A stretch of DNA of 64,000 nt from assembly GCF_003130585.1 (NCBI RefSeq), contig NZ_QFKX01000001.1, positions 744,001 through 808,000 on the forward strand, given 5' to 3'. The stretch is from Brachybacterium endophyticum (lineage in GTDB: Bacteria > Actinomycetota > Actinomycetes > Actinomycetales > Dermabacteraceae). The notes beneath the pieces were generated by a model that saw only the letters and a list, made by a program, of their open reading frames with translations, was not told where the DNA came from and made no database searches. Below, piece by piece: positions 1-64,000 of this stretch. How positions within the stretch are numbered: the first letter of the stretch is position 1; the number at the start of each line of letters is the position of its first letter. A program made the translations under genes and the position numbers.

Positions 1-426
1 GCCGAGCCGGAACCGGAGCCGGCCCCGTCGGCCCCCAGTTCGGAGCGATCGGCCGCCGGCAGCCGCGCGTCCGACAATCCTGCCGACACCCCCTTCGAGG
101 AGGTCGTCGCCCGCGAGCAGGTGCTCCTGAGCGACCTGCTGCGCAAGAATCCCGCGCGCGCCGCCGAGCTGCTGCATCCCGACTTCGTGGAGATCGGTGC
201 CTCCGGGCGCGTCCACGACCGCGAGCAGACCCTGGAGGCGCTCGCGCCCGTTCCCGGCGTCCGCGCCGAGGAGTTCGTGGCCGAGGAGATCGCTCCGGAC
301 GTCGTGCTGCTGCGCTTCGTCACCGCCGACCACCGGGGCGCCGTCCGGCGCAGCTCGCTGTGGATGCGCGTGGACGGGGAGTGGCTGCTGCGCCACCACC
401 AGGGGACGCCCTCGCCGCGCTCATGA
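1..426 (+). CDS. DUF4440/NTF2-like C-terminal domain of a protein truncated by the window edge
   Basis: The frame is open from base 1, so the start lies upstream of the window and 141 residues are visible. The first 30 or so residues are a low-complexity Glu/Pro/Ala/Ser linker. The remainder resembles the DUF4440 family (SnoaL/NTF2-like fold): a short helix, then the pattern LLHPDFVEIGASGRV, then HHQGTP near the C-terminus. These domains often occur as small stand-alone proteins or as appended modules. The linker suggests that here the domain is attached to a larger N-terminal part. Some actinobacterial RNase H-type proteins carry such tails, but nothing in the window shows what precedes it. 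No catalytic residues can be assigned. A GTG at 121 could also start a 101-residue protein, but it has no clear ribosome-binding site. Confidence 0.65.
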   Translation, partial: AEPEPEPAPSAPSSERSAAGSRASDNPADTPFEEVVAREQVLLSDLLRKNPARAAELLHPDFVEIGASGRVHDREQTLEALAPVPGVRAEEFVAEEIAPDVVLLRFVTADHRGAVRRSSLWMRVDGEWLLRHHQGTPSPRS

Positions 427-460
427 CGTGACCGTGCGCCGGCACCGTCGGATGCGAGAC

Positions 461-472
461 CATGACGTCATG
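461..472. promoter_or_regulatory. Perfect 12-bp palindrome covering the DUF4031 start codon
   Basis: CATGACGTCATG is a perfect palindrome whose last three bases are the chosen ATG. The half CATGACGT also occurs at 422-429, at the stop of the preceding gene. It could be an operator, but it is short and may be chance. Confidence 0.25.
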
Positions 473-1027
473 ACCGTCTTCGCCGACACGCCGCGCTGGG
501 AGCGCCACGGGATGCTGTGGGGGCATCTGATCTCCGATGCCTCCCTCTCCGAGCTGCACCTCGTGGCTGCTCGCGGCGGTCTGCACCCGCGGTCCTTCGA
601 CCTCGACCATTACGACTGGCCCGAGAGTGCCCGGGAGGGCCTCGAGGCCGTGGGGGTCACGTTCGTCGGCAACGGCGACCTGACCAGGAGGCTGATCGCG
701 AGCGGGCTGCGCGTGCCGGCCGCCCGCCGGGCGGAGGCCCGCCGCGAGCGGGCCGAGCGCGGGGCCGTCGGCCTCGGCCTCGACCACGTGCCCGAGGATC
801 TCGTGACCGGTCTCGAGGGCCACGCGGCGCCGCTCCCGCCCGTGGGGGAGGCGACTCCGGGGACCTTCCGTCTCACCCGTGACAGTCCGTGCGCGCTGGT
901 GCGGATCGAGGCGCACGACGAGCTCGGTCGGGCGGCGGCCTGGGAGTTCCTCGCGCGGGCCGACGTGCTGTCGAACCGGGCCACAGGCCATTCGTTCGTC
1001 GGTCAGGTGCTGGACGTCCCGGACTGA
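470..1027 (+). CDS. DUF4031 domain-containing protein
   Basis: This 185-residue protein begins MTVFADTPRWERHG and continues LWGHLISD, SLSELH and FDLDHYD. That is the standard opening of the DUF4031 family, a small domain of unknown function common in actinobacteria. The DUF4031 part covers about residues 1-85 and includes a RRLIASGLRV segment. The C-terminal 100 residues are Arg/Glu-rich at first and then form a less recognisable segment. I chose the ATG at 470 because family members begin at this point; an in-frame ATG at 452 would add six residues. The 3' end overlaps the convergent histidine kinase gene by 25 bp. The reaction is unknown. Confidence 0.8.
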   Translation: MTVFADTPRWERHGMLWGHLISDASLSELHLVAARGGLHPRSFDLDHYDWPESAREGLEAVGVTFVGNGDLTRRLIASGLRVPAARRAEARRERAERGAVGLGLDHVPEDLVTGLEGHAAPLPPVGEATPGTFRLTRDSPCALVRIEAHDELGRAAAWEFLARADVLSNRATGHSFVGQVLDVPD

Positions 1028-2607
1028 GGCCCCGACGGCCTGTCGCCCGGATCCGCATCGCCCTGCGTGATCTCGCTGACCTGATCGGGTTCGACGACCT
1101 GCTCGGGGGAGAGGTCGGCCGCCTGCAGCTCCACATGGAAGGTGGCGCCGCCACCGGGCGTCTCGTCCACCCGGATCGAGCCCTGGTGCTGCTGGACGAT
1201 GGTCGCGGCGATCGAGAGGCCGAGCCCCGCGCCGCCGCCCTGTGCGGCCGAGCGCTGTCGCGACTCGTCGGTGCGGTAGAAGCGTTCGAAGACCTTCTCG
1301 CGCTGGTCCTCCGCGATCCCCTCGCCGTGGTCGCGCACCTCGATCACCACGGTCCCGGCATCCTGTCGGCCCACGGCGATCTCCACCGGGGAGCCCTTGG
1401 GCGTGTGGCGGTTGGTGTTGCCGATCAGGTTCAGCAGCACCTGGCGCAGGGCCGGCTCGTCGCCCCGGACGCCGACCGGGATGTGCGGGCTGACCGAGAG
1501 CGGCGTCCCCGATAGCGAGACCACCATGACCTGGCGGGAGGGGTCCAGGGCCCGCAGGTCCTGGGCGACGTCGAAGATCGCGTCGGTGACGTCGAGCGGC
1601 TCGAGGGCGACGTCGGGGTTCTCGTCGAGGCGCGCCAGGCGCAGCAGGTTCTCCACCAGTGAGCCCATGCGCCGGGCCTCGTCCTCGATGCGGCGCATCG
1701 CGGAGGAGACGTTCTCCTCGCCGCTGAGGGCGCCCATCCGGTACAGCTCGCCGAAGCCACGGATCGCCGCCAGCGGCGTGCGCAGCTCGTGGGAGGCGTC
1801 GCCCACGAAACGGCGCATCCTGGCCTCCGAGCTGGTGGCCTTCTCCTCGCTGTCGGCCTGGGCGATGAAGGACTGCTCGAGGCGCACGAGCATCTCGTTG
1901 AGCGACACCGCGAGGGCGTTGACCTCCTGGCTGGTGTCGGTCACCGGGACGCGCCGGGACAGGTCGCCCGCGACGATCTGGGAGGCGACCTCCTCGACGT
2001 CGCGCAGCGGCTCGAGCGCGCGATGGGCCATGTAGCCGCCGGCGCCCATGCCCACGAGCACCACGAACGTGCCGACCAGCACGATCACCAGGGCCATCTC
2101 CCGCATGGTGCGGTCGACGCTGTCCAGCGGGAGGGCGACGAAGACGCTGCCGCCGGATGCGTCGTCGTTGACCATGGCGCGCACGCGCCAGCGGTTGCCG
2201 TCGGAGTCCAGGAGGGTGAAGGGCTTCCCGTCGTGCTGGTTGACCTGTTCGGTCGTCCAAGAGGGGAAGGCGAGGTCCACCGAGGAGTCGTCGTGGTAGT
2301 TGTCCTTGCGGTAGACCTGGTGGCGACCGCTGTCGTCGTGGACGGCGATCACGAAGTCCACGGGCGCGTTCGCCGGGTCGTCGCCCTCCTCGTCGTCCCC
2401 GTTCAGGTCCGCTGCGGCGATGCTGACCATGCCCTGCATGCCGGTGCGCAGCTCGCCGTCCTTGGACTGCATGAGGGTGCGGTGCAGCAGGGTCAGCGAG
2501 AGCGCCCCGGTGAGCAGCGTCCCCAGCACGAGCACCAGGGAGATCAGCGTGACGATCCGTGTCCACAGGGACACGGGGCGCCGGCTGCCGAGGGAGGGGA
2601 AGGACAC
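1003..2607 (-). CDS. Sensor histidine kinase, two-component system
   Basis: This 534-residue membrane kinase has a transmembrane segment at about 17-41, an extracytoplasmic sensor region at about 42-170, and a second transmembrane segment at about 171-194. A HAMP linker follows (about 195-250). The HisKA domain carries the phosphorylated His273 in DASHELRTPLA. The HATPase domain has an N-box (LLNLIGNTNRHTP), RDHGEG and GAGLGLS. It should autophosphorylate on His273 and pass phosphate to the regulator encoded just upstream in the same operon (7-bp gap). The architecture matches the MprB/TrcS-like actinobacterial class with a short sensor loop. The signal is unknown; the sensor region is Asp-rich, which could fit cation or surface-charge sensing (inference). 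The C-terminal 35 residues are a polar tail. Confidence 0.95.
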   Translation of the reverse strand: MSFPSLGSRRPVSLWTRIVTLISLVLVLGTLLTGALSLTLLHRTLMQSKDGELRTGMQGMVSIAAADLNGDDEEGDDPANAPVDFVIAVHDDSGRHQVYRKDNYHDDSSVDLAFPSWTTEQVNQHDGKPFTLLDSDGNRWRVRAMVNDDASGGSVFVALPLDSVDRTMREMALVIVLVGTFVVLVGMGAGGYMAHRALEPLRDVEEVASQIVAGDLSRRVPVTDTSQEVNALAVSLNEMLVRLEQSFIAQADSEEKATSSEARMRRFVGDASHELRTPLAAIRGFGELYRMGALSGEENVSSAMRRIEDEARRMGSLVENLLRLARLDENPDVALEPLDVTDAIFDVAQDLRALDPSRQVMVVSLSGTPLSVSPHIPVGVRGDEPALRQVLLNLIGNTNRHTPKGSPVEIAVGRQDAGTVVIEVRDHGEGIAEDQREKVFERFYRTDESRQRSAAQGGGAGLGLSIAATIVQQHQGSIRVDETPGGGATFHVELQAADLSPEQVVEPDQVSEITQGDADPGDRPSGPQSGTSST

Positions 2608-2614
2608 GCGCGTG

Positions 2615-3334
2615 TCAGCGGCTCTCGGCCGAACGCAGCACGTAGCCGATGCCGCGCTTGGTGTGGATCATCGGCTCGCCGATCACGTCGATCTTGCGGC
2701 GCAGGTAGGAGATGTAGGACTCGACGATGCCGACCTCGCCGGACCAGTCGTAGTCCCACACGTGGTCGAGGATCTGGGTCTTGGAGACCACGCGTCCCGA
2801 GTTGAGCATGAGGTAGCGCAGCAGCTTGAACTCGGTGGGGGAGAGGTCGATCGCGATGTCGCCGCGGTAGACCTCGTGGGAGTCCTCGTCCAGGCTCAGG
2901 TCGCCGACCACCAGCGCGCTCTCGACGGTGTCCTCGCTCGCGCCGTGGGTGCGGCGCAGCACCGCGCGGATGCGGGCCACGACCTCCTCGAGGCTGAACG
3001 GCTTGGTGACGTAGTCGTCACCGCCCACCGTGAGCCCCTGCACCTTGTCCTTGGTGTCGTCCTTCGCGGTGAGGAACAGGATGGGGTACTGCTCCCCGCG
3101 GTCGCGCAGGCGACGGGTGACGGTGAAGCCGTCCATGTCCGGGAGCATCACGTCGAGGACCACGAGGTCGGGCTTGTTCTCGGTGGCCTCGCGGATCGCC
3201 TCGTTGCCGGTGGAGGCGGTGAACACCTCGAAGCCGGCGAACCGCAGCGACGTGGCGAGCAGGTCGCGGATGTTGGGTTCGTCGTCGACGACGAGGAGGC
3301 GGGCCTCGAAGTTCTGATCCTGGTCTGTGCTCAT
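2615..3334 (-). CDS. OmpR/PhoB-family response regulator
   Basis: This 239-residue regulator has a receiver domain at about 11-125 with the acidic pair D17/D18, phosphoacceptor Asp61 (VVLDVMLPD), a conserved Thr in LFLTAKDD and Lys in VTKPFS. A winged-helix DNA-binding domain follows at about 138-235 (SPTEFKLLRYLM, HVWDYD, VESYISYLRRKID, HTKRGIGYVLR). It is the first gene of a two-gene minus-strand operon with the histidine kinase seven bases downstream. Phosphorylation of Asp61 should promote dimerisation and promoter binding. It is closest in feel to MprA/TrcR-type actinobacterial regulators, but I cannot assign an orthologue. A strong inverted repeat at 3365-3402 lies just upstream of its start. 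Confidence 0.96.
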   Translation of the reverse strand: MSTDQDQNFEARLLVVDDEPNIRDLLATSLRFAGFEVFTASTGNEAIREATENKPDLVVLDVMLPDMDGFTVTRRLRDRGEQYPILFLTAKDDTKDKVQGLTVGGDDYVTKPFSLEEVVARIRAVLRRTHGASEDTVESALVVGDLSLDEDSHEVYRGDIAIDLSPTEFKLLRYLMLNSGRVVSKTQILDHVWDYDWSGEVGIVESYISYLRRKIDVIGEPMIHTKRGIGYVLRSAESR

Positions 3335-3364
3335 GGCTCCACGGTGCGCGGCCTAGGTGGGAGT

Positions 3365-3402
3365 TCCCTGGACGTGGGCTGTGCGCAGCTCACGTCCAGG
3401 GA
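3365..3402 (-). terminator. Strong hairpin between the LapA-like gene and the response regulator
   Basis: Arms 3365-3381 and 3386-3402 pair over 17 positions with one G-T wobble, around a 4-base loop. It lies 26 bp past the LapA-like stop codon and is most simply its terminator. There is no T-tract, as is usual in high-GC actinobacteria. Because it also sits 30 bp upstream of the regulator start, an operator role is possible. Confidence 0.6.
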
Positions 3403-3428
3403 CGATCCGGGTGGGCCAGCGGCGGTGA

Positions 3429-3977
3429 TCAGCGATCGACCGGGTGCTGGACCTTCTGCAGCTGCTTGCGCAGCTTCTTGATTGTGCGGCCCTGCTGGAA
3501 CATCCGCACCGAACCGACCAGCGCCATCACCAGCGCGCCCGCGATCGCCGCGAGCAGCATCGCGATGCCCAGCGGCAGAGCGAACTGACCGGCGAAGTAG
3601 TGGAAGTCGGCCGGGGTGTTGTTCTGCAGGATGAACACGAGCAGCAGGATCAGCACGATCGCGCCGAGCACGAGGGCGATCCAGACACCTGCGGTGCGAC
3701 CGCCCGAACGCGGCACGTCCTGGACGTCGTCGTGGGCAGGTGCGTGCCGCTCGGTCTCGTCCCGACGGCCCGACGGGCGGGTCTCGGCCGACGAGGTGCC
3801 CGAGGGAGAGGTGGAGGAGGGCGCGGTGGAGGGTGCGGGCTCGGCATCGGGCCGCGCACCGGTGTCGCGGATGTCGCGGGCGCCCTCGGCTGCGGGGGTC
3901 CCCTCGGCCAGGGGCTCGCCGGCGGTGCGGCGAGGCTCCCGCGGGGTGGTGGGGGTGGAGTCGTCGGACGAGGTCAT
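3429..3977 (-). CDS. LapA-domain (DUF1049) integral membrane protein
   Basis: This 182-residue protein has a disordered Thr/Ser/Pro/Glu-rich N-terminus of about 90 residues. It is followed by two transmembrane helices at about 97-117 and 133-155, separated by FILQNNTPADFHYF, and a basic C-terminal tail with a short coiled region (about 160-178). This is the LapA (lipopolysaccharide assembly protein A) domain pattern. In actinobacteria such proteins have no proven role; the name comes from proteobacterial homologues. The start at 3977 is supported by GAGGAG seven bases upstream. The long acidic N-terminal extension is more than the core family needs. Confidence 0.85.
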   Translation of the reverse strand: MTSSDDSTPTTPREPRRTAGEPLAEGTPAAEGARDIRDTGARPDAEPAPSTAPSSTSPSGTSSAETRPSGRRDETERHAPAHDDVQDVPRSGGRTAGVWIALVLGAIVLILLLVFILQNNTPADFHYFAGQFALPLGIAMLLAAIAGALVMALVGSVRMFQQGRTIKKLRKQLQKVQHPVDR

Positions 3978-4386
3978 CGGTCGCTCCTCGGGGAAGAGAG
4001 GGATGCGCGGCCCGCGGACCGCGGACCGCACCGGACAGCGCCCACTGTAGCCACCGCGGCCCTGCGCACGGCGCTCATCGCGCCTCGGAGCGGCGCGGCG
4101 GGGGTCGCCGAGCCCGCTCCGCTCCGTGGCGCGACGAGCGAGGCCGGTGCGCGAGGTCGGTGCGCGGGGCCCGTGCGTGAGCAAGGGTGCGGAGGCCTCG
4201 ATGTGTTCGCCGATGGCTCCCCGTGAGGTCTCGCCGCCTATAGGGGGTTCGGACCTCACGGGACGCCATCGGAGAGAAGCATGGCGGGGATGCAGCGGCC
4301 GCTGGGCTCCGACCCTCAGGTCGCGGGCTGCAGGGCTTCTCCTCCCTTCACCATCAGCCGACGGGCCGACGGGCTCCGCCTCACCG
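3978..4386. other. 409-bp intergenic region between the LapA-like gene and the XPB helicase
   Basis: I find no convincing gene here. The region lies upstream of the LapA-like gene and downstream of the XPB stop, both minus strand. It contains the large inverted repeat at 4210-4272. Next to the XPB stop there is a short imperfect direct repeat: CAC(C/A)(A/G)TCAGCCGACGGGC-type sequence occurs near 4349 and again near 4383. Confidence 0.6.
4210..4272. repeat. 21-bp imperfect inverted repeat with 21-base loop
   Basis: The left arm (4210-4230) and right arm (4252-4272) are complementary at 19 of 21 positions, with the two mismatches adjacent. The outer part of each arm reads CCGATGGC and the inner part CCCGTGAGGTC. 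The loop (4231-4251) contains TATAGGGGG. It could be a terminator for the XPB gene, which ends 115 bp away, but it is unusually far and its loop is large. A protein-binding dyad or a remnant mobile repeat are alternatives. Confidence 0.6.
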
Positions 4387-6030
4387 TCAGCCGACAGGCA
4401 GGTCCTCGCCGTCGACGATCGAGTAGGCGTAGCCCTGCTCGGCGAGGAAGCGCTGGCGGTGGGCGGCGAACTCCTGGTCCTGGGTGTCGCGCGTGACGAC
4501 GGTGTAGAAGCGGGCCTCGCGGCCGTCTGCCTTGGGGCGCAGCAGCCTGCCCAGCCTCTGGGCCTCCTCCTGGCGGGACCCGAAGGCACCCGAGACCTGG
4601 ATCGCGACGCTCGCCTCGGGCAGGTCGATCGAGAAGTTCGCGACCTTCGAGACCACGAGCCGGTCGATGCTGCCCTCCCGGAAGGCGTCGAACAGCTCCT
4701 GGCGGCGCTTCACCGAGGTCTTCCCGGTGATGAGGTCGCAGTCCAGCCGCTCGGAGATCTCCTCGAGCTGGTCGAGGTACTGGCCGATCACCAGCAGGCC
4801 CTCGCCGGCGTGCCGGCGGGCCAGGCGCTCGACGACGTCGATCTTCCCGGGGTGGGTCGCGGCCAGGCGGTGGCGGTCGTCGGCCTCGGCGCCCGCATGC
4901 AGGAGGCGCTCCTCCCGGGTCATGCTCACCCGCACCTCCGTGCACACGGCGGGCGCGATGTATCCCTGGGCCTCGATGTCCCGCCAGGGGGCGTCGTATC
5001 GTTTGGGGCCGATCAGCGAGAACACCTCGCCCTCGCGACCGTCCTCCCGCACCAGGGTGGCCGTCAGCCCCAGACGCCGACGTGCCTGCAGGTCCGCGGT
5101 CATGCGGAAGACGGGCGCGGGCAGCAGGTGCACCTCGTCGTAGAGGATCAGACCCCAGTCGCGGGCGCTGACCAGCTCGAGATGCGGGTGCACGCCCTTC
5201 CGCTTCGTCGTCAGCACCTGGTAGGTCGCGATGGTGACCGGGCGGATCTCCTTGGAGGCCCCGGAGTACTCGCCGATCTCGTCCTCGGTCAGGGAGGTGC
5301 GGGCCAGCAGCTCGGCCTTCCACTGCCGGGCGGAGACGGTGCTGGTGACCAGGATCAGGGTGGTGCGGCCGGTGGCGGCCATCGCGCCCGCGCCGACCAG
5401 GGTCTTGCCCGCGCCGCACGGGAGCACCACCACGCCGCTGCCGCCCTCGACGAAGGAGTCGACCGCCTCGCGCTGGTAGGGGCGCAGCTCCCACTCGTCC
5501 TCGACGAGGTGGATCGGATGGGACTCGCCGTCGACGTAGCCCGCGAGGTCCTCGGCCGGCCAGCCGAGCCGCAGCAGGGCCTGCTTGAGGGCGCCGCGCT
5601 CGGAGGGGTGCACGGCGATCGTGTCCTCGTCGATCCGCGCACCGAGCATCCCGGCGACCCGCTTGGAGCGCGAGACCTCCGTGAGCACCGCCCGGTCCAG
5701 GGCCCGCAGCACCAGGCCGTGCGCAGGATCGGCCTGCAGCTGCAGGCGCCCGTAGCGGTCCATCGTGTCCGCGACGTCCACCAGCAGGGCGTGCGGAACG
5801 GGGTAGCGGGAGTTGTCCACCAGCGCGGCGACCACGCTCTCGGCGTCGTAGCCGGCGGCGCGGGCGTTCCACAGTCCCAGGTCGGTGATCCGGTAGGTGT
5901 GGATGTGCTCGGGGGCGCGCTCGAGCTCCGCGAACGGGGCGACCGCCGCACGGGCGGTCGTGGCGCGCGGATGATCGACCTCCAGCAGGAGGGACTTGTC
6001 GCTCTGGACGATGAGGGGGCCGTCGGTCAC
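4387..6030 (-). CDS. XPB/Ssl2-type DNA repair helicase
   Basis: This 547-residue superfamily-2 helicase has an N-terminal XPB damage-recognition-like region (about 1-175), then a helicase core. Walker A is PCGAGKT (204-210), motif II is DEVH (298-301) and motif III is LTATLVRED. The last includes the RED triplet (328-330) typical of XPB. Motifs V/VI lie in FSIDLPEASVAIQ and EAQRLGRLLRP. Bacterial XPB unwinds 3'-5' DNA and is linked to DNA repair by analogy with eukaryotes and archaea; its bacterial role is poorly defined. The start is GTG at 6030. A -10-like TACCCT (minus strand, 6043-6038) lies seven bases upstream and there is no Shine-Dalgarno, so the mRNA is probably leaderless. Its usual partner family is at 10334-12496. 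Confidence 0.95.
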   Translation of the reverse strand: MTDGPLIVQSDKSLLLEVDHPRATTARAAVAPFAELERAPEHIHTYRITDLGLWNARAAGYDAESVVAALVDNSRYPVPHALLVDVADTMDRYGRLQLQADPAHGLVLRALDRAVLTEVSRSKRVAGMLGARIDEDTIAVHPSERGALKQALLRLGWPAEDLAGYVDGESHPIHLVEDEWELRPYQREAVDSFVEGGSGVVVLPCGAGKTLVGAGAMAATGRTTLILVTSTVSARQWKAELLARTSLTEDEIGEYSGASKEIRPVTIATYQVLTTKRKGVHPHLELVSARDWGLILYDEVHLLPAPVFRMTADLQARRRLGLTATLVREDGREGEVFSLIGPKRYDAPWRDIEAQGYIAPAVCTEVRVSMTREERLLHAGAEADDRHRLAATHPGKIDVVERLARRHAGEGLLVIGQYLDQLEEISERLDCDLITGKTSVKRRQELFDAFREGSIDRLVVSKVANFSIDLPEASVAIQVSGAFGSRQEEAQRLGRLLRPKADGREARFYTVVTRDTQDQEFAAHRQRFLAEQGYAYSIVDGEDLPVG

Positions 6031-6037
6031 CCGAGCG

Positions 6038-6043
6038 AGGGTA
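6038..6043 (-). promoter_or_regulatory. -10 element of a probable leaderless XPB mRNA
   Basis: On the minus strand TACCCT ends seven bases before the GTG start at 6030. No ribosome-binding site lies between, so transcription probably begins at or next to the start codon. Confidence 0.45.
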
Positions 6044-6099
6044 CGCCGGAGCGTGCGAGGTGGGGAGGGGCGGCCGGCGCCGCCGTCGCCCGCATCACC

Positions 6100-6855
6100 T
6101 CAGGGTGCGTCCGGCAGCTCCCGCCCGCTCAGACGCTCGTAGAGCCCGAGCAGGAACAGCGAGGTGAACGGGGCGGCGAGGATGTCGAGGACGTTCAGGT
6201 CCGCGGTCAGCAGCGAGAGGACCCACACCATCAGGATGCCGAGGATCGTCGTCCCCACGTGCCGGCGGGCCACGGCGGCACTCGCCCCGAACGGTCGCTC
6301 GGACCCGCGCGCCGCGGCAGCAGGGGCGAAGACGAGCAGCACGATCGCGACCAGGCCCGGGACGACGAGGAGGACCAGGCCGACGACGATGGCGAGAGAG
6401 GTCAGGATGTATATCCAGATCACCTGGCCGCTGCCCGTGAAGTAGCGGTTCGAGCCACCCCTGTGCCCCTCGAGGCCGTCCACCCCGAACCGCAGGCAGG
6501 CGGCGGTCCACAGCAGGGTGACCACGAGGTTCGCGAGAGAGAGGACCAGTTCCGAGCCGGTCAGCGAGATCAGCAGCCAGTGCGGCAGATGATCCGCGAA
6601 GGGGAGGCTGACGAGCGGGCCGCTGCCGACCCCGTCGTCGCCCGTCAGTCCCTTCACGACGTCCAGGGCCAGGGCGATCGCCCCGTAGACGCAGATCGCC
6701 GGGAGCAGTGCTCCGCCGCGGCGGCTGATCATCCGCCACATGAAGCGCAGCGCCGCGCCCAGGTCTGCGCCCAGGTGGGTGCCGGGCGCATGCCCGTCGG
6801 AGACGGAGGCGGAGGCGGTCGGGTTCGGGTGCTGGTTCTCGGGCGTCGCCATCAT
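6100..6855 (-). CDS. Polytopic membrane protein, paralogue of the adjacent gene
   Basis: This 251-residue protein has a short polar N-terminus, then GADLGAALRFMW and about five to six hydrophobic segments. Glycine- and leucine-rich stretches at about 150-200 contain LVVPGLVAIVLLVF. It shares the LGADLGAALRxMW signature and overall layout with the gene at 6852-7760, so the two are tandem duplicates. Its ATG overlaps the stop of that gene in an ATGA arrangement, implying translational coupling. The fold resembles the uncharacterised actinobacterial membrane proteins of the YciC/glycerophosphodiester-phosphodiesterase membrane-domain type. No catalytic motif is visible and I do not assign a function. 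A second ATG directly follows the first. Confidence 0.8.
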   Translation of the reverse strand: MMATPENQHPNPTASASVSDGHAPGTHLGADLGAALRFMWRMISRRGGALLPAICVYGAIALALDVVKGLTGDDGVGSGPLVSLPFADHLPHWLLISLTGSELVLSLANLVVTLLWTAACLRFGVDGLEGHRGGSNRYFTGSGQVIWIYILTSLAIVVGLVLLVVPGLVAIVLLVFAPAAAARGSERPFGASAAVARRHVGTTILGILMVWVLSLLTADLNVLDILAAPFTSLFLLGLYERLSGRELPDAP

Positions 6856-7760
6856 GCTCGGACGGGCTCGGCCGGCTCGCGGTGGTTCAGGCGCTCGTGG
6901 AGGCCGAACTGGAACAGGATCTGCAGAGGGATCAGGACGAAGATGCCCACGAGCAGGAAGCTCGCCACCGAGGAGGCGGCCATCAGGATCAGGTAGGCGA
7001 TGATCGTCGTGCCCAGGTTCTGCTTGGCCAGCGCGAAGCTCTCCTTGAGGGCCTCGACGGGGCGCGCACCCCGGGCGGCGGCGGGCAGGGCGTAGAAGCT
7101 CATCACCGCGACGATCAGACCGGGGATGTACAGCAGGACCATGCCGACCCCGACCAGCACGAGCACGAGCAGGGCGGTCAGGACGAGCCGTCCGCTGCCG
7201 ATGAAGGCACGGCCGATGCTCGGGCGCTCCCCCTCGAGGACGGTGCGGCCGCCGCGCGCGGTGCCGGACTGCCACAGGGCGCCCACGAGACCCGCGACTG
7301 GGGCGGAGGCGAACATGATCGCGTAGGCGCCCAGGATCGGACCGAGCGGCGGGGTCTCGTCGGAGCCGGCGGCGCCTTCGACGGCCGAGTAGAAGACCGC
7401 GAAGCCGATGCCCACGAAGAGACCGATGATCACGAAGCTGACGACCGACCACACGATCGAGGGCACCAGGAAGGCGGCGACGTTGCGCGAGAAGGCCTTC
7501 CACATCCAGCGCAGCGCGGCCCCGAGATCGGCGCCCAGGTCCGTGCCGGGGGCCGGGGCGCCGTCGAACGGGGGAGCGCCGAAAGGCTGCTGCCCGCCGA
7601 CGGCCTGCTGCTCGCCGAAGGTCTGCTGGGCGCCGTAGGGCCGCTGCTCGCCGTAGGGCTGCTGCGGAGCATCGGCCGGGGAGGTCGGGATCGTCGGACC
7701 CTGCTGCCAGGGCGAGGGTCCGGAGCCGTTGTCCGGGGTGGGCGGAGGAGTGGTGCTCAT
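6852..7760 (-). CDS. Polytopic membrane protein with Gln/Gly/Pro-rich N-terminus
   Basis: This 302-residue protein starts with about 75 residues of low complexity (repeated PYGEQ, FGEQQ, PFGAPP). The shared GTDLGADLGAALRWMW segment follows, then about six transmembrane helices including YIPGLIVAVMSFYALPAAARG. The start at 7760 is preceded by CAGGAG about ten bases upstream; an in-frame ATG further upstream would add an Arg-rich, unlikely leader. It heads a two-gene operon with its paralogue (ATGA overlap). Disordered glutamine-rich heads of this kind are common on actinobacterial membrane proteins and may mediate assembly (inference). The function is unknown. Confidence 0.8.
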   Translation of the reverse strand: MSTTPPPTPDNGSGPSPWQQGPTIPTSPADAPQQPYGEQRPYGAQQTFGEQQAVGGQQPFGAPPFDGAPAPGTDLGADLGAALRWMWKAFSRNVAAFLVPSIVWSVVSFVIIGLFVGIGFAVFYSAVEGAAGSDETPPLGPILGAYAIMFASAPVAGLVGALWQSGTARGGRTVLEGERPSIGRAFIGSGRLVLTALLVLVLVGVGMVLLYIPGLIVAVMSFYALPAAARGARPVEALKESFALAKQNLGTTIIAYLILMAASSVASFLLVGIFVLIPLQILFQFGLHERLNHREPAEPVRA

Positions 7761-8024
7761 CGCGGTGCTGCTCCTGAGGGGAGTTCGCCTCTCGGGCACC
7801 GGCGCGGCCGGTGATGCGGGGCGAGGCTCGACGGGGTCGGGGACATCGTGACGTGCAGAACGCTACCGGCGCTGCCGTTCCGGGAGATCCCTCGTTCGTC
7901 GGGCGGACCTGCGACGGAGGTCGCGGTGTGCTGGCGCGCGCCGCGCGGAGCGCCTGCACGGGGCGCGCGTGCCGCCGGTCACGGCAAGCAATGGCAGGCG
8001 ACCACGGCAGGTGCGCGCCATACC

Positions 8025-8030
8025 TACAAT
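8025..8030 (+). promoter_or_regulatory. -10-like element for gnd
   Basis: TACAAT is a good -10 hexamer, but I see no matching -35 at the right distance. If used, transcription would begin near 8037 and the leader of about 150 bases would contain both copies of the 43-bp repeat. Confidence 0.35.
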
Positions 8031-8067
8031 GGTCCCGACAGCCGGCACGGCCGCCCGGCGCGTGTGC

Positions 8068-8153
8068 GCCGGATCGGTGCGCGCCGCCCCGACGCGCGGC
8101 CCCGCCGTACGCCGGATCGGTGCGCGCCGCCCCGACGCGCGGCCCCGCCGTAC
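8068..8153. repeat. Perfect tandem duplication of a 43-bp unit in the gnd leader
   Basis: Copies 8068-8110 and 8111-8153 are identical base for base. A further GCCGG at 8154 starts a third, degenerate copy. Each unit begins GCCGGATCGGTGCGCGCC and ends GCCGTAC. It lies between the -10-like TACAAT and the gnd start. Confidence 0.9.
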
Positions 8154-8187
8154 GCCGGCTACCGCACTCGATGCAAGGAGCACATCC

Positions 8188-9732
8188 ATGGCCAGCTTCG
8201 AACCTTCGCCCGCGAACGTCGCCGACATCGGCGTCACCGGCATGGCGGTGATGGGGTCCAACCTCGCCCGCAACCTCGCGCGCAACGGCTTCAAGGTCGC
8301 GATCCACAACCGTTCGGTCGGCAAGACCGAGACGGTCTACGACCGCTACAAGGACGAGGGCGAGTTCTACCCCTCGGAGTCCACCGAGGAGTTCGTCGCC
8401 TCGCTGCAGAAGCCGCGGGTCGCCATCATCATGGTGAAGGCCGGCGGCCCCACCGATGCCGTCATCGACGAGCTCTCGCAGTACATGGACGAGGGCGACA
8501 TCATCGTGGACTGCGGCAACGCACTGTTCACCGACACCCGTCGTCGTGAGAAGGCTCTGCGTGAGAAGGGCCTGCACTTCGTGGGCGCCGGCGTCTCCGG
8601 TGGCGAGGAGGGCGCCCTCAACGGTCCCTCGATCATGCCCGGCGGCACGGTCGAGTCCTACGACCGCCTCGGCCCGATGTTCGAGAAGATCGCCGCGCAG
8701 GTCGACGGCGCCCCCTGCTGCACCCACGTGGGCGAGGACGGCGCGGGCCACTTCGTGAAGATGGTCCACAACGGCATCGAGTACGCCGACATGCAGGTCA
8801 TCTCCGAGGCCTACGACCTGATGAAGCGGGCCCTGGGCATGGACGCCGACGCCATCGGCGCGGTGTTCGAGGACTGGAACAAGGGCGACCTGGAGTCCTT
8901 CCTCATCGAGATCACCGCGATCGTGCTGAAGCACAAGGACTCGCGCACCGGCAAGCCGTTCGTCGACGTCATCGCCGACCAGGCCGCCCAGAAGGGCACC
9001 GGCGCCTGGACCGTGCAGACCGCCCTGGACCTGGGCGTGCCGGTCACCGGCATCGCCGAGGCCACCTTCGCCCGCTCCACCTCCGGTGACGTCGCCGAGC
9101 GCGACGCCGCCCAGAAGGCCCTCAAGGGCGAGACCGTCGGCGAGGACATCGCCGACAAGGCCCAGTTCATCGACGACCTGCAGAAGGCGCTCTACGCCTC
9201 CAAGCTCGTCGCCTACTCGCAGGGCTTCGAGGAGATCGCCAAGGGCGCCGAGACCTACGACTGGGACATCAAGCTCGGCGACATGGCCAAGATCTGGCGC
9301 GGCGGCTGCATCATCCGCGCCAAGTTCCTCAACCGCATCACCGAGGCCTACGACCGCGCCCCCGGCCTCAAGCTGCTGCTCGCGGATCCGTACTTCGCCG
9401 AGGAGATCACCAAGTGCGTGCCCGCATGGCGCCGCGTGGTGGCCTACGCCGCGGCCAACGGCTACCCCGCCCAGGTGTTCGCCTCCTCGCTCGCCTACTA
9501 CGACGCGGTGCGCGCCGAGCGTCTGCCGGCCGCCCTGGTCCAGGCCCAGCGCGACTACTTCGGCGCCCACACCTACAAGCGCGTGGACGACGAGGGCACC
9601 TACCACGTCGAGTGGTCCGAGGACCGTCGCGAAACCCGCACGGACGCCGAGCGCGAGAGCGGCGTGACCCACGGCGCCGTCGATCCTGCCGCCGGTGAGG
9701 CCACCCAGGAGGCCTCGACCGACCGCAGCTGA
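8188..9732 (+). CDS. gnd: 6-phosphogluconate dehydrogenase, decarboxylating
   Basis: This 514-residue cytosolic enzyme oxidatively decarboxylates 6-phosphogluconate to ribulose 5-phosphate in the pentose phosphate pathway, yielding reduced nicotinamide cofactor. The N-terminal Rossmann domain shows IGVTGMAVMGSNLARN (14-29), and NRS after the second strand favours NADP. The substrate-binding signature VSGGEEGALNGPSIMPGG and the catalytic Lys/His region HFVKMVHNGIEY are intact. The C-terminal helical domain includes KIWRGGCIIRA and ends in a roughly 30-residue charged tail beyond the usual core. AAGGAG (8175-8180) lies seven bases before the ATG. The gene stands alone, with a strong hairpin just past its stop. 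The leader contains the 43-bp tandem repeat, which may affect expression. Confidence 0.97.
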   Translation: MASFEPSPANVADIGVTGMAVMGSNLARNLARNGFKVAIHNRSVGKTETVYDRYKDEGEFYPSESTEEFVASLQKPRVAIIMVKAGGPTDAVIDELSQYMDEGDIIVDCGNALFTDTRRREKALREKGLHFVGAGVSGGEEGALNGPSIMPGGTVESYDRLGPMFEKIAAQVDGAPCCTHVGEDGAGHFVKMVHNGIEYADMQVISEAYDLMKRALGMDADAIGAVFEDWNKGDLESFLIEITAIVLKHKDSRTGKPFVDVIADQAAQKGTGAWTVQTALDLGVPVTGIAEATFARSTSGDVAERDAAQKALKGETVGEDIADKAQFIDDLQKALYASKLVAYSQGFEEIAKGAETYDWDIKLGDMAKIWRGGCIIRAKFLNRITEAYDRAPGLKLLLADPYFAEEITKCVPAWRRVVAYAAANGYPAQVFASSLAYYDAVRAERLPAALVQAQRDYFGAHTYKRVDDEGTYHVEWSEDRRETRTDAERESGVTHGAVDPAAGEATQEASTDRS

Positions 9733-9745
9733 TCATCTCGGCTAG

Positions 9746-9785
9746 ATGACGAAGGCCCGGACCTGATGGTCCGGGCCTTCGTCAT
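9746..9785. terminator. Bidirectional terminator between gnd and the CD225-like gene
   Basis: A perfect 18-bp stem (9746-9763 with 9768-9785) encloses the loop TGAT. It sits 13 bp past the gnd stop and 30 bp past the stop of the convergent gene, so it can serve both. Confidence 0.9.
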
Positions 9786-9815
9786 GCTGTGCCTCGCGGG
9801 TGCGGGGCGTGGGGT

Positions 9816-10175
9816 TCAGTAGGTCTGCATGGACCCGGAATTGATGAGCGCCGGCACGACGACGGTGAAGTACACGATCAGCCCGATGATCGTGAGGACT
9901 GCCCAGATCGCGTAGATGATCCAGCCCCACTTGTAGAGCTTGTTCGCGAGCGGGAGGTCCTGGTCGGCCTTTACCAGGCCGATGATCGCCAGGATCATCG
10001 TCACCAGGTTGCCGAAGCACAGGGTGCCGACGACCAACTGCACGATCCACTTGGTCTTGCTGACGGGAGCCCCGGGGGCGCCGCCCTGTCCGCCGGGCAC
10101 CGGGCTCGAGGCGCCGGGTCCGCCCTGTCCGGGGCCGGGGGTCGGGGAGCTGAAGTTGGGGTTCGGGGTTGTCAT
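9816..10175 (-). CDS. Small two-helix membrane protein, CD225/dispanin-like
   Basis: This 119-residue protein has a Pro/Gly/Ser-rich N-terminal half (about 1-40), then transmembrane helices at about 46-66 and 82-105 joined by a short loop containing LVKADQDLPLANKLYKW. This layout, with a charged, Ala/Leu-bearing loop between two helices, resembles bacterial CD225/dispanin or DUF4190-type proteins. The match is by pattern only. The ATG at 10175 follows AAGGGA on the minus strand. It is monocistronic, with its own -10-like TATGCT about 80 bases upstream (minus strand, near 10263-10258). The function is unknown. Confidence 0.7.
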   Translation of the reverse strand: MTTPNPNFSSPTPGPGQGGPGASSPVPGGQGGAPGAPVSKTKWIVQLVVGTLCFGNLVTMILAIIGLVKADQDLPLANKLYKWGWIIYAIWAVLTIIGLIVYFTVVVPALINSGSMQTY

Positions 10176-10285
10176 GGTGGTCCCTTCGTCGGGCCGGCGG
10201 GTTCCGCCGGTCTGGTCGTGGTGGCCGCCACTGGGGGTGTGCTCGGCGACACGCAAAAGCATAGGCACAAGATCGACGCGGGACG

Positions 10286-10303
10286 ATGGGGAGAGGTCCC
10301 CAT
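10286..10303 (-). terminator. Possible weak terminator after the helicase-associated gene
   Basis: A perfect 7-bp stem (ATGGGGA with TCCCCAT) around the loop GAGG lies 30 bp past the stop of the gene at 10334-12496. It is short, so its strength is doubtful. Confidence 0.35.
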
Positions 10304-10333
10304 GGCGCCGCGTGTCGCGGGTAGGTGCTCGCC

Positions 10334-12496
10334 TCAGTCCAGCGTCACCCGATGGACGAGCACCGTGAATTCGCTGCCGTCCTCGCTGCTGCGGGCGCGC
10401 AGTCGCCCGTCCTCGACCGCGAGCGGCACCGCCCGGCGGGTCTCGACGCCGCCGCGGCCGTCCACGATCCCGAGGTCGAGCTCGAGGGCGCTGCCGGCGG
10501 CCTCGAGCAGCCGGTCCATCACGCTGGGGGAGCCGTCGCCGGCCTCCGCCCGCCGCAGCCGGGTGATGGCCGTCGCGAGATCGGGAGTCGCCGAGGCCGG
10601 CACCTGCGCGGGAGCCCGCACGAGGTGGTCCGTCCGGCCCACTCCCGGCCCGCGCGAGTCCAGACGCACGCCCTGGCCCTCGATGAGCGGGGAGAGCCCG
10701 GCTGCGGTCGCCAGACGCAGCAGGGTGCGCGGCTCGCAGGTCGCGACGGCGACCGTCGGCGCGAGACGACGCAGACCCGCCTCGGCCGCACCCGGATGGG
10801 CGAGCAGGAGCGCGAGGGCATCCTCCTCGCCGGTGACGTAGGCCAGTGCCGAGCCCACGCGCACCTGGCCGAGCCGGCGCTGCTCGTCGTGCACCAGGTA
10901 TTCGAGTGCCTGCGGGAGCGGGGAGCTGGATGCCTCGCGCAACAGCTCCAGGAAGGCCTCGGGGTCACGACCCTCGCGCAGCGCACCGCCGATCGATTCT
11001 GCGGTCGCGCGCAGCGTGAGGGCTCCGCCGCGCGAGACCACCTCGGTCCAGCTCTCCAGGGCCTCCAGTCGGGCGCTCGGTCTCCCGGGGATCACGATTG
11101 TGAGGTCGGCGTCCAGCAGCACCTCGTCCACCGGCGCAGGGGCATGGGACGTCAGCGCGTCCGTGAGAGCGGCGTCGGCCGTGGGAAGGTCGGCGTCGAG
11201 AACGCCGACGAGGGCATGGCCGAGCACGGTGAGGGCGCCCCCGTCGAGCAGGCCGAGGGCGTTCCCCTCGGCGAGCAGGGCGTCGACGTCCTGGCGCAGT
11301 GTGCGCGCCGGGACCAGCGGATACCACCAGGAGAGCGCCGCCAGCAGCCCCGCCGACGGCACGTCACGATCGGGATGCTCGGCGAGCAGGTGCAGCAGGC
11401 GGTGCCGGCGGGTGGCGGCCTGCTCGACCCGGGTGGCCTCGGAGAGGGCGGCGCGCGGCGTCGTGGTGGCATCGGCGTCGCCGACGATCGTCGCGAGATG
11501 GTCGCTGTGCGCCCAGGTGAGAACGAGCTCGGCCCACCGGGACTCGGGTCCGCGCCGCCACAGGTCGACCCAGTCGGCCGTCGGCGCCCAGGTCTCGCCG
11601 TCGTGGCCGATCAGCCCGGCGAGCCACCCGGTCTGCAGCACCGTGGCAGTCGTCGTCACCTCGGCGCCGGCCTCGACGGCGAGGCGCCGCAGATCGCGCT
11701 GGGGGAGGCCACCCCGGCGTAGCACGCCGGGCGCGTTCTCGTCGTCCCAGGTGAGGACGGTGTCGAGGACCCGTACGGCATCCAGGGCGCGCTCGACCGC
11801 CCCGGCCGTGCGGGTGCCGGGGATGCGTTCCCGGATCTCCGTGCCGCCCGGATCCGGCGGCGCGGCGGGGAAGGACTCGTGGAGGTGACCACCGCGCAGC
11901 TCGAGGTGGATCGAGCGAGGGATCCGCAGGGCGTCCGGACCGTCGGCCCGGGCTATCCCTGCCTCCTCCAGCTGGGAGGCCAGGGTGCCGGATCCTCGCG
12001 CGAGGCGGCCGGGCGCCCAGCGCAGTGAGTCCAGCGGACCCTGGAGGGCGGTGGGGGCGTGGGCGACGAGGTCACGGGCCTCGTCGGCCGACGGGTCCTC
12101 GGGGTGGGGCGGCGCGAGGCCGGCGGGGGAGCGCAACCCCTCGCGCACGGCGTGGACGAGGTGCAGCTCCTTCTCGCCCCACAGCAGGGCGAGGGTCCGC
12201 AGGCGCTCGAGGTGTGGTGCGAGATCGGCCGCCCCGAGGGCGAGGAGTTCGGCGACCGCGGTCGGCGAGGTGTCCTCCGGCAGGACGGCGAGGGCGTCGA
12301 CGACAGCGAGCTCGGCGGCGGTGAGCGACCCGAGCGCCCGTCGGGCCGACAGGGCTCCGGCGGCCCGGGCCGCGAGGGCCCCGATGCCGTGGGGCAGGGG
12401 GCGCAGCAGGTCCTCACGGGCACCCAGGAGTTCGGCGAGACGGGTGTCGTCGAACCGGCGGAGCGAGTCGGCGAGGGAGCGGAGGGAGTCTGCCAT
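10334..12496 (-). CDS. Helicase-associated (Helicase_C_3/XPB N-terminal-like) protein
   Basis: This 720-residue protein is rich in Leu, Ala and Arg. Its N-terminus is helical, winged-helix-like (RRFDDTRLAELLGAREDLL, then GSLTAAELAVVDALAVL). A long helical middle follows. The C-terminal region contains LTIVIPGRPSARLEALESW, RGGALTLR and LPQALEYLVHDEQRR, which is the signature stretch of the actinobacterial helicase-associated family usually encoded beside XPB. It has no Walker motifs, so it is not itself a helicase. A role as an XPB cofactor or in DNA repair is inference from conserved association. Here it lies about 4.3 kb from the XPB gene. The start at 12496 is the first methionine in good context; a minus-strand TATGCT at 12511-12506 may be its -10. 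It is divergent from the tRNA gene. Confidence 0.85.
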   Translation of the reverse strand: MADSLRSLADSLRRFDDTRLAELLGAREDLLRPLPHGIGALAARAAGALSARRALGSLTAAELAVVDALAVLPEDTSPTAVAELLALGAADLAPHLERLRTLALLWGEKELHLVHAVREGLRSPAGLAPPHPEDPSADEARDLVAHAPTALQGPLDSLRWAPGRLARGSGTLASQLEEAGIARADGPDALRIPRSIHLELRGGHLHESFPAAPPDPGGTEIRERIPGTRTAGAVERALDAVRVLDTVLTWDDENAPGVLRRGGLPQRDLRRLAVEAGAEVTTTATVLQTGWLAGLIGHDGETWAPTADWVDLWRRGPESRWAELVLTWAHSDHLATIVGDADATTTPRAALSEATRVEQAATRRHRLLHLLAEHPDRDVPSAGLLAALSWWYPLVPARTLRQDVDALLAEGNALGLLDGGALTVLGHALVGVLDADLPTADAALTDALTSHAPAPVDEVLLDADLTIVIPGRPSARLEALESWTEVVSRGGALTLRATAESIGGALREGRDPEAFLELLREASSSPLPQALEYLVHDEQRRLGQVRVGSALAYVTGEEDALALLLAHPGAAEAGLRRLAPTVAVATCEPRTLLRLATAAGLSPLIEGQGVRLDSRGPGVGRTDHLVRAPAQVPASATPDLATAITRLRRAEAGDGSPSVMDRLLEAAGSALELDLGIVDGRGGVETRRAVPLAVEDGRLRARSSEDGSEFTVLVHRVTLD

Positions 12497-12527
12497 GGCC
12501 GCACCAGCATAGGCTTGGCAGCTGCGC

Positions 12528-12601
12528 GCCCCCATAGCCCAACCGGCAGAGGCAGCCGCCTTAAAAGCGGCTCAGTGCGGGTTCGAATCCCGCTGGGGGC
12601 A
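12528..12601 (+). tRNA. tRNA with UAA anticodon and a short (class I) variable loop
   Basis: A full cloverleaf can be drawn. The acceptor arm GCCCCCA/TGGGGGC (12528-12534 with 12594-12600) is followed by TA, a D-arm (12537-12553), a perfect 5-bp anticodon stem GCCGC/GCGGC, and the loop CTTAAAA with anticodon TAA at 12562-12564. The variable loop TCAGT has only five bases, and the T-arm is GCGGG/CCCGC with loop TTCGAAT. The discriminator is A at 12601, followed by CC but not the final A, so CCA is completed post-transcriptionally. The anticodon would read UUA (Leu). Canonical tRNA-Leu is class II with a long variable arm, so either the identity is unusual or this is a lineage-specific leucine tRNA. 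Confidence 0.9.
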
Positions 12602-12629
12602 CCGATCCCGGGGCGGCGGGGACGACGGG

Positions 12630-14057
12630 TCACCCCACGCGCTGAGCGGCGGCCAACCTCCCCACCAGAACCGTGAACACGCCCGCCAGCACGATCTGCA
12701 CGCCCACGCAGGCCGCGAAGGCCCATGCGGGCAGCGCCGGCAGCGCACTCAGGACGAGCCCGAAGATCGGGACACCCACGGCGATGCCGACCTGCTGCAT
12801 CGTCGAGAACAAGCCGCTGGCGAGCCCGGCGAGGCCGCGATCGACCGCGCCCATCACGCTGCCGATCAGCGGGCCGTACATCGAGGCCTGCACCAGGCCG
12901 AGGATGATCAGCAGCACGCACAGGAGCACGAGCGGCGGCTGCGACCCGGTGACCACGATGAGGGTGGCGATGGCCAGCAGCGTGAGCACCTGACCGGTGA
13001 CACCCGCGAGCATCACGCGACGGGCCGAGAAGCGCTCGAGCAGCGCGGGCAGCAGAGTGCTGGCGACGACGAACCCCGCGTTGAAGGTCATCAGCGTGAT
13101 CGCTGTGGTCAGCGCTCCCAGCCCCAGCCCTGCCTGCAGCGCGGTCGCGAAGTAGTAGGCGAAACCGCCGTAGCTCGCGAAGAAGACGAGGGTGAGGGCG
13201 AGCCCGATCTGCAGGGGGCGCACCCGCAGGGCGGGCAGCGGCACCAGGGCGTGCTGCGCGGTGCGGTGCCGCTCCCAGAGGGCGAACAGGGCCAGCAGCA
13301 CGAGGGCGCCCACCACCAGCAGCGCGGTGATCACCGGGGGCAGGGTCGTGAAGAGTCCGAGCGGGAGCACGATCATCGTGATCGCCGCGCCGAGCAGCAG
13401 GGCGCCCAGCGGGTCGAGGCGTCCCGAGACCGTGCCGCGGGTCTCGGGGATCGCGGAGCTGGTGGCGAGCACGAGCAGCGCGACCGCGGCGACGAGCGCG
13501 AAGCTCAGTCGCCAACCGATCCCCCAGGGGTCGAGCGTCACCAGCACGCCGGCGCCCATCTGCCCCACCGCGGTGCCGCCGCCGATGACCGCGGCGTAGG
13601 CGCCGGTCCAGCGGGCACGTGCGCGTCCGCTGGTCGAGTGCTGGATCGTGGAGAGCACCTGGGGGAGGGCGAGACCGCTGGCGATCCCCTGCAGCGCCCG
13701 CCCCACCAGCAGGACGCCTGCCCCGGGAGCGAGCGCCACCAGCAGCGAGGCGGGGATCAGGGCGGCGACCGCGAGTCGCAGGATCCGGCGCCTGCCGTGG
13801 GCGTCGCCGAGCCGGCCGCCGAGCACGAGCGTGGCCGCGAAGCCCACGGAGAACAGCGCCACCACGAGCGCCCCGGTGGCGGGGGCGAGGGCGAGGCCCG
13901 ACTCGAGGGCGGGCAGCGCCAGCGTCGAGGCGCCGAAGACGAGGTTGCCCGTGATCCCGGCGGCGAGCAGCGCCACGCCGCCCGCACCGAGCCCGTCCGC
14001 CGGCTGCGTGGCGGACGATGCGGGGGCGGCGTCAGGAGAGGCCGTGGAGGACGTCAT
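12630..14057 (-). CDS. MFS drug-type exporter, 14-helix DHA2-like
   Basis: This 475-residue major-facilitator protein shows the conserved loop after helix 2 (GGRLGDAHGRRRILR, about 75-90). About fourteen hydrophobic segments can be counted, including an extra central pair, as in the EmrB/QacA branch. The likely role is proton-coupled efflux of hydrophobic or cationic compounds from the cytoplasm. It is divergently transcribed from an MmyB-like HTH regulator 57 bp away, the classic arrangement of a locally controlled exporter. I chose the ATG at 14057, giving MTSSTASPD, followed by a short cytoplasmic tail before the first helix. The substrate is unknown. Confidence 0.9.
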   Translation of the reverse strand: MTSSTASPDAAPASSATQPADGLGAGGVALLAAGITGNLVFGASTLALPALESGLALAPATGALVVALFSVGFAATLVLGGRLGDAHGRRRILRLAVAALIPASLLVALAPGAGVLLVGRALQGIASGLALPQVLSTIQHSTSGRARARWTGAYAAVIGGGTAVGQMGAGVLVTLDPWGIGWRLSFALVAAVALLVLATSSAIPETRGTVSGRLDPLGALLLGAAITMIVLPLGLFTTLPPVITALLVVGALVLLALFALWERHRTAQHALVPLPALRVRPLQIGLALTLVFFASYGGFAYYFATALQAGLGLGALTTAITLMTFNAGFVVASTLLPALLERFSARRVMLAGVTGQVLTLLAIATLIVVTGSQPPLVLLCVLLIILGLVQASMYGPLIGSVMGAVDRGLAGLASGLFSTMQQVGIAVGVPIFGLVLSALPALPAWAFAACVGVQIVLAGVFTVLVGRLAAAQRVG

Positions 14058-14102
14058 GTGACCATTGGACACCTTCTCTATCCGGGTATCCAGATGGTCT
14101 TT

Positions 14103-14119
14103 ATCATGGTACTCATGAT
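14103..14119. promoter_or_regulatory. Palindrome over the start of the MmyB-like regulator
   Basis: ATCATGGTACTCATGAT has perfect 6-bp arms (ATCATG/CATGAT) around a 5-base centre. It overlaps the start codons of the regulator in the 57-bp region shared with the exporter, so it is a candidate operator for autoregulation. A possible promoter on the plus strand is TTGGAC (14065-14070) with TATCCA (14087-14092) at 16-bp spacing. Confidence 0.45.
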
Positions 14120-15029
14120 GCCCACCTCCGCAGCTGCACGATCCGAGCTCGGCTCCTTCCTGCGCAGCCGGCGCGAGGGTCTCACCCCCGGGCGGGTGGG
14201 CCTGCCGCCGGGAGGGCGACGGCGCACCCCGGGGCTGCGTCGCGAGGAGGTCGCCCTGCTCGCCGGCGTCGGCGTCACCTGGTACACGTGGCTCGAACAG
14301 GGACGCGACATCAGCCCGTCGGCCCAGGTGCTCGACGCCGTGTCCCGCGCCCTGCTGATGGACCCGGACGAGCGCGCCCACGTCCACCAGCTCGCCACGG
14401 GCGCCCGGCCGGAGGATGCCGGTGAGGCCATGGGCTGCGGGGCGGTGACCTCGGAGCACCTCGATCTGCTCGAGCGGCTGGACGGCATCCCCGCATGCAT
14501 CCAGACCGCGAAGTTCGACATCCTCGCCTCGAACGCGACCTATCGCTTCCTCATCGACGACGTGGACGAGGGCCCGACCGAGGACCGCAACTGCCTGGTG
14601 CGTGCCTTCCTCCACCCCGCCTGGAAAGACGCCTACGACGACTGGGAGGCGACCACCGCGCGGATGGTCGCCCGTCTGCGATCCGCGATGCCCGCTCATC
14701 TCGACGACCCGGCCTGGACCGGGCTGGTCGAGCGCATGAGAGGAGCCTCGTCCCGGTTCGAGGATCTCTGGCAGCGCCACGAGCTCACCCGCGACGAGAC
14801 GCACGACCAGCTCTTCCACCTGCCGCGGGTCGGCGACGTCACCGTGCGGTTCACACTCCTCTGGCTCGACACCGCCGCGAACGTGCACCTCACGCTGCTG
14901 CATCCGGTCGGCCGGCGCGACGCCGAGCGGCTTCGCGAGCTCAGCTCGTCCACGGCGCACGCTCCCCGCGTGACCGTGCGCCCCGCGCTCGCCCGGCGCC
15001 TCGGCGAGCTGGAAGAATCGGCCGCATGA
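14115..15029 (+). CDS. XRE-family regulator with MmyB-like ligand-binding domain
   Basis: This 304-residue protein has an N-terminal helix-turn-helix (about 1-75: [46 protein letters not shown]) that is diagnostic of the MmyB/XRE group. A C-terminal MmyB-like domain (about 105-290) carries [20 protein letters not shown] and [14 protein letters not shown]. Such regulators usually control an adjacent efflux or biosynthesis gene in response to a small ligand; here the MFS exporter is divergent. Three in-frame ATGs lie close together (14106, 14115, 14118), none with a ribosome-binding site; I list 14115. Its stop overlaps the YggS-like start (ATGA), so the two genes are translationally coupled. 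Confidence 0.9.
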
Positions 15030-15769
15030 CCAGCACCCCCGGTACGACCCCCGTTCCCGACCTCGAGCAGCGCCTGGACGGCGTGCTCGGCCGTATCGAG
15101 TCCGCAGCCGAGCGGGCCGGGCGAGACCCGCGGGAGATCCTGGTGCTGCTGGCCACCAAGACCCGCGAGCCCGGCGAGATCGCCGCGGCCGTGCGCGCGG
15201 TCCACGAGCGGGGATGGCGGGTCGCGGTGGGGGAGAACCGTGCCCAGGAGATCGCCAAGCACGAGGACCCGGCGCTCGCCGCGCTGGAGTCCGAGCTCGG
15301 GGTGCCCCGGCACTTCATCGGCCGTCTGCAGCGCAACAAGGCGCGCGACGTGGTCGACTTCGCCTCCGTGATCCACGGCGTCGACCGGGACGGGATCATC
15401 GACGCCCTCGCCCGTCGCGCCGAGCTGGCGGGCACGCAGCGGGACGTGCTCGTGCAGGTCAACACGTCGGGGGAGGAGTCCAAGGGCGGCTTCGTCCCGT
15501 CGGCCGACGTCCTCGCGGACGCCGTGACGAGGATCCGCGCGACCGGGGTGCTGCGACCCGTCGGCCTGATGACGATCGGCGCGCACACGAGCGAGGAGAG
15601 CGCGGTGCGGTCCTCGCTGCGCCTGCTGCGCACCCTGCGGGACGAGCTCGCGGATCCGCAGATCGTGGAGCTCTCGATGGGGATGAGCGGCGATCTCGAG
15701 ATCGCCGTCGAAGAGGGCGCGAGCATCGTGCGCCCGGGATCGGCCGTCTTCGGTCCCCGCGAGGGCTGA
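15026..15769 (+). CDS. YggS/PLPBP-family pyridoxal-phosphate homeostasis protein
   Basis: This 247-residue, single-domain alanine-racemase-like barrel protein binds PLP through Lys45 (LLATKTRE). Other family marks are [43 protein letters not shown] and [24 protein letters not shown]. The family buffers PLP and influences amino-acid and keto-acid metabolism; it is not a racemase. In many actinobacteria yggS sits with sepF and ftsZ, whereas here it overlaps the MmyB-like regulator by four bases (ATGA). That is an unusual partnership and may reflect coupling only. The convergent ROK gene ends 31 bp beyond. Confidence 0.92.
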
Positions 15770-15800
15770 TCGCCGGGCCGAGACTCCGTCCCCTCCCGCC

Positions 15801-16901
15801 CTACTCGGGGCCGACCAGCGCCGTGGGCAGACCGTACTCGTGCTCGAGGACCTCGCACGCCGAGCCGACGGCGATCAGATCGGTGCCGCGGGTGGAGAGC
15901 ATGACCTCGACGTGCACCCACGGCTCCTCGCGCAGGCCCGCCTCGAGGGCGCTGCGGATCGCGCCCATCATCTGCTCGTGGTGGGCGTAGACGGTGCTGC
16001 CGCCCAGGACCACGCGATCGACGTCGACCAGGCGCACCAGGTCCAGCACGATCGTGGCGAGGACCTGCGCGGCGTCCTCCACGTCCCCTCGTCCCAGGGA
16101 TGCCGCGAACTCGGCCTGGGCGCAGCCGCGCCGACCGCACTCGCAGGGCGCCCCGTCCATGCGGACGACCGTGTGCCCGACCTCGCCGGCGTGGGAGTGG
16201 GCTCCGCGCACGATCGAGCCGTCGATGCTGAGGCTCGCCCCCAGGCCGTCCTCGACCAGCACCAGGGCGGCATTGCGCAGCAAGTCGGGCTGGGACCAGG
16301 TCTCGCCGACGATCGCGGCGCGGGAGTCGTGGTCCAGGAGGACCGGCATCGCCAGAGCGTCCACGAGCATCCGGCGGATCTCGGCGCCGCGCCACGGGTC
16401 CGGGGCGGAGGTCCCCCGGTAGACGCCGCCGCTGAAGTCCACGGGCCCGGGCATCCCCAGGCCCACCCCCAGCAGGGTGCCGGAGCCCACGTCGGCCAGC
16501 TCGCGCGCCTGGGCGGTGAGCGTCTCGAGCAGCTCGGGCACGGGCTGGCGGTGGCCGATCTCGATCTCGCGGTGGGAGACGACCTCGCCGGTCAGGTCCG
16601 CGACGACCCCTCGCAGGCGCGTGCGGGTGAGGTGCAGACCGATCGCCCGACGGGACGAGGGCACGATCCGGTAGAGCGTGGTGGGCTTGCCCGGGCCCGA
16701 GATGATCGACCCCGCGCCGGCCATCATGCCGCGCTCCATGAGCCGCGCCAGGATCTTCGAGATCGCCTGCGGGGTGACGCCCAGCGCCTCGGCGAGATCG
16801 GTCCTGGAGACGGGCTCCCCGCGACGTGCGACCGCCAGCACGGCGGCGTCATGGGCGCCGGCCACGCGGTCCAGGGGAGTACTCGGTCTCACGACTCCCA
16901 T
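15801..16901 (-). CDS. ROK-family transcriptional regulator
   Basis: This 366-residue protein has an N-terminal winged helix (about 15-80, [20 protein letters not shown]) followed by a ROK sugar-kinase-like domain. The domain has [22 protein letters not shown] with an acid at 192, GEVGH (His243) and the zinc motif C253-x-C255-GRRG-C260. Such proteins are usually NagC/XylR-type repressors responding to sugars or sugar phosphates. It is divergent from the MFS exporter at 17048-18415, with 146 bp between starts, and a dyad inside that exporter's promoter spacer is a plausible target. A few ROK repressors retain kinase activity; the active-site Asp is kept here, so residual sugar binding is likely. 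Confidence 0.92.
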
Positions 16902-16957
16902 CCTCCCACGCGCGCCCCGCGGCGACAGGTGTGACGCGGGTCCGACGGTCCCACCCC

Positions 16958-16986
16958 TTGACGTAACGCAACAGCGTTGCTTTATT
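16958..16986 (+). promoter_or_regulatory. Sigma-70-type promoter with operator-like dyad for the MFS gene
   Basis: TTGACG (16958-16963) and TTTATT (16981-16986) are separated by exactly 17 bp. The spacer contains GCAACAGCGTTGC (16968-16980), a 5-bp dyad that extends to 7 of 8 matched positions with flanking bases. A repressor bound there would block polymerase. The divergent ROK regulator is the obvious candidate. Confidence 0.7.
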
Positions 16987-17047
16987 CTGGAGCATGGGTC
17001 GACGGAGCCCGCCCTGCACGATCCGCCCCAGTCCCGAAGGTTCGCTC

Positions 17048-18415
17048 ATGACCACAGTCGACACCTCGCCCGTCACCACGGCCGCACAGTCCCCCGACGA
17101 GATCTCGCCCATGCGGCGCCGCCTCGCCCTGTTCGCCCTCGCGCTGGGCGGATTCGGCATCGGCGGCTCCGAGTTCGCCTCGATGGGCCTGCTCCCCGGA
17201 ATCGCCCACGGTCTGCTGCCCGACCTCATGGCCTCCGATCCGGAGACCGGCATCGCCCGCGCCGGCATCGCGATCTCCGCGTACGCCGTCGGCGTCGTGG
17301 TCGGCGCCCCGATCCTCGCGCTGCTCTCGGTCCGGTGGAGCCGTTCCTCGATGATCGTCGCGCTCGCTCTCGCGCTCGCTGCGGGCACCCTGCTCTCGGC
17401 GCTCATGCCCACCTTCGAGCTCACCGTGGCGGCCCGCTTCCTCGCGGGCATCCCGCACGGCGCCTACTTCGGCGTCGCCTCGCTGCTGGCCGCGTCCCTG
17501 ATGGGCCCCGGCAGCCAGGGCAAGGGCGTCGCGCTCGCGCTCTCGGGTCTGACCGTCGCCAACCTGCTCGGCGTGCCGGTGCTGACTGCCGTGGGCCAGG
17601 CCTTCGGATGGCGCTCGGTGTACATGGTCCTCGCCGGGGTCTTCCTGGTGACCGTCCTCGCCCTGCGTATGACGGTCCCTGCCCACGAGAAGCCGCTGGG
17701 GCGTCGCATGGTCGACGAGCTCGTGGCCCTGCGCCGCGTGCAGCTGTGGGTCGTCATGGGCATCGCCGCGATCGGCTTCGCCGGCTCCTTCGCCGTGTTC
17801 AGCTACGTCTCGGACATCACCACCCAGGTCACCGGCGCACCCGAGAACGCGGTCCCGTGGGTCCTGGCCGCCGCCGGCCTCGGCATGACGATCGGCAACG
17901 TCGTGGGCGGCGCCAGCGCCGACCGTTCGCTGAACCGCACGCTCATGGTCGGCTTCCCCGCCAACATCCTCGCGCTCGTGCTGCTGTTCGCGGTGGCGCA
18001 CACCAACCTGGTGGCGCTGATGGTCGGCTTCTTCCTCGCCAACCTCGCCAACGCCTCCCTGAACCCCGCGATGCAGACCTGGCTGATCCGCATCGCCCGC
18101 AGCTCGGAGGTGCTCGGCGCCTCCCTGAACCACGCGGCGTTCAACGTGGCCAACGCCCTCGGTGCGGGCCTCGGCGGTGCCGTGATCGCCGCCGGCTTCG
18201 GCTACCGCTCCACCATGGTGGTCGCGATCGTGCTGGCCACGGCCGGGTTCCTGATGGTCTCCGGTGCCCTGCTGGCGCTGCGGGTGCGTGCCCGTCGCCG
18301 CCTGGAGATGCTGCGCCGCACCGAGTTCACCACCACCGGCGCCATCGAGGCGATCGAGGAGGAGGCCGTCGCGGCCGAGGAGACCACCGAGGTCCGCGAG
18401 ACCGTCTCGGTCTGA
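17048..18415 (+). CDS. MFS transporter, DHA1 family (AraJ/PbuE-like)
   Basis: This 455-residue, twelve-helix exporter starts with a polar tail, then LALFALALGGFGIGGSEFASMGLLPGIA. That opening is typical of AraJ/Cmx/PbuE-type sugar, chloramphenicol or nucleoside exporters. The antiporter motif region FLAGIPHGAYFGVASLLAA supports this. The C-terminal 45 residues are acidic and cytoplasmic. I chose the ATG at 17048, with GAAGG seven bases upstream; an in-frame ATG at 16994 lies at the predicted transcription start and would add 18 residues. The strong promoter with a dyad in its spacer and the divergent ROK regulator suggest sugar- or metabolite-responsive control. A hairpin terminator follows. 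Confidence 0.9.
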   Translation: MTTVDTSPVTTAAQSPDEISPMRRRLALFALALGGFGIGGSEFASMGLLPGIAHGLLPDLMASDPETGIARAGIAISAYAVGVVVGAPILALLSVRWSRSSMIVALALALAAGTLLSALMPTFELTVAARFLAGIPHGAYFGVASLLAASLMGPGSQGKGVALALSGLTVANLLGVPVLTAVGQAFGWRSVYMVLAGVFLVTVLALRMTVPAHEKPLGRRMVDELVALRRVQLWVVMGIAAIGFAGSFAVFSYVSDITTQVTGAPENAVPWVLAAAGLGMTIGNVVGGASADRSLNRTLMVGFPANILALVLLFAVAHTNLVALMVGFFLANLANASLNPAMQTWLIRIARSSEVLGASLNHAAFNVANALGAGLGGAVIAAGFGYRSTMVVAIVLATAGFLMVSGALLALRVRARRRLEMLRRTEFTTTGAIEAIEEEAVAAEETTEVRETVSV

Positions 18416-18436
18416 CCGGTCTCCCGCGCCCTCCAC

Positions 18437-18479
18437 GGGGGTCGCGCCGTGTGTCCCAGGACGCATCGGCGCGACCCCC
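18437..18479 (+). terminator. Terminator after the MFS gene
   Basis: A perfect 13-bp GC-rich stem (18437-18449 with 18467-18479) encloses a 17-base loop and lies 22 bp past the stop codon. Confidence 0.8.
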
Positions 18480-18513
18480 AACACATGTTTATGGCACCGA
18501 TAAGCGGCGCGCC

Positions 18514-18519
18514 TAGGAT
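18514..18519 (+). promoter_or_regulatory. -10-like element for the trans-sulfuration gene and importer
   Basis: TAGGAT lies 31 bp before the GTG start of the PLP enzyme, in a locally AT-richer stretch. A weak TTATGG (18489-18494) upstream is spaced at 19 bp. I see no S-box or other known sulfur riboswitch. Confidence 0.35.
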
Positions 18520-18549
18520 GGGGGTATTCGTCCCGTCCAGGAGGTTTTC

Positions 18550-19707
18550 GTGCACATCCAGACCCTCGCCGTCCAGGCCCTGCGCGACCACGAGCACGGT
18601 GCCGTGGTCCCGCCCGTGCACCTGGCCTCGACCTTCGAGCTCGACCCCGCCACGTCGGGCGGCGACTTCTCCTACCAGCGCGGAGGGAACCCCACCCGCG
18701 CGCAGCTGGAGACCGTGCTCGCCGCGCTCGAGGACGGCGCCCTGGAGGGCCGCGAGCAGCCCAGCCGGGGCTTCGCCTTCGCGACCGGGATGGCGGCGAC
18801 CTCCGCGGCCTTCTCGCTGCTGCACACCGGTGACGAGGTCATCCTCCCCACCAGTGTCTACGGGGGCACCTTCCGCTTCGTCGAGACCGGCTTCGAGCGG
18901 CTGGGCCTCGGCGCCCGCTGGGTCCGGGACCTCGGCGAGCTGACCGAGGCCGACTTCGGCGAGTCCACCCGGATGGTCTTCGTCGAGACCCCCACGAACC
19001 CGACGCTGCGCGTCACCGATCTGCGACGCATCGTCGAGCTCGCCCACGCCCACGGTGCCCTCGTCGTCGTCGACAACACCTTCCTCACCCCGCTCCTGCA
19101 GCGCCCGCTGGATCTCGGCGCGGACCTCGTCGTGCAGTCGGCCACGAAGTACCTCGCCGGGCACGCGGACCTCCTCGCGGGCGTGGTGACCACGCGCGAC
19201 CCCGAGATCGCCGAGAAGATCGCCCTCTCGCAGAAGACCTACGGCGGCGTCCTCTCGCCGTTCGACTCCTACCGGCTGATCCAGGACATCAAGACCCTGC
19301 CGCTGCGTCTGGCCCAGCAGCAGGCGAGCGCGATCACCATCGCCGAGCACCTGCGCGGCCACGAGGCCGTCTCCCGCGTGCTCACGCCCGGTTCGCACGA
19401 CGAGCGCGAGGCCCGGATCCAGGCCGATCAGGCCGACGGTCCCGGTGCCGTGCTCTCCTTCGAGCTCGTGGACGGCGTGGACCGCGTGCGCTTCCTGCGC
19501 GCGCTGAGGATCCCCGCCTACGCCGTCAGCCTGGGCGGCGTGGAGTCCCTCATCTGCTACCCCGCCACCACCACCCACGACGCCATGACCCCGCAGGCCC
19601 GCGTCGACGCCGACATCACCGAGGGCATGCTGCGACTGTCCGTCGGGATCGAGGAGGTCCAGGACCTCGTCGCCGACCTCGACCAGGCCCTCGACGCCGC
19701 CCGCTGA
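18550..19707 (+). CDS. Trans-sulfuration PLP-dependent enzyme (cystathionine gamma-lyase/synthase family)
   Basis: This 385-residue fold-type I enzyme of the Cys/Met metabolism family has VPPVHLASTFE, the FSYQRGGNPTR active-site loop, GMAATSAAFSLL, VVVDNTFLTPLLQRPLDLGADLVVQSATKYLAGHADLLAG (PLP lysine in SATK) and the C-terminal LRLSVGIE. It could be cystathionine gamma-lyase, cystathionine gamma-synthase or methionine gamma-lyase; these cannot be separated by eye. The start is GTG, with AGGAGG (18539-18544) five bases upstream. A complete polar amino-acid ABC importer follows within 50 bp, so uptake and breakdown of a sulfur amino acid is the likely joint role. Confidence 0.9.
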   Translation: MHIQTLAVQALRDHEHGAVVPPVHLASTFELDPATSGGDFSYQRGGNPTRAQLETVLAALEDGALEGREQPSRGFAFATGMAATSAAFSLLHTGDEVILPTSVYGGTFRFVETGFERLGLGARWVRDLGELTEADFGESTRMVFVETPTNPTLRVTDLRRIVELAHAHGALVVVDNTFLTPLLQRPLDLGADLVVQSATKYLAGHADLLAGVVTTRDPEIAEKIALSQKTYGGVLSPFDSYRLIQDIKTLPLRLAQQQASAITIAEHLRGHEAVSRVLTPGSHDEREARIQADQADGPGAVLSFELVDGVDRVRFLRALRIPAYAVSLGGVESLICYPATTTHDAMTPQARVDADITEGMLRLSVGIEEVQDLVADLDQALDAAR

Positions 19708-19756
19708 GCCCGCGCCGCCGCCGCTCACCCCACCCATCCTGCCCAGGAGGCACGTC

Positions 19757-20620
19757 ATGACCCGCCAGCTCCCCGCCGTCACCACCCGCCGCAGCTTCCT
19801 CACCGCAGGATCGGGCCTCGGCCTGGCCGCGCTGCTCGCCGCCTGCGGCCCCTCCCAGAACCGCGGCTCCGACGGCTCGGTCTCCAGCGACGGCGGCGGC
19901 AAGCCCGCCGACGAGGATGTCCTCAAGCGCATCCAGTCCTCCAAGACGGTGCGCATCGGTCTCGAGGGCACCTACCGGCCCTACGCGTACCACGACAAGG
20001 GCAAGCTCGTCGGGTTCGAGAAGGAGATCGCCGACGCCGTCGCCGAGGGGCTCGGCGCGAAGGCGAAGTACGTCGAGACCGAATGGGACTCGCTGATCGC
20101 CGGGCTGGACGTCGACAAGTTCGACATCGTCATCAACAACGTCGGCATCACCCCCGAGCGCGAGAAGTCCTACCTGTTCTCCGAGCCCTACGCGCGTTCG
20201 ATCGGCCGCGTCGCCGTGCCCGAGGGATCGGACATCACCACCCTCGACGACCTCAAGGGCAAGCGTGCGGCGCAGTCGGCGACCAGCAACTGGGCCGAGG
20301 AGATGAAGAAGCTCGACGCCGAGATCGTCTCCGTGCAGGGCTTCGCCGAGGCCGTCGAGCTGCTGACCCAGGGCCGCGTGGACGCCACCGCCAACGACCT
20401 GGTCTCCTTCCAGACCTACAAGAAGGAGAACCCGGGCAAGAAGTTCACGCTGCTGGACGAGGAACTCCCCGGGGAGACCGAGGTCGGCGTGATCATGCCC
20501 CAGGGCCAGGACGACCTGAAGAAGAAGATCGACGAGATCCTGGACGGCATGAAGTCCGACGGCTCGCTGAAGAAGATCTACGAGAAGTGGGTGGGACAGG
20601 ACCTCACCCCCAAGAAGTGA
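19757..20620 (+). CDS. Amino-acid ABC transporter substrate-binding lipoprotein
   Basis: This 287-residue family-3 solute-binding protein has a twin-arginine-like RRSFLT followed by a hydrophobic stretch and the lipobox LLAAC (Cys30). It should therefore be lipid-anchored on the outer face of the membrane. The mature part shows the family order VRIGLEGTYRPYAYHDKGKLVGFEKEIADAVAEGLG, FDIVINNVGITPEREKSYLFSEPY and ELLTQGRVDATANDL. These features match cystine/polar amino-acid binding proteins. AGGAGG precedes the ATG by six bases. It is the second gene of a four-gene cluster with the PLP enzyme before it and the permease and ATPase after it. Specificity for cystine or a related compound is inference from context. 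Confidence 0.92.
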   Translation: MTRQLPAVTTRRSFLTAGSGLGLAALLAACGPSQNRGSDGSVSSDGGGKPADEDVLKRIQSSKTVRIGLEGTYRPYAYHDKGKLVGFEKEIADAVAEGLGAKAKYVETEWDSLIAGLDVDKFDIVINNVGITPEREKSYLFSEPYARSIGRVAVPEGSDITTLDDLKGKRAAQSATSNWAEEMKKLDAEIVSVQGFAEAVELLTQGRVDATANDLVSFQTYKKENPGKKFTLLDEELPGETEVGVIMPQGQDDLKKKIDEILDGMKSDGSLKKIYEKWVGQDLTPKK

Positions 20621-20630
20621 GGGCACCCGC

Positions 20631-21296
20631 ATGAACACCCTCCAGCTGTGGTGGCAGAGCCTGCCGGACCTGCTCATGGCCGCCGTCGAGGTCACGGTCC
20701 CGCTCTCGCTGATCTCCTTCGCGATCGCGATGGTGCTCGCCGTGATCACGGCCCTCGGCCGTCTCTACCTGCCCGGTCCGCTCAAGGTCATCCCGTGGCT
20801 GTACGTGTGGATCTTCCGCGGCACGCCGATGGTCGTGCAGCTGTTCATCGTCTTCTTCGGGCTGCCGAACATCGGGATCGTGCTGCCCGCGATGACGGCC
20901 GCCGTCGTCACCCTCGCGCTGAACACCGGCGCCTACGCCTCCGAGGCCGTGCGCGCCTCGATCCTCTCGATCCCGCGCGGCCAGTTCGAGGCGGCCCAGA
21001 CGCTGAACCTCTCGCGGCGCACCACCTTCTCCAAGGTGGTCGCCCCGCAGGCGTTCCGCATCGCCCTGCCGCCGCTGATGAACGACTTCATCGACCTGGT
21101 GAAGGGCACCAGCCTGGTCTTCGCGATCACCATCACCGATCTGTTCCAGGTGGGGCGCCAGGTGGCCGCCTCGACCTACCAGCCGATGGCGATGTACGCC
21201 CTGGTCGCGCTGATCTACCTGGTGATCGTCTCCCTGCTGAGCCTGCTCCAGCTCGTCCTCGAGAAGAAGGTGTCCGCCCATGTCCGCAGCAGCTGA
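20631..21296 (+). CDS. Amino-acid ABC transporter permease
   Basis: This 221-residue HisM/GlnP-type inner-membrane permease has about five transmembrane helices. The family signature WIFRGTPMVVQLFIVFFGLP is present. The EAA loop (GQFEAAQTLNLSRRTTFSKVVAPQAFRIALPPL) contacts the ATPase. It probably works as a homodimer, since only one permease gene is present. It starts ten bases after the binding-protein stop and overlaps the ATPase gene by 17 bp. Confidence 0.95.
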   Translation: MNTLQLWWQSLPDLLMAAVEVTVPLSLISFAIAMVLAVITALGRLYLPGPLKVIPWLYVWIFRGTPMVVQLFIVFFGLPNIGIVLPAMTAAVVTLALNTGAYASEAVRASILSIPRGQFEAAQTLNLSRRTTFSKVVAPQAFRIALPPLMNDFIDLVKGTSLVFAITITDLFQVGRQVAASTYQPMAMYALVALIYLVIVSLLSLLQLVLEKKVSAHVRSS

Positions 21297-22074
21297 GCCC
21301 GCCGGCACCCCGACCCCGGCCGAGGCAGCCGAGACCCTGCGTCTGCGCGGGATCCGCAAGACCTTCGGTTCCCTGACAGCGCTCGACGAGGTGGACCTCG
21401 ACATCCCCCGCCGGGGGACGACGGTCCTGCTGGGCCCCTCGGGCTCGGGGAAGTCGACGCTCCTGCGCTGCATCAACCTGCTCGAGGAGCCCGACGCCGG
21501 GGAGATCGACTTCGGCGACGGCCCCACCCGCCTCGGGGGACGCCTGGGCGCCCGCACGGTGCGTTCCATCCGTGCGCGCTCGACCATGGTCTTCCAGCAG
21601 TTCAACCTGTTCCCGCACCTCACGGCGCTGGGCAACGTGACCCTCGCGCCGATCCACACCAAGGGTGTCGCCAAGGAGAAGGCCGAGGTCCGCGGCAGGG
21701 AGCTGCTGGAGAAGGTCGGTCTCGGGTCGAAGGCCGACGCCTACCCCGACCGCCTCTCCGGCGGCCAGCAGCAGCGCGTCGCGATCGCCCGCGCGCTCGC
21801 CATGGAGCCCGACGTGCTCCTGTTCGACGAGCCCACCTCGGCGCTGGACCCCGAGCTCGCGGCCGAGGTGGTCGCGGTCCTCGCCGACCTCGCCCGCGAG
21901 GACCGCACGCTCGTGGTCGTCACCCACTCGCTCGCCTTCGCCCAGCGGGTGGCCGACAAGGTCGTCTTCCTCGAGGAGGGCAGGATCCTGCTCGACGGCC
22001 CGCCCGCGGACTTCTTCGAGAGCGAGGACGCGCGGCTGCGCCGCTTCCGCGAGATGGTCAGCTCGGCGGTGTGA
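21280..22074 (+). CDS. Amino-acid ABC transporter ATP-binding protein
   Basis: This 264-residue ATPase of the GlnQ/TcyC class has Walker A (GPSGSGKST), the Q-loop (VFQQFNLFPHLTALGNV), the signature LSGGQQQRVAIARALAM, Walker B (VLLFDEPTSALDPE) and the H-loop (VVTHSLAFA). It energises uptake by the permease with which it overlaps by 17 bp. A 20-residue Ala/Pro-rich N-terminal extension precedes the core. The last gene of the cluster, its 3' end overlaps the convergent gene at 22058-22576 by 17 bp, with no terminator visible between. Confidence 0.95.
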   Translation: MSAAAEPAGTPTPAEAAETLRLRGIRKTFGSLTALDEVDLDIPRRGTTVLLGPSGSGKSTLLRCINLLEEPDAGEIDFGDGPTRLGGRLGARTVRSIRARSTMVFQQFNLFPHLTALGNVTLAPIHTKGVAKEKAEVRGRELLEKVGLGSKADAYPDRLSGGQQQRVAIARALAMEPDVLLFDEPTSALDPELAAEVVAVLADLAREDRTLVVVTHSLAFAQRVADKVVFLEEGRILLDGPPADFFESEDARLRRFREMVSSAV

Positions 22075-22576
22075 GGCGGCTCCGCGAGGAGCGCTGACGG
22101 TGCGCGCGCCGCTCACGCAGGCGGCGCACCAGCCGCAGCAGAGCGCGCCGAGCGCCGGTCAGCGAGTCGGCGACCAGGGCCACGCCCAGGGTCGAGACCA
22201 GGGAGATCAGGAAGGTCCCCGTCGCGGTCCCCAGCAGGCCCAGGTGCGAGGCGAGCGTCCACGCGCCCGCGGTCGTCCCGGCACCCGTGACGAGCTCGCG
22301 CGGCGAGAGCGAGCGCACCGCGCGGCGCTCGCTGTCCTCGGCGCGAGACGGGCGGGGTGAGCGAACGGATCCCTGTGTGGAGCCGCGCGCGGAGCCCTGC
22401 CCGGAGTCCTGCGCCGTGGCGGCGTCCTCCCGCTGCGGTCCCAGCTCGAGCGCCCGGCTGTCGATCGCACGCAGCGTGGTGGTCGCCGTGACGGTGCGCC
22501 GGGGCAGGTGGCGGGTGCGAGGGGAGTGCGGGGCGGTGTCGCTCGCGAGGGGGTTCTCGGCGGTGGCGGTGGGCAT
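22058..22576 (-). CDS. Hypothetical single- or double-pass membrane protein
   Basis: This 172-residue protein has a polar, Thr/Ser/Arg-rich N-terminal half. One long hydrophobic region follows at about 103-145 (LVTGAGTTAGAWTLASH, LGLLGTATGTFLISL), long enough for two helices. The C-terminal tail is strongly basic (RRALLRLVRRLRERRAHRQRSS). I recognise no domain. The start at 22576 follows GAGGGTGGG on the minus strand. Codon usage is consistent with a real gene (GC-rich third positions), and the hydrophobic block supports translation. The basic tail could bind nucleic acid or anionic lipid. The function is unknown. Confidence 0.6.
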   Translation of the reverse strand: MPTATAENPLASDTAPHSPRTRHLPRRTVTATTTLRAIDSRALELGPQREDAATAQDSGQGSARGSTQGSVRSPRPSRAEDSERRAVRSLSPRELVTGAGTTAGAWTLASHLGLLGTATGTFLISLVSTLGVALVADSLTGARRALLRLVRRLRERRAHRQRSSRSRLTPPS

Positions 22577-22711
22577 GGGTCCCACCCTCGCGCGCCTCGC
22601 GCGTGCACGGGCGAAGGATCCGTGAGGCCTTCGTGAAGATCGCGCGACGTCTCCCCGTCGGCGCTGAGCGAACTCCCACCCTTCGCCCAGGTGCAGGTAC
22701 GAGCGCCCCGG

Positions 22712-22717
22712 TAGACT
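22712..22717 (+). promoter_or_regulatory. -10-like element for the Bax-inhibitor-1 gene
   Basis: TAGACT lies 69 bp upstream of the ATG; no clear -35. A leader of about 60 bases ending in GGAGGA would result. Confidence 0.35.
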
Positions 22718-22786
22718 GGCAGCAACCCCCGGGCCACCTGCCTGGGCGCAGCACCCCACGCCATCACGCACTATCGGAGGAGCGCC

Positions 22787-23659
22787 ATGGCACGGCACAA
22801 CATCGTCTTCGGCAACGACCAGCCCATCAGGCAGGGCGTCGCCCGCCCCTCGCCCGACTTCACCTCGGACTTCCCGTCCAGCGATCAGCGCACGAGCAGC
22901 GAGCACTCGCCCGAGAACCTCGAGGCGATCTACGCCCGCCCCTCGGCCACGGGCCGCGACACCGGCCGGATGACCATCCGCGACGTGCTCAACGCGACGA
23001 CCGCGACCCTCGGTCTCACCATCGTCGCAGGCATCGTGTTCGCTCTTCTCCCGATCGCGCTCGGATTCGTGGGCGGCGACGAGGGGTACACCCTTGGTCG
23101 CGGCATCTCGATGGTCGCGATGGGCGTGGGCTTCCTCGGCGGCTTCGTGCTGGCCCTGGTGAACTCCTTCAAGAAGAAGCCCTCGCCGGTCCTGGTGCTC
23201 GCCTATGCGCTCCTCGAGGGCGCGGCGCTGGGCGGTCTGAGCGGGATGCTCAACGAGCAGCTGCCGGGAATCGCGCTGCAGGCGGTGGTGGGCACCCTCG
23301 CCGTGGCCACGACGGTGCTCTTCCTCTTCCGCATCGGCGTGCTGCGCACGTCGCCGCTGCTGACGAAGATCTTCGCCGTCGCGATGGTCGCCTACCTGCT
23401 CTTCTGCCTCGTGAACGTCGGGGTCGTCTTCCTCACCGGCGGCGACCTGCGCAGTGGGGCGCTCGGCCTCGTGATCGGCGCGCTCGCCGTGATCATGGCG
23501 TCCTACTCGCTGGTGATGGACTTCGAGGACGTCCAGCGCGGCGTCAACGCCGGAGCCCCGCGCGCCTATGCCTGGCGCTGCGCCTTCGGCATCACCGTGA
23601 CCCTGGTGTGGATGTACATCGAGATCCTGCGGATCCTGTCGATCCTGCGGAACAACTGA
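22787..23659 (+). CDS. Bax inhibitor-1/YccA-family membrane protein
   Basis: This 290-residue protein has a polar N-terminus of about 60 residues, then six to seven transmembrane helices. Family marks are LVLAYALLEGAALGGLSGML and the C-terminal MDFEDVQRGVNAGAPRAYAWRCAFGITVTLVWMYIEILRIL, with the acidic pair near the last helices that binds protons or calcium in BI-1 relatives. The bacterial role is uncertain; homologues act as calcium leak channels or interact with FtsH. GGAGGA lies just before the ATG. It is monocistronic, with a UUCG-capped terminator after it. Confidence 0.92.
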   Translation: MARHNIVFGNDQPIRQGVARPSPDFTSDFPSSDQRTSSEHSPENLEAIYARPSATGRDTGRMTIRDVLNATTATLGLTIVAGIVFALLPIALGFVGGDEGYTLGRGISMVAMGVGFLGGFVLALVNSFKKKPSPVLVLAYALLEGAALGGLSGMLNEQLPGIALQAVVGTLAVATTVLFLFRIGVLRTSPLLTKIFAVAMVAYLLFCLVNVGVVFLTGGDLRSGALGLVIGALAVIMASYSLVMDFEDVQRGVNAGAPRAYAWRCAFGITVTLVWMYIEILRILSILRNN

Positions 23660-23676
23660 CGCGTCGTGGTGACGCT

Positions 23677-23714
23677 CACGAGGGCGGTGGGTCTTCGGAC
23701 CCGCCGCCCTCGTG
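23677..23714 (+). terminator. Terminator with UUCG tetraloop
   Basis: A 17-bp stem (23677-23693 with 23698-23714, one G-U wobble) is capped by TTCG. It lies 17 bp past the Bax-inhibitor-1 stop and before the cardiolipin synthase gene. Confidence 0.9.
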
Positions 23715-23766
23715 CGACAGTGGAGGGTCTGCGCAACGAGCGATGAGGAGCAGGTGAGGAGGGCAC

Positions 23767-25251
23767 GTGGAGGCCTGGAGGTGGCTCGTCGAGCACGTCG
23801 TCCTCGTCGCGCCCTACGTGGCGCTGGTCGTGGACATCATCCTGCGAGTGGTCGCGGTGCTCGTGGTGCCGCGCAACCGCCGGCCCGCCAGCTCCTTCGC
23901 CTGGCTGCTGGCGATCATGGTGTTCCCGATCATCGGCTTCCCGCTGTTCCTGCTGCTCGGTGACACCCAGCTGCCCCGCAAGCGGCGCGAGAAGCAGCAG
24001 GTCGTCAACCGTCTGATGAAGGTCCGCTCGCACGACATCCCCGACAGCGAGCTCGACGAGGACAGCCCCAGCTGGCTGCAGTCCGCCGTCGCCCTGAACC
24101 GCGAGCTCGGCGCCTTCCCGCTGACGGGCAACAACTCCGCCGACCTCGAGATCGAGTACGAGAAGTCGATCCGCCGCATGGCGGAGGACATCCGCACCGC
24201 CCGCGAGAGCGTGCACGTGCTCTTCTACATCGCGGGCCTGGACGAGACCACCCGCCCGTTCTTCGACGCCGTCACCGAGGCCGCCGACCGCGGCGTGAAG
24301 GTGCGCTTCCTCTACGACCACTACGGGTCGCTGAAGTACGGCAGCGTCTACCGGCCGATGCGCCGTCTGCTGGACGCGCACGACATCGAGCACTACCCGA
24401 TGATGCCCATCAAGCCGCTGCGGGACGGCGCCCTGCAGCGTCCGGACCTGCGCAACCATCGCAAGATGCTGGTCGTGGACGGCGAGGTCGCCTGGATGGG
24501 CAGCCAGAACCTGATCGACTCCGCCTACGCGAGCGCGAAGGGCGCGCGTGAGGGCGTGCGCTGGCAGGAGACGATGATCCGACTGCGCGGCCCGATCGTC
24601 TCCGAGATCAACCTGATGTTCGCGACCGACTGGTACCTCGAGTCCAGCGAGTCGATCGCCGAGTCCCAGGTGGTCAAGCCCTCCCCGGACACCTCGGGCA
24701 CCTACGAGTGCCAGCTGGTGCCCAGCGGTCCGGGCTTCGTGCTCGAGAACAACCTGCTGCTGTTCAACCAGCTCTTCTACAGCGCCGAGCGACGCATCGC
24801 GGCCGTCAGCCCTTACTTCGTGCCCGACGAGTCGCTGCTGTACGCCCTGGTCACGGCGGCCAAGCGCGGGGTGGAGGTCGAGCTGTTCGTCTCCGAGAAG
24901 GGCGATCAGTTCCTCGTCGACCACGCCCAGAGCTCCTACTACTCGACGCTGCTCGAGGCGGGCGTGCGCATCCAGCTCTACGAGAGCCCGAAGGTCCTGC
25001 ACGCCAAGCACGTGACGGTCGACGACTCGGTGACGGTGCTGGGCTCCTCGAACATGGACATCCGCTCGTTCCTGCTGGACATGGAGAGCTCGCTGATGGT
25101 CGGCGGCACCGATTTCATGAAGAAGATGCACGCGGTCGAGGACGTCTACCGGTCCCGCAGCCGCGAGCTGACGCTCGAGGAATGGCGGCAGCGGTCGGTC
25201 TGGCGTCAGTTCGTGGACAACACCTGCCGCCTGGCCTCCTCGATCGTGTGA
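23767..25251 (+). CDS. cls: Cardiolipin synthase, phospholipase-D family
   Basis: This 494-residue membrane enzyme condenses two phosphatidylglycerol molecules to cardiolipin and glycerol. Two N-terminal transmembrane helices (about 10-33 and 42-65) with FAWLLAIMVFPIIGFPLFLLLG are the bacterial Cls pattern. Both catalytic HKD motifs are complete: HRKMLVVDG from His231 and HAKHVTVDD from His412, each followed by GSQN or GSSNMD. The start is GTG with GAGGAGGG just upstream. It stands alone between a terminator and the convergent gene at 25282. Actinobacteria often use a eukaryote-like Cls instead, so a PLD-type enzyme is worth noting but not rare. Confidence 0.95.
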   Translation: MEAWRWLVEHVVLVAPYVALVVDIILRVVAVLVVPRNRRPASSFAWLLAIMVFPIIGFPLFLLLGDTQLPRKRREKQQVVNRLMKVRSHDIPDSELDEDSPSWLQSAVALNRELGAFPLTGNNSADLEIEYEKSIRRMAEDIRTARESVHVLFYIAGLDETTRPFFDAVTEAADRGVKVRFLYDHYGSLKYGSVYRPMRRLLDAHDIEHYPMMPIKPLRDGALQRPDLRNHRKMLVVDGEVAWMGSQNLIDSAYASAKGAREGVRWQETMIRLRGPIVSEINLMFATDWYLESSESIAESQVVKPSPDTSGTYECQLVPSGPGFVLENNLLLFNQLFYSAERRIAAVSPYFVPDESLLYALVTAAKRGVEVELFVSEKGDQFLVDHAQSSYYSTLLEAGVRIQLYESPKVLHAKHVTVDDSVTVLGSSNMDIRSFLLDMESSLMVGGTDFMKKMHAVEDVYRSRSRELTLEEWRQRSVWRQFVDNTCRLASSIV

Positions 25252-25281
25252 ACGCCGGGAGTCGGCATCGGGGCCGACGCC

Positions 25282-26037
25282 TCAGGTGAGCCCGCTCAAC
25301 GAGTTCTCCGCCTGCTCCGCAGCCTTCTCGTGCTCCTCCACGCCGATCGCGGACTCGGAGACGAAGACGCTGGGGCCCTCTGGGGTGTCCACGACGATCA
25401 CGGTCAGCCCGCTCGCCGACGTCTTCTTCAGGCTGGAGGAGTCGAACGTGAGCTTCCCGGAGGTGCGGTAGCCCTTCATGCCGTCGACCGTCACCTCGGT
25501 GGTCTTCTCGTCCTCGAGCTCACGGCCCGTGGTGTCGCCCCAGAGGCTGGACTTGGAGACCAGGCAGTCCAGGATCCGGCTGGAGGCCTCCTTGTCGCCC
25601 GGGTACTCGATGCCGGGCTGCCATTCCACCTTCGCGACGCCCACGGTCGAGGACCAGTCCTCCTCGACATGCGCCGCGGCCAGCACGCTGTCGTTGGTGA
25701 ACGCCGCGTAGGACATGTCGCGGCGGTCGTTGAAGACGTCGGGGATCTCGAGCTCGAGGCCTCCGCCGCGCAGCCTGTCGGGCGGGTTCGTCGACGTGCG
25801 GTCGAATCGGGTGGGGGTCCAGCACCACTCCTCGTCCTGCGCCGCGTCCTCGCTCTCGGTCTCGCTCGGGGTCGCGGTCGGACCGGAGGTGGGGGAGGCC
25901 GTGGGGCTCGGGGAGGAGCGGCCCACCGTGAGGGCGTGCACGCCGAGAGTCCCGCCCACGATCAGCACGAACACGACCACGAACGCGCCCACGCCCGCGA
26001 GGACCGGCCGGGATCCGGTGGGGAGTCGGGGGGTCAT
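25282..26037 (-). CDS. Membrane-anchored extracytoplasmic protein, paralogue of the next gene upstream
   Basis: This 251-residue protein has one transmembrane helix (about 12-36), then a Ser/Thr/Pro linker (SPSPTASPTSGPTATPS) and an outside domain of about 170 residues with two cysteines (CWTP and ILDCLVS). The domain shares layout with the gene at 26056-26991. In both, a WCW/DCSIP-type start is followed by an EDDW-type turn, a VEW..EYPG.. segment, an IL.C/IFQC step, then a strand with YRTSGKLTF or WIVQATYHF. Such tethered domains are common cell-surface proteins in actinobacteria. No enzyme motif is visible. It follows its paralogue by 18 bp in the same operon. Confidence 0.75.
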   Translation of the reverse strand: MTPRLPTGSRPVLAGVGAFVVVFVLIVGGTLGVHALTVGRSSPSPTASPTSGPTATPSETESEDAAQDEEWCWTPTRFDRTSTNPPDRLRGGGLELEIPDVFNDRRDMSYAAFTNDSVLAAAHVEEDWSSTVGVAKVEWQPGIEYPGDKEASSRILDCLVSKSSLWGDTTGRELEDEKTTEVTVDGMKGYRTSGKLTFDSSSLKKTSASGLTVIVVDTPEGPSVFVSESAIGVEEHEKAAEQAENSLSGLT

Positions 26038-26055
26038 GGGGCTGCTCCGGGCATG

Positions 26056-26991
26056 TCAGACCACCTTTAGGGTCTCGATGATCTCCTCGAGCGCGTCGGC
26101 GTGCTCGGGGACGTCGGCCGCGACGTCCGAGGCGAGCGCCTGCGGGCCGTCGTCGGTCTCGACCACGATCGAGGTGACGATCGAGGCACTCGAGTCCTTG
26201 ATGAAATCGGGGTTCTCGAAATGGTAGGTGGCCTGGACGATCCACGCCTGGTGTCCGTCGACCTCGGTCTTCTCGCTGCGGTAGTCGGTGACGGTGGGGT
26301 TCTCCCCGAAGCCCACGAGGACCCCGGAGGTGGTCGCGTAGCACTGGAAGATCGCGACGGCGGCGTCCTCGGTGCCCGGGTACCCGCCCTCCTCGTCGGG
26401 CCACTCGACGGAGCCGACGTTGACGACGCTGTACCAGTCGTCCTCGACCTCTCTGCCGTAGGCCGACACGTCCTTCATGTAGGGCAGGCCCGCGTCGACC
26501 CACGGGTAGTCCCAGTCCTTCGGTCGCGTGTACTCCAGATGTCCGCCCCGGACGGTACGGGGTCCGCTCCCGGTGCCGCCCTGCCCGGCGTCCGAGGGGA
26601 TCGAGCAGTCCGTGGTCGGCGCCTGCGTGAAGATCGGCGGGGGCGGGGCGAGGTCGGGATCCTTCGGATCGGGCACGTACTCGCCCTCGCCCGAGGAGGA
26701 GCGGGAGGACCCGGCGGTCGGGGTGTGGGACTCGTCGGGATCCAGCATCGGGCGGAAGAGCGTCTGCGAGAGGATCAGGGCGATCACGCCGATCAGCACC
26801 ACGGCGCCGACGATCACGGTGATCAGCACGACCCGGGTGCGGGCACGGCCGGCCTCGTCGGGGCGGGAGAACGGCGCCGGGGTGTTCCGGGCGTCCGTGG
26901 AGTAGTCGGGGAGGTCCGCGTCCTCCTGGCCCGGGGTGAACGCGGGGAGGGAAGGGGTGTCCTCCTCGTCCCGCTCCGGGCTCCCTGCCAT
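26056..26991 (-). CDS. Membrane-anchored extracytoplasmic protein
   Basis: This 311-residue protein has an acidic cytoplasmic head (about 1-50), one transmembrane helix (about 52-74), a Ser/Gly/Pro linker, and an outside domain (about 125-311). The domain contains two cysteines (TDCSIP and FQCYATT) that may form a disulfide. It resembles the neighbouring gene in domain order and spacing, so the pair looks like an old tandem duplication. The C-terminal helix DALEEIIETLKVV parallels EQAENSLSGLT in the paralogue. I recognise no named family and infer a surface or transport-accessory role only from topology. Confidence 0.75.
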   Translation of the reverse strand: MAGSPERDEEDTPSLPAFTPGQEDADLPDYSTDARNTPAPFSRPDEAGRARTRVVLITVIVGAVVLIGVIALILSQTLFRPMLDPDESHTPTAGSSRSSSGEGEYVPDPKDPDLAPPPPIFTQAPTTDCSIPSDAGQGGTGSGPRTVRGGHLEYTRPKDWDYPWVDAGLPYMKDVSAYGREVEDDWYSVVNVGSVEWPDEEGGYPGTEDAAVAIFQCYATTSGVLVGFGENPTVTDYRSEKTEVDGHQAWIVQATYHFENPDFIKDSSASIVTSIVVETDDGPQALASDVAADVPEHADALEEIIETLKVV

Positions 26992-27050
26992 CTGCTCTCC
27001 CTGGTCGTGCCGTGGCTCCGTGCGAATTCTCCCACAGCCTCCCCGGCGCC

Positions 27051-28253
27051 TCAGGCTCCCGGGACCGACCGCGCCTGCTTGACCCGCAGCATCCGCGCCG
27101 CGGACTCGCGCACGCGGCGAGCCGTGGCCTTCGACTGCGATGCCCAGTCGGCGATCGCCTCGACGAGCTGCTCGGCGAGGTCGGGGTCCGCTGTCAGCAC
27201 CACGTCCCCGCCGGCCTCCAGCAGACGGGTCGCGCGTTCGGCGACGGGGACGTCCTGCACCGCCGCCGCGCTGCCGACGTCGTCGCTGACGACGAGGCCG
27301 TCGAAGCCCATCGACCCGCGCAGCAGCTCGGTGACGATCGGGCGGGAGAACATCGCGGGGGTGTCCTCGTCCAGGCGCGGGTAGAGCGCGCTGGAGAGCA
27401 TGACCATGTCGGCCCCGGCGTCGATGCCGGCGCGGAACGGGTCCAGGTACGAGGAATCGGCGTCGGTCTTCTCGTCGGTGATGTCCTCGGCCGAGAAGTC
27501 GGTGTTGCCGCGCACGCGGCCCAGGCCCGGGAAGTGCTTGAGGGCGGAGGCGACCTGCTGGCCATCGAGCGCCTTCGTCGCGGCCACCACGCAGTCCGCG
27601 ACGTGCGCCGGGTCGGTGCCGAAGCCGCGGTCGACCTTCCCGACCGGCGCATTGGCCGAGCCCAGCTCCGGGTCGACGGCGTCGGCGACGGGGGCGAGCG
27701 CCGCGTGCAGACCCAGGCCCGCGAGGTCCTCGCCGATGCTCGTGTACGCATCGGTGACGGCGTCGGTGCCCTGCTCGCCGAGGGTCGCGGCCGACGGGGT
27801 CCGGCGGGCCGCGCTGCCGCGCAGCATGCGCACCTGGCCGCCCTCCTGGTCCACGCTCAGCAGCGGCGAGACGTCCCCGTCCCCGACCCGGTCGCCGATG
27901 TCCTCGACGAGCGCGCGCACGGTGTCGGCGCTGTCCCAGATGCCCAGCAGGAAGAAGCCGCCCACGCGCAGGTCGGAGATCAGGGAGGAGGCGGGAGTGG
28001 TGCCGGCGGGGATCCCCACGAGCACCAGCTGCGCGGCGGCCTCCTCGTCGCTGAGGTCCGCCGCTCGCTGCTCCGCGGCATCGGGCGTGGGAGAGGGGGA
28101 GGGGGTCGTCTTCTTCCCGGAGGCCTCGGAACCGCCGTCGGACGACGAGGGCCGGGACGTGCTGCCGCTCGCGTCGGAGGCGTCGGCCCCGCGATCGGAG
28201 CAGGAGGCGAGAAGAGCGGCCGGGGGAAGGGCGAGAGCAGTGCGTCGGCGCAT
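27051..28253 (-). CDS. Glycoside hydrolase family 3 lipoprotein (NagZ-like)
   Basis: This 400-residue protein has a short signal peptide ending in the lipobox LLASC, a Ser-rich linker (about 25-60), then a GH3 N-terminal barrel. Marks are SVDQEGGQVRMLRG, VADAVDPELGS, ALKHFPGLGRVRGNTDFSAED, MVMLSSALYP and the catalytic-aspartate segment FDGLVVSDDVGSAA. GH3 enzymes of this size are usually beta-N-acetylglucosaminidases acting on peptidoglycan fragments. The lipid anchor places it outside, implying wall turnover rather than cytosolic recycling. There is no GH3 C-terminal domain. The start is ATG at 28253. Confidence 0.9.
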   Translation of the reverse strand: MRRRTALALPPAALLASCSDRGADASDASGSTSRPSSSDGGSEASGKKTTPSPSPTPDAAEQRAADLSDEEAAAQLVLVGIPAGTTPASSLISDLRVGGFFLLGIWDSADTVRALVEDIGDRVGDGDVSPLLSVDQEGGQVRMLRGSAARRTPSAATLGEQGTDAVTDAYTSIGEDLAGLGLHAALAPVADAVDPELGSANAPVGKVDRGFGTDPAHVADCVVAATKALDGQQVASALKHFPGLGRVRGNTDFSAEDITDEKTDADSSYLDPFRAGIDAGADMVMLSSALYPRLDEDTPAMFSRPIVTELLRGSMGFDGLVVSDDVGSAAAVQDVPVAERATRLLEAGGDVVLTADPDLAEQLVEAIADWASQSKATARRVRESAARMLRVKQARSVPGA

Positions 28254-28321
28254 GTCATCGAGTCTGCCACGGAGCGCGGACGGGTTCGCCCGGAGGGAGG
28301 CCCCACACGGGTGTTCGCCAC

Positions 28322-28327
28322 TAGTGT
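28322..28327 (+). promoter_or_regulatory. -10 element close to the prolyl-oligopeptidase start
   Basis: TAGTGT is followed by six bases (GAAGGC) and then the ATG at 28334. This spacing would give a leaderless or nearly leaderless mRNA. Confidence 0.4.
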
Positions 28328-28333
28328 GAAGGC

Positions 28334-30577
28334 ATGAGCCAGCACGCCGAGTCCCGCCCGCAGCTCCCGGACGCCGAGACCGCGGCCGACCCCTGGCAGT
28401 GGCTCGAGGACGTCACCGGCGAGAAGGCCCTGGACCACGTGCGCGAGCGCAACGCCCGTGCGGAGTCGGAGATCGACGCCGTCGAGGACCCGCGCGGAGA
28501 CGGCAGCCTGAGCGAGCACCTGCAACAGGACATCCTCCAGATCCTCGACGCGAGCGACCGCATCCCGGGCGTCACCAAGCGCGGGGAGTTCCTCTACAAC
28601 GTGTGGACCGACGCCGAGCACGAGCGCGGGCTCTGGCGGCGCACCACGCTCGAGAGCTACCGCGAGGACGAGCCCGAATGGGACGTGCTGCTGGACGTCG
28701 ACGCTCTGGGGCGCGAGGAGGACGAGAACTGGGTGTGGCACGGCGCCCAGCTGCTGCGGCCCGTGGAGGGCGAGCCCTACCGCAGGGCCCTCGTCTCGCT
28801 CTCGCGCGGCGGCTCCGATGCCGACGTCACCCGAGAGTTCGACCTCGAGACCCGTCGCTTCGTCCCGGTCGCCGACGGCGGCTTCGAGCGCCCGGAGGCC
28901 AAGGGGTCCCTGCACTGGATCGACGAGGACACCGTCTGGGTGACCACCGACTTCGGCGAGGGCACGCTCACCGACTCCGGGTACGCGCGGCAGGCGCGGA
29001 TCTGGCGGCGCGGCAGCGCCCTCGAGGACGCTCACCTGGTCTTCGAGGGCGAGCAGCACGACATGGCGGTGTTCGCCGCGCACGACCAGACCCCGGGCTG
29101 GCAGCGCGACTGGATCGTGCTGATGCACGCCTTCTACGACACCACCCTGCGCATCGCCGACCTCTCGGGGCTGTCCGCGGGCGAGGACCCGGTGCTCACC
29201 GAGCTGCCCCTCCCACGGGACATGGAGGCCAGCGGCCACCGCGACCTCGCCGTGCTCGCCCCGCGCAGCGACTGGCAGGTCGGTGACGACACCTTCACCG
29301 CGGGCTCCCTCCTGGTCGCCGACCTGGACACCCTCCTGGCGAGCGCCCCGCAGGGCCCCTCGGCCTCCGACCTGCACGTGCTGTTCGAGCCGACCCCCAG
29401 CACCTCGCTCGCCGACCTCACCATCACCCGGTCCACCATCGTGCTGACGATTCTCGAGGACGTGGTCCACCGTCTCGAGGTCCACCATCGTGGGGATGAC
29501 GGCAGCTGGGTGCGCAACGACCTCTACCCCGAGCTGAGCGGTGCGATCGACGTGCGCGCCGTGGACACCGACGAGTCCGACGAGATCTGGGTGACCAGCA
29601 CCGACTACCTCACCCCGACGACCCTGCTGCTCGGCGACCTCGCCGAGGTCCCCGCCGGCGGAGAGCCCGGCGAGCTCGAGGTCGTCAAGTCCTCGCCTGC
29701 ACGTTTCGAGGCCGAGGGTCTCGAGGTCACCCAGCACTTCGCGACCAGCGAGGACGGCACCCGCATCCCCTACTTCGAGATCGGCCCCGTGCCCGGCGGG
29801 GACAGTGGCGGCGACGGGGGCAACGGGACCGACACCCCCGCCCCGACGCTCCTCTACGGGTACGGCGGCTTCGAGATCTCGATGACCCCCGGCTACCTCG
29901 GAGCGGTCGGGAAGGCCTGGTGCGAGCGCGGCGGCACCTATGTGGTGGCGAACATCCGCGGCGGCGGCGAGTACGGGCCGGACTGGCACCAGGCCGCGCT
30001 GCGCGAGAACCGCCACCGCGCCTACGAGGACTTCGCGGCCGTGGCCCGTGATCTCGTCGAGCGCGGCGTCACCGATCGTGACCACCTCGCCGTGCGCGGC
30101 GGCTCCAACGGCGGCCTCCTCACCGGCAACATGCTCACCCAGTACCCCGAGCTGTTCGGCGCCGTGATCATCCAGGTCCCGCTGCTGGACATGAAGCGCT
30201 ACTCCCACCTGCTCGCCGGTGCCTCCTGGATGGCCGAGTACGGGGACCCCGACACCTCCGACTGGGAGTTCGTGCGCACGTTCAGCCCGTACCACCTGCT
30301 GGCCGAGGGCACCGAGTACCCGCCCACCTTCCTGCTCACCTCGACCCGCGACGACCGCGTCCACCCCGGGCACGCCCGCAAGATGACAGCGGCCCTCGAG
30401 TCGCTGGGCGCGGACGTGCGCTCGTGGGAGAACATCGAGGGAGGCCACGGCGGAGCCGCCACGAACGAGCAGGCGGCCCGCATGAACGCCCTGATGTACA
30501 CGTTCCTGTGGTCCCGGATCGGTGGGTCAGGGCCCCGGTCGGGGGTCGCGCCCGCCGACCAGGACACGGGAGCCTGA
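28334..30577 (+). CDS. Prolyl oligopeptidase family (S9A) serine peptidase
   Basis: This 747-residue cytosolic peptidase has an N-terminal seven-bladed propeller (about 60-470) that gates access to a C-terminal alpha/beta-hydrolase domain. The nucleophile is Ser591 in RGGSNGGLL, the acid lies in TRDDRVHP (673/674) and the base is His705 in EGGHGG. PTLLYGYGGFEISMTPGY precedes the catalytic domain, as in true S9A enzymes. It should cleave short peptides after proline. A Gly/Asp-rich insertion at about 490-500 (GGDSGGDGGNG) is unusual but tolerable in the linker. Its stop overlaps the next gene by one base (TGATG), so the two are coupled. Confidence 0.95.
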   Translation: MSQHAESRPQLPDAETAADPWQWLEDVTGEKALDHVRERNARAESEIDAVEDPRGDGSLSEHLQQDILQILDASDRIPGVTKRGEFLYNVWTDAEHERGLWRRTTLESYREDEPEWDVLLDVDALGREEDENWVWHGAQLLRPVEGEPYRRALVSLSRGGSDADVTREFDLETRRFVPVADGGFERPEAKGSLHWIDEDTVWVTTDFGEGTLTDSGYARQARIWRRGSALEDAHLVFEGEQHDMAVFAAHDQTPGWQRDWIVLMHAFYDTTLRIADLSGLSAGEDPVLTELPLPRDMEASGHRDLAVLAPRSDWQVGDDTFTAGSLLVADLDTLLASAPQGPSASDLHVLFEPTPSTSLADLTITRSTIVLTILEDVVHRLEVHHRGDDGSWVRNDLYPELSGAIDVRAVDTDESDEIWVTSTDYLTPTTLLLGDLAEVPAGGEPGELEVVKSSPARFEAEGLEVTQHFATSEDGTRIPYFEIGPVPGGDSGGDGGNGTDTPAPTLLYGYGGFEISMTPGYLGAVGKAWCERGGTYVVANIRGGGEYGPDWHQAALRENRHRAYEDFAAVARDLVERGVTDRDHLAVRGGSNGGLLTGNMLTQYPELFGAVIIQVPLLDMKRYSHLLAGASWMAEYGDPDTSDWEFVRTFSPYHLLAEGTEYPPTFLLTSTRDDRVHPGHARKMTAALESLGADVRSWENIEGGHGGAATNEQAARMNALMYTFLWSRIGGSGPRSGVAPADQDTGA

Positions 30578-31941
30578 TGCGGTCGGTGCCGGAGCTCCTG
30601 GGCCGCACCGGCCAGGACGACCTCCTCACCCTGCGCAACGACCTGATGACGCTCCAGCGCGAGGTCTCGGCCGACGACCGTCGGCTGTTCCCGCTGCGGT
30701 ACGCACGGGTGAACCCGCCGCGCATGGGCCGACGCGCCGCCGGGATCCGCCGTGACCTCGAGACCCCCGTGGTCACCGTCGTGCCCGACGGCCCCGGCGG
30801 TGCCTCCGTGCTGCCTTACGACCTGCTGCGGCGTTCCCTGGCCGCCCGCGGGCTCGACGTCATCATGCCCGAGCACCGCGGCGTCGGCCTCTCGCGCCTG
30901 GATGCCGAGGGGCATGACCTGCCGCCCCATGCGATGGACCTCGACGAGGCCATCGAGGACCTGCGAGCGGCGCTCGACCATGCACTCGTCGAGCGCACCG
31001 TGCTCTACGGCTGCGGCTACGGCGCCTACCTCTCGCTGGCCTTCGCCGCGCGCCACCCCGAGCGGGTGGGAGCACTGGTCCTGGACTCGCCCCTCGTCGG
31101 CCCCGGGGACGAGGCGATCTCCCAGCTCGCCGTCCGCGAACGCTACTGGGACGGTGCGGACCCGCGCACCGACACCATCGCCCGCACCCTGCGACGACTG
31201 GACGACCAGGCGGTGATCGACGCCCGACGGGCCGGTCCCGTCGTCCTCGCCGTCCACGAGTACGGCGGCACCGACGACGTCCGCGAGCTCGTCGACCTGC
31301 TGGCGATGGGACGCGGCCAGGCGACCTGGACCAGCGTCTGGCAGGCCCTCACGCAGGAGTGGTTGCAGTCCACCCGGTACGTCAGCGAGCCCGATCTGGT
31401 GGTGCGGATCGCGCACACGCAGCTCGCGTTCGGCTCCCACGCCGACGGCGGCCCGATGGACCCGCTGCTGATCTCCGGGGAGCAGGCGCAGCAGGCCCCG
31501 GCCCCCACACGACGTGCCATGGCGCAGGACCTGCGCGAGGTCGCCCCCGCGATCACGGCGCCCACCCTGGTGCTGAGCGGCGAGCAGGATCTGGTGACCC
31601 CGCCGCGGATCGCCCGCGAGCTCGCCTCCCTGATCCCCGGCGCGCACCTGCTGAACATGCCCGACACCGGCCACGGCATCCTCGACTCCCATTCTCAGCT
31701 CGCCCAGATCGCGATCTGGTGGAGCGCCGCGGGGGCGGGCGGCGAGCTGATCGGGCAGCGGGAGCAGCTGATGGCGCTCAAGCCCACCCCCAGCAGCCGT
31801 GTGCTCTCCCACGGTCTGCGTCTCGCGCTCGCCGCCGAGCGCTACTCGCCCTGGCGCATGCGACTGGAGACCGCGCGCACCCGACGTGCCGAAGCGCTCA
31901 TGGATCCCTCGCGTCGCTCTGCTCGGGGGCCGCGGTTGTAG
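30577..31941 (+). CDS. Alpha/beta-hydrolase-fold protein with the nucleophile serine replaced by glycine
   Basis: This 454-residue protein belongs to the proline-iminopeptidase-like alpha/beta hydrolases. PDGPGG (oxyanion region) and PEHRGVGLSRLD precede the nucleophile elbow. The elbow reads G145-C-G147-Y-G149 where active relatives have G-x-S-x-G, so position 147 is Gly. The partner residues seem retained: Asp in LSGEQDLVTPP and His in MPDTGHGI. A C-terminal extension of about 60 basic residues follows. Without the serine it is probably not a hydrolase and may act as a binding or regulatory protein; this is inference. The ATG shares a base with the prolyl oligopeptidase stop, linking it to that peptidase. 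Confidence 0.85.
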   Translation: MRSVPELLGRTGQDDLLTLRNDLMTLQREVSADDRRLFPLRYARVNPPRMGRRAAGIRRDLETPVVTVVPDGPGGASVLPYDLLRRSLAARGLDVIMPEHRGVGLSRLDAEGHDLPPHAMDLDEAIEDLRAALDHALVERTVLYGCGYGAYLSLAFAARHPERVGALVLDSPLVGPGDEAISQLAVRERYWDGADPRTDTIARTLRRLDDQAVIDARRAGPVVLAVHEYGGTDDVRELVDLLAMGRGQATWTSVWQALTQEWLQSTRYVSEPDLVVRIAHTQLAFGSHADGGPMDPLLISGEQAQQAPAPTRRAMAQDLREVAPAITAPTLVLSGEQDLVTPPRIARELASLIPGAHLLNMPDTGHGILDSHSQLAQIAIWWSAAGAGGELIGQREQLMALKPTPSSRVLSHGLRLALAAERYSPWRMRLETARTRRAEALMDPSRRSARGPRL

Positions 31942-32358
31942 GAACGGATCTCCGCGGCGGGAGGGGAGTCTTCTCGGATTCCTCACGCCCGGGGGTTCTT
32001 GGTTCCTCATTTCTCGGCGTTGCCGCCGTCGTGGCGAATTCTGGGGTGCTCGGGAGCATCCGTGCGTGCGCCTCTCGAGAGGCAAGACGTGCCCCCGTCG
32101 CGACCAGGCTTGCATGGCGTCGGCACGGCGTTGAATCCAGCCTCACCTGCAGTAACGCAGGGGTGGGACATCTGAGGCGGGCGTCGTGGAGAACTCGGCG
32201 CATCGGTGGGACATGATGTGAACAAAGTGGGTGTGTGGAGGATTAGATCGACGTTTTCCACATATTCCTCTTCACCTCTTGTGGGCCTCCCTCTCCTCGC
32301 TATTCTTGAATGCAGAAAGCATGGCAGCGGAAAGCAGGCAACGGGGAAGGGGGGAGAG
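31942..32358. other. 417-bp intergenic region upstream of the DUF222/HNH gene
   Basis: This stretch is visibly richer in A and T than its surroundings, especially 32220-32340. It holds a promoter-like pair (32279-32306) but no convincing gene. GTGGGACAT occurs twice (near 32163 and 32207). Base composition unlike the neighbours fits separate acquisition of the HNH locus. Confidence 0.55.
32279..32306 (+). promoter_or_regulatory. Promoter-like pair for the DUF222/HNH gene
   Basis: TTGTGG (32279-32284) and TATTCT (32301-32306) are spaced by 16 bp, leaving a leader of about 45 bases before the ATG at 32359. Confidence 0.45.
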
Positions 32359-33942
32359 ATGTCGTCGGATCGGGAGACCGTTGCACCGAACGTCCCGGGC
32401 GCCTCCCCGTCCGTTCCCGCCTCTCCCGCGGCTGCCGCTGCTACCGCGGCTGCTGCCGCTGCTGCTGCCGCAGCGGCTCGCCGGGCGCATCGTGGTCCTG
32501 CACCACGCGTCCCGCTCTCCCGCGAGAACGCCCCGCGGCGCGCCTGCGGGCCGGATGCGGAGATCGAGCTCAACGCGCAGCTCCAGGGGATCTGGGACCT
32601 CACCGTCGAGGAATCGAAGGCGTCGGCGACGCGCATGCGAGCCCTCGCCCCGCTCTGGGCGGACCGGGACCACGCCTCGGCACCCGTGCACGCGGGGGAG
32701 GTCGAGGATGCCGAAGCCGCTGTGGTGCTCCGATGCACGATCAGTGCGGCCTACGCCCAGGTCCGCGACGCCCACGAGGCACTCACCCTCTTCCCTCGAC
32801 TGTTCGCCCGTCTGGAAGCAGGTGATCTCCCGGTCGAATGGCTGCGACGGGTCCTGCGGCGCACCCGAGATCTTCCCGTGGAGGACCGTCGGGAGATCGA
32901 CAGGGTCATGGCCGGGTGGGAGTTCGGCGTCACGCCCGAGACCTTCCGCCGGCTGCTGGGGGAGCTGGTGTGCCTGTTCACCTCCCGCCTCGAGACCTCA
33001 CCGCTCGAGCAGGCCGAACGCCGGCGCCACGTCTCGACACCCGCCGTCGGCGACGACGGGTCCGCGAGCGTCACGATCACGGGGCCCATCCCCGAGATCA
33101 CGGCCTTCATGCACCGCCTCGACGCCTGCGCGGAGACGCTGCAGCGCGCGCAGCGTCACGCCCTCGACCAGGACGGTGTCGAGATCCCGTTCGACGACGG
33201 CACCGTGCGCGAGCGCGGCCGAGCGATGTCCAAGGGATCACTGCGGTACGAAGCCCTCCGCCACGGTGAGCTGAACACCGACGGACACCCCGTCCCCGCC
33301 CCGCGCTTCACCATCCTGGTCACCGTTCCGGCCCTGACCCTGATGGGGCGCAGTGACGCCCCGGCCACCCTCGAAGACATCCATCCGATCCCGGCCGATA
33401 TGGCCCGCGAGCTGGCCGCGGGTGAGAAGGACTGGATGCGCGTGCTCACCGACCCGGCCGCAGGGACCTACCTGCCCTTGCCGCCGGAGCGCTATCAGCC
33501 CACGCCCGCGATGCAGATGCACCTGCGCCTACGTGGCCCCGAGTGCGCCGTCCCGGGCTGTACGCGGCCCAGCTGCCGGAGCGCGGAGGCCGACCACATC
33601 GAGGAATTCGATCACCAGCACCCGGAGGCAGGTGGCTCCACCAGCCTGGAGAACCTCCACCTCCTGTGCTGGTCCCACCACCAGATCAAGACCTCCCGCG
33701 CGATCGACCCCGACCGGCTCCGGGCGGCCGAAGGTGGCGCGGGACCACCGGGCAGCACCCGATGGAGCCTGCGCGAGGACATGCGTCTCACCCGCCAGGA
33801 CGAGACCGATCTGCTCACGCCGTCGCTGGCCGGCGAGCTCCATAATGCGTGGCAGCGGCACCTCACGCCCGTCCGGACAGCCCCGCCGGACCCCGGGTCC
33901 ACGGCCCAGGAGGACCACTCCGAGGCCCCGCCGCCATTCTGA
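32359..33942 (+). CDS. DUF222/13E12-type protein with C-terminal HNH nuclease domain
   Basis: This 527-residue protein has the actinobacterial DUF222 domain (about 60-350: VEWLRRVLRRTRDLPVEDRREID, VTPETFRRLLGEL). A zinc-binding HNH domain follows (about 390-450: CAVPGC, C, ADHIEEFDH, NLHLLCWSHHQIKT). HNH domains cut DNA or nick it; the family is abundant and variable in actinobacteria, and suspected mobile or defence roles are unproven. An alanine run (Ala24-Ala40, one Thr) is encoded by GCN repeats at 32428-32478. I chose ATG 32359 with a purine-rich AAGGGGGGAGAG just before it; an in-frame ATG at 32206 would add 51 residues of poor quality. The AT-richer leader suggests transfer. Confidence 0.9.
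   Translation: MSSDRETVAPNVPGASPSVPASPAAAAATAAAAAAAAAAARRAHRGPAPRVPLSRENAPRRACGPDAEIELNAQLQGIWDLTVEESKASATRMRALAPLWADRDHASAPVHAGEVEDAEAAVVLRCTISAAYAQVRDAHEALTLFPRLFARLEAGDLPVEWLRRVLRRTRDLPVEDRREIDRVMAGWEFGVTPETFRRLLGELVCLFTSRLETSPLEQAERRRHVSTPAVGDDGSASVTITGPIPEITAFMHRLDACAETLQRAQRHALDQDGVEIPFDDGTVRERGRAMSKGSLRYEALRHGELNTDGHPVPAPRFTILVTVPALTLMGRSDAPATLEDIHPIPADMARELAAGEKDWMRVLTDPAAGTYLPLPPERYQPTPAMQMHLRLRGPECAVPGCTRPSCRSAEADHIEEFDHQHPEAGGSTSLENLHLLCWSHHQIKTSRAIDPDRLRAAEGGAGPPGSTRWSLREDMRLTRQDETDLLTPSLAGELHNAWQRHLTPVRTAPPDPGSTAQEDHSEAPPPF
32428..32478 (+). repeat. GCN trinucleotide tract encoding polyalanine
   Basis: Seventeen consecutive codons are all GCT, GCC, GCG or GCA, apart from one ACC. 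They give a polyalanine segment near the N-terminus of the HNH protein. Tracts of this type can change length by slippage. Confidence 0.85.
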
Positions 33943-33967
33943 TCGTGACCGCTCCGGTCGTTCTCGC

Positions 33968-35383
33968 TCAGGTCGTTCCCGGGCGGCAGGCCACCTCGAA
34001 GCCGTTCTCGGTCATCACCTCGTCGAAGGTGGTGCCGTAGTTCCCGCTCGCCCAGCTCGCGGCGTCACCGGGGTCCTGGCCTCCCCAGGAGAAGGCCTCG
34101 CGGTCGATCAGCACGCAGTCCGGCACGCGGGCGTTCGTGCCGTGCACCCATTGCACGTCGTCGTGCGGCACCAGGCGCGCCATCACCGTGATGTCCGAGG
34201 CCACCACGACGTCGCCCGGCACCGCGTCGACCGCGGCCGCGGCCGCCTCCGCGCGCGGACTCGGCTCCCAGGACGTGGCGCGCCCCAGGTTCGCCAGCGG
34301 CAGGGCCGACCACAGCACGAGCGTGACCGCCGCACTCGCCACGACGGCCGTCCAGCGCACGAGCGGACGAGGACGTCGTTCGTCGCTGTGGCGGTCGCCC
34401 AGGGCATCGAGCAGGGCCGCCAGGGCGATCGGCATGAGCACCGCGTTGTAGTGCCAGTACCAGCCCCAGTAGAACTCGACGTTCCCCGCGAAGCGCCACG
34501 CGAGCGTCGGCAGCATCGCCGCCATGATCGGGGAGCGCGCTCCGATCACGCCCGCGGCGAGCAGCAGCATGAGCACCGTCGTCCACTTCTCGACGGGCAC
34601 GAACACGTCGAGCGGAGACCCCAGGTTGCCGCCGTAGTCGTACTGGCCGCCCGGGTTCAGGGCGGGCAGCACCACGAAGGTCGACAGCACGAACCAGCCG
34701 AGACCCCAGGCCGCCAGACCCATCCCGCCGCGTCGGGCGAGGGGGCTGCGCAGAGCGATCACCGCGCCGAGCACCGCCACGGTCAGCCCCATGTCCTCCT
34801 TGACCAGCACCAGTGGCGCGGCCCAGGCGATGGCCGCCACGAACCGTCCGCGCAGCAGCGCCGTCAGCGAGAAGGCCAGCAGCGGGAGGGCGAAGGCGAT
34901 CTCGTGGAACTGCACGTCGGCCGCGGCCTGCAGCCCGAAGCCGAACAGGTAGGCCGCGCCCGCGAGCAGCCCGGCGCCTGCGCCCAGTCGGTCGATCGCC
35001 AGGCGCGTCAGCGGGACCGCGGAGATCCCCATCAGCACCGCCTGGACCCACAGCAGGGAGAGCGGGGACGGCCACACGGCCCAGACCGGGCCCAGCACCA
35101 CGAGGATCGGATGGAAATGGTCGCCGAGCAGATTGAAGCTGTCGCCCTTGATCGGCACGATCGGGGCGCGCAGCTCGGAGTAGTCGCGCGCCACCTGCGA
35201 GAAGATCGCGAGATCCCAGGAGCGCTCCTCGAGGCCACGCCACTGCTGCACGCCGCGCAGCCCGTAGGCGAGGGCGCCGAGAGCGCCCATCAGCAGCGGT
35301 GCGAGCAACCGCAGGACCCGGTTCCCGCCCGCGGGCAGGACTTCGGTCTCGTCGTGCCGCAGGGGCGGGGCGGGACTGCTCAC
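33968..35383 (-). CDS. DUF2079 polytopic membrane protein
   Basis: This 471-residue protein has about ten to eleven transmembrane segments and the DUF2079 marks: EERSWDLAIFSQVARDYS near the start, GDHFHPILVVLGPVW, DVQFHEIAFALPLLAFSL, and EFYWGWYWHYNAVLMPI. The C-terminal third is a soluble outside domain with PDCVLIDREAFSW. The family is uncharacterised and resembles GT-C glycosyltransferases, with acidic and histidine residues in the first loops. I chose the GTG at 35383, which gives MSSPAPPLRHDE; an ATG at 35446 would add 21 mostly Arg/Gly residues. The start is uncertain. Confidence 0.85.
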   Translation of the reverse strand: MSSPAPPLRHDETEVLPAGGNRVLRLLAPLLMGALGALAYGLRGVQQWRGLEERSWDLAIFSQVARDYSELRAPIVPIKGDSFNLLGDHFHPILVVLGPVWAVWPSPLSLLWVQAVLMGISAVPLTRLAIDRLGAGAGLLAGAAYLFGFGLQAAADVQFHEIAFALPLLAFSLTALLRGRFVAAIAWAAPLVLVKEDMGLTVAVLGAVIALRSPLARRGGMGLAAWGLGWFVLSTFVVLPALNPGGQYDYGGNLGSPLDVFVPVEKWTTVLMLLLAAGVIGARSPIMAAMLPTLAWRFAGNVEFYWGWYWHYNAVLMPIALAALLDALGDRHSDERRPRPLVRWTAVVASAAVTLVLWSALPLANLGRATSWEPSPRAEAAAAAVDAVPGDVVVASDITVMARLVPHDDVQWVHGTNARVPDCVLIDREAFSWGGQDPGDAASWASGNYGTTFDEVMTENGFEVACRPGTT

Positions 35384-35461
35384 CGTGCGAGCGTAACGGG
35401 TGGAACCGTGTGATCCGCGACCGGCCCGGGACCCGCGGTGCACCATGCCCTGACCCCGCAG

Positions 35462-35473
35462 TTAGGCTGGCCT
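35462..35473 (+). promoter_or_regulatory. Partial DtxR/IdeR-like iron box
   Basis: TTAGGCTGGCCT matches the left part of the actinobacterial iron-repressor box (TTAGGTTAGCCT) at ten of twelve positions; the right half is poor. TAGGCT inside it could also be a -10. It lies 57 bp before the siderophore-type ATPase. Confidence 0.3.
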
Positions 35474-35529
35474 CCGTGGTGCCCGTCGGCGACCGGACCG
35501 GCCGGGCCCGTGCCGGCCCAGGAGGAAGC

Positions 35530-36330
35530 ATGACCGCTGTGCGCACGCCGATCGAGGCGGTCGACGTGACCCTGGGCTACGGGGGACGCACCGTCAGCGA
35601 GCACCTCGACGTGGGCATCCCCGAGGGATCCTTCACAGCGATCATCGGCCCGAACGCCTGCGGGAAGTCGACCCTGCTGCGTTCCCTCGCGCGGCTCCTG
35701 GAGCCGCAGGACGGCTCGATCGTCCTGGACGGTCGCGCGATCCACGACTACTCCTCGAAGCAGGTGGCCCGTCGGCTGGGCCTGCTGCCCCAGGCCTCCG
35801 TGAGCCCTCCCGGGATCACGGTGCGCGATCTCGTGGCCCGTGGCCGCTACCCGCACCGCAGTCTGCTCTCCCCGTGGTCCGCGGCCGACGGCGACGCCGT
35901 CGCGCGGGCCCTCGAGGCCACCGGCAGCACGCATCTCGCGGACCGCCTGGTCGACGAGCTCTCGGGCGGTCAGCGTCAGCGGGTATGGATCTCTCTCGTG
36001 CTCGCGCAGGAGACCCCGCTGCTGCTCCTCGACGAGCCGACGACCTTCCTGGACATCACCCACCAGCTCGAGGTGCTGAACCTGTGCCGTCGCCTGCACG
36101 CGACGGGGGAGTACACGCTCGCGGCGGTGCTGCACGACCTGAACCTCGCCTTCCGCTACGCGACCCACCTGATCGTCATGAAGGACGGGAAGGTCGTCGC
36201 GCAGGGGGCACCGCAGGACGTCGTCACCTCGGATCTGATCCAGGACGTCTACGGGATCGGGAACCTGTGCGTGCAGGATCCGGTGACCGGACGTCCGATG
36301 ATCGTGCCCACCGACGGCGTCGACGGGTAG
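35530..36330 (+). CDS. Siderophore/cobalamin-type ABC transporter ATPase (FecE/FepC-like), without permeases
   Basis: This 266-residue ATPase has Walker A (GPNACGKST), the Q-loop region (LGLLPQASVSPPGITVRDLVARGRYPH) typical of the iron-siderophore/vitamin B12 branch, signature LSGGQRQRVWISLVLAQ, Walker B (LLLLDEPTTFLDITHQ) and H-loop (AVLHDLNLAFRY). It should energise import of ferric siderophore. No FecCD permease or binding protein is nearby, so it must serve a transporter encoded elsewhere or be an orphan. GGAGGA directly precedes the ATG at 35530; a GTG at 35476 is also in frame. The upstream TTAGGCTGGCCT hints at iron control. Confidence 0.93.
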   Translation: MTAVRTPIEAVDVTLGYGGRTVSEHLDVGIPEGSFTAIIGPNACGKSTLLRSLARLLEPQDGSIVLDGRAIHDYSSKQVARRLGLLPQASVSPPGITVRDLVARGRYPHRSLLSPWSAADGDAVARALEATGSTHLADRLVDELSGGQRQRVWISLVLAQETPLLLLDEPTTFLDITHQLEVLNLCRRLHATGEYTLAAVLHDLNLAFRYATHLIVMKDGKVVAQGAPQDVVTSDLIQDVYGIGNLCVQDPVTGRPMIVPTDGVDG

Positions 36331-36344
36331 CGCTGACCCCTGGC

Positions 36345-36920
36345 TCAGCCGTTGTTCTGCTCCTTCTGTCGGATCAGGTCGAGGGCGATCGTGCCGCCGA
36401 TGATCGTGAGCCGCAGACCGGGCGGAACCGTGGGGTCGATGGCCAGGACGTAGCGGCTGTGCCCGAGCAGCCCACGTGCGATCCCGCCCCATTTCCGGGA
36501 CACACGGGCCGCCACCGATCCGTTGATGGCGTACTCGAACTCGTGACCGAGCACGTTCCCGGTCAGCGCGACCACGGTGCCGTCGCCCAGAGTGAGATCC
36601 ACCTTCGTCCGCAGCATCGAGAAGCGCTTGCGCACGTCGGCGACCGGTGTGCCGTCCGGGGCGCTCAGCTCGAAGCGGTCGAACCCGATGCCGGTGGGAT
36701 CCTGCACGTGCAGCAGCGGCGTGCCGTCCGCATCGGCGACGTCGAGGGAGCGGCTGCCCGCGAGTGCACGGGAGATCCCGCTGCCGCCCGTGGTGACGTG
36801 GCCGATCACCTGATCGCCCGACGCGTCGAGGATGTCGAAGTCGTTGGACATGAACCCGGTGATCTGCTGCATCACGAGGGTGTCGTGCGAGAGGAGCGTG
36901 GCCGGTGTGGAGTCGTTCAT
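36345..36920 (-). CDS. LURP-one-related/scramblase-like beta-barrel protein
   Basis: This 191-residue protein is built mainly from short beta strands with a DxxG-type turn repeat: FDILDASGDQVIGHV, LDVADADGTPLLHVQDP, FELSAPDGTPVADVRKRF and VDLTLGDGTVVALTGN. A C-terminal hydrophobic stretch (TIIGGTIALDLI) ends it. This repeated pattern matches the LURP-one-related (Tubby/scramblase-like) family, whose bacterial function is unknown; binding to membrane lipid is suspected. It is convergent with the ATPase gene 14 bp away and divergent from the ArsD-like gene, with 42 bp between starts. Confidence 0.75.
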   Translation of the reverse strand: MNDSTPATLLSHDTLVMQQITGFMSNDFDILDASGDQVIGHVTTGGSGISRALAGSRSLDVADADGTPLLHVQDPTGIGFDRFELSAPDGTPVADVRKRFSMLRTKVDLTLGDGTVVALTGNVLGHEFEYAINGSVAARVSRKWGGIARGLLGHSRYVLAIDPTVPPGLRLTIIGGTIALDLIRQKEQNNG

Positions 36921-36949
36921 GAGCACAGCCTGCCAGGTGCAGCGGCGGT

Positions 36950-36955
36950 TACCGT
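36950..36955 (+). promoter_or_regulatory. -10 element close to the ArsD-like start
   Basis: TACCGT is followed by seven bases and the ATG at 36963, the spacing expected for a leaderless mRNA. Confidence 0.35.
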
Positions 36956-36962
36956 GGGGTTC

Positions 36963-37469
36963 ATGACCGCCGCCGATGAGGATCCTGCTCCGGAGCAGGC
37001 GCCCCTGGACATCTTCCTGCCCTCCCCGCCGCCCGATCACGAGGCGCAGGAGGAGTTCCTGGACGCCGCCGCCGAGCTCGCCCTGAAGGGGCAGCCGATC
37101 ACGGTCTATCTCCAGGACGAGGACGCCTGGGCCTTCGAGGAGTGCGAACCCGTACGGGCGCTGATGGAGTCCGCGGGGCCCTCGGTGCTCCCGGTGACAC
37201 TGGTGGGCCTGGACATCGTGGTCAGCTCCGTCTACCCGACCTCCTCGCAGATGCAGCGCTTCGCGGACCAGGGCGGCGCCCCGCGCGAGCGCCGCAGCGC
37301 CGCCGCGTCGGCCTGCGGCCCGGTGGGGGAGGGCGCCGCACCGATGCCCCGGAAGGCCGGCGGGTTCGCCGCGCAGCTGATGGGCGCGGCTCCCTCCCCG
37401 GACCTGCCGACGGGCGGCCCCGACATCGGCGCACGCCGCAACCTGATGGGCGGCCACTCCGACCAGTGA
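36963..37469 (+). CDS. ArsD-fold-like protein without the metal-binding cysteines
   Basis: This 168-residue protein carries an N-terminal core (about 15-100) with IFLPSPPPDHEAQEEFLDAA, VRALMESAGPSVLPVTLVGLDIVVSSVYP and SQMQRFA. That order, and the LPVTLV...YPT...RFA ending, resembles ArsD (arsenic metallochaperone) and related thioredoxin-like proteins. The CC pair near the N-terminus of ArsD is absent; the only cysteines are in EECEP and SACGP. The last 65 residues are Ala/Gly/Pro-rich and probably disordered. No ars genes are nearby. I treat the similarity as fold-level only; the function is unknown. Confidence 0.55.
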   Translation: MTAADEDPAPEQAPLDIFLPSPPPDHEAQEEFLDAAAELALKGQPITVYLQDEDAWAFEECEPVRALMESAGPSVLPVTLVGLDIVVSSVYPTSSQMQRFADQGGAPRERRSAAASACGPVGEGAAPMPRKAGGFAAQLMGAAPSPDLPTGGPDIGARRNLMGGHSDQ

Positions 37470-37482
37470 GCCCCCGCTCCGA

Positions 37483-38166
37483 CTAGAGCGAGCAGGCGAC
37501 CCCGTTGAAGCCGTGGTTGCAGTAGCCGTAGGGGTTCTTCGCGAGATACTGCTGGTGCTCGGGCTCGGCGGTGTAGTACTGGCCGTCCCCCGCTTCGGCG
37601 AGGGGCGAGAGCTCGGTGGTGATCTGCCCGCGGCCCGAGGCGTCGAGCGCCTCCTGATAGCGCACCGCCGAATCGCGCACGATCTCGCCCTGGTGGGCGC
37701 TCGTCCAGTACACGGCGGAGCGGTACTCGGTCCCCACGTCGTTTCCCTGGCGCATCGCGGTGGTGGGGTCGTGCTGCTGCCAGAACTCCTCGAGGAGGCG
37801 GCGCAGAACGGTGTCGCGCTCGTCCTGGTCGGCTCCTGCGTAGATCACCCGCACGGCCTCGGTGTGCCCGGTCTTGGCCGAGAACACCTCCTCGTAGGTG
37901 GGGTGCGGGGTGTACCCGCCCGCGTAACCGGCCGAGGTGGTGTGCACACCGGGGATCTGCCAGGCGATCCGTTCGATCCCCCAGAAGCATCCGCCGGCCA
38001 GGATCAGCTCCTCGCTGCCCTCGGGCCAGGGGCCGAGCATGTCGGTCCCCAGCACCGCGTGACGGCGCTCGAGCGGGTAGGGGTAGTCCTCGCGGCCCGG
38101 GAGGGCGTCCTCGGGGGCGACCATGTCCTTCTTGTGGGCGTTGAGCATGTCCATGATCTGCCACAT
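37483..38166 (-). CDS. msrA: Peptide-methionine (S)-S-oxide reductase
   Basis: This 227-residue repair enzyme reduces methionine-S-sulfoxide in proteins. The catalytic cysteine is Cys60 in GGCFWGIER. GYAGGYTPHPTYEEV, GHTEAVRV, EFWQQHDPT, GTEYRSAVYW and YHCNHG-type ending (GYCNHGF) are all present. Two C-terminal cysteines (216 and 225) are placed to act as resolving residues for thioredoxin recycling. The roughly 50-residue N-terminal extension before the core is common in actinobacterial MsrA. It lies at the end of a packed minus-strand gene block, 20 bp after a small membrane protein. MsrB is not in the window. Confidence 0.96.
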   Translation of the reverse strand: MWQIMDMLNAHKKDMVAPEDALPGREDYPYPLERRHAVLGTDMLGPWPEGSEELILAGGCFWGIERIAWQIPGVHTTSAGYAGGYTPHPTYEEVFSAKTGHTEAVRVIYAGADQDERDTVLRRLLEEFWQQHDPTTAMRQGNDVGTEYRSAVYWTSAHQGEIVRDSAVRYQEALDASGRGQITTELSPLAEAGDGQYYTAEPEHQQYLAKNPYGYCNHGFNGVACSL

Positions 38167-38186
38167 GCGTTCCACGCTACGCCGCC

Positions 38187-38747
38187 TCAGCGGCCCCGTC
38201 GCCGGGGTGTGCCGCGCGGCACGAGCACGAGCACGAGGGCGATCAGCGCGAGGGTCCCGAGCACCAGCGTCCACTCGGGGGTGCGGGCCCCGGCCAGCGG
38301 CAGCACCAGCAGCCAGAGGCCTCCGCCGAGCAGCACCGCGGCGCCCGCCCAGGCCGCGCAGCGCAGCGCCGCGCCGCGGGTGATGACCCCGTGGGCGGGC
38401 ACCATCGCCGCGGTCGACCAGCAGGCATGGGCGAGCAGCAGCAGGCAGCCGATCAGGGCGAGCACACCGGCTCCTCCCGGCGCCGTACCCGCCGCGGCGA
38501 GCACCGGGGCGGCGAGGGCGGGCAGGCCCCAGGGCCCGTCCGGCCGCAGCGACTGGAGCAGTCCGAACACGATGACCGCGAGGCTCGTGACACCGGGCAG
38601 CAGGGTCGAGAAGAGGTCCCCTCCCGTCGCGACGAGCTGGGCGGACGCGAGGGCCACCACCGCGAGCAGCCGCAGCGCCCACTGCGAGCGGGAGACATGG
38701 CCGAGGTCGACGAGCATCTGCGCGAGGGACTCGACGAGAGAGCGCAT
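38187..38747 (-). CDS. Small polytopic membrane protein of the MoxR-DUF58 cluster
   Basis: This 186-residue hydrophobic protein has about five transmembrane segments (at about 24-44, 48-68, 75-100, 104-145 and 152-178) and a basic RGTPRRRGR tail. It has no domain I recognise. Its ATG shares a base with the DUF58 stop (TGATG), so it is translated with that gene. Membrane proteins in this place are a regular part of actinobacterial MoxR-DUF58 clusters, which suggests a structural role in the complex (inference). Confidence 0.7.
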   Translation of the reverse strand: MRSLVESLAQMLVDLGHVSRSQWALRLLAVVALASAQLVATGGDLFSTLLPGVTSLAVIVFGLLQSLRPDGPWGLPALAAPVLAAAGTAPGGAGVLALIGCLLLLAHACWSTAAMVPAHGVITRGAALRCAAWAGAAVLLGGGLWLLVLPLAGARTPEWTLVLGTLALIALVLVLVPRGTPRRRGR

Positions 38748-40087
38748 CAGGACCTCCTCATCCGCGGGGCGCTCGCCGCACGCGCCAACGAGAGCAGCAC
38801 GGGGGCGAGGGATCCGGGCCCCTCCCATACCGTGACCGGCACGCCCTGCTCGCGCAGCTCCCGGACGGTGCGCTCGCGCTGCAGGCGCCTCAGCGTCCAG
38901 GCCTCCTCCCAGTAGCGGTCCTCGCGGGCCGCGCGACGCCTGGCCCCGGTGCCGAGGGCCCGTGCATCGCCGACGGTCCTCGGCAAGGTGTCGACGACGA
39001 TCACGTCTGCCCCGAGGGCCAGCAGGTCGCCGATCTGTCCCAGCACGCCGGGTGCCAGCAGGGGAGTGCACACCACGACGAGGGTCGAGGTCCGCACCCG
39101 GCCCAGGCGGTGGATCCGGGACATCCGGCTGTCACCGCGGTGGGCGCGCGAGAGGGTCTCGGTGAGCACGCGCAGCTGGCGGGGGCCCGTGCCCGCGCGG
39201 ACCGGACCGATCTGGGTTCCGAGGTCGTGCACGCCGACCCGGTCGCCGACGGACAGGTAGTGCCGGGCGATCGCGGCGGTCGCGCGGACGGTGACGTCCA
39301 GGCTGGTGGCGTCCTCGACATCGGTGGGCACGACCTCCTGGAGCGTGTCCGTGACGATCAGGACATCGGTGTCGCGCTCGGTGAAGGTCGCGTTGGTGTG
39401 CAGGGTGCCGGTGCGGGAGGTGACGGGCCAGTTGATGCGGTGCATGCGGTCGCCCGGCTGGAACTCGCGCACGTCCGCCAGCGCCGTGCCCTCCCCGCGC
39501 CGACGCGACAGGTGCTGGCCGGCGACGCCCGTGGGCGCGGGCACCGAGGGCGGGGCCTCGAGCAGGGAGGAGCCGGGGGTGACGTGCAGCGGGACCGCCG
39601 GCAGCGTCGTCTGGGTGCGGAAGGCGCCGAGGGCGTCGGCCAGGGCCACGTGTAACGGACCGATCTCGTAGCGTCCCCAGCGCTGGGCGGTCACCACCAG
39701 TCGTGCGGAGCGGGCGGTCAGCTCCGATCCGAGCGGCGGGGAGAGCAGGGCGTGCGCGGGCACGGGGACGGAGAGGCCCAGCAGGACGTCCTCGGAGGAG
39801 TCGACGGCGATCGCGACCGTGCCGCCCTCGTCGAGCTTCCGCCCGGTGCTGCGCACGCGGGGGCGCAGCAGACCGTCGCGCTCGCCGCGGGCGAGGCGCC
39901 GCACGACCGCGATGATCGCCCAGGCCAGCAGCGGCAGTCCCAGCGCCAGCAGCTGCGGGCGGCCGACGAGCACCGCGAGCACGGCGGCCAGGCTCCCTGC
40001 GAGGCCGGCACGGATCAGCGCCGGCGAGGGCAGGGTGCGAAGCCGCTCCGGTGGCTTCGACCGCTCCGGCTCGCTCGCCTCAGCCAT
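38747..40087 (-). CDS. DUF58 domain-containing protein (MoxR-associated)
   Basis: This 446-residue protein has two N-terminal transmembrane segments (about 25-42 and 46-63), a beta-rich region, then the DUF58 core with DVREFQPGDRMHRINWPVTSRTG, followed by a vWA-like fold (DVLIVTDTLQ). DUF58 proteins act with MoxR AAA+ ATPases, thought to assemble or activate other proteins; the exact substrate is unknown. It overlaps the MoxR gene by 8 bp. Codon 145 (39655-39653) is TTA, one of only two in-frame UUA codons that I could find in the window. Confidence 0.92.
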   Translation of the reverse strand: MAEASEPERSKPPERLRTLPSPALIRAGLAGSLAAVLAVLVGRPQLLALGLPLLAWAIIAVVRRLARGERDGLLRPRVRSTGRKLDEGGTVAIAVDSSEDVLLGLSVPVPAHALLSPPLGSELTARSARLVVTAQRWGRYEIGPLHVALADALGAFRTQTTLPAVPLHVTPGSSLLEAPPSVPAPTGVAGQHLSRRRGEGTALADVREFQPGDRMHRINWPVTSRTGTLHTNATFTERDTDVLIVTDTLQEVVPTDVEDATSLDVTVRATAAIARHYLSVGDRVGVHDLGTQIGPVRAGTGPRQLRVLTETLSRAHRGDSRMSRIHRLGRVRTSTLVVVCTPLLAPGVLGQIGDLLALGADVIVVDTLPRTVGDARALGTGARRRAAREDRYWEEAWTLRRLQRERTVRELREQGVPVTVWEGPGSLAPVLLSLARAASAPRMRRS

Positions 40088-41057
40088 GGGCGACGTCCCG
40101 GGCGTGGGCGGCGGGAACGGCGGTCCCCTCCAGCGCTGCGTCGATGATCGAGGCCGAGGTGATCTCCTGCAGCCACAGCTCGGGCCGCACGATCACGCGA
40201 TGGTCCAGGGCCGCGTGGGCGAGGTCCTTGACGTCCTCGGGGATCACGTAGTCGCGGCCGCGGATCACGGCCAGCGCCCGCGCGCAGACCACGAGGGCGA
40301 GGGACCCGCGCGGGGAGGCGCCGACGAGCGCGTGGGGATGGGCGCGGGTCGCCCCCACGAGGGAGACGGCGTACCGGCCGACGTCGTCGCTGACGTGGAC
40401 GGACTCGACGACGGCCTGCACCGCCAGCAGCTGATCGGCGTCGATCACCTGCTCGACGCGCTGGTCCTCGGTGCCGCGTGCCAGGCGGCGGCCCAGAACG
40501 TCCCACTCCTCCTCGGCACTGGGGTAACCGAAGGACAGCCGCAGCAGGAAGCGGTCCAGCTGGGCCTCCGGCAGCGGGTAGGTGCCCTCGTGCTCGACGG
40601 GGTTGGCGGTGGCGAGCACGTGGAAGGGGCGCGGCAGGGGCCGGGTGGTGCCCTCGACGGTGACCTGGTGCTCCTGCATCGCCTCGAGCAGGGCCGACTG
40701 GGTCTTCGGGGGCGTCCGGTTGATCTCGTCGGCCAGCAGCAGGCCCGTGAACACGGGGCCGGGCCGGAAGGAGAACTCGCTCGTGCGCTGATCGAAGACC
40801 TCGGCGCCGATCAGGTCGGCGGGCAGCAGGTCGGGGGTGAACTGGGCACGGGTGAAGGGCAGTCCGAGGGCCTGGGCGAGCGAGCGCGCGGCGAGGGTCT
40901 TGCCGAGCCCCGGGAGGTCCTCGAGCAGCACGTGGCCGCCGGCGAGGATGCCGGCCAGGACCAGCTCGAGGCTCTCGCGCTTGCCCACCACGGCAGTCTC
41001 GACGGCGTCGAGGACGCGGGCCGCGACGGCCGAGGCATCAGGGGTGGGGCTGGTCAT
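40080..41057 (-). CDS. MoxR-family AAA+ ATPase
   Basis: This 325-residue ATPase has the MoxR pattern VVGKRESLELVLAGILAGGHVLLEDLPGLGKT (Walker A near 45-52), FTPDLLPADLIG, GPVFTGLLLADEINRTPPKTQSALLEAMQEHQVT (Walker B and sensor region), TANPVEHEGTYPLPEAQLDRF and the C-terminal lid with ASPRGSLAL. It probably works as a hexameric chaperone together with the DUF58 protein downstream (8-bp overlap). It overlaps the preceding gene by an ATGA. The cluster target is unknown. Confidence 0.96.
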   Translation of the reverse strand: MTSPTPDASAVAARVLDAVETAVVGKRESLELVLAGILAGGHVLLEDLPGLGKTLAARSLAQALGLPFTRAQFTPDLLPADLIGAEVFDQRTSEFSFRPGPVFTGLLLADEINRTPPKTQSALLEAMQEHQVTVEGTTRPLPRPFHVLATANPVEHEGTYPLPEAQLDRFLLRLSFGYPSAEEEWDVLGRRLARGTEDQRVEQVIDADQLLAVQAVVESVHVSDDVGRYAVSLVGATRAHPHALVGASPRGSLALVVCARALAVIRGRDYVIPEDVKDLAHAALDHRVIVRPELWLQEITSASIIDAALEGTAVPAAHARDVAHG

Positions 41058-41614
41058 CGGGTGTCCTCCTGGGAGTGGGGATCGGAGAGGGCGCGCAGCC
41101 AGCGGTGCAGCGTGGCGCGGTCCACGGGGGCGAGAGGTGGTGCGGTGCGGGCATCGTCGGCGGGCAGGGGGCGGGTGGCCTCGGTGAGGAAGTCCTGCAG
41201 GTCCTGGGGCAGGGCGCGGGCGTCGTCGCGATGCGAGCGCTCGGTGGCGACCTCGGCGAGGGCGCGGCCGAGCGTGCGTGAGGTCATCCGCCGGCGGGGC
41301 GCGGCGCCGTGGATCATCTCCTCGAGGCGACGCACGACGACGTCGCCGGCGTGGGGGCTGGCGGCTTCGGGGTCGTCGTCGAGGTAGGGCGGATCCAGGG
41401 CGTCGGCGGTCTCGAGCTCGGAGGAGACCAGCCAGCTGATCAGCGCGATCACCAGCAGCAGCGCGAGCGGCAGCACCGGGTGCAGGACGATCCCGAGCAG
41501 TCGCAGGCCGAGCGTCAGGGCGAGCAGGGCCAGCAGCGCCGCGCCCAGCCGGGAGGGGAGCGTGCGCAGGCGCCGGTCCCAGGACGCCAGGGTGCGGGCG
41601 AGGCCGAGGTTCAT
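41054..41614 (-). CDS. Membrane-anchored protein of the MoxR cluster
   Basis: This 186-residue protein has two closely spaced hydrophobic segments (about 24-44 and 46-64), then a soluble helical tail of about 120 residues (VVVRRLEEMIHG, LPQDLQDFLTEATRPL, ATLHRWLRALSD). No known domain. It overlaps both neighbours by ATGA, between the DUF4129 gene and MoxR, so its product is made in step with them. The position suggests an adaptor between membrane and ATPase (inference). Confidence 0.7.
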   Translation of the reverse strand: MNLGLARTLASWDRRLRTLPSRLGAALLALLALTLGLRLLGIVLHPVLPLALLLVIALISWLVSSELETADALDPPYLDDDPEAASPHAGDVVVRRLEEMIHGAAPRRRMTSRTLGRALAEVATERSHRDDARALPQDLQDFLTEATRPLPADDARTAPPLAPVDRATLHRWLRALSDPHSQEDTR

Positions 41615-42327
41615 CGGGGTGCCCCCTCGTCCGTGCTCTCGCGCAGGCTCTCGCCGAGGCGGCGCAGGATCTCGCGGGCACGGTCGCGGCCGTCGTCCGC
41701 GACGCCGGCGCGGTCGAAGAGCGCCTGCCGGTAGAGGTCGGCGAGCGTGCGCAGGTCCCGGGCGGGCAGGTCGAGGTCGGCCAGCACGTCGACCACGTAC
41801 TCGGTCGTGGTCTGGTTCTCGCGGCGGCTGATTCCGGCCTCGGCGATCCCGGACTCGAGGGCGAGCCATGCCTGGACGACGGCGTCCTCCGGGGTGGCCG
41901 CGTAGTCGAGGGAGGCGATCGCCCGGTGGAGGGCACGCTGGGCCTCCTCGACCTCGAGCATCTCCTGCTCGGGTGGGGCCTCGGGCTCTTCGCGCTCGGG
42001 TCGGCGCAGGGCGCGCGCCCTCCACAGGATCCAGCCGATCAGCAGCAGCACCGCTACCCCCGCCAGCACTGCGAGCACGATCAGCACCGTCCCCAGCCAG
42101 TCCGATCCGCCGGACGTGGGTGGGACGACGGGTGGTGTCGCCGAGCCGGTCTCGGTGGCCGTCTCGGGCGGGGTCGTCTGCTGGTCGGGCTGCTGTTCCC
42201 AGCGGCCGTCGCTCGCGGTCATCACCGGGCCCAGGACGCGTCCCGCTCCCAGGGCGACCAGCACGATCGCCAGCAGGGCGATCAGGGAGGTCACCACCGC
42301 GTCCTTGCGGGGGGAGTGGGGGCGCAT
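41611..42327 (-). CDS. DUF4129 domain-containing membrane protein
   Basis: This 238-residue protein has an N-terminal transmembrane helix (about 12-34), an outside Thr/Pro-rich loop, a second helix (about 79-102), and a cytoplasmic DUF4129 domain (about 125-225). Marks of the latter are AVVQAWLALESGIAEAGISRRENQTTTEYVVDVLADLDLP and LADLYRQALFD. DUF4129 is regularly encoded with MoxR and DUF58 and often fused to transglutaminase-like proteins. No transglutaminase-like gene is present here. It begins four bases after the methyltransferase stop. Confidence 0.88.
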   Translation of the reverse strand: MRPHSPRKDAVVTSLIALLAIVLVALGAGRVLGPVMTASDGRWEQQPDQQTTPPETATETGSATPPVVPPTSGGSDWLGTVLIVLAVLAGVAVLLLIGWILWRARALRRPEREEPEAPPEQEMLEVEEAQRALHRAIASLDYAATPEDAVVQAWLALESGIAEAGISRRENQTTTEYVVDVLADLDLPARDLRTLADLYRQALFDRAGVADDGRDRAREILRRLGESLRESTDEGAPR

Positions 42328-42331
42328 GGGA

Positions 42332-43588
42332 TCAGTCCTCGGGCTCCGACGGCGGGGTGCGGGGGTGCGGAGCGGCGATGATCGCGTGCTGCTCGCCGGC
42401 GATGCGGGTGAGGATCACGGTGGCGCGCTCGTCGCCGAAGCGGCGCGGCCGCAGCTTCCGGCGCAGTTCGTCGGGCTCGATCGCGGTGCCGCGCTTCTTG
42501 ATCTCGAGGACTCCCAGGCGGTGCTCGCGCAGGTAGGAGGTCAGGCGTTTGAGGGAGAAGGGCATGACGTCGCGCACCGTGTAGCCGCTCGCGAAGGGCG
42601 TGGACACCTTCCGGTCACCGGTCAGGTAGGCGATCGTCGGATCGAGCGTGTGAGCGTCCAGCTGCCGGGCCACCTCGCCGAGCAGCCCCGCGCGGATCAC
42701 CGCGCCGTCGGGCTCGTAGAGGTGGTCACCGAGCGGACCCGGCTGGGGGTCGGGCGCGGGATCGCCGGCGGGCGCGAGGCGCCGGGCCCCGGAGCGGCCG
42801 ATGACGAGCGCGCTGCGGGCCGTGCCGGGCGTGGCGAGCGGACCGAACCAGCAGGTGGCCTCGAGGACCTGGCCGTGCCAGGACAGCCACTGGGTCTCCG
42901 TGGCGGCGGGAAGGTCCTCGTGGGCGATGCCGGGGCCGAGCTTCGCCCCGAGCGGGCCGTCCTCGCCGCCGTGGCCGAGACGCCGGGCGAGGTCCGCGAC
43001 GGTGGACAGCGGCGGCGAGTACTCCTCCGGATCGCGCACGCGCACGCTGCCGCTGCCGCGACGCGGCCGGCGGCGGGCGGGATCCAGCCAGATGCCCTCG
43101 GTGCGCGTGGGGTCGAAGTCCTCGGCGCTGCCGAGCTCGACACGAGCGCTCGGGAAGGGCATGAGGTTAACGGTGGCGACGGCCACGGTCAGCGGATCGC
43201 GGTCCACGGCGATGACGTCGAGATCGAGCGCCGCGGCCGCCATCGCATCCCCTCCGATGCCGCAGCCCAGGTCCGCGAGGGAAGTGATGCCGTGGTCGCG
43301 GAAGCGGCGGGCGTGCAGGGCCGCGATCGGCAGACGGGTGGCCTGCTCGAGCCCGTCGGTGGTGAACAGCATCCGGTCCGCGAACTCCCCGAACTTCTCC
43401 GAGCCCTTCGCGCGCAGGCGCGACTGGGTGAGGACGGCCGCGACGCGGTCGGCGGGATGTCCGGCCTCGCGCAGCCGGCCGCCGCGGGCGAGGGCGTCCC
43501 GCTCCTCGTACGGGGGGAGGGACTGCAGCAGGGCCCACCCCTCGGGGGCGAGGACCTGTTCGAGAGCGCTCTGCTGGGTCTCGCTCAT
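42332..43588 (-). CDS. SAM-dependent methyltransferase with THUMP-like C-terminal domain
   Basis: This 418-residue protein has a helical N-terminal region, a class I methyltransferase core with the SAM-binding loop DLGCGIGGDAMAAA (about 107-120) and the acidic strand end AVDRDP, and LDPARRRP in the place of a catalytic motif IV. A C-terminal THUMP-like domain (about 330-418) contains SLKRLTSYLREHRLGVLEIKKRGTAIEPDELRRKL. The family is annotated as a putative rRNA or tRNA methyltransferase; the target is not known. It overlaps the oxidoreductase gene by ATGA. Confidence 0.9.
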   Translation of the reverse strand: MSETQQSALEQVLAPEGWALLQSLPPYEERDALARGGRLREAGHPADRVAAVLTQSRLRAKGSEKFGEFADRMLFTTDGLEQATRLPIAALHARRFRDHGITSLADLGCGIGGDAMAAAALDLDVIAVDRDPLTVAVATVNLMPFPSARVELGSAEDFDPTRTEGIWLDPARRRPRRGSGSVRVRDPEEYSPPLSTVADLARRLGHGGEDGPLGAKLGPGIAHEDLPAATETQWLSWHGQVLEATCWFGPLATPGTARSALVIGRSGARRLAPAGDPAPDPQPGPLGDHLYEPDGAVIRAGLLGEVARQLDAHTLDPTIAYLTGDRKVSTPFASGYTVRDVMPFSLKRLTSYLREHRLGVLEIKKRGTAIEPDELRRKLRPRRFGDERATVILTRIAGEQHAIIAAPHPRTPPSEPED

Positions 43589-44586
43589 CGGGCCGACGTG
43601 GCCGTCCGTAGGTCCAGCACGATCTTGCCGCGGGCGTGGCCGTCCTCGAGCAGACGGTGCCCCTCGGCGATGCGCTCGGGCGGCAGGATCTCGCTGACCT
43701 CGACGTCGAGCGTGCCGTCGGAGACGGCCGCGGCGAGGTCGCGTAGGCGCTGCGGGCTCGGCGACATCGCGGTCACGTGCGCCTCGATGCCGCGGTCGCG
43801 GGCGGGGGAGACGTCGGCGAGGCTGGGCAGGGCGACGATCCGGCCGCCGTCAGCGAGGTGATCGAGGCTCGGGACGAAGGTCGAGAAGTAGTGGGCGTCG
43901 ATGACCACGTCGACGCCGCGGCCGTCGGTCGCCGCGTCGACGGCCTGCTCCCAGTCCTGGGTGTCGTAGGGGATCGGCTCGGCGCCGAGTGCGCGCAGGC
44001 GGTCGGCGTTGGAGCTGCGGCCGGTCGAGAGCACCCTCGAGGCGCCGGCACGCAGCGCGAGGGGGATCAGCAGCTGGCCGACGCCGCCGCTGCCGCCGTG
44101 GATCAGCACCACGTCGCCCTCGCGCACGTGGGCCTCGTCCTCCAGCGCCGTCAGGGCGGTGGAGCCGGCGAGGGCCAGTCCGGCGAACCGGGGGAGGTCC
44201 GCATCGGACGTGCCCTCCGGGACGGGTGCGAGGTCCTCGGCCGCGATCGCGATCTGCTCGGTGTAGGTGCCGCGCATGTCGGAGAGGTCGCGCACGCCGA
44301 AGACCCGGGTCCCCTCGGGCAGGCCCAGCTCCTCGAGGTCCACGCCGGCGCCGGCGCTGATCACCTCGCCGACCATCTCCCGGCCCAGCACGGCGGGCAG
44401 GGTGAGGGAGGAGGCGCGGCCCGAGGAGCCGTCGCGCAGCTTGTAGTCCAGCGGGTTCAGTCCCGCGTAGGCCACGCGGACCAGGACCTCACCGGGGGCC
44501 GGGGCGGGAGCGGGGGCATCGGCCTCGAGGTGCAGGTTCTCGGGGCCGCCGAACTCGGGAAGGATGATCTGACGCATACGGTCCAT
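43585..44586 (-). CDS. NADP-dependent quinone/zinc-type oxidoreductase (MDR family)
   Basis: This 333-residue medium-chain reductase starts MRQIILPEFGGPENL, with AGLNPLDYKLRDG, the cofactor loop IHGGSGGVGQLLIPLALRAGA, and SSNADRLRALGAEPIPYD. The zinc cysteines are lacking, which fits the quinone-oxidoreductase branch that reduces quinones or enones with NADPH. The ATG at 44586 follows AAGGG; another ATG at 44577 is in frame. It opens the packed minus-strand block that runs to msrA at 37483. Together with MsrA it gives the block a redox-protection flavour. Confidence 0.93.
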   Translation of the reverse strand: MDRMRQIILPEFGGPENLHLEADAPAPAPAPGEVLVRVAYAGLNPLDYKLRDGSSGRASSLTLPAVLGREMVGEVISAGAGVDLEELGLPEGTRVFGVRDLSDMRGTYTEQIAIAAEDLAPVPEGTSDADLPRFAGLALAGSTALTALEDEAHVREGDVVLIHGGSGGVGQLLIPLALRAGASRVLSTGRSSNADRLRALGAEPIPYDTQDWEQAVDAATDGRGVDVVIDAHYFSTFVPSLDHLADGGRIVALPSLADVSPARDRGIEAHVTAMSPSPQRLRDLAAAVSDGTLDVEVSEILPPERIAEGHRLLEDGHARGKIVLDLRTATSAR

Positions 44587-44603
44587 TGTGGCCCTTCGCG
44601 TGG

Positions 44604-44879
44604 TCAGCGGGTGCGGTTCGAGCCGCGCGGCCGCGGGCGACGCCGTCCGTCCAGCAGGCTGCGGACGATCGGGACCAGCAGCATGGACACGGCGCCGAGG
44701 CCGACGCCCAGGGCGAGGGCGGCGATCCACGGGCTGTAGAAGTACCCCGCGACGGGCACGAGAATGAGTGCGAGCAAGCCGACGGGCCAGGCACCGATCC
44801 CGCGATGACCCAGCAGGTCCGAGAGGACGATCGCGACGACGAGGCCCGCCACGAGGACGAGGACGTGCACCGCAGTCAT
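44604..44879 (-). CDS. Small three-helix membrane protein
   Basis: This 91-residue protein has hydrophobic segments at about 3-22, 31-50 and 55-77, and a basic tail (LLDGRRRPRPRGSNRTR). It is annotated from its hydrophobicity pattern and good codon usage; there is no clear Shine-Dalgarno before 44879. It lies 17 bp upstream of the oxidoreductase gene on the same strand and may be the first gene of that block. I recognise no family. Confidence 0.55.
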   Translation of the reverse strand: MTAVHVLVLVAGLVVAIVLSDLLGHRGIGAWPVGLLALILVPVAGYFYSPWIAALALGVGLGAVSMLLVPIVRSLLDGRRRPRPRGSNRTR

Positions 44880-45162
44880 GACAGGAGCATAACGATTCGG
44901 CCATCGAGACCCGATCGTGTGCACGGGATCACCGATCCACGCCACTATGGTGGGGCCGTGCGCACGTGAGGCGCAGACGAGCGGTCGCCCGCGAGGGGCT
45001 GGCGAGCGCCGCGGCACAGGAGCCGCGACCGCACCCAGCAGTGCGGCGCCTTCCTCTCGGTGCACCACCTCAGGGGGTCACCTTCGCGACCGAGGACTCG
45101 GTCGACGATGGGCAGTGAAAGGAATTGCAGGTTGATGATGACGCACGTCCCCAGGAGTGTCC
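44880..45162. other. Divergent intergenic region before the oligopeptide importer
   Basis: 283 bp without a gene. It contains a -10-like TATGGT (44946-44951) without a good -35 and leaves a long leader of about 200 bases for the permease gene. I see no riboswitch. Confidence 0.5.
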
Positions 45163-46149
45163 GTGGCTAGGTTCATCTCGATACGGGTGCTCACGTACGT
45201 GATCCTCGTGTTCCTGGCGACGAGCTTCGCCTATCTCCTCGCAGCGTCGCTGATGCATCCCGAAGACGTCCTGTATCCCCCTGCGGCACCGAAGCCGGTT
45301 CCGGAAGCCACGGCGCAGGCCTACATGAACGCGCGCAACATCAATCCGGACGTTCCGCTGTTCCAGCGCTACGCGAACTGGTTGGGCGGTCTCGTCCGCG
45401 GGGACTTCGGGGTCACGACCGGCACCAACAAGGAGATGCGTCCTGTCCTCACCGTGCTCTCCGAGCGGATCCCGATCAGCCTGCGCCTGGTCGTCCTCGG
45501 CACGGTCATCGGCACCGTCGTCGGCGTCGTCGTCGGCATGGTCACCGCCGTGCGGCGGCGGTCGATCGGCGACCGCAGCGCGACCCTCCTCTCCTTCGTC
45601 CTGGTCTCTCTCCCCACCCCGGTCGTCATCCTGGTGGTCCAGCAGATCAACCAGGCGATCCAGAACCGGACCGGCTACGGGCTGCCGGCGATCAACCCGG
45701 TCAACCCTCTCCTGCACGGCTGGGACGCGTTCGTCTACGAATCCAAGGCGCTGGTGATGCCCACGATCGTGCTCGCCGTGCTCGCCGCGGCGTCCTACTC
45801 GCGGTACATGAAGGTCACGACCCTGGACGTGCTGGGCAGCGACTACCTGCGCACCGCGCGAGCGAAGGGCCTCACCCGGGGCAAGGCCATGAACCGGCAC
45901 GGCCTGCGTATGGCCCTGATCCCCATGGGTCAGTACTTCGCCTTCGCCATCGGCGCGGCGTTCACCGGCTCGCTGTTCGTGGAGCTGATGTTCAACTGGC
46001 AGGGCGTGGGCCGGTACGTGATCTCCGCGATCAGCATGGCCGACATCAACGGCACCGCCGCGGTGGTGCTGTACACGGGCGTTCTCACCCTTCTGTCCGC
46101 CACCCTCGCAGATTTCCTGCAGGGCCTTCTCGACCCGAGGATCAGGTGA
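45163..46149 (+). CDS. Oligopeptide/dipeptide ABC transporter permease (OppB/DppB-like)
   Basis: This 328-residue permease has six transmembrane helices and the long first extracytoplasmic loop of the OppB class. Marks are RYANWLGGLVRGDFG, ERIPISLRLVVLGTVIGTVVGVVVG, SYSRYMKVTTLDVLGSDYLRTARAKGL (EAA loop) and FVELMFNWQGVGRYVISAI. GTG at 45163 has AGGAG (45153-45157) at a good distance; another GTG at 45157 overlaps that site. It begins a cluster with a second permease and a double ATPase. Confidence 0.95.
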   Translation: MARFISIRVLTYVILVFLATSFAYLLAASLMHPEDVLYPPAAPKPVPEATAQAYMNARNINPDVPLFQRYANWLGGLVRGDFGVTTGTNKEMRPVLTVLSERIPISLRLVVLGTVIGTVVGVVVGMVTAVRRRSIGDRSATLLSFVLVSLPTPVVILVVQQINQAIQNRTGYGLPAINPVNPLLHGWDAFVYESKALVMPTIVLAVLAAASYSRYMKVTTLDVLGSDYLRTARAKGLTRGKAMNRHGLRMALIPMGQYFAFAIGAAFTGSLFVELMFNWQGVGRYVISAISMADINGTAAVVLYTGVLTLLSATLADFLQGLLDPRIR

Positions 46150-46156
46150 ATCGGTG

Positions 46157-47161
46157 ATGACGAATCCTTCGGACCTCCGCGGCGCCGACGACGCCGCGAC
46201 CCTGCAGATCGAGTCCGATCACCGTGCGAACGCGGTGCTCGAGGGCCTCCCGCCCAGCGAGGCGGAGCCACCGGCGGGAGACGCCCGCTCTCTCGAGTCC
46301 ATCGGCCGGGGCGAGCTGCTGCGGCGTCGCTTCCTGCGTAACCCGAGCGCCGTGACCGGCATGGTCATCGTGCTGCTGTTAATCCTCGCGGCGATCTTCG
46401 CGCCGATGCTCTACCAGTACGGGCCCTTCGAGCGAGATCTGCGCAACGCCCTGACGGGGCCGACCCAGTTCCACTGGTTCGGGGTCGACGAGAACGGGTA
46501 CGACGTGTTCGCCCGCACCATGGTCGGCCTGAGGATCTCGCTCGTGATCGGTGCCGGCACGGCGCTGCTGACCACGCTTCTCGCTCTCCTGGTGGGGACC
46601 ATCGCGGGGTACGTGAGCTACAAGGGGCGGTGGGGCGCATTCGTCGACGGCGCCTTGGTGAACCTGATCAACCTGTTCCTGGTGATCCCTGGTCTCCTGC
46701 TGCTGATGCTCTTCAGCCCCGTGCTGCAGCAGGCAAGCTGGCTGTGGATGATCCCGCTGCTGGCGGTCTTCTCCTGGATGCTCACCGCCCGCGTGCTGCG
46801 CGCGATGACCCAGCAGCTGGTGCGCACGGAGTACGTGGAGGCCTCGCGCTTCATGGGCGTGAACCCCGTGGTCACGATCGTGCGACACATCATCCCGAAC
46901 ATCGCGAGCTGGATCATCATCGACACCACCCTGGGCGTGAGCGCCGCGATCCTCGGTGAGACCGGGCTGTCGTTCATCGGCTTCGGCATCCAGTACCCCA
47001 ACGTGTCGCTGGGGACGGTGCTGCAGGGCTACAACATCTCCGCGCCGTGGACCTGGATCCCGCCGGCCGCCGTGCTCGCTGCGCTGGTGATCTCCGTGAA
47101 CCTGATGGGTGAAGCCTTGCGCGACGCCCTCGACCCGACCAGCGGCTCGAGCCGGGTCTGA
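46157..47161 (+). CDS. Oligopeptide/dipeptide ABC transporter permease (OppC/DppC-like)
   Basis: This 334-residue permease has a 60-residue polar cytoplasmic head, then six transmembrane helices. It shows HWFGVDENGYDVFARTMVGLRISL, the EAA loop RTEYVEASRFMGVNPVVTIVRHIIPNI and ETGLSFIGFGIQYPNVSLGTVL, all typical of OppC. AGGTGA just upstream suits the ATG at 46157; GTG at 46154 is in frame. Codon 75 (46379-46381), in the first helix, is TTA. That is one of only two in-frame UUA codons I could find by eye in the window. Confidence 0.95.
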   Translation: MTNPSDLRGADDAATLQIESDHRANAVLEGLPPSEAEPPAGDARSLESIGRGELLRRRFLRNPSAVTGMVIVLLLILAAIFAPMLYQYGPFERDLRNALTGPTQFHWFGVDENGYDVFARTMVGLRISLVIGAGTALLTTLLALLVGTIAGYVSYKGRWGAFVDGALVNLINLFLVIPGLLLLMLFSPVLQQASWLWMIPLLAVFSWMLTARVLRAMTQQLVRTEYVEASRFMGVNPVVTIVRHIIPNIASWIIIDTTLGVSAAILGETGLSFIGFGIQYPNVSLGTVLQGYNISAPWTWIPPAAVLAALVISVNLMGEALRDALDPTSGSSRV

Positions 47162-47175
47162 GAGGAAGTGCAGGA

Positions 47176-48951
47176 ATGAGCGAACCGATTCTCTCGGTCA
47201 AGGACCTCAGCGTCGCCTTCGACACCGAAGCGGGCCGCGTGCAGGCCGTCCAGGACCTCAGCTACCAGGTACGTCGTGGTGAAGCGCTCGCCATCGTGGG
47301 CGAATCGGGATCCGGGAAGTCCGTGAGCTCGCTCGCCGTGATGGGCCTGCTCCCCAAGGGGGCGCAGATCAGCGGCGACATCGAGCTCATGGGCAAGAAG
47401 ATCTTCACCATGAGCGACCGTCAGCTCTCGGACCTGCGCGGCGACACCATCTCGATGGTCTTCCAGGATCCGCTGTCGGCGCTGACGCCCGTGTACCGCA
47501 TCGGCGATCAGATCTCCGAGGTGGTGCGTATCCACCATCCCGAGGTCAGCAAGCAGAAGGCCTCCGAGCGGGCGATCGAGCTCCTCGAGGCCGTGGGGAT
47601 CCCCGAACCGAGGCGTCGTGCCCAGCAGTACCCGCACGAGTTCTCCGGCGGCATGCGCCAGCGCGTCATGATCGCCATGGCGATCGCCAACGAACCCGAG
47701 CTGATCATCGCCGACGAGCCGACCACCGCCCTGGATGTCACCATCCAGGCGCAGGTGATGGCGCTGCTGAAGTCCGCCCAGGAGATGCTCGGTGCGGCGA
47801 CCATCCTGATCACCCACGACATGGGCGTGGTCGCCGGCTTCGCCGACCGCGTCCTGGTCATGAAGGACTCCCGCCTGGTCGAGACCGGCGACGTCGAGCA
47901 GATCTTCTACGAGCCGCGCGAGCAGTACACGCGCGATCTGCTCTCTGCCGTGCCGCGGATCGACCAGGGAGCCGATTCGGAATCCCGCAGTGTGGCCGGT
48001 TCGGCGATGCGCACGGTCGCCGAGGTCGCCACGAGTGACGACACGACCCCGCGTGAGCAGCGCCCCACGGTCCTCGAGGTCGAGGACCTCCACCGCGTCT
48101 ACCCGATCACCAAGGGCGCCGTCGTGCGCCGCAAGGTGGGGGAGCAGCGTGCCGTGGACGGGATCTCCTTCGACATCCGCGAGGGGGAGTGCATGGCGCT
48201 GGTCGGGGAATCCGGCTGCGGGAAGACCACGACGCTGATGGAGATCATGCAGCTGCGCACGCCGCAGCAGGGCGAGATCCGCATCGACGGCAGGCCGACC
48301 GGTGGGCTCAGTCGGGCCGAGCGGGCGAAACTTCGCTCCGAGGTGACGCTCGTCTTCCAGGATCCGATGGCCTCCCTGGACCCCCGGATGCCGATCGGCG
48401 ACATCCTCAAGGAGCCCATGCGCGTGCAGGGCTACAGCGCGCAGCGGATGAACGAACGCGTCGAATGGCTGCTGAAGACGGTCGAGCTGCGACCCGAGCA
48501 CGCGTCCCGCTACCCGACCGAGTTCTCCGGTGGGCAGCGTCAGAGGGTCGGTGTGGCCCGGGCCCTGGCCTGCGATCCGAAACTGATCATCCTCGACGAG
48601 CCCACCTCCGCCCTCGACGTCACCGTGCAGGCCGGCGTGCTGGCGCTGCTCGCCGACCTCAAGACCCGTCTGGGCGTGTCCTACCTTTTCGTCTCGCACG
48701 ACCTCTCCGTCGTGCGCCACATCTCCGATCGGATCTCGGTGATGCGCAAGGGGAGGATCGTGGAATCGGGACCCACGCATCAGGTCTTCGAGAACCCGCA
48801 GCACGAGTACACCAAGGAGCTCCTCGACGCGGTCCCGATCCCGGATCCGAAGGTCGCTCGTACGCGGGGTGGCACGGTGATCGACGCCGAGGCGTTCCAA
48901 GGGAACTCCCACGACGAGACCCCGTCGGAGCAGGGCAGCGTTCGAGCCTGA
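47176..48951 (+). CDS. Fused double ATPase of an oligopeptide ABC transporter (OppD-OppF-like)
   Basis: This 591-residue protein joins two ABC ATPase domains. The first (about 5-265) has GESGSGKSV, VFQDPLSALTPVYRIGDQI and FSGGMRQRVMIAMAIA. The second (about 295-570) has GESGCGKTT, VFQDPMASLDPRMPIGDIL and FSGGQRQRVGVARALA. Both have intact Walker B and H-loops. Each half ends in the peptide-transporter C-terminal region (EQYTRDLLSAVPR and EYTKELLDAVPIPDPK). One chain thus replaces the OppD-OppF pair. It follows the second permease by 14 bp, and the binding-protein gene lies 207 bp further on. Confidence 0.96.
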   Translation: MSEPILSVKDLSVAFDTEAGRVQAVQDLSYQVRRGEALAIVGESGSGKSVSSLAVMGLLPKGAQISGDIELMGKKIFTMSDRQLSDLRGDTISMVFQDPLSALTPVYRIGDQISEVVRIHHPEVSKQKASERAIELLEAVGIPEPRRRAQQYPHEFSGGMRQRVMIAMAIANEPELIIADEPTTALDVTIQAQVMALLKSAQEMLGAATILITHDMGVVAGFADRVLVMKDSRLVETGDVEQIFYEPREQYTRDLLSAVPRIDQGADSESRSVAGSAMRTVAEVATSDDTTPREQRPTVLEVEDLHRVYPITKGAVVRRKVGEQRAVDGISFDIREGECMALVGESGCGKTTTLMEIMQLRTPQQGEIRIDGRPTGGLSRAERAKLRSEVTLVFQDPMASLDPRMPIGDILKEPMRVQGYSAQRMNERVEWLLKTVELRPEHASRYPTEFSGGQRQRVGVARALACDPKLIILDEPTSALDVTVQAGVLALLADLKTRLGVSYLFVSHDLSVVRHISDRISVMRKGRIVESGPTHQVFENPQHEYTKELLDAVPIPDPKVARTRGGTVIDAEAFQGNSHDETPSEQGSVRA

Positions 48952-49016
48952 AGGGCCAGGTCGCGCGTCGAGTCCCTCGTAAAACGTTGCGAATGAATAA
49001 CACCCTGTTCAGAACG

Positions 49017-49045
49017 CTGACCCGGTCGCCCGGCGTTCGTATGCT
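49017..49045 (+). promoter_or_regulatory. Promoter-like pair before the oligopeptide-binding lipoprotein
   Basis: CTGACC (49017-49022) and TATGCT (49040-49045) are 17 bp apart in the 207-bp gap between the ATPase and the binding protein. It would allow extra expression of the binding protein. Confidence 0.4.
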
Positions 49046-49158
49046 GAGCGTGCCTTGTGCGGCACGTCACGTCGGCCATCGGAGGTCGGGACGGGTGCCG
49101 AGGGGGATCTGACGAGCTGCTCCGAAAGTCTCGGGGTGCGCGCAAGAAGGAGAAACAT

Positions 49159-50880
49159 ATGCGATTCACGCGGCGTTCCATGCTCGGCGCGACAGCGCTG
49201 TCGGTGACGGGTGTGGCCCTCGTGGGCTGCAGCAAGGACACGGGTCAGGGCGGTGGGTCGGGAGGCGACTCGGGCAACGACTCCGTCGCCGCCGATGCCC
49301 TGGACATCAACGCCAAGGACCGCGGCGATCTCGGTGAGGGCGGTGTGCTGCGCCTGACGAACAATGCCTTCCCCGCGAACTGGAACAGGTACAGCCTGGA
49401 CGGCAACGAGACGAACACCGCGCAGATGTGCGACGGCGTCCTCTACCCCCTGCTCGTGGTGTCGAACGAGAAGGGGGAGATCTCGGCGAACGAGGCGTGG
49501 GCGAAGCGCATCGAGCTGACCTCCGAGGATCCGCAGGTCATGGAGGTCGAGCTGCAGCCGGACATGAAGTGGTCCGACGGCACCCCGATCGACTACAAGT
49601 CGATCGAGAACGTCTTCACGGTCATGAGCGGGAAGAAGAAGGGGTACAACATCTCCTCCTCCGAGGGGTACAACTTGGTGGAGAAGGTCGAGCAGGGCAG
49701 CTCCGACCTGATCGCGAAGATCTCGTTCAAGTCCACGTACGCGGACTGGATGGGGCTCGCCGGCGTGCTGCCAGATTCTGCGGTGGAGAGCCCGCAGGCC
49801 TTCAACGAGGGCTACGTCAGCGAGCCCAAGGTCACCGCGGGCCCCTTCAAGGTGGGCAAGATCGACACCGCGAACAAGACCGTCCTGCTGGAACGGGACG
49901 ACAACTGGTGGGGCGAGAAGCCCCCGCTGGACCAGGTCCTGTTCACCACGATCGAGGATCCCTCGGCGGCTGCGACCTCCTTCCAGAACGGTCAGCTCGA
50001 TGCGATCGAGCCCTCTGTCCCCGCGGTGTACTCGGTGGTCAAGCCTCTGGTCGGGAAGGGCAACTCGCTGCGGAAGTCGGCGGGTCCGGAGTGGTCCCAC
50101 ATCACGCTCAACGGCTCCAAGGGGCGGCCGCTCGAGGACGTCAAGGTGCGCCAGGCGGTGTTCCGTGCGATCGACCGCCAGGAGGTCTTCCTCTCGGTGA
50201 ACTCGACGATGCCCTACCCGAAGGACTTCCCGCCCCTGGGCAATCACATCCTGATGCCCAACCAGGACGGGTACAAGGACAACTCGGGAGATCTCGGCAA
50301 GCACGACGTCGATGCCGCGAAGAAGCTCCTCGAGGAGGCCGGCTACACGTTCGAGGGCGAGGAGGCGACCAAGGACGGCAAGCAGCTCGAGCTCACCTAC
50401 GTCTACAACGACGGCTCGAAGACCAACGAGGCGGTCGTCCCCGTGGTCGAGGAGGCGCTCAAGGCCGTCGGCATCAAGATGAAGGTGCAGAAGGTGCCGC
50501 CGACGGATCTCTTCTCCAAGTACATCTCCCAGGGGGACTACGACCTCACCCTGTTCGGATACACCGGGGGCGTCCTGCTGTCCGGTAACGACGGTGTCTG
50601 GAAGCAGAAGGGCGAGAGCAACTACGCCAAGGTCGGCAGCAAGGAGATCGACGACCTCGTGGGCAAGGCCTCGGCCGAGATCGACGAGGCCAAGCGCCTG
50701 GACCTGGTGAACGAGCTCGACGCGAAGCTCTGGGAGATCGCCGGGCTGATCCCGCTGTGGCAGTCCTACAGCTTCTGGGTGCAGAACGACGATCTGGCGA
50801 ACTTCGGTGCCCGCGGGTTCAAGGATCTCGACTGGACCCTCGTCGGCTATGTGAAGGGCTCCGACAAGCTCAAGGGCTGA
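49159..50880 (+). CDS. Oligopeptide-binding lipoprotein (family 5 solute-binding protein)
   Basis: This 573-residue binding protein has a Tat-like TRRSML, a hydrophobic core and the lipobox LVGC (Cys24), placing it as a lipoprotein on the cell surface. Family-5 features include DGVLYPLL, MKWSDGTPIDY, KVTAGPFKVGK, DNWWGEKPPLDQV and LIPLWQSYSFWV. It delivers peptides to the permeases at 45163-47161. AAGGAG precedes the ATG by six bases. A Gly/Ser/Asp-rich linker follows the lipobox. It sits last in the cluster and has its own promoter candidate, so it may be made in excess of the membrane parts, as is usual. Confidence 0.95.
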   Translation: MRFTRRSMLGATALSVTGVALVGCSKDTGQGGGSGGDSGNDSVAADALDINAKDRGDLGEGGVLRLTNNAFPANWNRYSLDGNETNTAQMCDGVLYPLLVVSNEKGEISANEAWAKRIELTSEDPQVMEVELQPDMKWSDGTPIDYKSIENVFTVMSGKKKGYNISSSEGYNLVEKVEQGSSDLIAKISFKSTYADWMGLAGVLPDSAVESPQAFNEGYVSEPKVTAGPFKVGKIDTANKTVLLERDDNWWGEKPPLDQVLFTTIEDPSAAATSFQNGQLDAIEPSVPAVYSVVKPLVGKGNSLRKSAGPEWSHITLNGSKGRPLEDVKVRQAVFRAIDRQEVFLSVNSTMPYPKDFPPLGNHILMPNQDGYKDNSGDLGKHDVDAAKKLLEEAGYTFEGEEATKDGKQLELTYVYNDGSKTNEAVVPVVEEALKAVGIKMKVQKVPPTDLFSKYISQGDYDLTLFGYTGGVLLSGNDGVWKQKGESNYAKVGSKEIDDLVGKASAEIDEAKRLDLVNELDAKLWEIAGLIPLWQSYSFWVQNDDLANFGARGFKDLDWTLVGYVKGSDKLKG

Positions 50881-50902
50881 TCCGGCACCTCCTGACCGAC
50901 GC

Positions 50903-50942
50903 TGAGCAGGGTCGTCCCGCAGCCGCGGGGCGACCCTGCTCA
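50903..50942 (+). terminator. Terminator of the oligopeptide importer cluster
   Basis: A perfect 12-bp outer stem (50903-50914 with 50931-50942) continues into six more pairs with one wobble, closed by AGCC. It begins 22 bp past the stop. Confidence 0.9.
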
Positions 50943-50974
50943 ACGTCTGCGCCCGCAGCGTCCGCCCCCACTCG

Positions 50975-50980
50975 TACCCT
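50975..50980 (+). promoter_or_regulatory. -10 element of a probable leaderless metallophosphoesterase mRNA
   Basis: TACCCT is followed by six bases and the ATG at 50987. There is no ribosome-binding site. Confidence 0.45.
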
Positions 50981-50986
50981 GGCACC

Positions 50987-51877
50987 ATGCGCATCCTGCA
51001 GCTGACGGACACCCACCTCTACGGGGACCCCGCCGCCCGCCACTACGACCGCATCGACACCGGCGCCGCTCTGCGCGCCGTCCTCGCCCGGCTCGAGGGC
51101 CTCGAGGGCTTCGACGCCGTGGTCCACACGGGCGACGCCTCGGACGACGGCACCGCCGCGAGCTACCGGCTGCTGCACGAGATCCTCGACCCCTTCGCGG
51201 CCTCCCTCGGTGCGCCGCTCATCGTCACCATGGGCAACCACGACGTCCCTTCTTCCTACGCCGAGGTCGCGGGTCCCGGCGATCACGGCGGGCCGTTCCA
51301 GGACCGGGTCCACGACCTGCCCACGGGCGGGCGCGTAGTCGTCCTCGATTCGAGCGTCCCCCGCGCGGGGTACGGCCATCTCGAGCCCGAGCAGCTCGCC
51401 TGGCTGCGCGAGGTCATGTCCATCCCGGCCGCCGGAGCGGAGGCGGGCGACGGGGGAGCGGGCACCGTGCTCGCGATCCACCACCCGCCGCTCGTCGCCG
51501 CGACCCCGTTGCTGCGCGGCCTCGACCTCGACGGCCTCGACGAGCTCGCCGAGATCCTGCGCGGTAGCGACGTGCGGGCGGTCCTCTCCGGCCACTACCA
51601 CCACGTGATGCGCGGCAGCATCGGCAGCGTCCCCGTGCTCGTCGGCCCCGGGATCACCAACATCGTCGACCCCCTCGCCGTCGGCGGCACGGAGCGCGCC
51701 GACGCCCGCTCGGGCGCCCAGATCGTCGAGATCGACGAGGGGTCCGGCGCCGACTCCGTCCGGGCCTGGAGCACCGAGTGGACCAGCGCCGGCGACGATG
51801 CCGCGGACCCCCATCTGCCGGTCTACGAATTCGGCCCCGAGCGGGTCGCGGGCATCCTCGCGGCAGCCGGACGCTGA
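50987..51877 (+). CDS. Calcineurin-like metallophosphoesterase (CpdA-like)
   Basis: This 296-residue cytosolic enzyme has all five metal-binding blocks: DTH (Asp8, His10), HTGD (Asp50), GNHD (Asn84, His85), a His in AIHHPPL and GHYHH. This set is characteristic of class III cyclic-nucleotide phosphodiesterases such as CpdA (3',5'-cAMP), although other phosphoesters are possible. It has a promoter of its own immediately upstream and lies before the groES operon on the same strand. The start is fixed by the leaderless geometry and by MRILQLTDTH, the standard opening. Confidence 0.9.
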   Translation: MRILQLTDTHLYGDPAARHYDRIDTGAALRAVLARLEGLEGFDAVVHTGDASDDGTAASYRLLHEILDPFAASLGAPLIVTMGNHDVPSSYAEVAGPGDHGGPFQDRVHDLPTGGRVVVLDSSVPRAGYGHLEPEQLAWLREVMSIPAAGAEAGDGGAGTVLAIHHPPLVAATPLLRGLDLDGLDELAEILRGSDVRAVLSGHYHHVMRGSIGSVPVLVGPGITNIVDPLAVGGTERADARSGAQIVEIDEGSGADSVRAWSTEWTSAGDDAADPHLPVYEFGPERVAGILAAAGR

Positions 51878-51926
51878 GGCGTCTCCGCCCTGGGTGAACG
51901 GGCCGTCCCCAGGGTTAGCACTCGTG

Positions 51927-53999
<2,073 letters not shown>

Positions 54000-54016
54000 C
54001 CCTCCCCGCCCCTGCG

Positions 54017-54050
54017 CGACGCCCCGTCGGTTCGATCCGGCGGGGCGTCG
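54017..54050 (+). terminator. Terminator after groEL
   Basis: A 14-bp stem with one wobble (54017-54030 with 54037-54050) around the loop TTCGAT, starting 17 bp past the stop. Confidence 0.9.
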
Positions 54051-54174
54051 TGCGTTCCTGGGCACGGCGTGCTCCCAGAAAAGGGGGTGGCGGACCGTAG
54101 AATCGGACATCATCAGCACGAGCCGTCACCAGGCGTGATCAGCACGCATCGTGACCCGGACCGGAGGGAGTGCC

Positions 54175-54897
54175 GTGGACGTCGACCGCCCGGACGCGGC
54201 CTCGCCGCGGGACGAGAGCACGACCCCACGCGCCCCCGAGGCAGTGCCCGAACGGGTCTACGGTCCCGCCGCCAGCGGAGTCATCGGCACGCTCATCACC
54301 GCGGTGCTGTGCGCCGGGGTGCTCGAGTTCCTCGTGATCACCAGCTTCCTCGGTCAGCACCTGTGGGCCGATCCTCGGCTCGGCCGGGACTTCATCGTCA
54401 CCCTCCCTCTGCTGATCTGGTTCCTGGTGCTGGTCGCGACGCTCGCCTGGGCGCTGCGGACCCTCACGATCTGGCTGCAAGTCGACGAGCACGGCTTCCG
54501 ACTGCGCGGCCTGTGCCGGCGCACCCGCGCCGCCGACTGGACGGACGTCGGCCGCGTCGTCGCGATCCGCGACATCCGCCGGCCCGGCACGGCCGCCGAG
54601 CTCCTGGACTCCGGCTCCATGTTCGACGCCCTCGAGCTCCTGCGGGAGGACGGCACGCGCCTGGCCGTGGTCTCCGGACGAGTGTTCGGCCCCCGCGCCC
54701 AGCTCGAGACGCTCCGCCGGGCACGCGGCGCGGACGTCCCCATCGAGCAGATCGAGACGGTCACGGTCGAGGAGCTGCGTCGCACGCACCGTGACTGGGT
54801 CTCGCCGGCCGAGGTCCACCCGAACCTGGTGCTCGCCGGCCCGGTGCTCTTCTACCTCGCCCACAACGCGCTGACCTTCGCGATCTGGGGCCTGTGA
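54175..54897 (+). CDS. Two-helix membrane protein with PH-like domain
   Basis: This 240-residue protein has a polar N-terminus, transmembrane helices at about 35-55 and 68-92, then a beta-rich cytoplasmic domain (LTIWLQVDEHGFRLRGLCRRTRAADWTDVGRVVAI and LELLREDGTRLAVVSGRVF) with the look of a bacterial pleckstrin-homology domain. A last hydrophobic stretch closes the chain (LVLAGPVLFYLAHNALTFAIWGL). GGAGGGAG precedes the GTG at 54175; an upstream GTG at 54151 lacks one. Its stop overlaps the pseudouridine synthase start (TGATG). The function is unknown. Confidence 0.7.
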   Translation: MDVDRPDAASPRDESTTPRAPEAVPERVYGPAASGVIGTLITAVLCAGVLEFLVITSFLGQHLWADPRLGRDFIVTLPLLIWFLVLVATLAWALRTLTIWLQVDEHGFRLRGLCRRTRAADWTDVGRVVAIRDIRRPGTAAELLDSGSMFDALELLREDGTRLAVVSGRVFGPRAQLETLRRARGADVPIEQIETVTVEELRRTHRDWVSPAEVHPNLVLAGPVLFYLAHNALTFAIWGL

Positions 54898-55844
54898 TGG
54901 GCCGCGCCGCGCGGCGCCGGGAACGACGGGCCGCCCCGCCCCTGGCCCAGCGGGGCGGACTGGACCCGATCCGCTGGCGGATCGGCCCCGAGAGCGCCCT
55001 CGCCGGCACGCGCGCGCTCGAAGCCCTCGCCGGGCGCTACCCGGCCCTCCTGGACCCCGCGGCGACCACGCTCGAGGAGCGCTTCGCCGCGGGGGACGTG
55101 GTCCGACCGGACGGCGCCCCCTGGCGGGCGGAGGATCCCGTCGTGCCCGGTGACGAGCTGTGCTTCCACCGGGAGCTGCAGGACGAGGAGGTCGCCGGCG
55201 AGGACCCGCCGATCCTCCTGAGGGATGCCCATCTGCTCGTCATCGACAAGCCGCACGAGATGGCGACCATGCCGCGCGGGGTGCACGTGCTCTCCAGCGC
55301 ACTGGTGCGACTGCGCCGCTCGACGGGCCTGGAGGACCTCACCCCGCTGCACCGCCTGGACCGCCGCACGGCGGGCGTCCTCGCCTTCGGGGTCGTGCCC
55401 GCAGAACGCTCGGCCTATCACGGCCTCTTCGCCCGCGGAGAGGTGGCCAAGACCTATCTGGCGAGGGTGGAGCTGAACGCCGGCACAGGGATCCCGCACA
55501 GTCCGGGGGAGCGCTTCACGATGCACGACCGCCTGGAGAAGACCCGCGGGGACCTGCGCACCCGCGCCGTGCCGGGCGAGCCGAACGCGCTCACCGAGGG
55601 CGAGGTCCTCGAGGTCGACGCGCAGGGGGAGAGGGCCGTCGTGCGCCTGCGCCCGCGCACCGGCCGCACACACCAGCTGCGCGCCCAGCTGTCCCTGCGC
55701 TCGGCCCCCATCGTGGGGGACGAGCTCTACTCGCCGGCCGCTCCCGGCGAGGCAGCGCTGGCCCTGCTCGCCCAGGAGCTCGCCTTCACGGACCCCGTCA
55801 CCGGGACGCAGCGCTCCTTCCGCAGCGATCGGGCGCTGCCGTGA
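54897..55844 (+). CDS. RluA-family RNA pseudouridine synthase
   Basis: This 315-residue enzyme isomerises uridine to pseudouridine in rRNA or tRNA. The catalytic motif is HRLDRRTAG with Asp155. Other marks are LLVIDKPHEMATMP, AKTYLARVE, RLRPRTGRTHQLRAQL and PIVGDELY. There is no clear S4 domain; the first 95 residues are partly unrelated. The RNA target cannot be told from sequence. It overlaps the genes on both sides (TGATG and GTGA) in a three-gene operon with two membrane proteins. Confidence 0.93.
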   Translation: MGRAARRRERRAAPPLAQRGGLDPIRWRIGPESALAGTRALEALAGRYPALLDPAATTLEERFAAGDVVRPDGAPWRAEDPVVPGDELCFHRELQDEEVAGEDPPILLRDAHLLVIDKPHEMATMPRGVHVLSSALVRLRRSTGLEDLTPLHRLDRRTAGVLAFGVVPAERSAYHGLFARGEVAKTYLARVELNAGTGIPHSPGERFTMHDRLEKTRGDLRTRAVPGEPNALTEGEVLEVDAQGERAVVRLRPRTGRTHQLRAQLSLRSAPIVGDELYSPAAPGEAALALLAQELAFTDPVTGTQRSFRSDRALP

Positions 55845-56602
55845 GCGCACCCGCTCCGCGCCGCACCCGCCGCCACGGCCGACAGGTCGTCGGCCCCACC
55901 CTGCGTGCCCGCTACCTGCCCGGGGCCCTGATCGGCGTCCCGCTGCTGGCGCTCCTGCTGGGCACCTTCCCCGCGGCGGGCATCGAGCAGTGGCGAGCAG
56001 TGCGCCTGCGCGCGGGCCACGACGGCCCGCTGCTGCGCGTCCTCGAACCAGGCCTCGTGCAGTTCCTACTCGGTGCCCTGCTGGTGTGGGCGCTCGTCGC
56101 GCTGTGGGCCCTGGTGCCGTTGCTGATCACCCACCGCACGGTCCACCTGGACCCCGACGTCGCGACGCTGCATCGCATCCGGCGCCTGCGCATCGTCGAG
56201 TCCCGACCTCTGCACGAGGTGGTGCGCGTGGAGGCGGACGCCGAACGCGGAGGGATCGGCGTCATCACCTTCGCGGACGGCGCCGAGTGGGTCGTGCCCG
56301 AGAGCGGCTGGGACACGGCCTCCTTCGACGGCTTCCGCGCCCTCCAGGTCCTTGCCCAGCTCCCCGTGCAGCCGCCGCGCGGGGAGGTGATCGCCGCGCA
56401 CCGGCGTGCTCACCGCATCGGCCGGGACAGGGAGTCCGCCGAGCGGATCGGCATGCCCTGGCAGCGCGCCTACGACGACGACCCGTCGGCCTTCCTCGCC
56501 GAGTTCGACCGGCGCCGACGCGTGCTCGGCGGCAAGGAGCCCCCGCGTCCCGGGGACCTCGTGCGCGAGGGGCGAGCGCGAGGGCGCGGACGGGACGCCT
56601 GA
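55841..56602 (+). CDS. Two-helix membrane protein with PH-like domain
   Basis: This 253-residue protein has a basic N-terminus, hydrophobic segments at about 23-45 and 67-93, then a beta-rich domain (HRTVHLDPDVATLHRIRRLRIVESRPLHEVVRVEADAE, ITFADGAEWVVP), and a basic C-terminal tail. The layout parallels the gene at 54175-54897 (two helices, then a PH-like fold), although sequence identity looks low. The GTG start overlaps the synthase stop (GTGA), so translation is coupled. No function can be assigned. Confidence 0.65.
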   Translation: MSAPAPRRTRRHGRQVVGPTLRARYLPGALIGVPLLALLLGTFPAAGIEQWRAVRLRAGHDGPLLRVLEPGLVQFLLGALLVWALVALWALVPLLITHRTVHLDPDVATLHRIRRLRIVESRPLHEVVRVEADAERGGIGVITFADGAEWVVPESGWDTASFDGFRALQVLAQLPVQPPRGEVIAAHRRAHRIGRDRESAERIGMPWQRAYDDDPSAFLAEFDRRRRVLGGKEPPRPGDLVREGRARGRGRDA

Positions 56603-56696
56603 GAGGCCCAGCCGGGCCGCGAGCGGTGCCCGGCGATCCGCCCCGGGGTGGCCGGTCCCACGTCCCACGCCCTGCCGGAGCCCCCTGGCCGCCGAG

Positions 56697-58208
<1,512 letters not shown>

Positions 58209-58224
58209 CGGGTCGGGTGGGCTG

Positions 58225-58650
58225 CTACTCGGCCCGGGCCGCGGGGTCCGCGTCGCCGGAGTGCTCGTAGCCGATCAGCCACAGCACCCCGAAGCGGTCG
58301 CGGACCTGCCCGTCGGAGGCGCCCCAGGGGCGACGCTGCAGATCGTCGACGACCTCCCCCTCGGCCGCGAGGTGCGCGAACCAGGTGCGCAGCGTGGTCG
58401 GGTCCGCGGTGCCCAGCAGGGCGAACATCAGCCCCTCCAGCCGCAGCGGCCGCTCGTTCGCCGAGTCCGAGGCGTACAGCTGGACGGGGCCGTCCAGCTG
58501 GGCGTGCGCGACGGCATCGGCGGGCAGGTCCTCGCGCTCCATCTCGGCGGCCGTGGAGACGCTGAGCTCGCCCCCGAAGACCTCTCGGTAGAACTCGAGG
58601 GCCTCCCGGGCGGTGCCGGGGAAGAACAGGTACGGGGTCGGTGCGCTCAT
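58225..58650 (-). CDS. VOC-superfamily (PhnB/glyoxalase-like) protein
   Basis: This 141-residue protein has the PhnB-like opening PYLFFPGTAREALEFYREVFGGEL and the closing pattern DRFGVLWLIGYE. VOC proteins bind divalent metals and include glyoxalases, dioxygenases and antibiotic-resistance proteins. The usual ligands (His, Glu) are only partly evident, so no reaction is assigned. It sits convergently with guaB, 16 bp apart, and divergently from the exonuclease. Confidence 0.85.
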   Translation of the reverse strand: MSAPTPYLFFPGTAREALEFYREVFGGELSVSTAAEMEREDLPADAVAHAQLDGPVQLYASDSANERPLRLEGLMFALLGTADPTTLRTWFAHLAAEGEVVDDLQRRPWGASDGQVRDRFGVLWLIGYEHSGDADPAARAE

Positions 58651-58731
58651 GCGCCCCGACCCTACTCCGCACGCCTGTCAGGGCGTCCACGGACCGTGTC
58701 CGGCGTGCACTCGTCCGTCCGCCCGCCCGCA

Positions 58732-58737
58732 TAGGGT
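58732..58737 (+). promoter_or_regulatory. -10 element of a probable leaderless exonuclease mRNA
   Basis: TAGGGT is followed by seven bases and the ATG at 58745. Confidence 0.45.
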
Positions 58738-58744
58738 GGACGCC

Positions 58745-59452
58745 ATGACCACCGCCTGGATCGACGCCCCGCTGCTGGGCTTCGACACCGAGACCACCGG
58801 CACCGACGTCGCCCGTGACCGCATCGTCACCGCGGCCCTCGTGCACTCCACGGGAGCGGGGCGCGAGAACGAGACCATCGCGACCTGGCTGATCGACCCC
58901 GAGATGGAGATCCCCGAGCCTGCCCGCAAGGTCCACGGCATCTCCACCGAGCACGCCCGGGAGCACGGCATGTCCGCCGCCGCGGCGCTCGAGGAGGTCG
59001 CCGCGATGCTCGCCCAGGCCCTCGCCGCGGACGTCCCGATCGTCGCCTTCAACGGCAGCTTCGACCTGCAGATCCTCGAGAACGAACTGCGCCGCCTGGG
59101 CCTGCCCACCCTCGCCGACCGGCTCGGTCACGACATCGCGCCGATGCTCGACCCGCTCGTGATCGACCGCGGCGTGGATCGCTTCCGCAAGGGCAAGCGC
59201 ACGCTCAGCGCCCTCATGGAGCACTACTCGATCGTGACCGACGGGCGGCTCCACACGGCCGACGTCGACGTCTCGGGCACGATCGACGTGCTGCGCGCCC
59301 AGGTCGTGGCCTTCCCGCAGCTGCGCGCGTCGGTCCTCGCAGACCTCCATCAGCAGCAGATCACGTGGCATCGCGACTGGGCGCAGAACTTCAACGACTT
59401 CCTGCAGAAGAAGGGCAAGACGCCCGACGTGCCGCTGACCTGGCCGCTGTGA
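58745..59452 (+). CDS. DnaQ-family 3'-5' exonuclease (epsilon-like)
   Basis: This 235-residue DEDDh exonuclease has Exo I FDTETTG (Asp14, Glu16), Exo II AFNGSFDLQIL, and Exo III with the His/Asp pair in LHTADVDV. It probably trims or proofreads DNA; free-standing DnaQ-like nucleases are common in actinobacteria and need not be the replicative epsilon subunit. It lies just before guaB3 (22 bp) but each has its own -10-like element. Confidence 0.93.
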   Translation: MTTAWIDAPLLGFDTETTGTDVARDRIVTAALVHSTGAGRENETIATWLIDPEMEIPEPARKVHGISTEHAREHGMSAAAALEEVAAMLAQALAADVPIVAFNGSFDLQILENELRRLGLPTLADRLGHDIAPMLDPLVIDRGVDRFRKGKRTLSALMEHYSIVTDGRLHTADVDVSGTIDVLRAQVVAFPQLRASVLADLHQQQITWHRDWAQNFNDFLQKKGKTPDVPLTWPL

Positions 59453-59462
59453 GAGTCGCGGG

Positions 59463-59468
59463 TAGACT
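59463..59468 (+). promoter_or_regulatory. -10 element of a probable leaderless guaB3 mRNA
   Basis: TAGACT is followed by six bases and the GTG at 59475, which is followed directly by an ATG. Confidence 0.45.
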
Positions 59469-59474
59469 GCCACG

Positions 59475-60587
59475 GTGATGAGCGAGATCGAGATCGGCCG
59501 GAACAAGCGCGGACGCCGCGGCTACAGCTTCGACGACGTCGCCGTCGTCCCCTCCCGGCGCACACGCGACCCCGAGGACGTCTCCACCGCCTGGCAGGTG
59601 GACGCCTACCACTTCGAGCTCCCGATCTTCTCGGCGCCGATGGACTCGGTGGTCTCCCCGCAGACCGCGATCGCCCTGGGCCGCGCGGGCGGGCTCGGCG
59701 TGCTGGACCTCGAGGGTCTGTGGACCCGTTACGAGGACCCGACGCCGCAGCTGGAGCGGATCACCGCCGCCAGCGAGGCCGAGGTGACCGACGTGCTGCG
59801 CGAGGTCTACGAGCAGCCCATCGACCCCGAGCTGATCACCGAGCGCATCCGCGAGCTGCGCGAGGCCGGGGTGACGGCCGCCGGCGCGCTCTCCCCGCAG
59901 CGCACGCAGGAGCACTGGCGCACCGTGGTGGACGCGGGCGTCGACCTGTTCTTCATCCGCGGCACCACCGTCTCCGCCGAGCACGTCTCCTCCGGGCGGG
60001 AGCCGCTGAACCTCAAGCGCTTCATCTACGAGCTCGACGTGCCCGTCATCGTGGGCGGCTGCGCGACCTACACGGCCGCCCTCCACCTCATGCGCACGGG
60101 TGCCGCCGGCGTCCTCGTCGGCTTCGGCGGCGGCGCCTCCCACACCACGCGCGAGACCCTGGGGATCCAGCTCCCGCTCGCCAGCGCGGTGGCCGACGTC
60201 GCCGCCGCCCGCCGCGACTACATGGACGAGTCCGGCGGCCGCTACGTGCACGTCATCGCCGACGGCGGCCTGGGCCGCAGCGGCGACCTCGTCAAGGCGA
60301 TCGCCTGCGGGGCCGACGGCCTGATGGTGGGCGCCGCCCTCGCCCGCGCGGAGGAGGCCCCCGGCCGCGGGTACCACTGGGGCAGCGAGGCGCACCACCC
60401 GACGCTGCCGCGCGGCCACCGCGTGGAGGTCGGCACCGTCGCACCGCTGGAGCAGATCCTCTTCGGCCCCGGCCTGAACGCCGAGGGCACCACCAACCTG
60501 GTGGGCGCCCTGCGCCATGCGATGGCGACCACCGGGTACACGGAGCTCAAGGAGTTCCAGCGCATCGAGGTCGTCACCACCAGCTGA
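59475..60587 (+). CDS. GuaB3-family IMP dehydrogenase-related protein
   Basis: This 370-residue protein belongs to the GuaB3 clade: RRGYSFDDVAVVPSRRTRDPEDV, IFSAPMDSVVSPQTAIALGRAGGLGVLDLEGLWTRYEDP and the end HAMATTGYTELKEFQ. It lacks CBS domains. In place of the catalytic-cysteine loop GxGSxCTTR it has GGGASHTTR, with His223 where the cysteine should be. It is therefore not an ordinary IMP dehydrogenase. Actinobacterial GuaB3 proteins are known for lacking clear activity, and cyanobacterial relatives have been described as GMP reductases. GTG 59475 or ATG 59478 may start translation. Confidence 0.93.
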   Translation: MMSEIEIGRNKRGRRGYSFDDVAVVPSRRTRDPEDVSTAWQVDAYHFELPIFSAPMDSVVSPQTAIALGRAGGLGVLDLEGLWTRYEDPTPQLERITAASEAEVTDVLREVYEQPIDPELITERIRELREAGVTAAGALSPQRTQEHWRTVVDAGVDLFFIRGTTVSAEHVSSGREPLNLKRFIYELDVPVIVGGCATYTAALHLMRTGAAGVLVGFGGGASHTTRETLGIQLPLASAVADVAAARRDYMDESGGRYVHVIADGGLGRSGDLVKAIACGADGLMVGAALARAEEAPGRGYHWGSEAHHPTLPRGHRVEVGTVAPLEQILFGPGLNAEGTTNLVGALRHAMATTGYTELKEFQRIEVVTTS

Positions 60588-60600
60588 GCGAGGTGCCGGC

Positions 60601-61170
60601 ATGGAGCACACGACGACGCTCACCCGCGGCGGGATCACGCTGCGCCCGCTGAGCACCGAGGACGCCCCCGCGTTCCGCGCCCTCGCGGACGCCGGGAGCT
60701 GGGCCGGCATGTCCGACCCGCTGCCGGCGGACGACGCCGCCATGGCCTCGCACCTGTCGGGTCTGATCGAGCGCCCGGACGCACTGTGCTTCGCCGTGGA
60801 GAAGGACGGGCGGCTGGTCGGCCGCACCACCTACTACGACCTGGTGCCGCGACTGCGCGTCGAGATCGGCAACACCCTGTACGCCCGTGAGGCCTGGGGG
60901 AGCGAGGTCAACCCGACCTGCAAGCTGCTGCTGCTCGAGCACGCCTTCGCCGCCGACGGCCTGGGCGTGGGCCGCGTCGCCCTGCGCTGCGACCACCGCA
61001 ACACCCGCTCGCACCGGGCGATCGCCCGGCTCGGCGCCCGCTTCGAGGGCACCCTGCGCGCGTTCCGGCCCGCGGCCGACGGCACGATCGCCGACGTCGA
61101 CTACTTCTCGGTGCTCGCGGGCGAGTGGCCCGCGGTGCGCGAGGGCCTGGAGGCACGGCTCGCCCGCTGA
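60601..61170 (+). CDS. GNAT-family N-acetyltransferase (RimJ/RimL-like)
   Basis: This 189-residue acetyl-CoA-dependent acetyltransferase has the RimJ/L pattern: ITLRPLSTEDAPAFRALA at the start, LVGRTTYYDL, LYAREAWGSEVNPTCKLLLLEHAFAADGLGVGRVALRCDHRNTRSHRAIARLGARFEGTLR, and the C-terminal DVDYFSVLAGEWPAV. Such proteins modify the alpha-amino group of ribosomal proteins or small amines. GAGGT lies seven bases before the ATG at 60601. It follows guaB3 by 13 bp and converges on ackA with 12 bp between stops. Confidence 0.9.
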   Translation: MEHTTTLTRGGITLRPLSTEDAPAFRALADAGSWAGMSDPLPADDAAMASHLSGLIERPDALCFAVEKDGRLVGRTTYYDLVPRLRVEIGNTLYAREAWGSEVNPTCKLLLLEHAFAADGLGVGRVALRCDHRNTRSHRAIARLGARFEGTLRAFRPAADGTIADVDYFSVLAGEWPAVREGLEARLAR

Positions 61171-61182
61171 GGCGGCGTGGCC

Positions 61183-62469
61183 TCAGCCCCGTGCGGCGGC
61201 CAGGGCCTGCTGGGCGATCTCGAGCTCCTCGTCGGTGGGGACGATGAGGACGCGCACGGGGGAGTCCTCCCGGGAGATCGTGCGCACCCCGGGGACGCGG
61301 CGGGCGTTCTCCTCCGGGTCCAGGAGGATCCCGAACTCCTCGAGACCCGAGAGGGCGCGCTCGCGGACCTCGGGGACGTTCTCGCCGATGCCGGCGGTGA
61401 GGGTGATCGCGTCCAGGCCGCCCAGGGTGAAGGCGTAGGCGCCGATGTACTTGCGCAGGCGGTGGACGTAGACCTGCATGGCGAGCTCGGCGCTCTCGTC
61501 GCCGTTGCGGATCGCCTCGGTGATGTCACGGAAGTCGCTCATCCCGCACAGGCCCTGCATGCCCGAGTTCTTGTTCAGCACCGTGTCGATCTCGTCGATG
61601 CTCATGCCGGCGCTGCGGTGCAGGTGCGCGTACACGCTGGGGTCGATGTCGCCGGTGCGGGTGCCCATGACCAGGCCCTCGAGCGGGGTCAGGCCCATCG
61701 AAGTCTCCACCGGCCTCCCGCCCGAGATCGCTGAGGCCGACGCCCCGTTGCCCAGGTGCAGCACGATCTGACGGATCCCGGCGGGGTCCTTCCCCTCCGC
61801 GGCGAGGAGCCGCGCGACCTCGCGGGAGACGTACTGGTGGCTGGTGCCGTGCGCACCGTAGCGGCGGATCCGGTACTCGTCGGCCACCCCCTTGTTCAGG
61901 GCGTAGGTGCGGGCGGTGGCCGGCAGGTCCGCGAAGAAGGCGGTGTCGAAGACCGCGACGTGGGGGATGCCCGGGAGCATGCGGCGGGCTGCGTCGATGC
62001 CGTCGACGGCCGGCGGGTTGTGCAGGGGTGCGAGCGAGCTCAGGTCCGAGATCTGGTCGCGCACCCACGAGTCGATGAGGGTGGGAGCGGAGAACCGCGC
62101 GCCGCCCTGGACCACACGGTGGCCGACCGCGACCACGTTCGCGTCGGCGAGGGCCAGCCCGACCTGGTCGAACAGGGAGGTCACCACGCGCATCGCCTCG
62201 ACGTGGTCGGGCACCTCGCCCTGGTGGGCGCCGTAGGCGTCGCCCGCGGTGATCCGGCCCATGCCCTGGTCCAGCCCGATGCGCTCGATGATCCCCGCGG
62301 CGAACACCTGGTCGGCGTCCGGGTCGAGCAGCTGGAACTTCAGGGAGGAGGACCCGGAGTTGACCACCAGCACCGTCGCGGTGTCGGCGGCCGGTGTGGG
62401 GGCGCCCTCCTCGGCGGCGTCGGAGGAGCCGGCGGCGCCGGTGGGGCCGGTGACGGGGGAGGTGCTCAT
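61183..62469 (-). CDS. ackA: Acetate kinase
   Basis: This 428-residue enzyme converts acetyl phosphate and ADP to acetate and ATP in overflow metabolism. VLVVNSGSSSLKFQLL, HRVVQGGARFSAPTLID, HNPPAVDGI, HVAVFDTAFFADLP, RRYGAHGTSHQYVSREVARLL, LHLGNGASASAI and GLTPLEGLVMGTRTGDIDPSV are all in place. About 30 Ser/Thr/Ala/Pro residues precede the core. The ATG overlaps the pta stop (ATGA), giving the usual pta-ackA coupling, pta first. Confidence 0.98.
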   Translation of the reverse strand: MSTSPVTGPTGAAGSSDAAEEGAPTPAADTATVLVVNSGSSSLKFQLLDPDADQVFAAGIIERIGLDQGMGRITAGDAYGAHQGEVPDHVEAMRVVTSLFDQVGLALADANVVAVGHRVVQGGARFSAPTLIDSWVRDQISDLSSLAPLHNPPAVDGIDAARRMLPGIPHVAVFDTAFFADLPATARTYALNKGVADEYRIRRYGAHGTSHQYVSREVARLLAAEGKDPAGIRQIVLHLGNGASASAISGGRPVETSMGLTPLEGLVMGTRTGDIDPSVYAHLHRSAGMSIDEIDTVLNKNSGMQGLCGMSDFRDITEAIRNGDESAELAMQVYVHRLRKYIGAYAFTLGGLDAITLTAGIGENVPEVRERALSGLEEFGILLDPEENARRVPGVRTISREDSPVRVLIVPTDEELEIAQQALAAARG

Positions 62470-64000
62470 GCCTGGTCCTTCGGCTGCTCGGAGGTGGGGG
62501 CCTGGGCGTCGGCCGCCTGGGCCTGGATCGCGGTGATCACGACCGTGTTGATGATGTCGTCCACGAGCGCGCCGCGGGAGAGGTCGTTGACGGGCTTGTT
62601 CAGTCCCTGCAGGACCGGCCCGATCGCGATCGCCCCGGCGCTGCGCTGCACGGCCTTGTAGGTGTTGTTGCCGGTGTTGAGGTCGGGGAAGACGAAGACC
62701 GTCGCCCGCCCGGCGACCGCCGAGTCCGGCAGCTTGGTCTGGGCGACCGAGGCGTCCACGGCGGCGTCGTACTGGATCGGTCCCTCGACGTCGAGCTCGG
62801 GGTGCTGGGAGCGCACCGTCCCGGTGGCCTCGCGCACCTTGTCGACGTCGGCTCCGGAGCCCGAGCTGCCGGTGGAGTAGGAGAGCATCGCGATCCGCGG
62901 CTCCACGCCGAACTGGCGGGCGGTCTCGGCGGACTGCACCGCGATGTCGGCGAGCTGCTCGGCCGTGGGGGCGGGGTTCACGGCGCAGTCTCCGTAGACC
63001 AGCACGCGGTCCTGCAGCGCCATCAGGAACACCGAGGAGACGATCTTCGCCCCCGGCTTGGTCTTGATGATCTCGAAGCTGGGACGGATCGTGTGCGCGG
63101 TCGAGTGGACGGCGCCGGAGACCATGCCGTCGGCGCGTCCGGTCTGCACCATCATCGTGCCGAAGTAGGAGACGTCCTGGACCTTCTCCCGGGCCTGCTC
63201 GAGGGTCACGCCCTTCTTCGCCCGCAGCCGTGCGTACTCGGCGGCGAAGTCCTCGACCAGGTCGGGGTCCGACGGCGAGATCACGGTGGCCTCGGAGATG
63301 TCGTGGCCCAGCTGCGCGGCGCGCGAGCGGATCGTGGTCTCCTCGCCCAGCAGGACGAGGTCGGCGACGCCGCGGGCCAGGATCGCCTCGGCGGCGGCGA
63401 GGATCCTCGGTTCCTCGCCCTCGGGCAGCACGATCGTCTTCTTCTCCCCGCGGGCGCGCGCGAGCAGCTCGAACTCGAACATCATCGGGGTGACCACGTC
63501 GCTGCGGGTGACGTCCAGGGTCTCGAGCAGCTGCGACATCGGCAGGTGCTCGGCGACCGCGCGGCGTGCGGCGTCGAGCTTCTGGGGGCTGTCGGCCGTG
63601 AGGCGGCCGTGGGTGCCGGCGATCGCGACCGCCGCCTCGTACGTCGAGTCCTCGGTGGCGATGATCGGCAGGTCCTGCTGGACGCCCTCGATCAGCCGCG
63701 TCACCTCCGAGGGGATCTGGTAGCCGCCGGTCAGCACGATCGAGCTGAGGGCGGGGAAGGTGCCGGACTGCTGGGCGAGGAACAGGCCCGGCAGCAGGTC
63801 GTAGCGGTCGCCCGGGGCGATCACGGTGCAGTTCTCGGTGAGGCGCCGCAGCACGTTGGGAAGGCTCATCGCCGCCACCACGGTGCCCATCGCCACGCGC
63901 CCGAGCCATTCGGGGTTGCCCTGGACGAGGCTGCCGTTCACCGCGTCGGTGAGGGCCTGGACGGTGGGTGCCATGATCACGGGGTTCTCGGGGATCGTCG
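62466..64000 (-). CDS. pta: Phosphate acetyltransferase, 5' end beyond the window
   Basis: About 510 residues are visible and the frame is still open at base 64000, so the N-terminus is missing. The long form of Pta is indicated: a DRTGG-like regulatory domain (about the first 160 visible residues, VVAAMSLPNVLRRLTENCTVIAPGDR, DLPIIATEDSTYEAA) precedes the catalytic PTA_PTB domain. The latter has MFEFELLARARGEKKTIVLPEGEEPRILAAAE, DVSYFGTMMVQTGRADGMVSGAVHSTAHTIRPSFEIIKT, MLSYSTGSSGSG and VFPDLNTGNNTYKAVQRSAGA. It exchanges acetyl-CoA and acetyl phosphate and is coupled to ackA. A GTG at 63980 exists, but family length argues for a start further upstream. Confidence 0.97.
   Translation of the reverse strand, partial: TIPENPVIMAPTVQALTDAVNGSLVQGNPEWLGRVAMGTVVAAMSLPNVLRRLTENCTVIAPGDRYDLLPGLFLAQQSGTFPALSSIVLTGGYQIPSEVTRLIEGVQQDLPIIATEDSTYEAAVAIAGTHGRLTADSPQKLDAARRAVAEHLPMSQLLETLDVTRSDVVTPMMFEFELLARARGEKKTIVLPEGEEPRILAAAEAILARGVADLVLLGEETTIRSRAAQLGHDISEATVISPSDPDLVEDFAAEYARLRAKKGVTLEQAREKVQDVSYFGTMMVQTGRADGMVSGAVHSTAHTIRPSFEIIKTKPGAKIVSSVFLMALQDRVLVYGDCAVNPAPTAEQLADIAVQSAETARQFGVEPRIAMLSYSTGSSGSGADVDKVREATGTVRSQHPELDVEGPIQYDAAVDASVAQTKLPDSAVAGRATVFVFPDLNTGNNTYKAVQRSAGAIAIGPVLQGLNKPVNDLSRGALVDDIINTVVITAIQAQAADAQAPTSEQPKDQA

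Follow-up and report, generated by a model that had tools for sequence, protein, structure and literature searches.

A class I-shaped tRNA as the probable leucine tRNA for UUA in Brachybacterium endophyticum

Results

A single tRNA gene with a five-base variable loop

The window analysed here, a stretch of 64,000 nucleotides of the B. endophyticum genome, contains a single tRNA gene, at 12528-12601 on the plus strand, flanked by a Helicase_C_3-domain gene and an MFS transporter gene that both lie on the minus strand. The Rfam model RF00005 matched it with 61.1 bits (E 8.9e-11 over the 64 kb), above the curated gathering score of 29, and ARAGORN called it tRNA-Leu(taa) and reported no second tRNA in the window. 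The gene is 74 nt long without CCA, which is not encoded, CCG standing directly after A73. Its parts are as follows.

12528..12601, plus strand: class I tRNA-Leu(UAA) gene including the discriminator A73 (12601); RF00005, ARAGORN and covariation in relatives
12528..12534, plus strand: 5' strand of the acceptor stem, GCCCCCA, pairing with 12594-12600; cloverleaf, 7 of 7 pairs
12537..12553, plus strand: D arm GCC-CAACCGGCAGA-GGC, a 3-pair stem with an 11-base loop; direct reading and comparison of Leu D arms
12555..12571, plus strand: anticodon arm with the loop CUUAAAA; cloverleaf
12562..12564, plus strand: anticodon UAA; ARAGORN and cloverleaf
12572..12576, plus strand: variable loop UCAGU, 5 bases, the last of which is U48, the partner of A15; cloverleaf
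12577..12593, plus strand: T arm GCGGG-TTCGAAT-CCCGC; cloverleaf
12594..12600, plus strand: 3' strand of the acceptor stem, TGGGGGC; cloverleaf

Read directly, the cloverleaf is free of mismatches, with 7 pairs in the acceptor stem, 3 in the D stem and 5 each in the anticodon and T stems. An initial annotation, made from the letters of the window, had described an excellent cloverleaf; the Rfam score and the full pairing of all stems bear this out, and the coordinates, the UAA anticodon at 12562-12564 and the variable loop of only 5 bases that it gave are all correct. When 116 distinct class I genes for Leu(UAA) were compared, pairing held in 1963 of 1972 stem cells and 16 of the 17 stem pairs had changed on both sides, which excludes a cloverleaf that arose by chance. 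A scan for sigma-70-like promoters found none near the gene, although a consensus scan says little in such DNA, and a terminator scan around the gene detected nothing.

Leucine identity elements are kept in the absence of a long arm

The elements through which E. coli LeuRS recognizes its tRNAs are listed, in the portions of a 2023 review on which we draw, as A73, A14, A15-U48, G18G19 and A20a, with A73 crucial and G73 an antideterminant, whereas the long variable arm is not needed and armless tRNA-Leu variants stay active (PMC9976931). The gene at 12528-12601 keeps every listed core element, its D loop bearing A14, A15, G18G19 and A20a as the genome's class II tRNAs for Leu do, and departs from tRNA-Leu(UAA) of the class II type in the variable arm, which is long there and counts 5 bases here. 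A pattern drawn for the Leu D arm matched four Leu arms, that of this gene included, and none else among the 13 arms tested; comparison by eye showed that Leu(GAG) shares it and that no non-Leu tRNA does. The combination of A15 and U48 also occurs in some Arg, Asn, Gln, Thr and Trp tRNAs of the genome. On the side of the enzyme, one LeuRS lies above the family cut-off in the source genome, with a match that reaches position 842 of 843.

The same elements recur in relatives. In two overlapping sets of distinct class I genes (28 and 94 genes, 116 distinct overall), U48 was present in 28/28 and 94/94, and A73 in 26/28 and 94/94; the D-loop positions were fixed by the search pattern in the scanned sets, so that U48, A73 and the stems constitute the free evidence. 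The exceptions at position 73 come from the genus itself: among its 22 genomes whose locus was read, G032 (locus L080) and G035 (locus L075) carry G73 in place of A73. The variable loop of the G035 gene has 6 bases, and neither genome shows the class II UAA pattern despite G73. How LeuRS might charge a G73 tRNA in these two species is puzzling, and this observation slightly lowers our confidence in the reading as a leucine tRNA.

No other UUA-reading tRNA is found in the genome

The source genome assembly (3.55 Mb, 17 contigs, 99.89% complete) yielded 49 RF00005 matches, which were read with ARAGORN. They include class II Leu genes with the anticodons CAA, CAG, GAG and TAG, whose variable arms measure 13-17 bases versus 5, as well as class II Ser and Tyr genes. 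The initial annotation had proposed looking across the whole genome for a class II tRNA-Leu(UAA): none is present among the 49 matches, and the gene at 12528-12601 is the single TAA gene found.

We also considered a class II UAA gene hidden by an intron. No group I intron was found in the source genome or in three others, using a model that matched in 8 of 14 control genomes, and a loose U34 class II pattern, which cannot span an intron, returned unconvincing three-mismatch matches alone. With neither a group I intron nor a credible U34 class II match, this candidate was rejected. A second UAA gene inside a gap of the 17-contig assembly is possible; the class II UAA pattern was found in 0 of 36 Brachybacterium genomes.

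The class I shape is widespread in Actinomycetota

BLAST with the gene returned matches at E <= 0.001 in 55 of 58 genomes, comprising its own genome and others of the genus and order, a cut-off that also admits other tRNAs (G053 with a class II-length match at 1.0e-6, G054 at 6e-4). Within the genus, 34 of 36 genomes matched, at E <= 7e-17, and loci were read in 22 of these 34. The genomes without a match were G005, G025 and G038; the two belonging to the genus are 84% complete (G005) and split into 520 contigs (G025). Altogether, 37 of the 40 loci read were class I Leu(TAA) and three were class I Leu(CAA).

In a phylum-wide sample of 396 genomes, exact patterns detected a class I UAA gene in 64 and a class II UAA gene in 147, and both shapes in none, versus 23.8 genomes expected (hypergeometric P 4e-15, a value that takes no account of the kinship among genomes). 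Variants escape exact patterns, and neither UAA pattern was found in 185/396 genomes of the phylum sample and 19/119 of the order. When 30 loci per pattern were checked, 29 of those from the class I pattern had that shape, at 74-77 nt, and 29 of those from the class II pattern had theirs, at 83-88 nt; ARAGORN gave no UAA tRNA in 3 of 140 pattern loci (L115, L123 and L227), which were dropped. Within each of two families of the phylum sample (f34 and f63), some genomes have the class I and others the class II UAA pattern, a hint that replacement or transfer has happened repeatedly.

A scan of named genomes, for which 80 of at least 119 stretches were read, placed the class I gene, among the matches listed, in Mycobacterium, Nocardia, Gordonia, Rhodococcus, Corynebacterium, Microbacterium, Arthrobacter, Brachybacterium, Nocardioides, Geodermatophilaceae, Acidimicrobiaceae and others. 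At least six class I records lie outside Actinomycetota or are unclassified (L157, L160, L179, L180, L190 and L191), five of the six being metagenome bins in which contamination is possible. Record L191, from the cyanobacterium Cylindrospermum sp. NIES-4074, carries its class I tRNA-Leu(UAA) amid many tRNA genes.

The initial annotation had suspected a lineage-wide actinobacterial feature, and the counts in genus (34/36), order (98/119) and phylum (64/396) agree with it. It had also allowed that the shape might simply be that of the ordinary leucine tRNA of the lineage, and as far as sequence can show, it is.

The two shapes tend to exclude each other for a given anticodon

Across the 119 genomes of the order, the patterns found class I UAA genes in 98, class II UAA genes in two and both in none. 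The CAA isoacceptor behaves likewise: class I in 45 genomes, class II in 58 and both in one, versus 21.9 expected if genomes were independent, and in this sole double (G464) the class II string is unlike a tRNA. The arrangement of the source genome, class I UAA with class II CAA, is seen in 55/119 genomes (54 without G464), and 35/119 have both anticodons in class I shape. The reverse arrangement, class I CAA with class II UAA, was found in G053 and G475, from one genus of the order; other genera in the family of these two genomes have class I UAA. Mycobacterium sp. SM1 has a CAA tRNA of class I alongside class II Leu tRNAs for GAG, TAG and CAG.

UUA is extremely rare in Brachybacterium and means leucine in a low-GC relative

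The initial annotation had stated that UUA is nearly absent from the window, with two in-frame cases. In 59 ORFs chosen by codon-position GC content we counted 4 TTA in 23,053 codons, of which two are credible, in close accord with that statement. These two lie in ORFs with plausibly placed Pfam matches, encoding an OppC-type permease (46154-47161) and a DUF58 protein (38747-40087); the UUA of the OppC-type gene falls in a hydrophobic run inside the OppC_N match. The other two of the four TTA seem to lie upstream of true starts; in the ORF of one of them a chaperonin match begins after the codon. Over 400 kb around the tRNA gene, 364 ORFs chosen in this way contain 8 TTA in 143,417 codons. Alignments within the genus were informative in two cases, both at one and the same TTA codon, which faces Phe in one relative and Val in the other and gives too few sites for power.

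Given this scarcity, the codon test was moved to a low-GC relative, Actinobacteria bacterium IMCC26103 (46.6% GC in the part read). It has two UAA tRNAs, both class I, and six long tRNAs (three Ser, Tyr, Leu GAG and Leu TAG), as read from 36 of 38 matches that fell in the stretches taken; the two others span 73-74 bases according to Rfam. The two class I Leu(UAA) genes lie about 13 kb apart (L380, C1:75001-95000) and are not identical, the differences falling in the D arm and the acceptor stem. Among 40 ORFs that have homologues in the reference set, Leu is encoded most often by TTA (312/1216). At sites with conserved flanks, TTA stood opposite Leu in 100 of 149 cases (67%), as did the other Leu codons in 69-78% of theirs (CTA 81/116, TTG 78/113, CTT 114/161, CTC 70/90 and CTG 49/66); the Ile codon ATT did so in 34 of 212, and the second residue opposite TTA was Val (13/149). 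With stricter flanks the figure for TTA was 29/41 (71%) versus 73-88% for the other Leu codons. TTA thus has the lowest Leu agreement of the six codons, by a small margin. This type of tRNA thus goes together with leucine at UUA in IMCC26103 and, by descent, very probably does so in Brachybacterium as well.

Discussion

Taken together, our results argue that the gene at 12528-12601 encodes a leucine tRNA for UUA, of class I shape, that has replaced the class II form, a reading to which we give a probability of about 0.9. Its product would be the cell's sole UUA-reading tRNA, and an ordinary bacterial LeuRS would charge it with leucine through A73 and the D-loop/Levitt core, without a long arm. 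In the Brachybacterium lineage, as in a large part of Actinomycetota, the class I tRNA-Leu would have supplanted class II tRNA-Leu(UAA), the other four Leu tRNAs in the Brachybacterium genome remaining class II. For the source organism itself, we infer both charging by LeuRS and the direction of the replacement from comparative sequence data. Among the explanations that the initial annotation had offered, the strongest support goes to a LeuRS that accepts a class I shape, given the intact identity elements, the single LeuRS and the meaning of UUA in IMCC26103.

In Streptomyces, the bldA tRNA is of the class II tRNA-Leu(UAA) type, and the gene described here could in a comparable way, as the initial annotation also proposed, be a regulatory tRNA whose supply limits the translation of a few UUA-containing genes. 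Such a role would be compatible with a class I leucine tRNA for UUA, and it would fit a codon of extreme rarity with one reader found, which is nevertheless matched in 34 of the 36 genus genomes. We regard it as unlikely: (i) neither of the credible UUA genes of the window, one for a transporter subunit and one for a DUF58 protein, is a known developmental regulator; (ii) the same shape is that of an everyday tRNA where UUA is common, in IMCC26103. The gene also differs from the bldA type in lacking the class II shape.

Charging with another amino acid, which would leave UUA reassigned or ambiguous in the genus, was also put forward by the initial annotation. In its favour, leucine tRNAs do not usually have the class I shape, UUA at 8/143,417 codons is scarce enough to change its meaning, the two informative genus alignments face Phe and Val, and two species of the genus have G73. 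We nevertheless consider this very improbable, since all listed LeuRS core elements are kept, UUA is leucine where it is common and read by the same tRNA type (IMCC26103), and the UUA of the OppC-type gene sits in a hydrophobic run within the OppC_N match. We thus see no positive sign of a changed genetic code, and the suspicion of one has become unlikely. That the gene is a decayed or non-translational relic, with UUA read by another tRNA, might be suggested by its departure from the class II shape and the lack of a consensus promoter, yet is hardly credible in light of the almost complete stem pairing and the compensatory changes seen among 116 genes, the failure to find another UAA tRNA in the source genome and the mutual exclusion of class I and class II UAA genes across genomes.

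Returning to the class I leucine tRNA for UUA, its recurrence under UAA and CAA anticodons leads us to favour, with less assurance, a broader view: that bacteria have a second, class I-shaped kind of leucine tRNA which has supplanted class II isoacceptors repeatedly, anticodon by anticodon. Some phages carry the shape as well, as do scattered genomes that lie outside Actinomycetota. If this view is correct, LeuRS would in these bacteria charge tRNAs of both shapes within a single cell, contrary to the long-arm rule. The class I leucine tRNA for UUA is itself a natural exception, on a large scale, to the class II rule for tRNA-Leu, and it provides a natural test of LeuRS recognition, with one enzyme facing two tRNA shapes per cell and clades that swap them by anticodon. 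A practical consequence is that the length of the variable arm is unfit for calling leucine identity in actinobacteria.

Comparison with known systems

Phage genomes carry related genes: a similar sequence was found in 64 of 50,697 phage records, and the annotated records label such genes plainly as tRNA-Leu. Those of Mycobacterium phage Bonray, tRNA-Leu(gag) and tRNA-Leu(caa) (74 and 75 nt), share the short loop and differ in anticodon; in Bonray (L401, 601-749) the short-loop GAG and CAA genes adjoin a class II Leu(CAG) gene. The GAG tRNA suggests that the class I shape extends to CUN anticodons. A phage origin of the Brachybacterium gene was considered and is not demonstrated, the annotated record read, that of Bonray, bearing a GAG anticodon.

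Akin to the gene at 12528-12601, class II tRNA-Leu(UAA) has the UAA anticodon, A73, A15-U48 and a Leu-type D arm; it differs in its 83-88 nt and long variable arm (29 of 30 loci) from the 74 nt and 5 bases in Brachybacterium. The class I tRNA-Leu(CAA) seen in Mycobacterium sp. SM1 and in several families of the order has the same shape, a similar D arm and a leucine anticodon, but reads UUG, and the CAA tRNA of the source genome is class II. A tRNA-Leu(TAG) from a mobile tRNA cluster of Mycobacterium, noted as departing from the 'normal' larger loop, likewise combines a leucine anticodon with a short loop; it has another anticodon and is an extra copy beside a normal one (PMC6582537). Animal mitochondrial tRNA-Leu(UUR) also lacks a long arm and, in human, owes its identity to A73 and A14, but it is organellar and the human transcript is partly unfolded, as described in passages of PMC9976931, whereas the Brachybacterium cloverleaf is regular.

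The 2023 review assigns a long arm to tRNA-Leu throughout, in organisms and organelles alike, with animal mitochondria as the sole exception (PMC9976931), and the figure legends of two tRNA phylogenies from 2008 mention several short-armed Sec, Ser, Tyr and Leu tRNAs, with no mention of actinobacteria in the text (PMC2265525, PMC2474678). Short-armed Leu genes are thus already in databases, and their lineage-wide pattern seems to have been little discussed in open-licence papers. The bacterial class I tRNA-Leu is very probably a noteworthy exception to the textbook rule.
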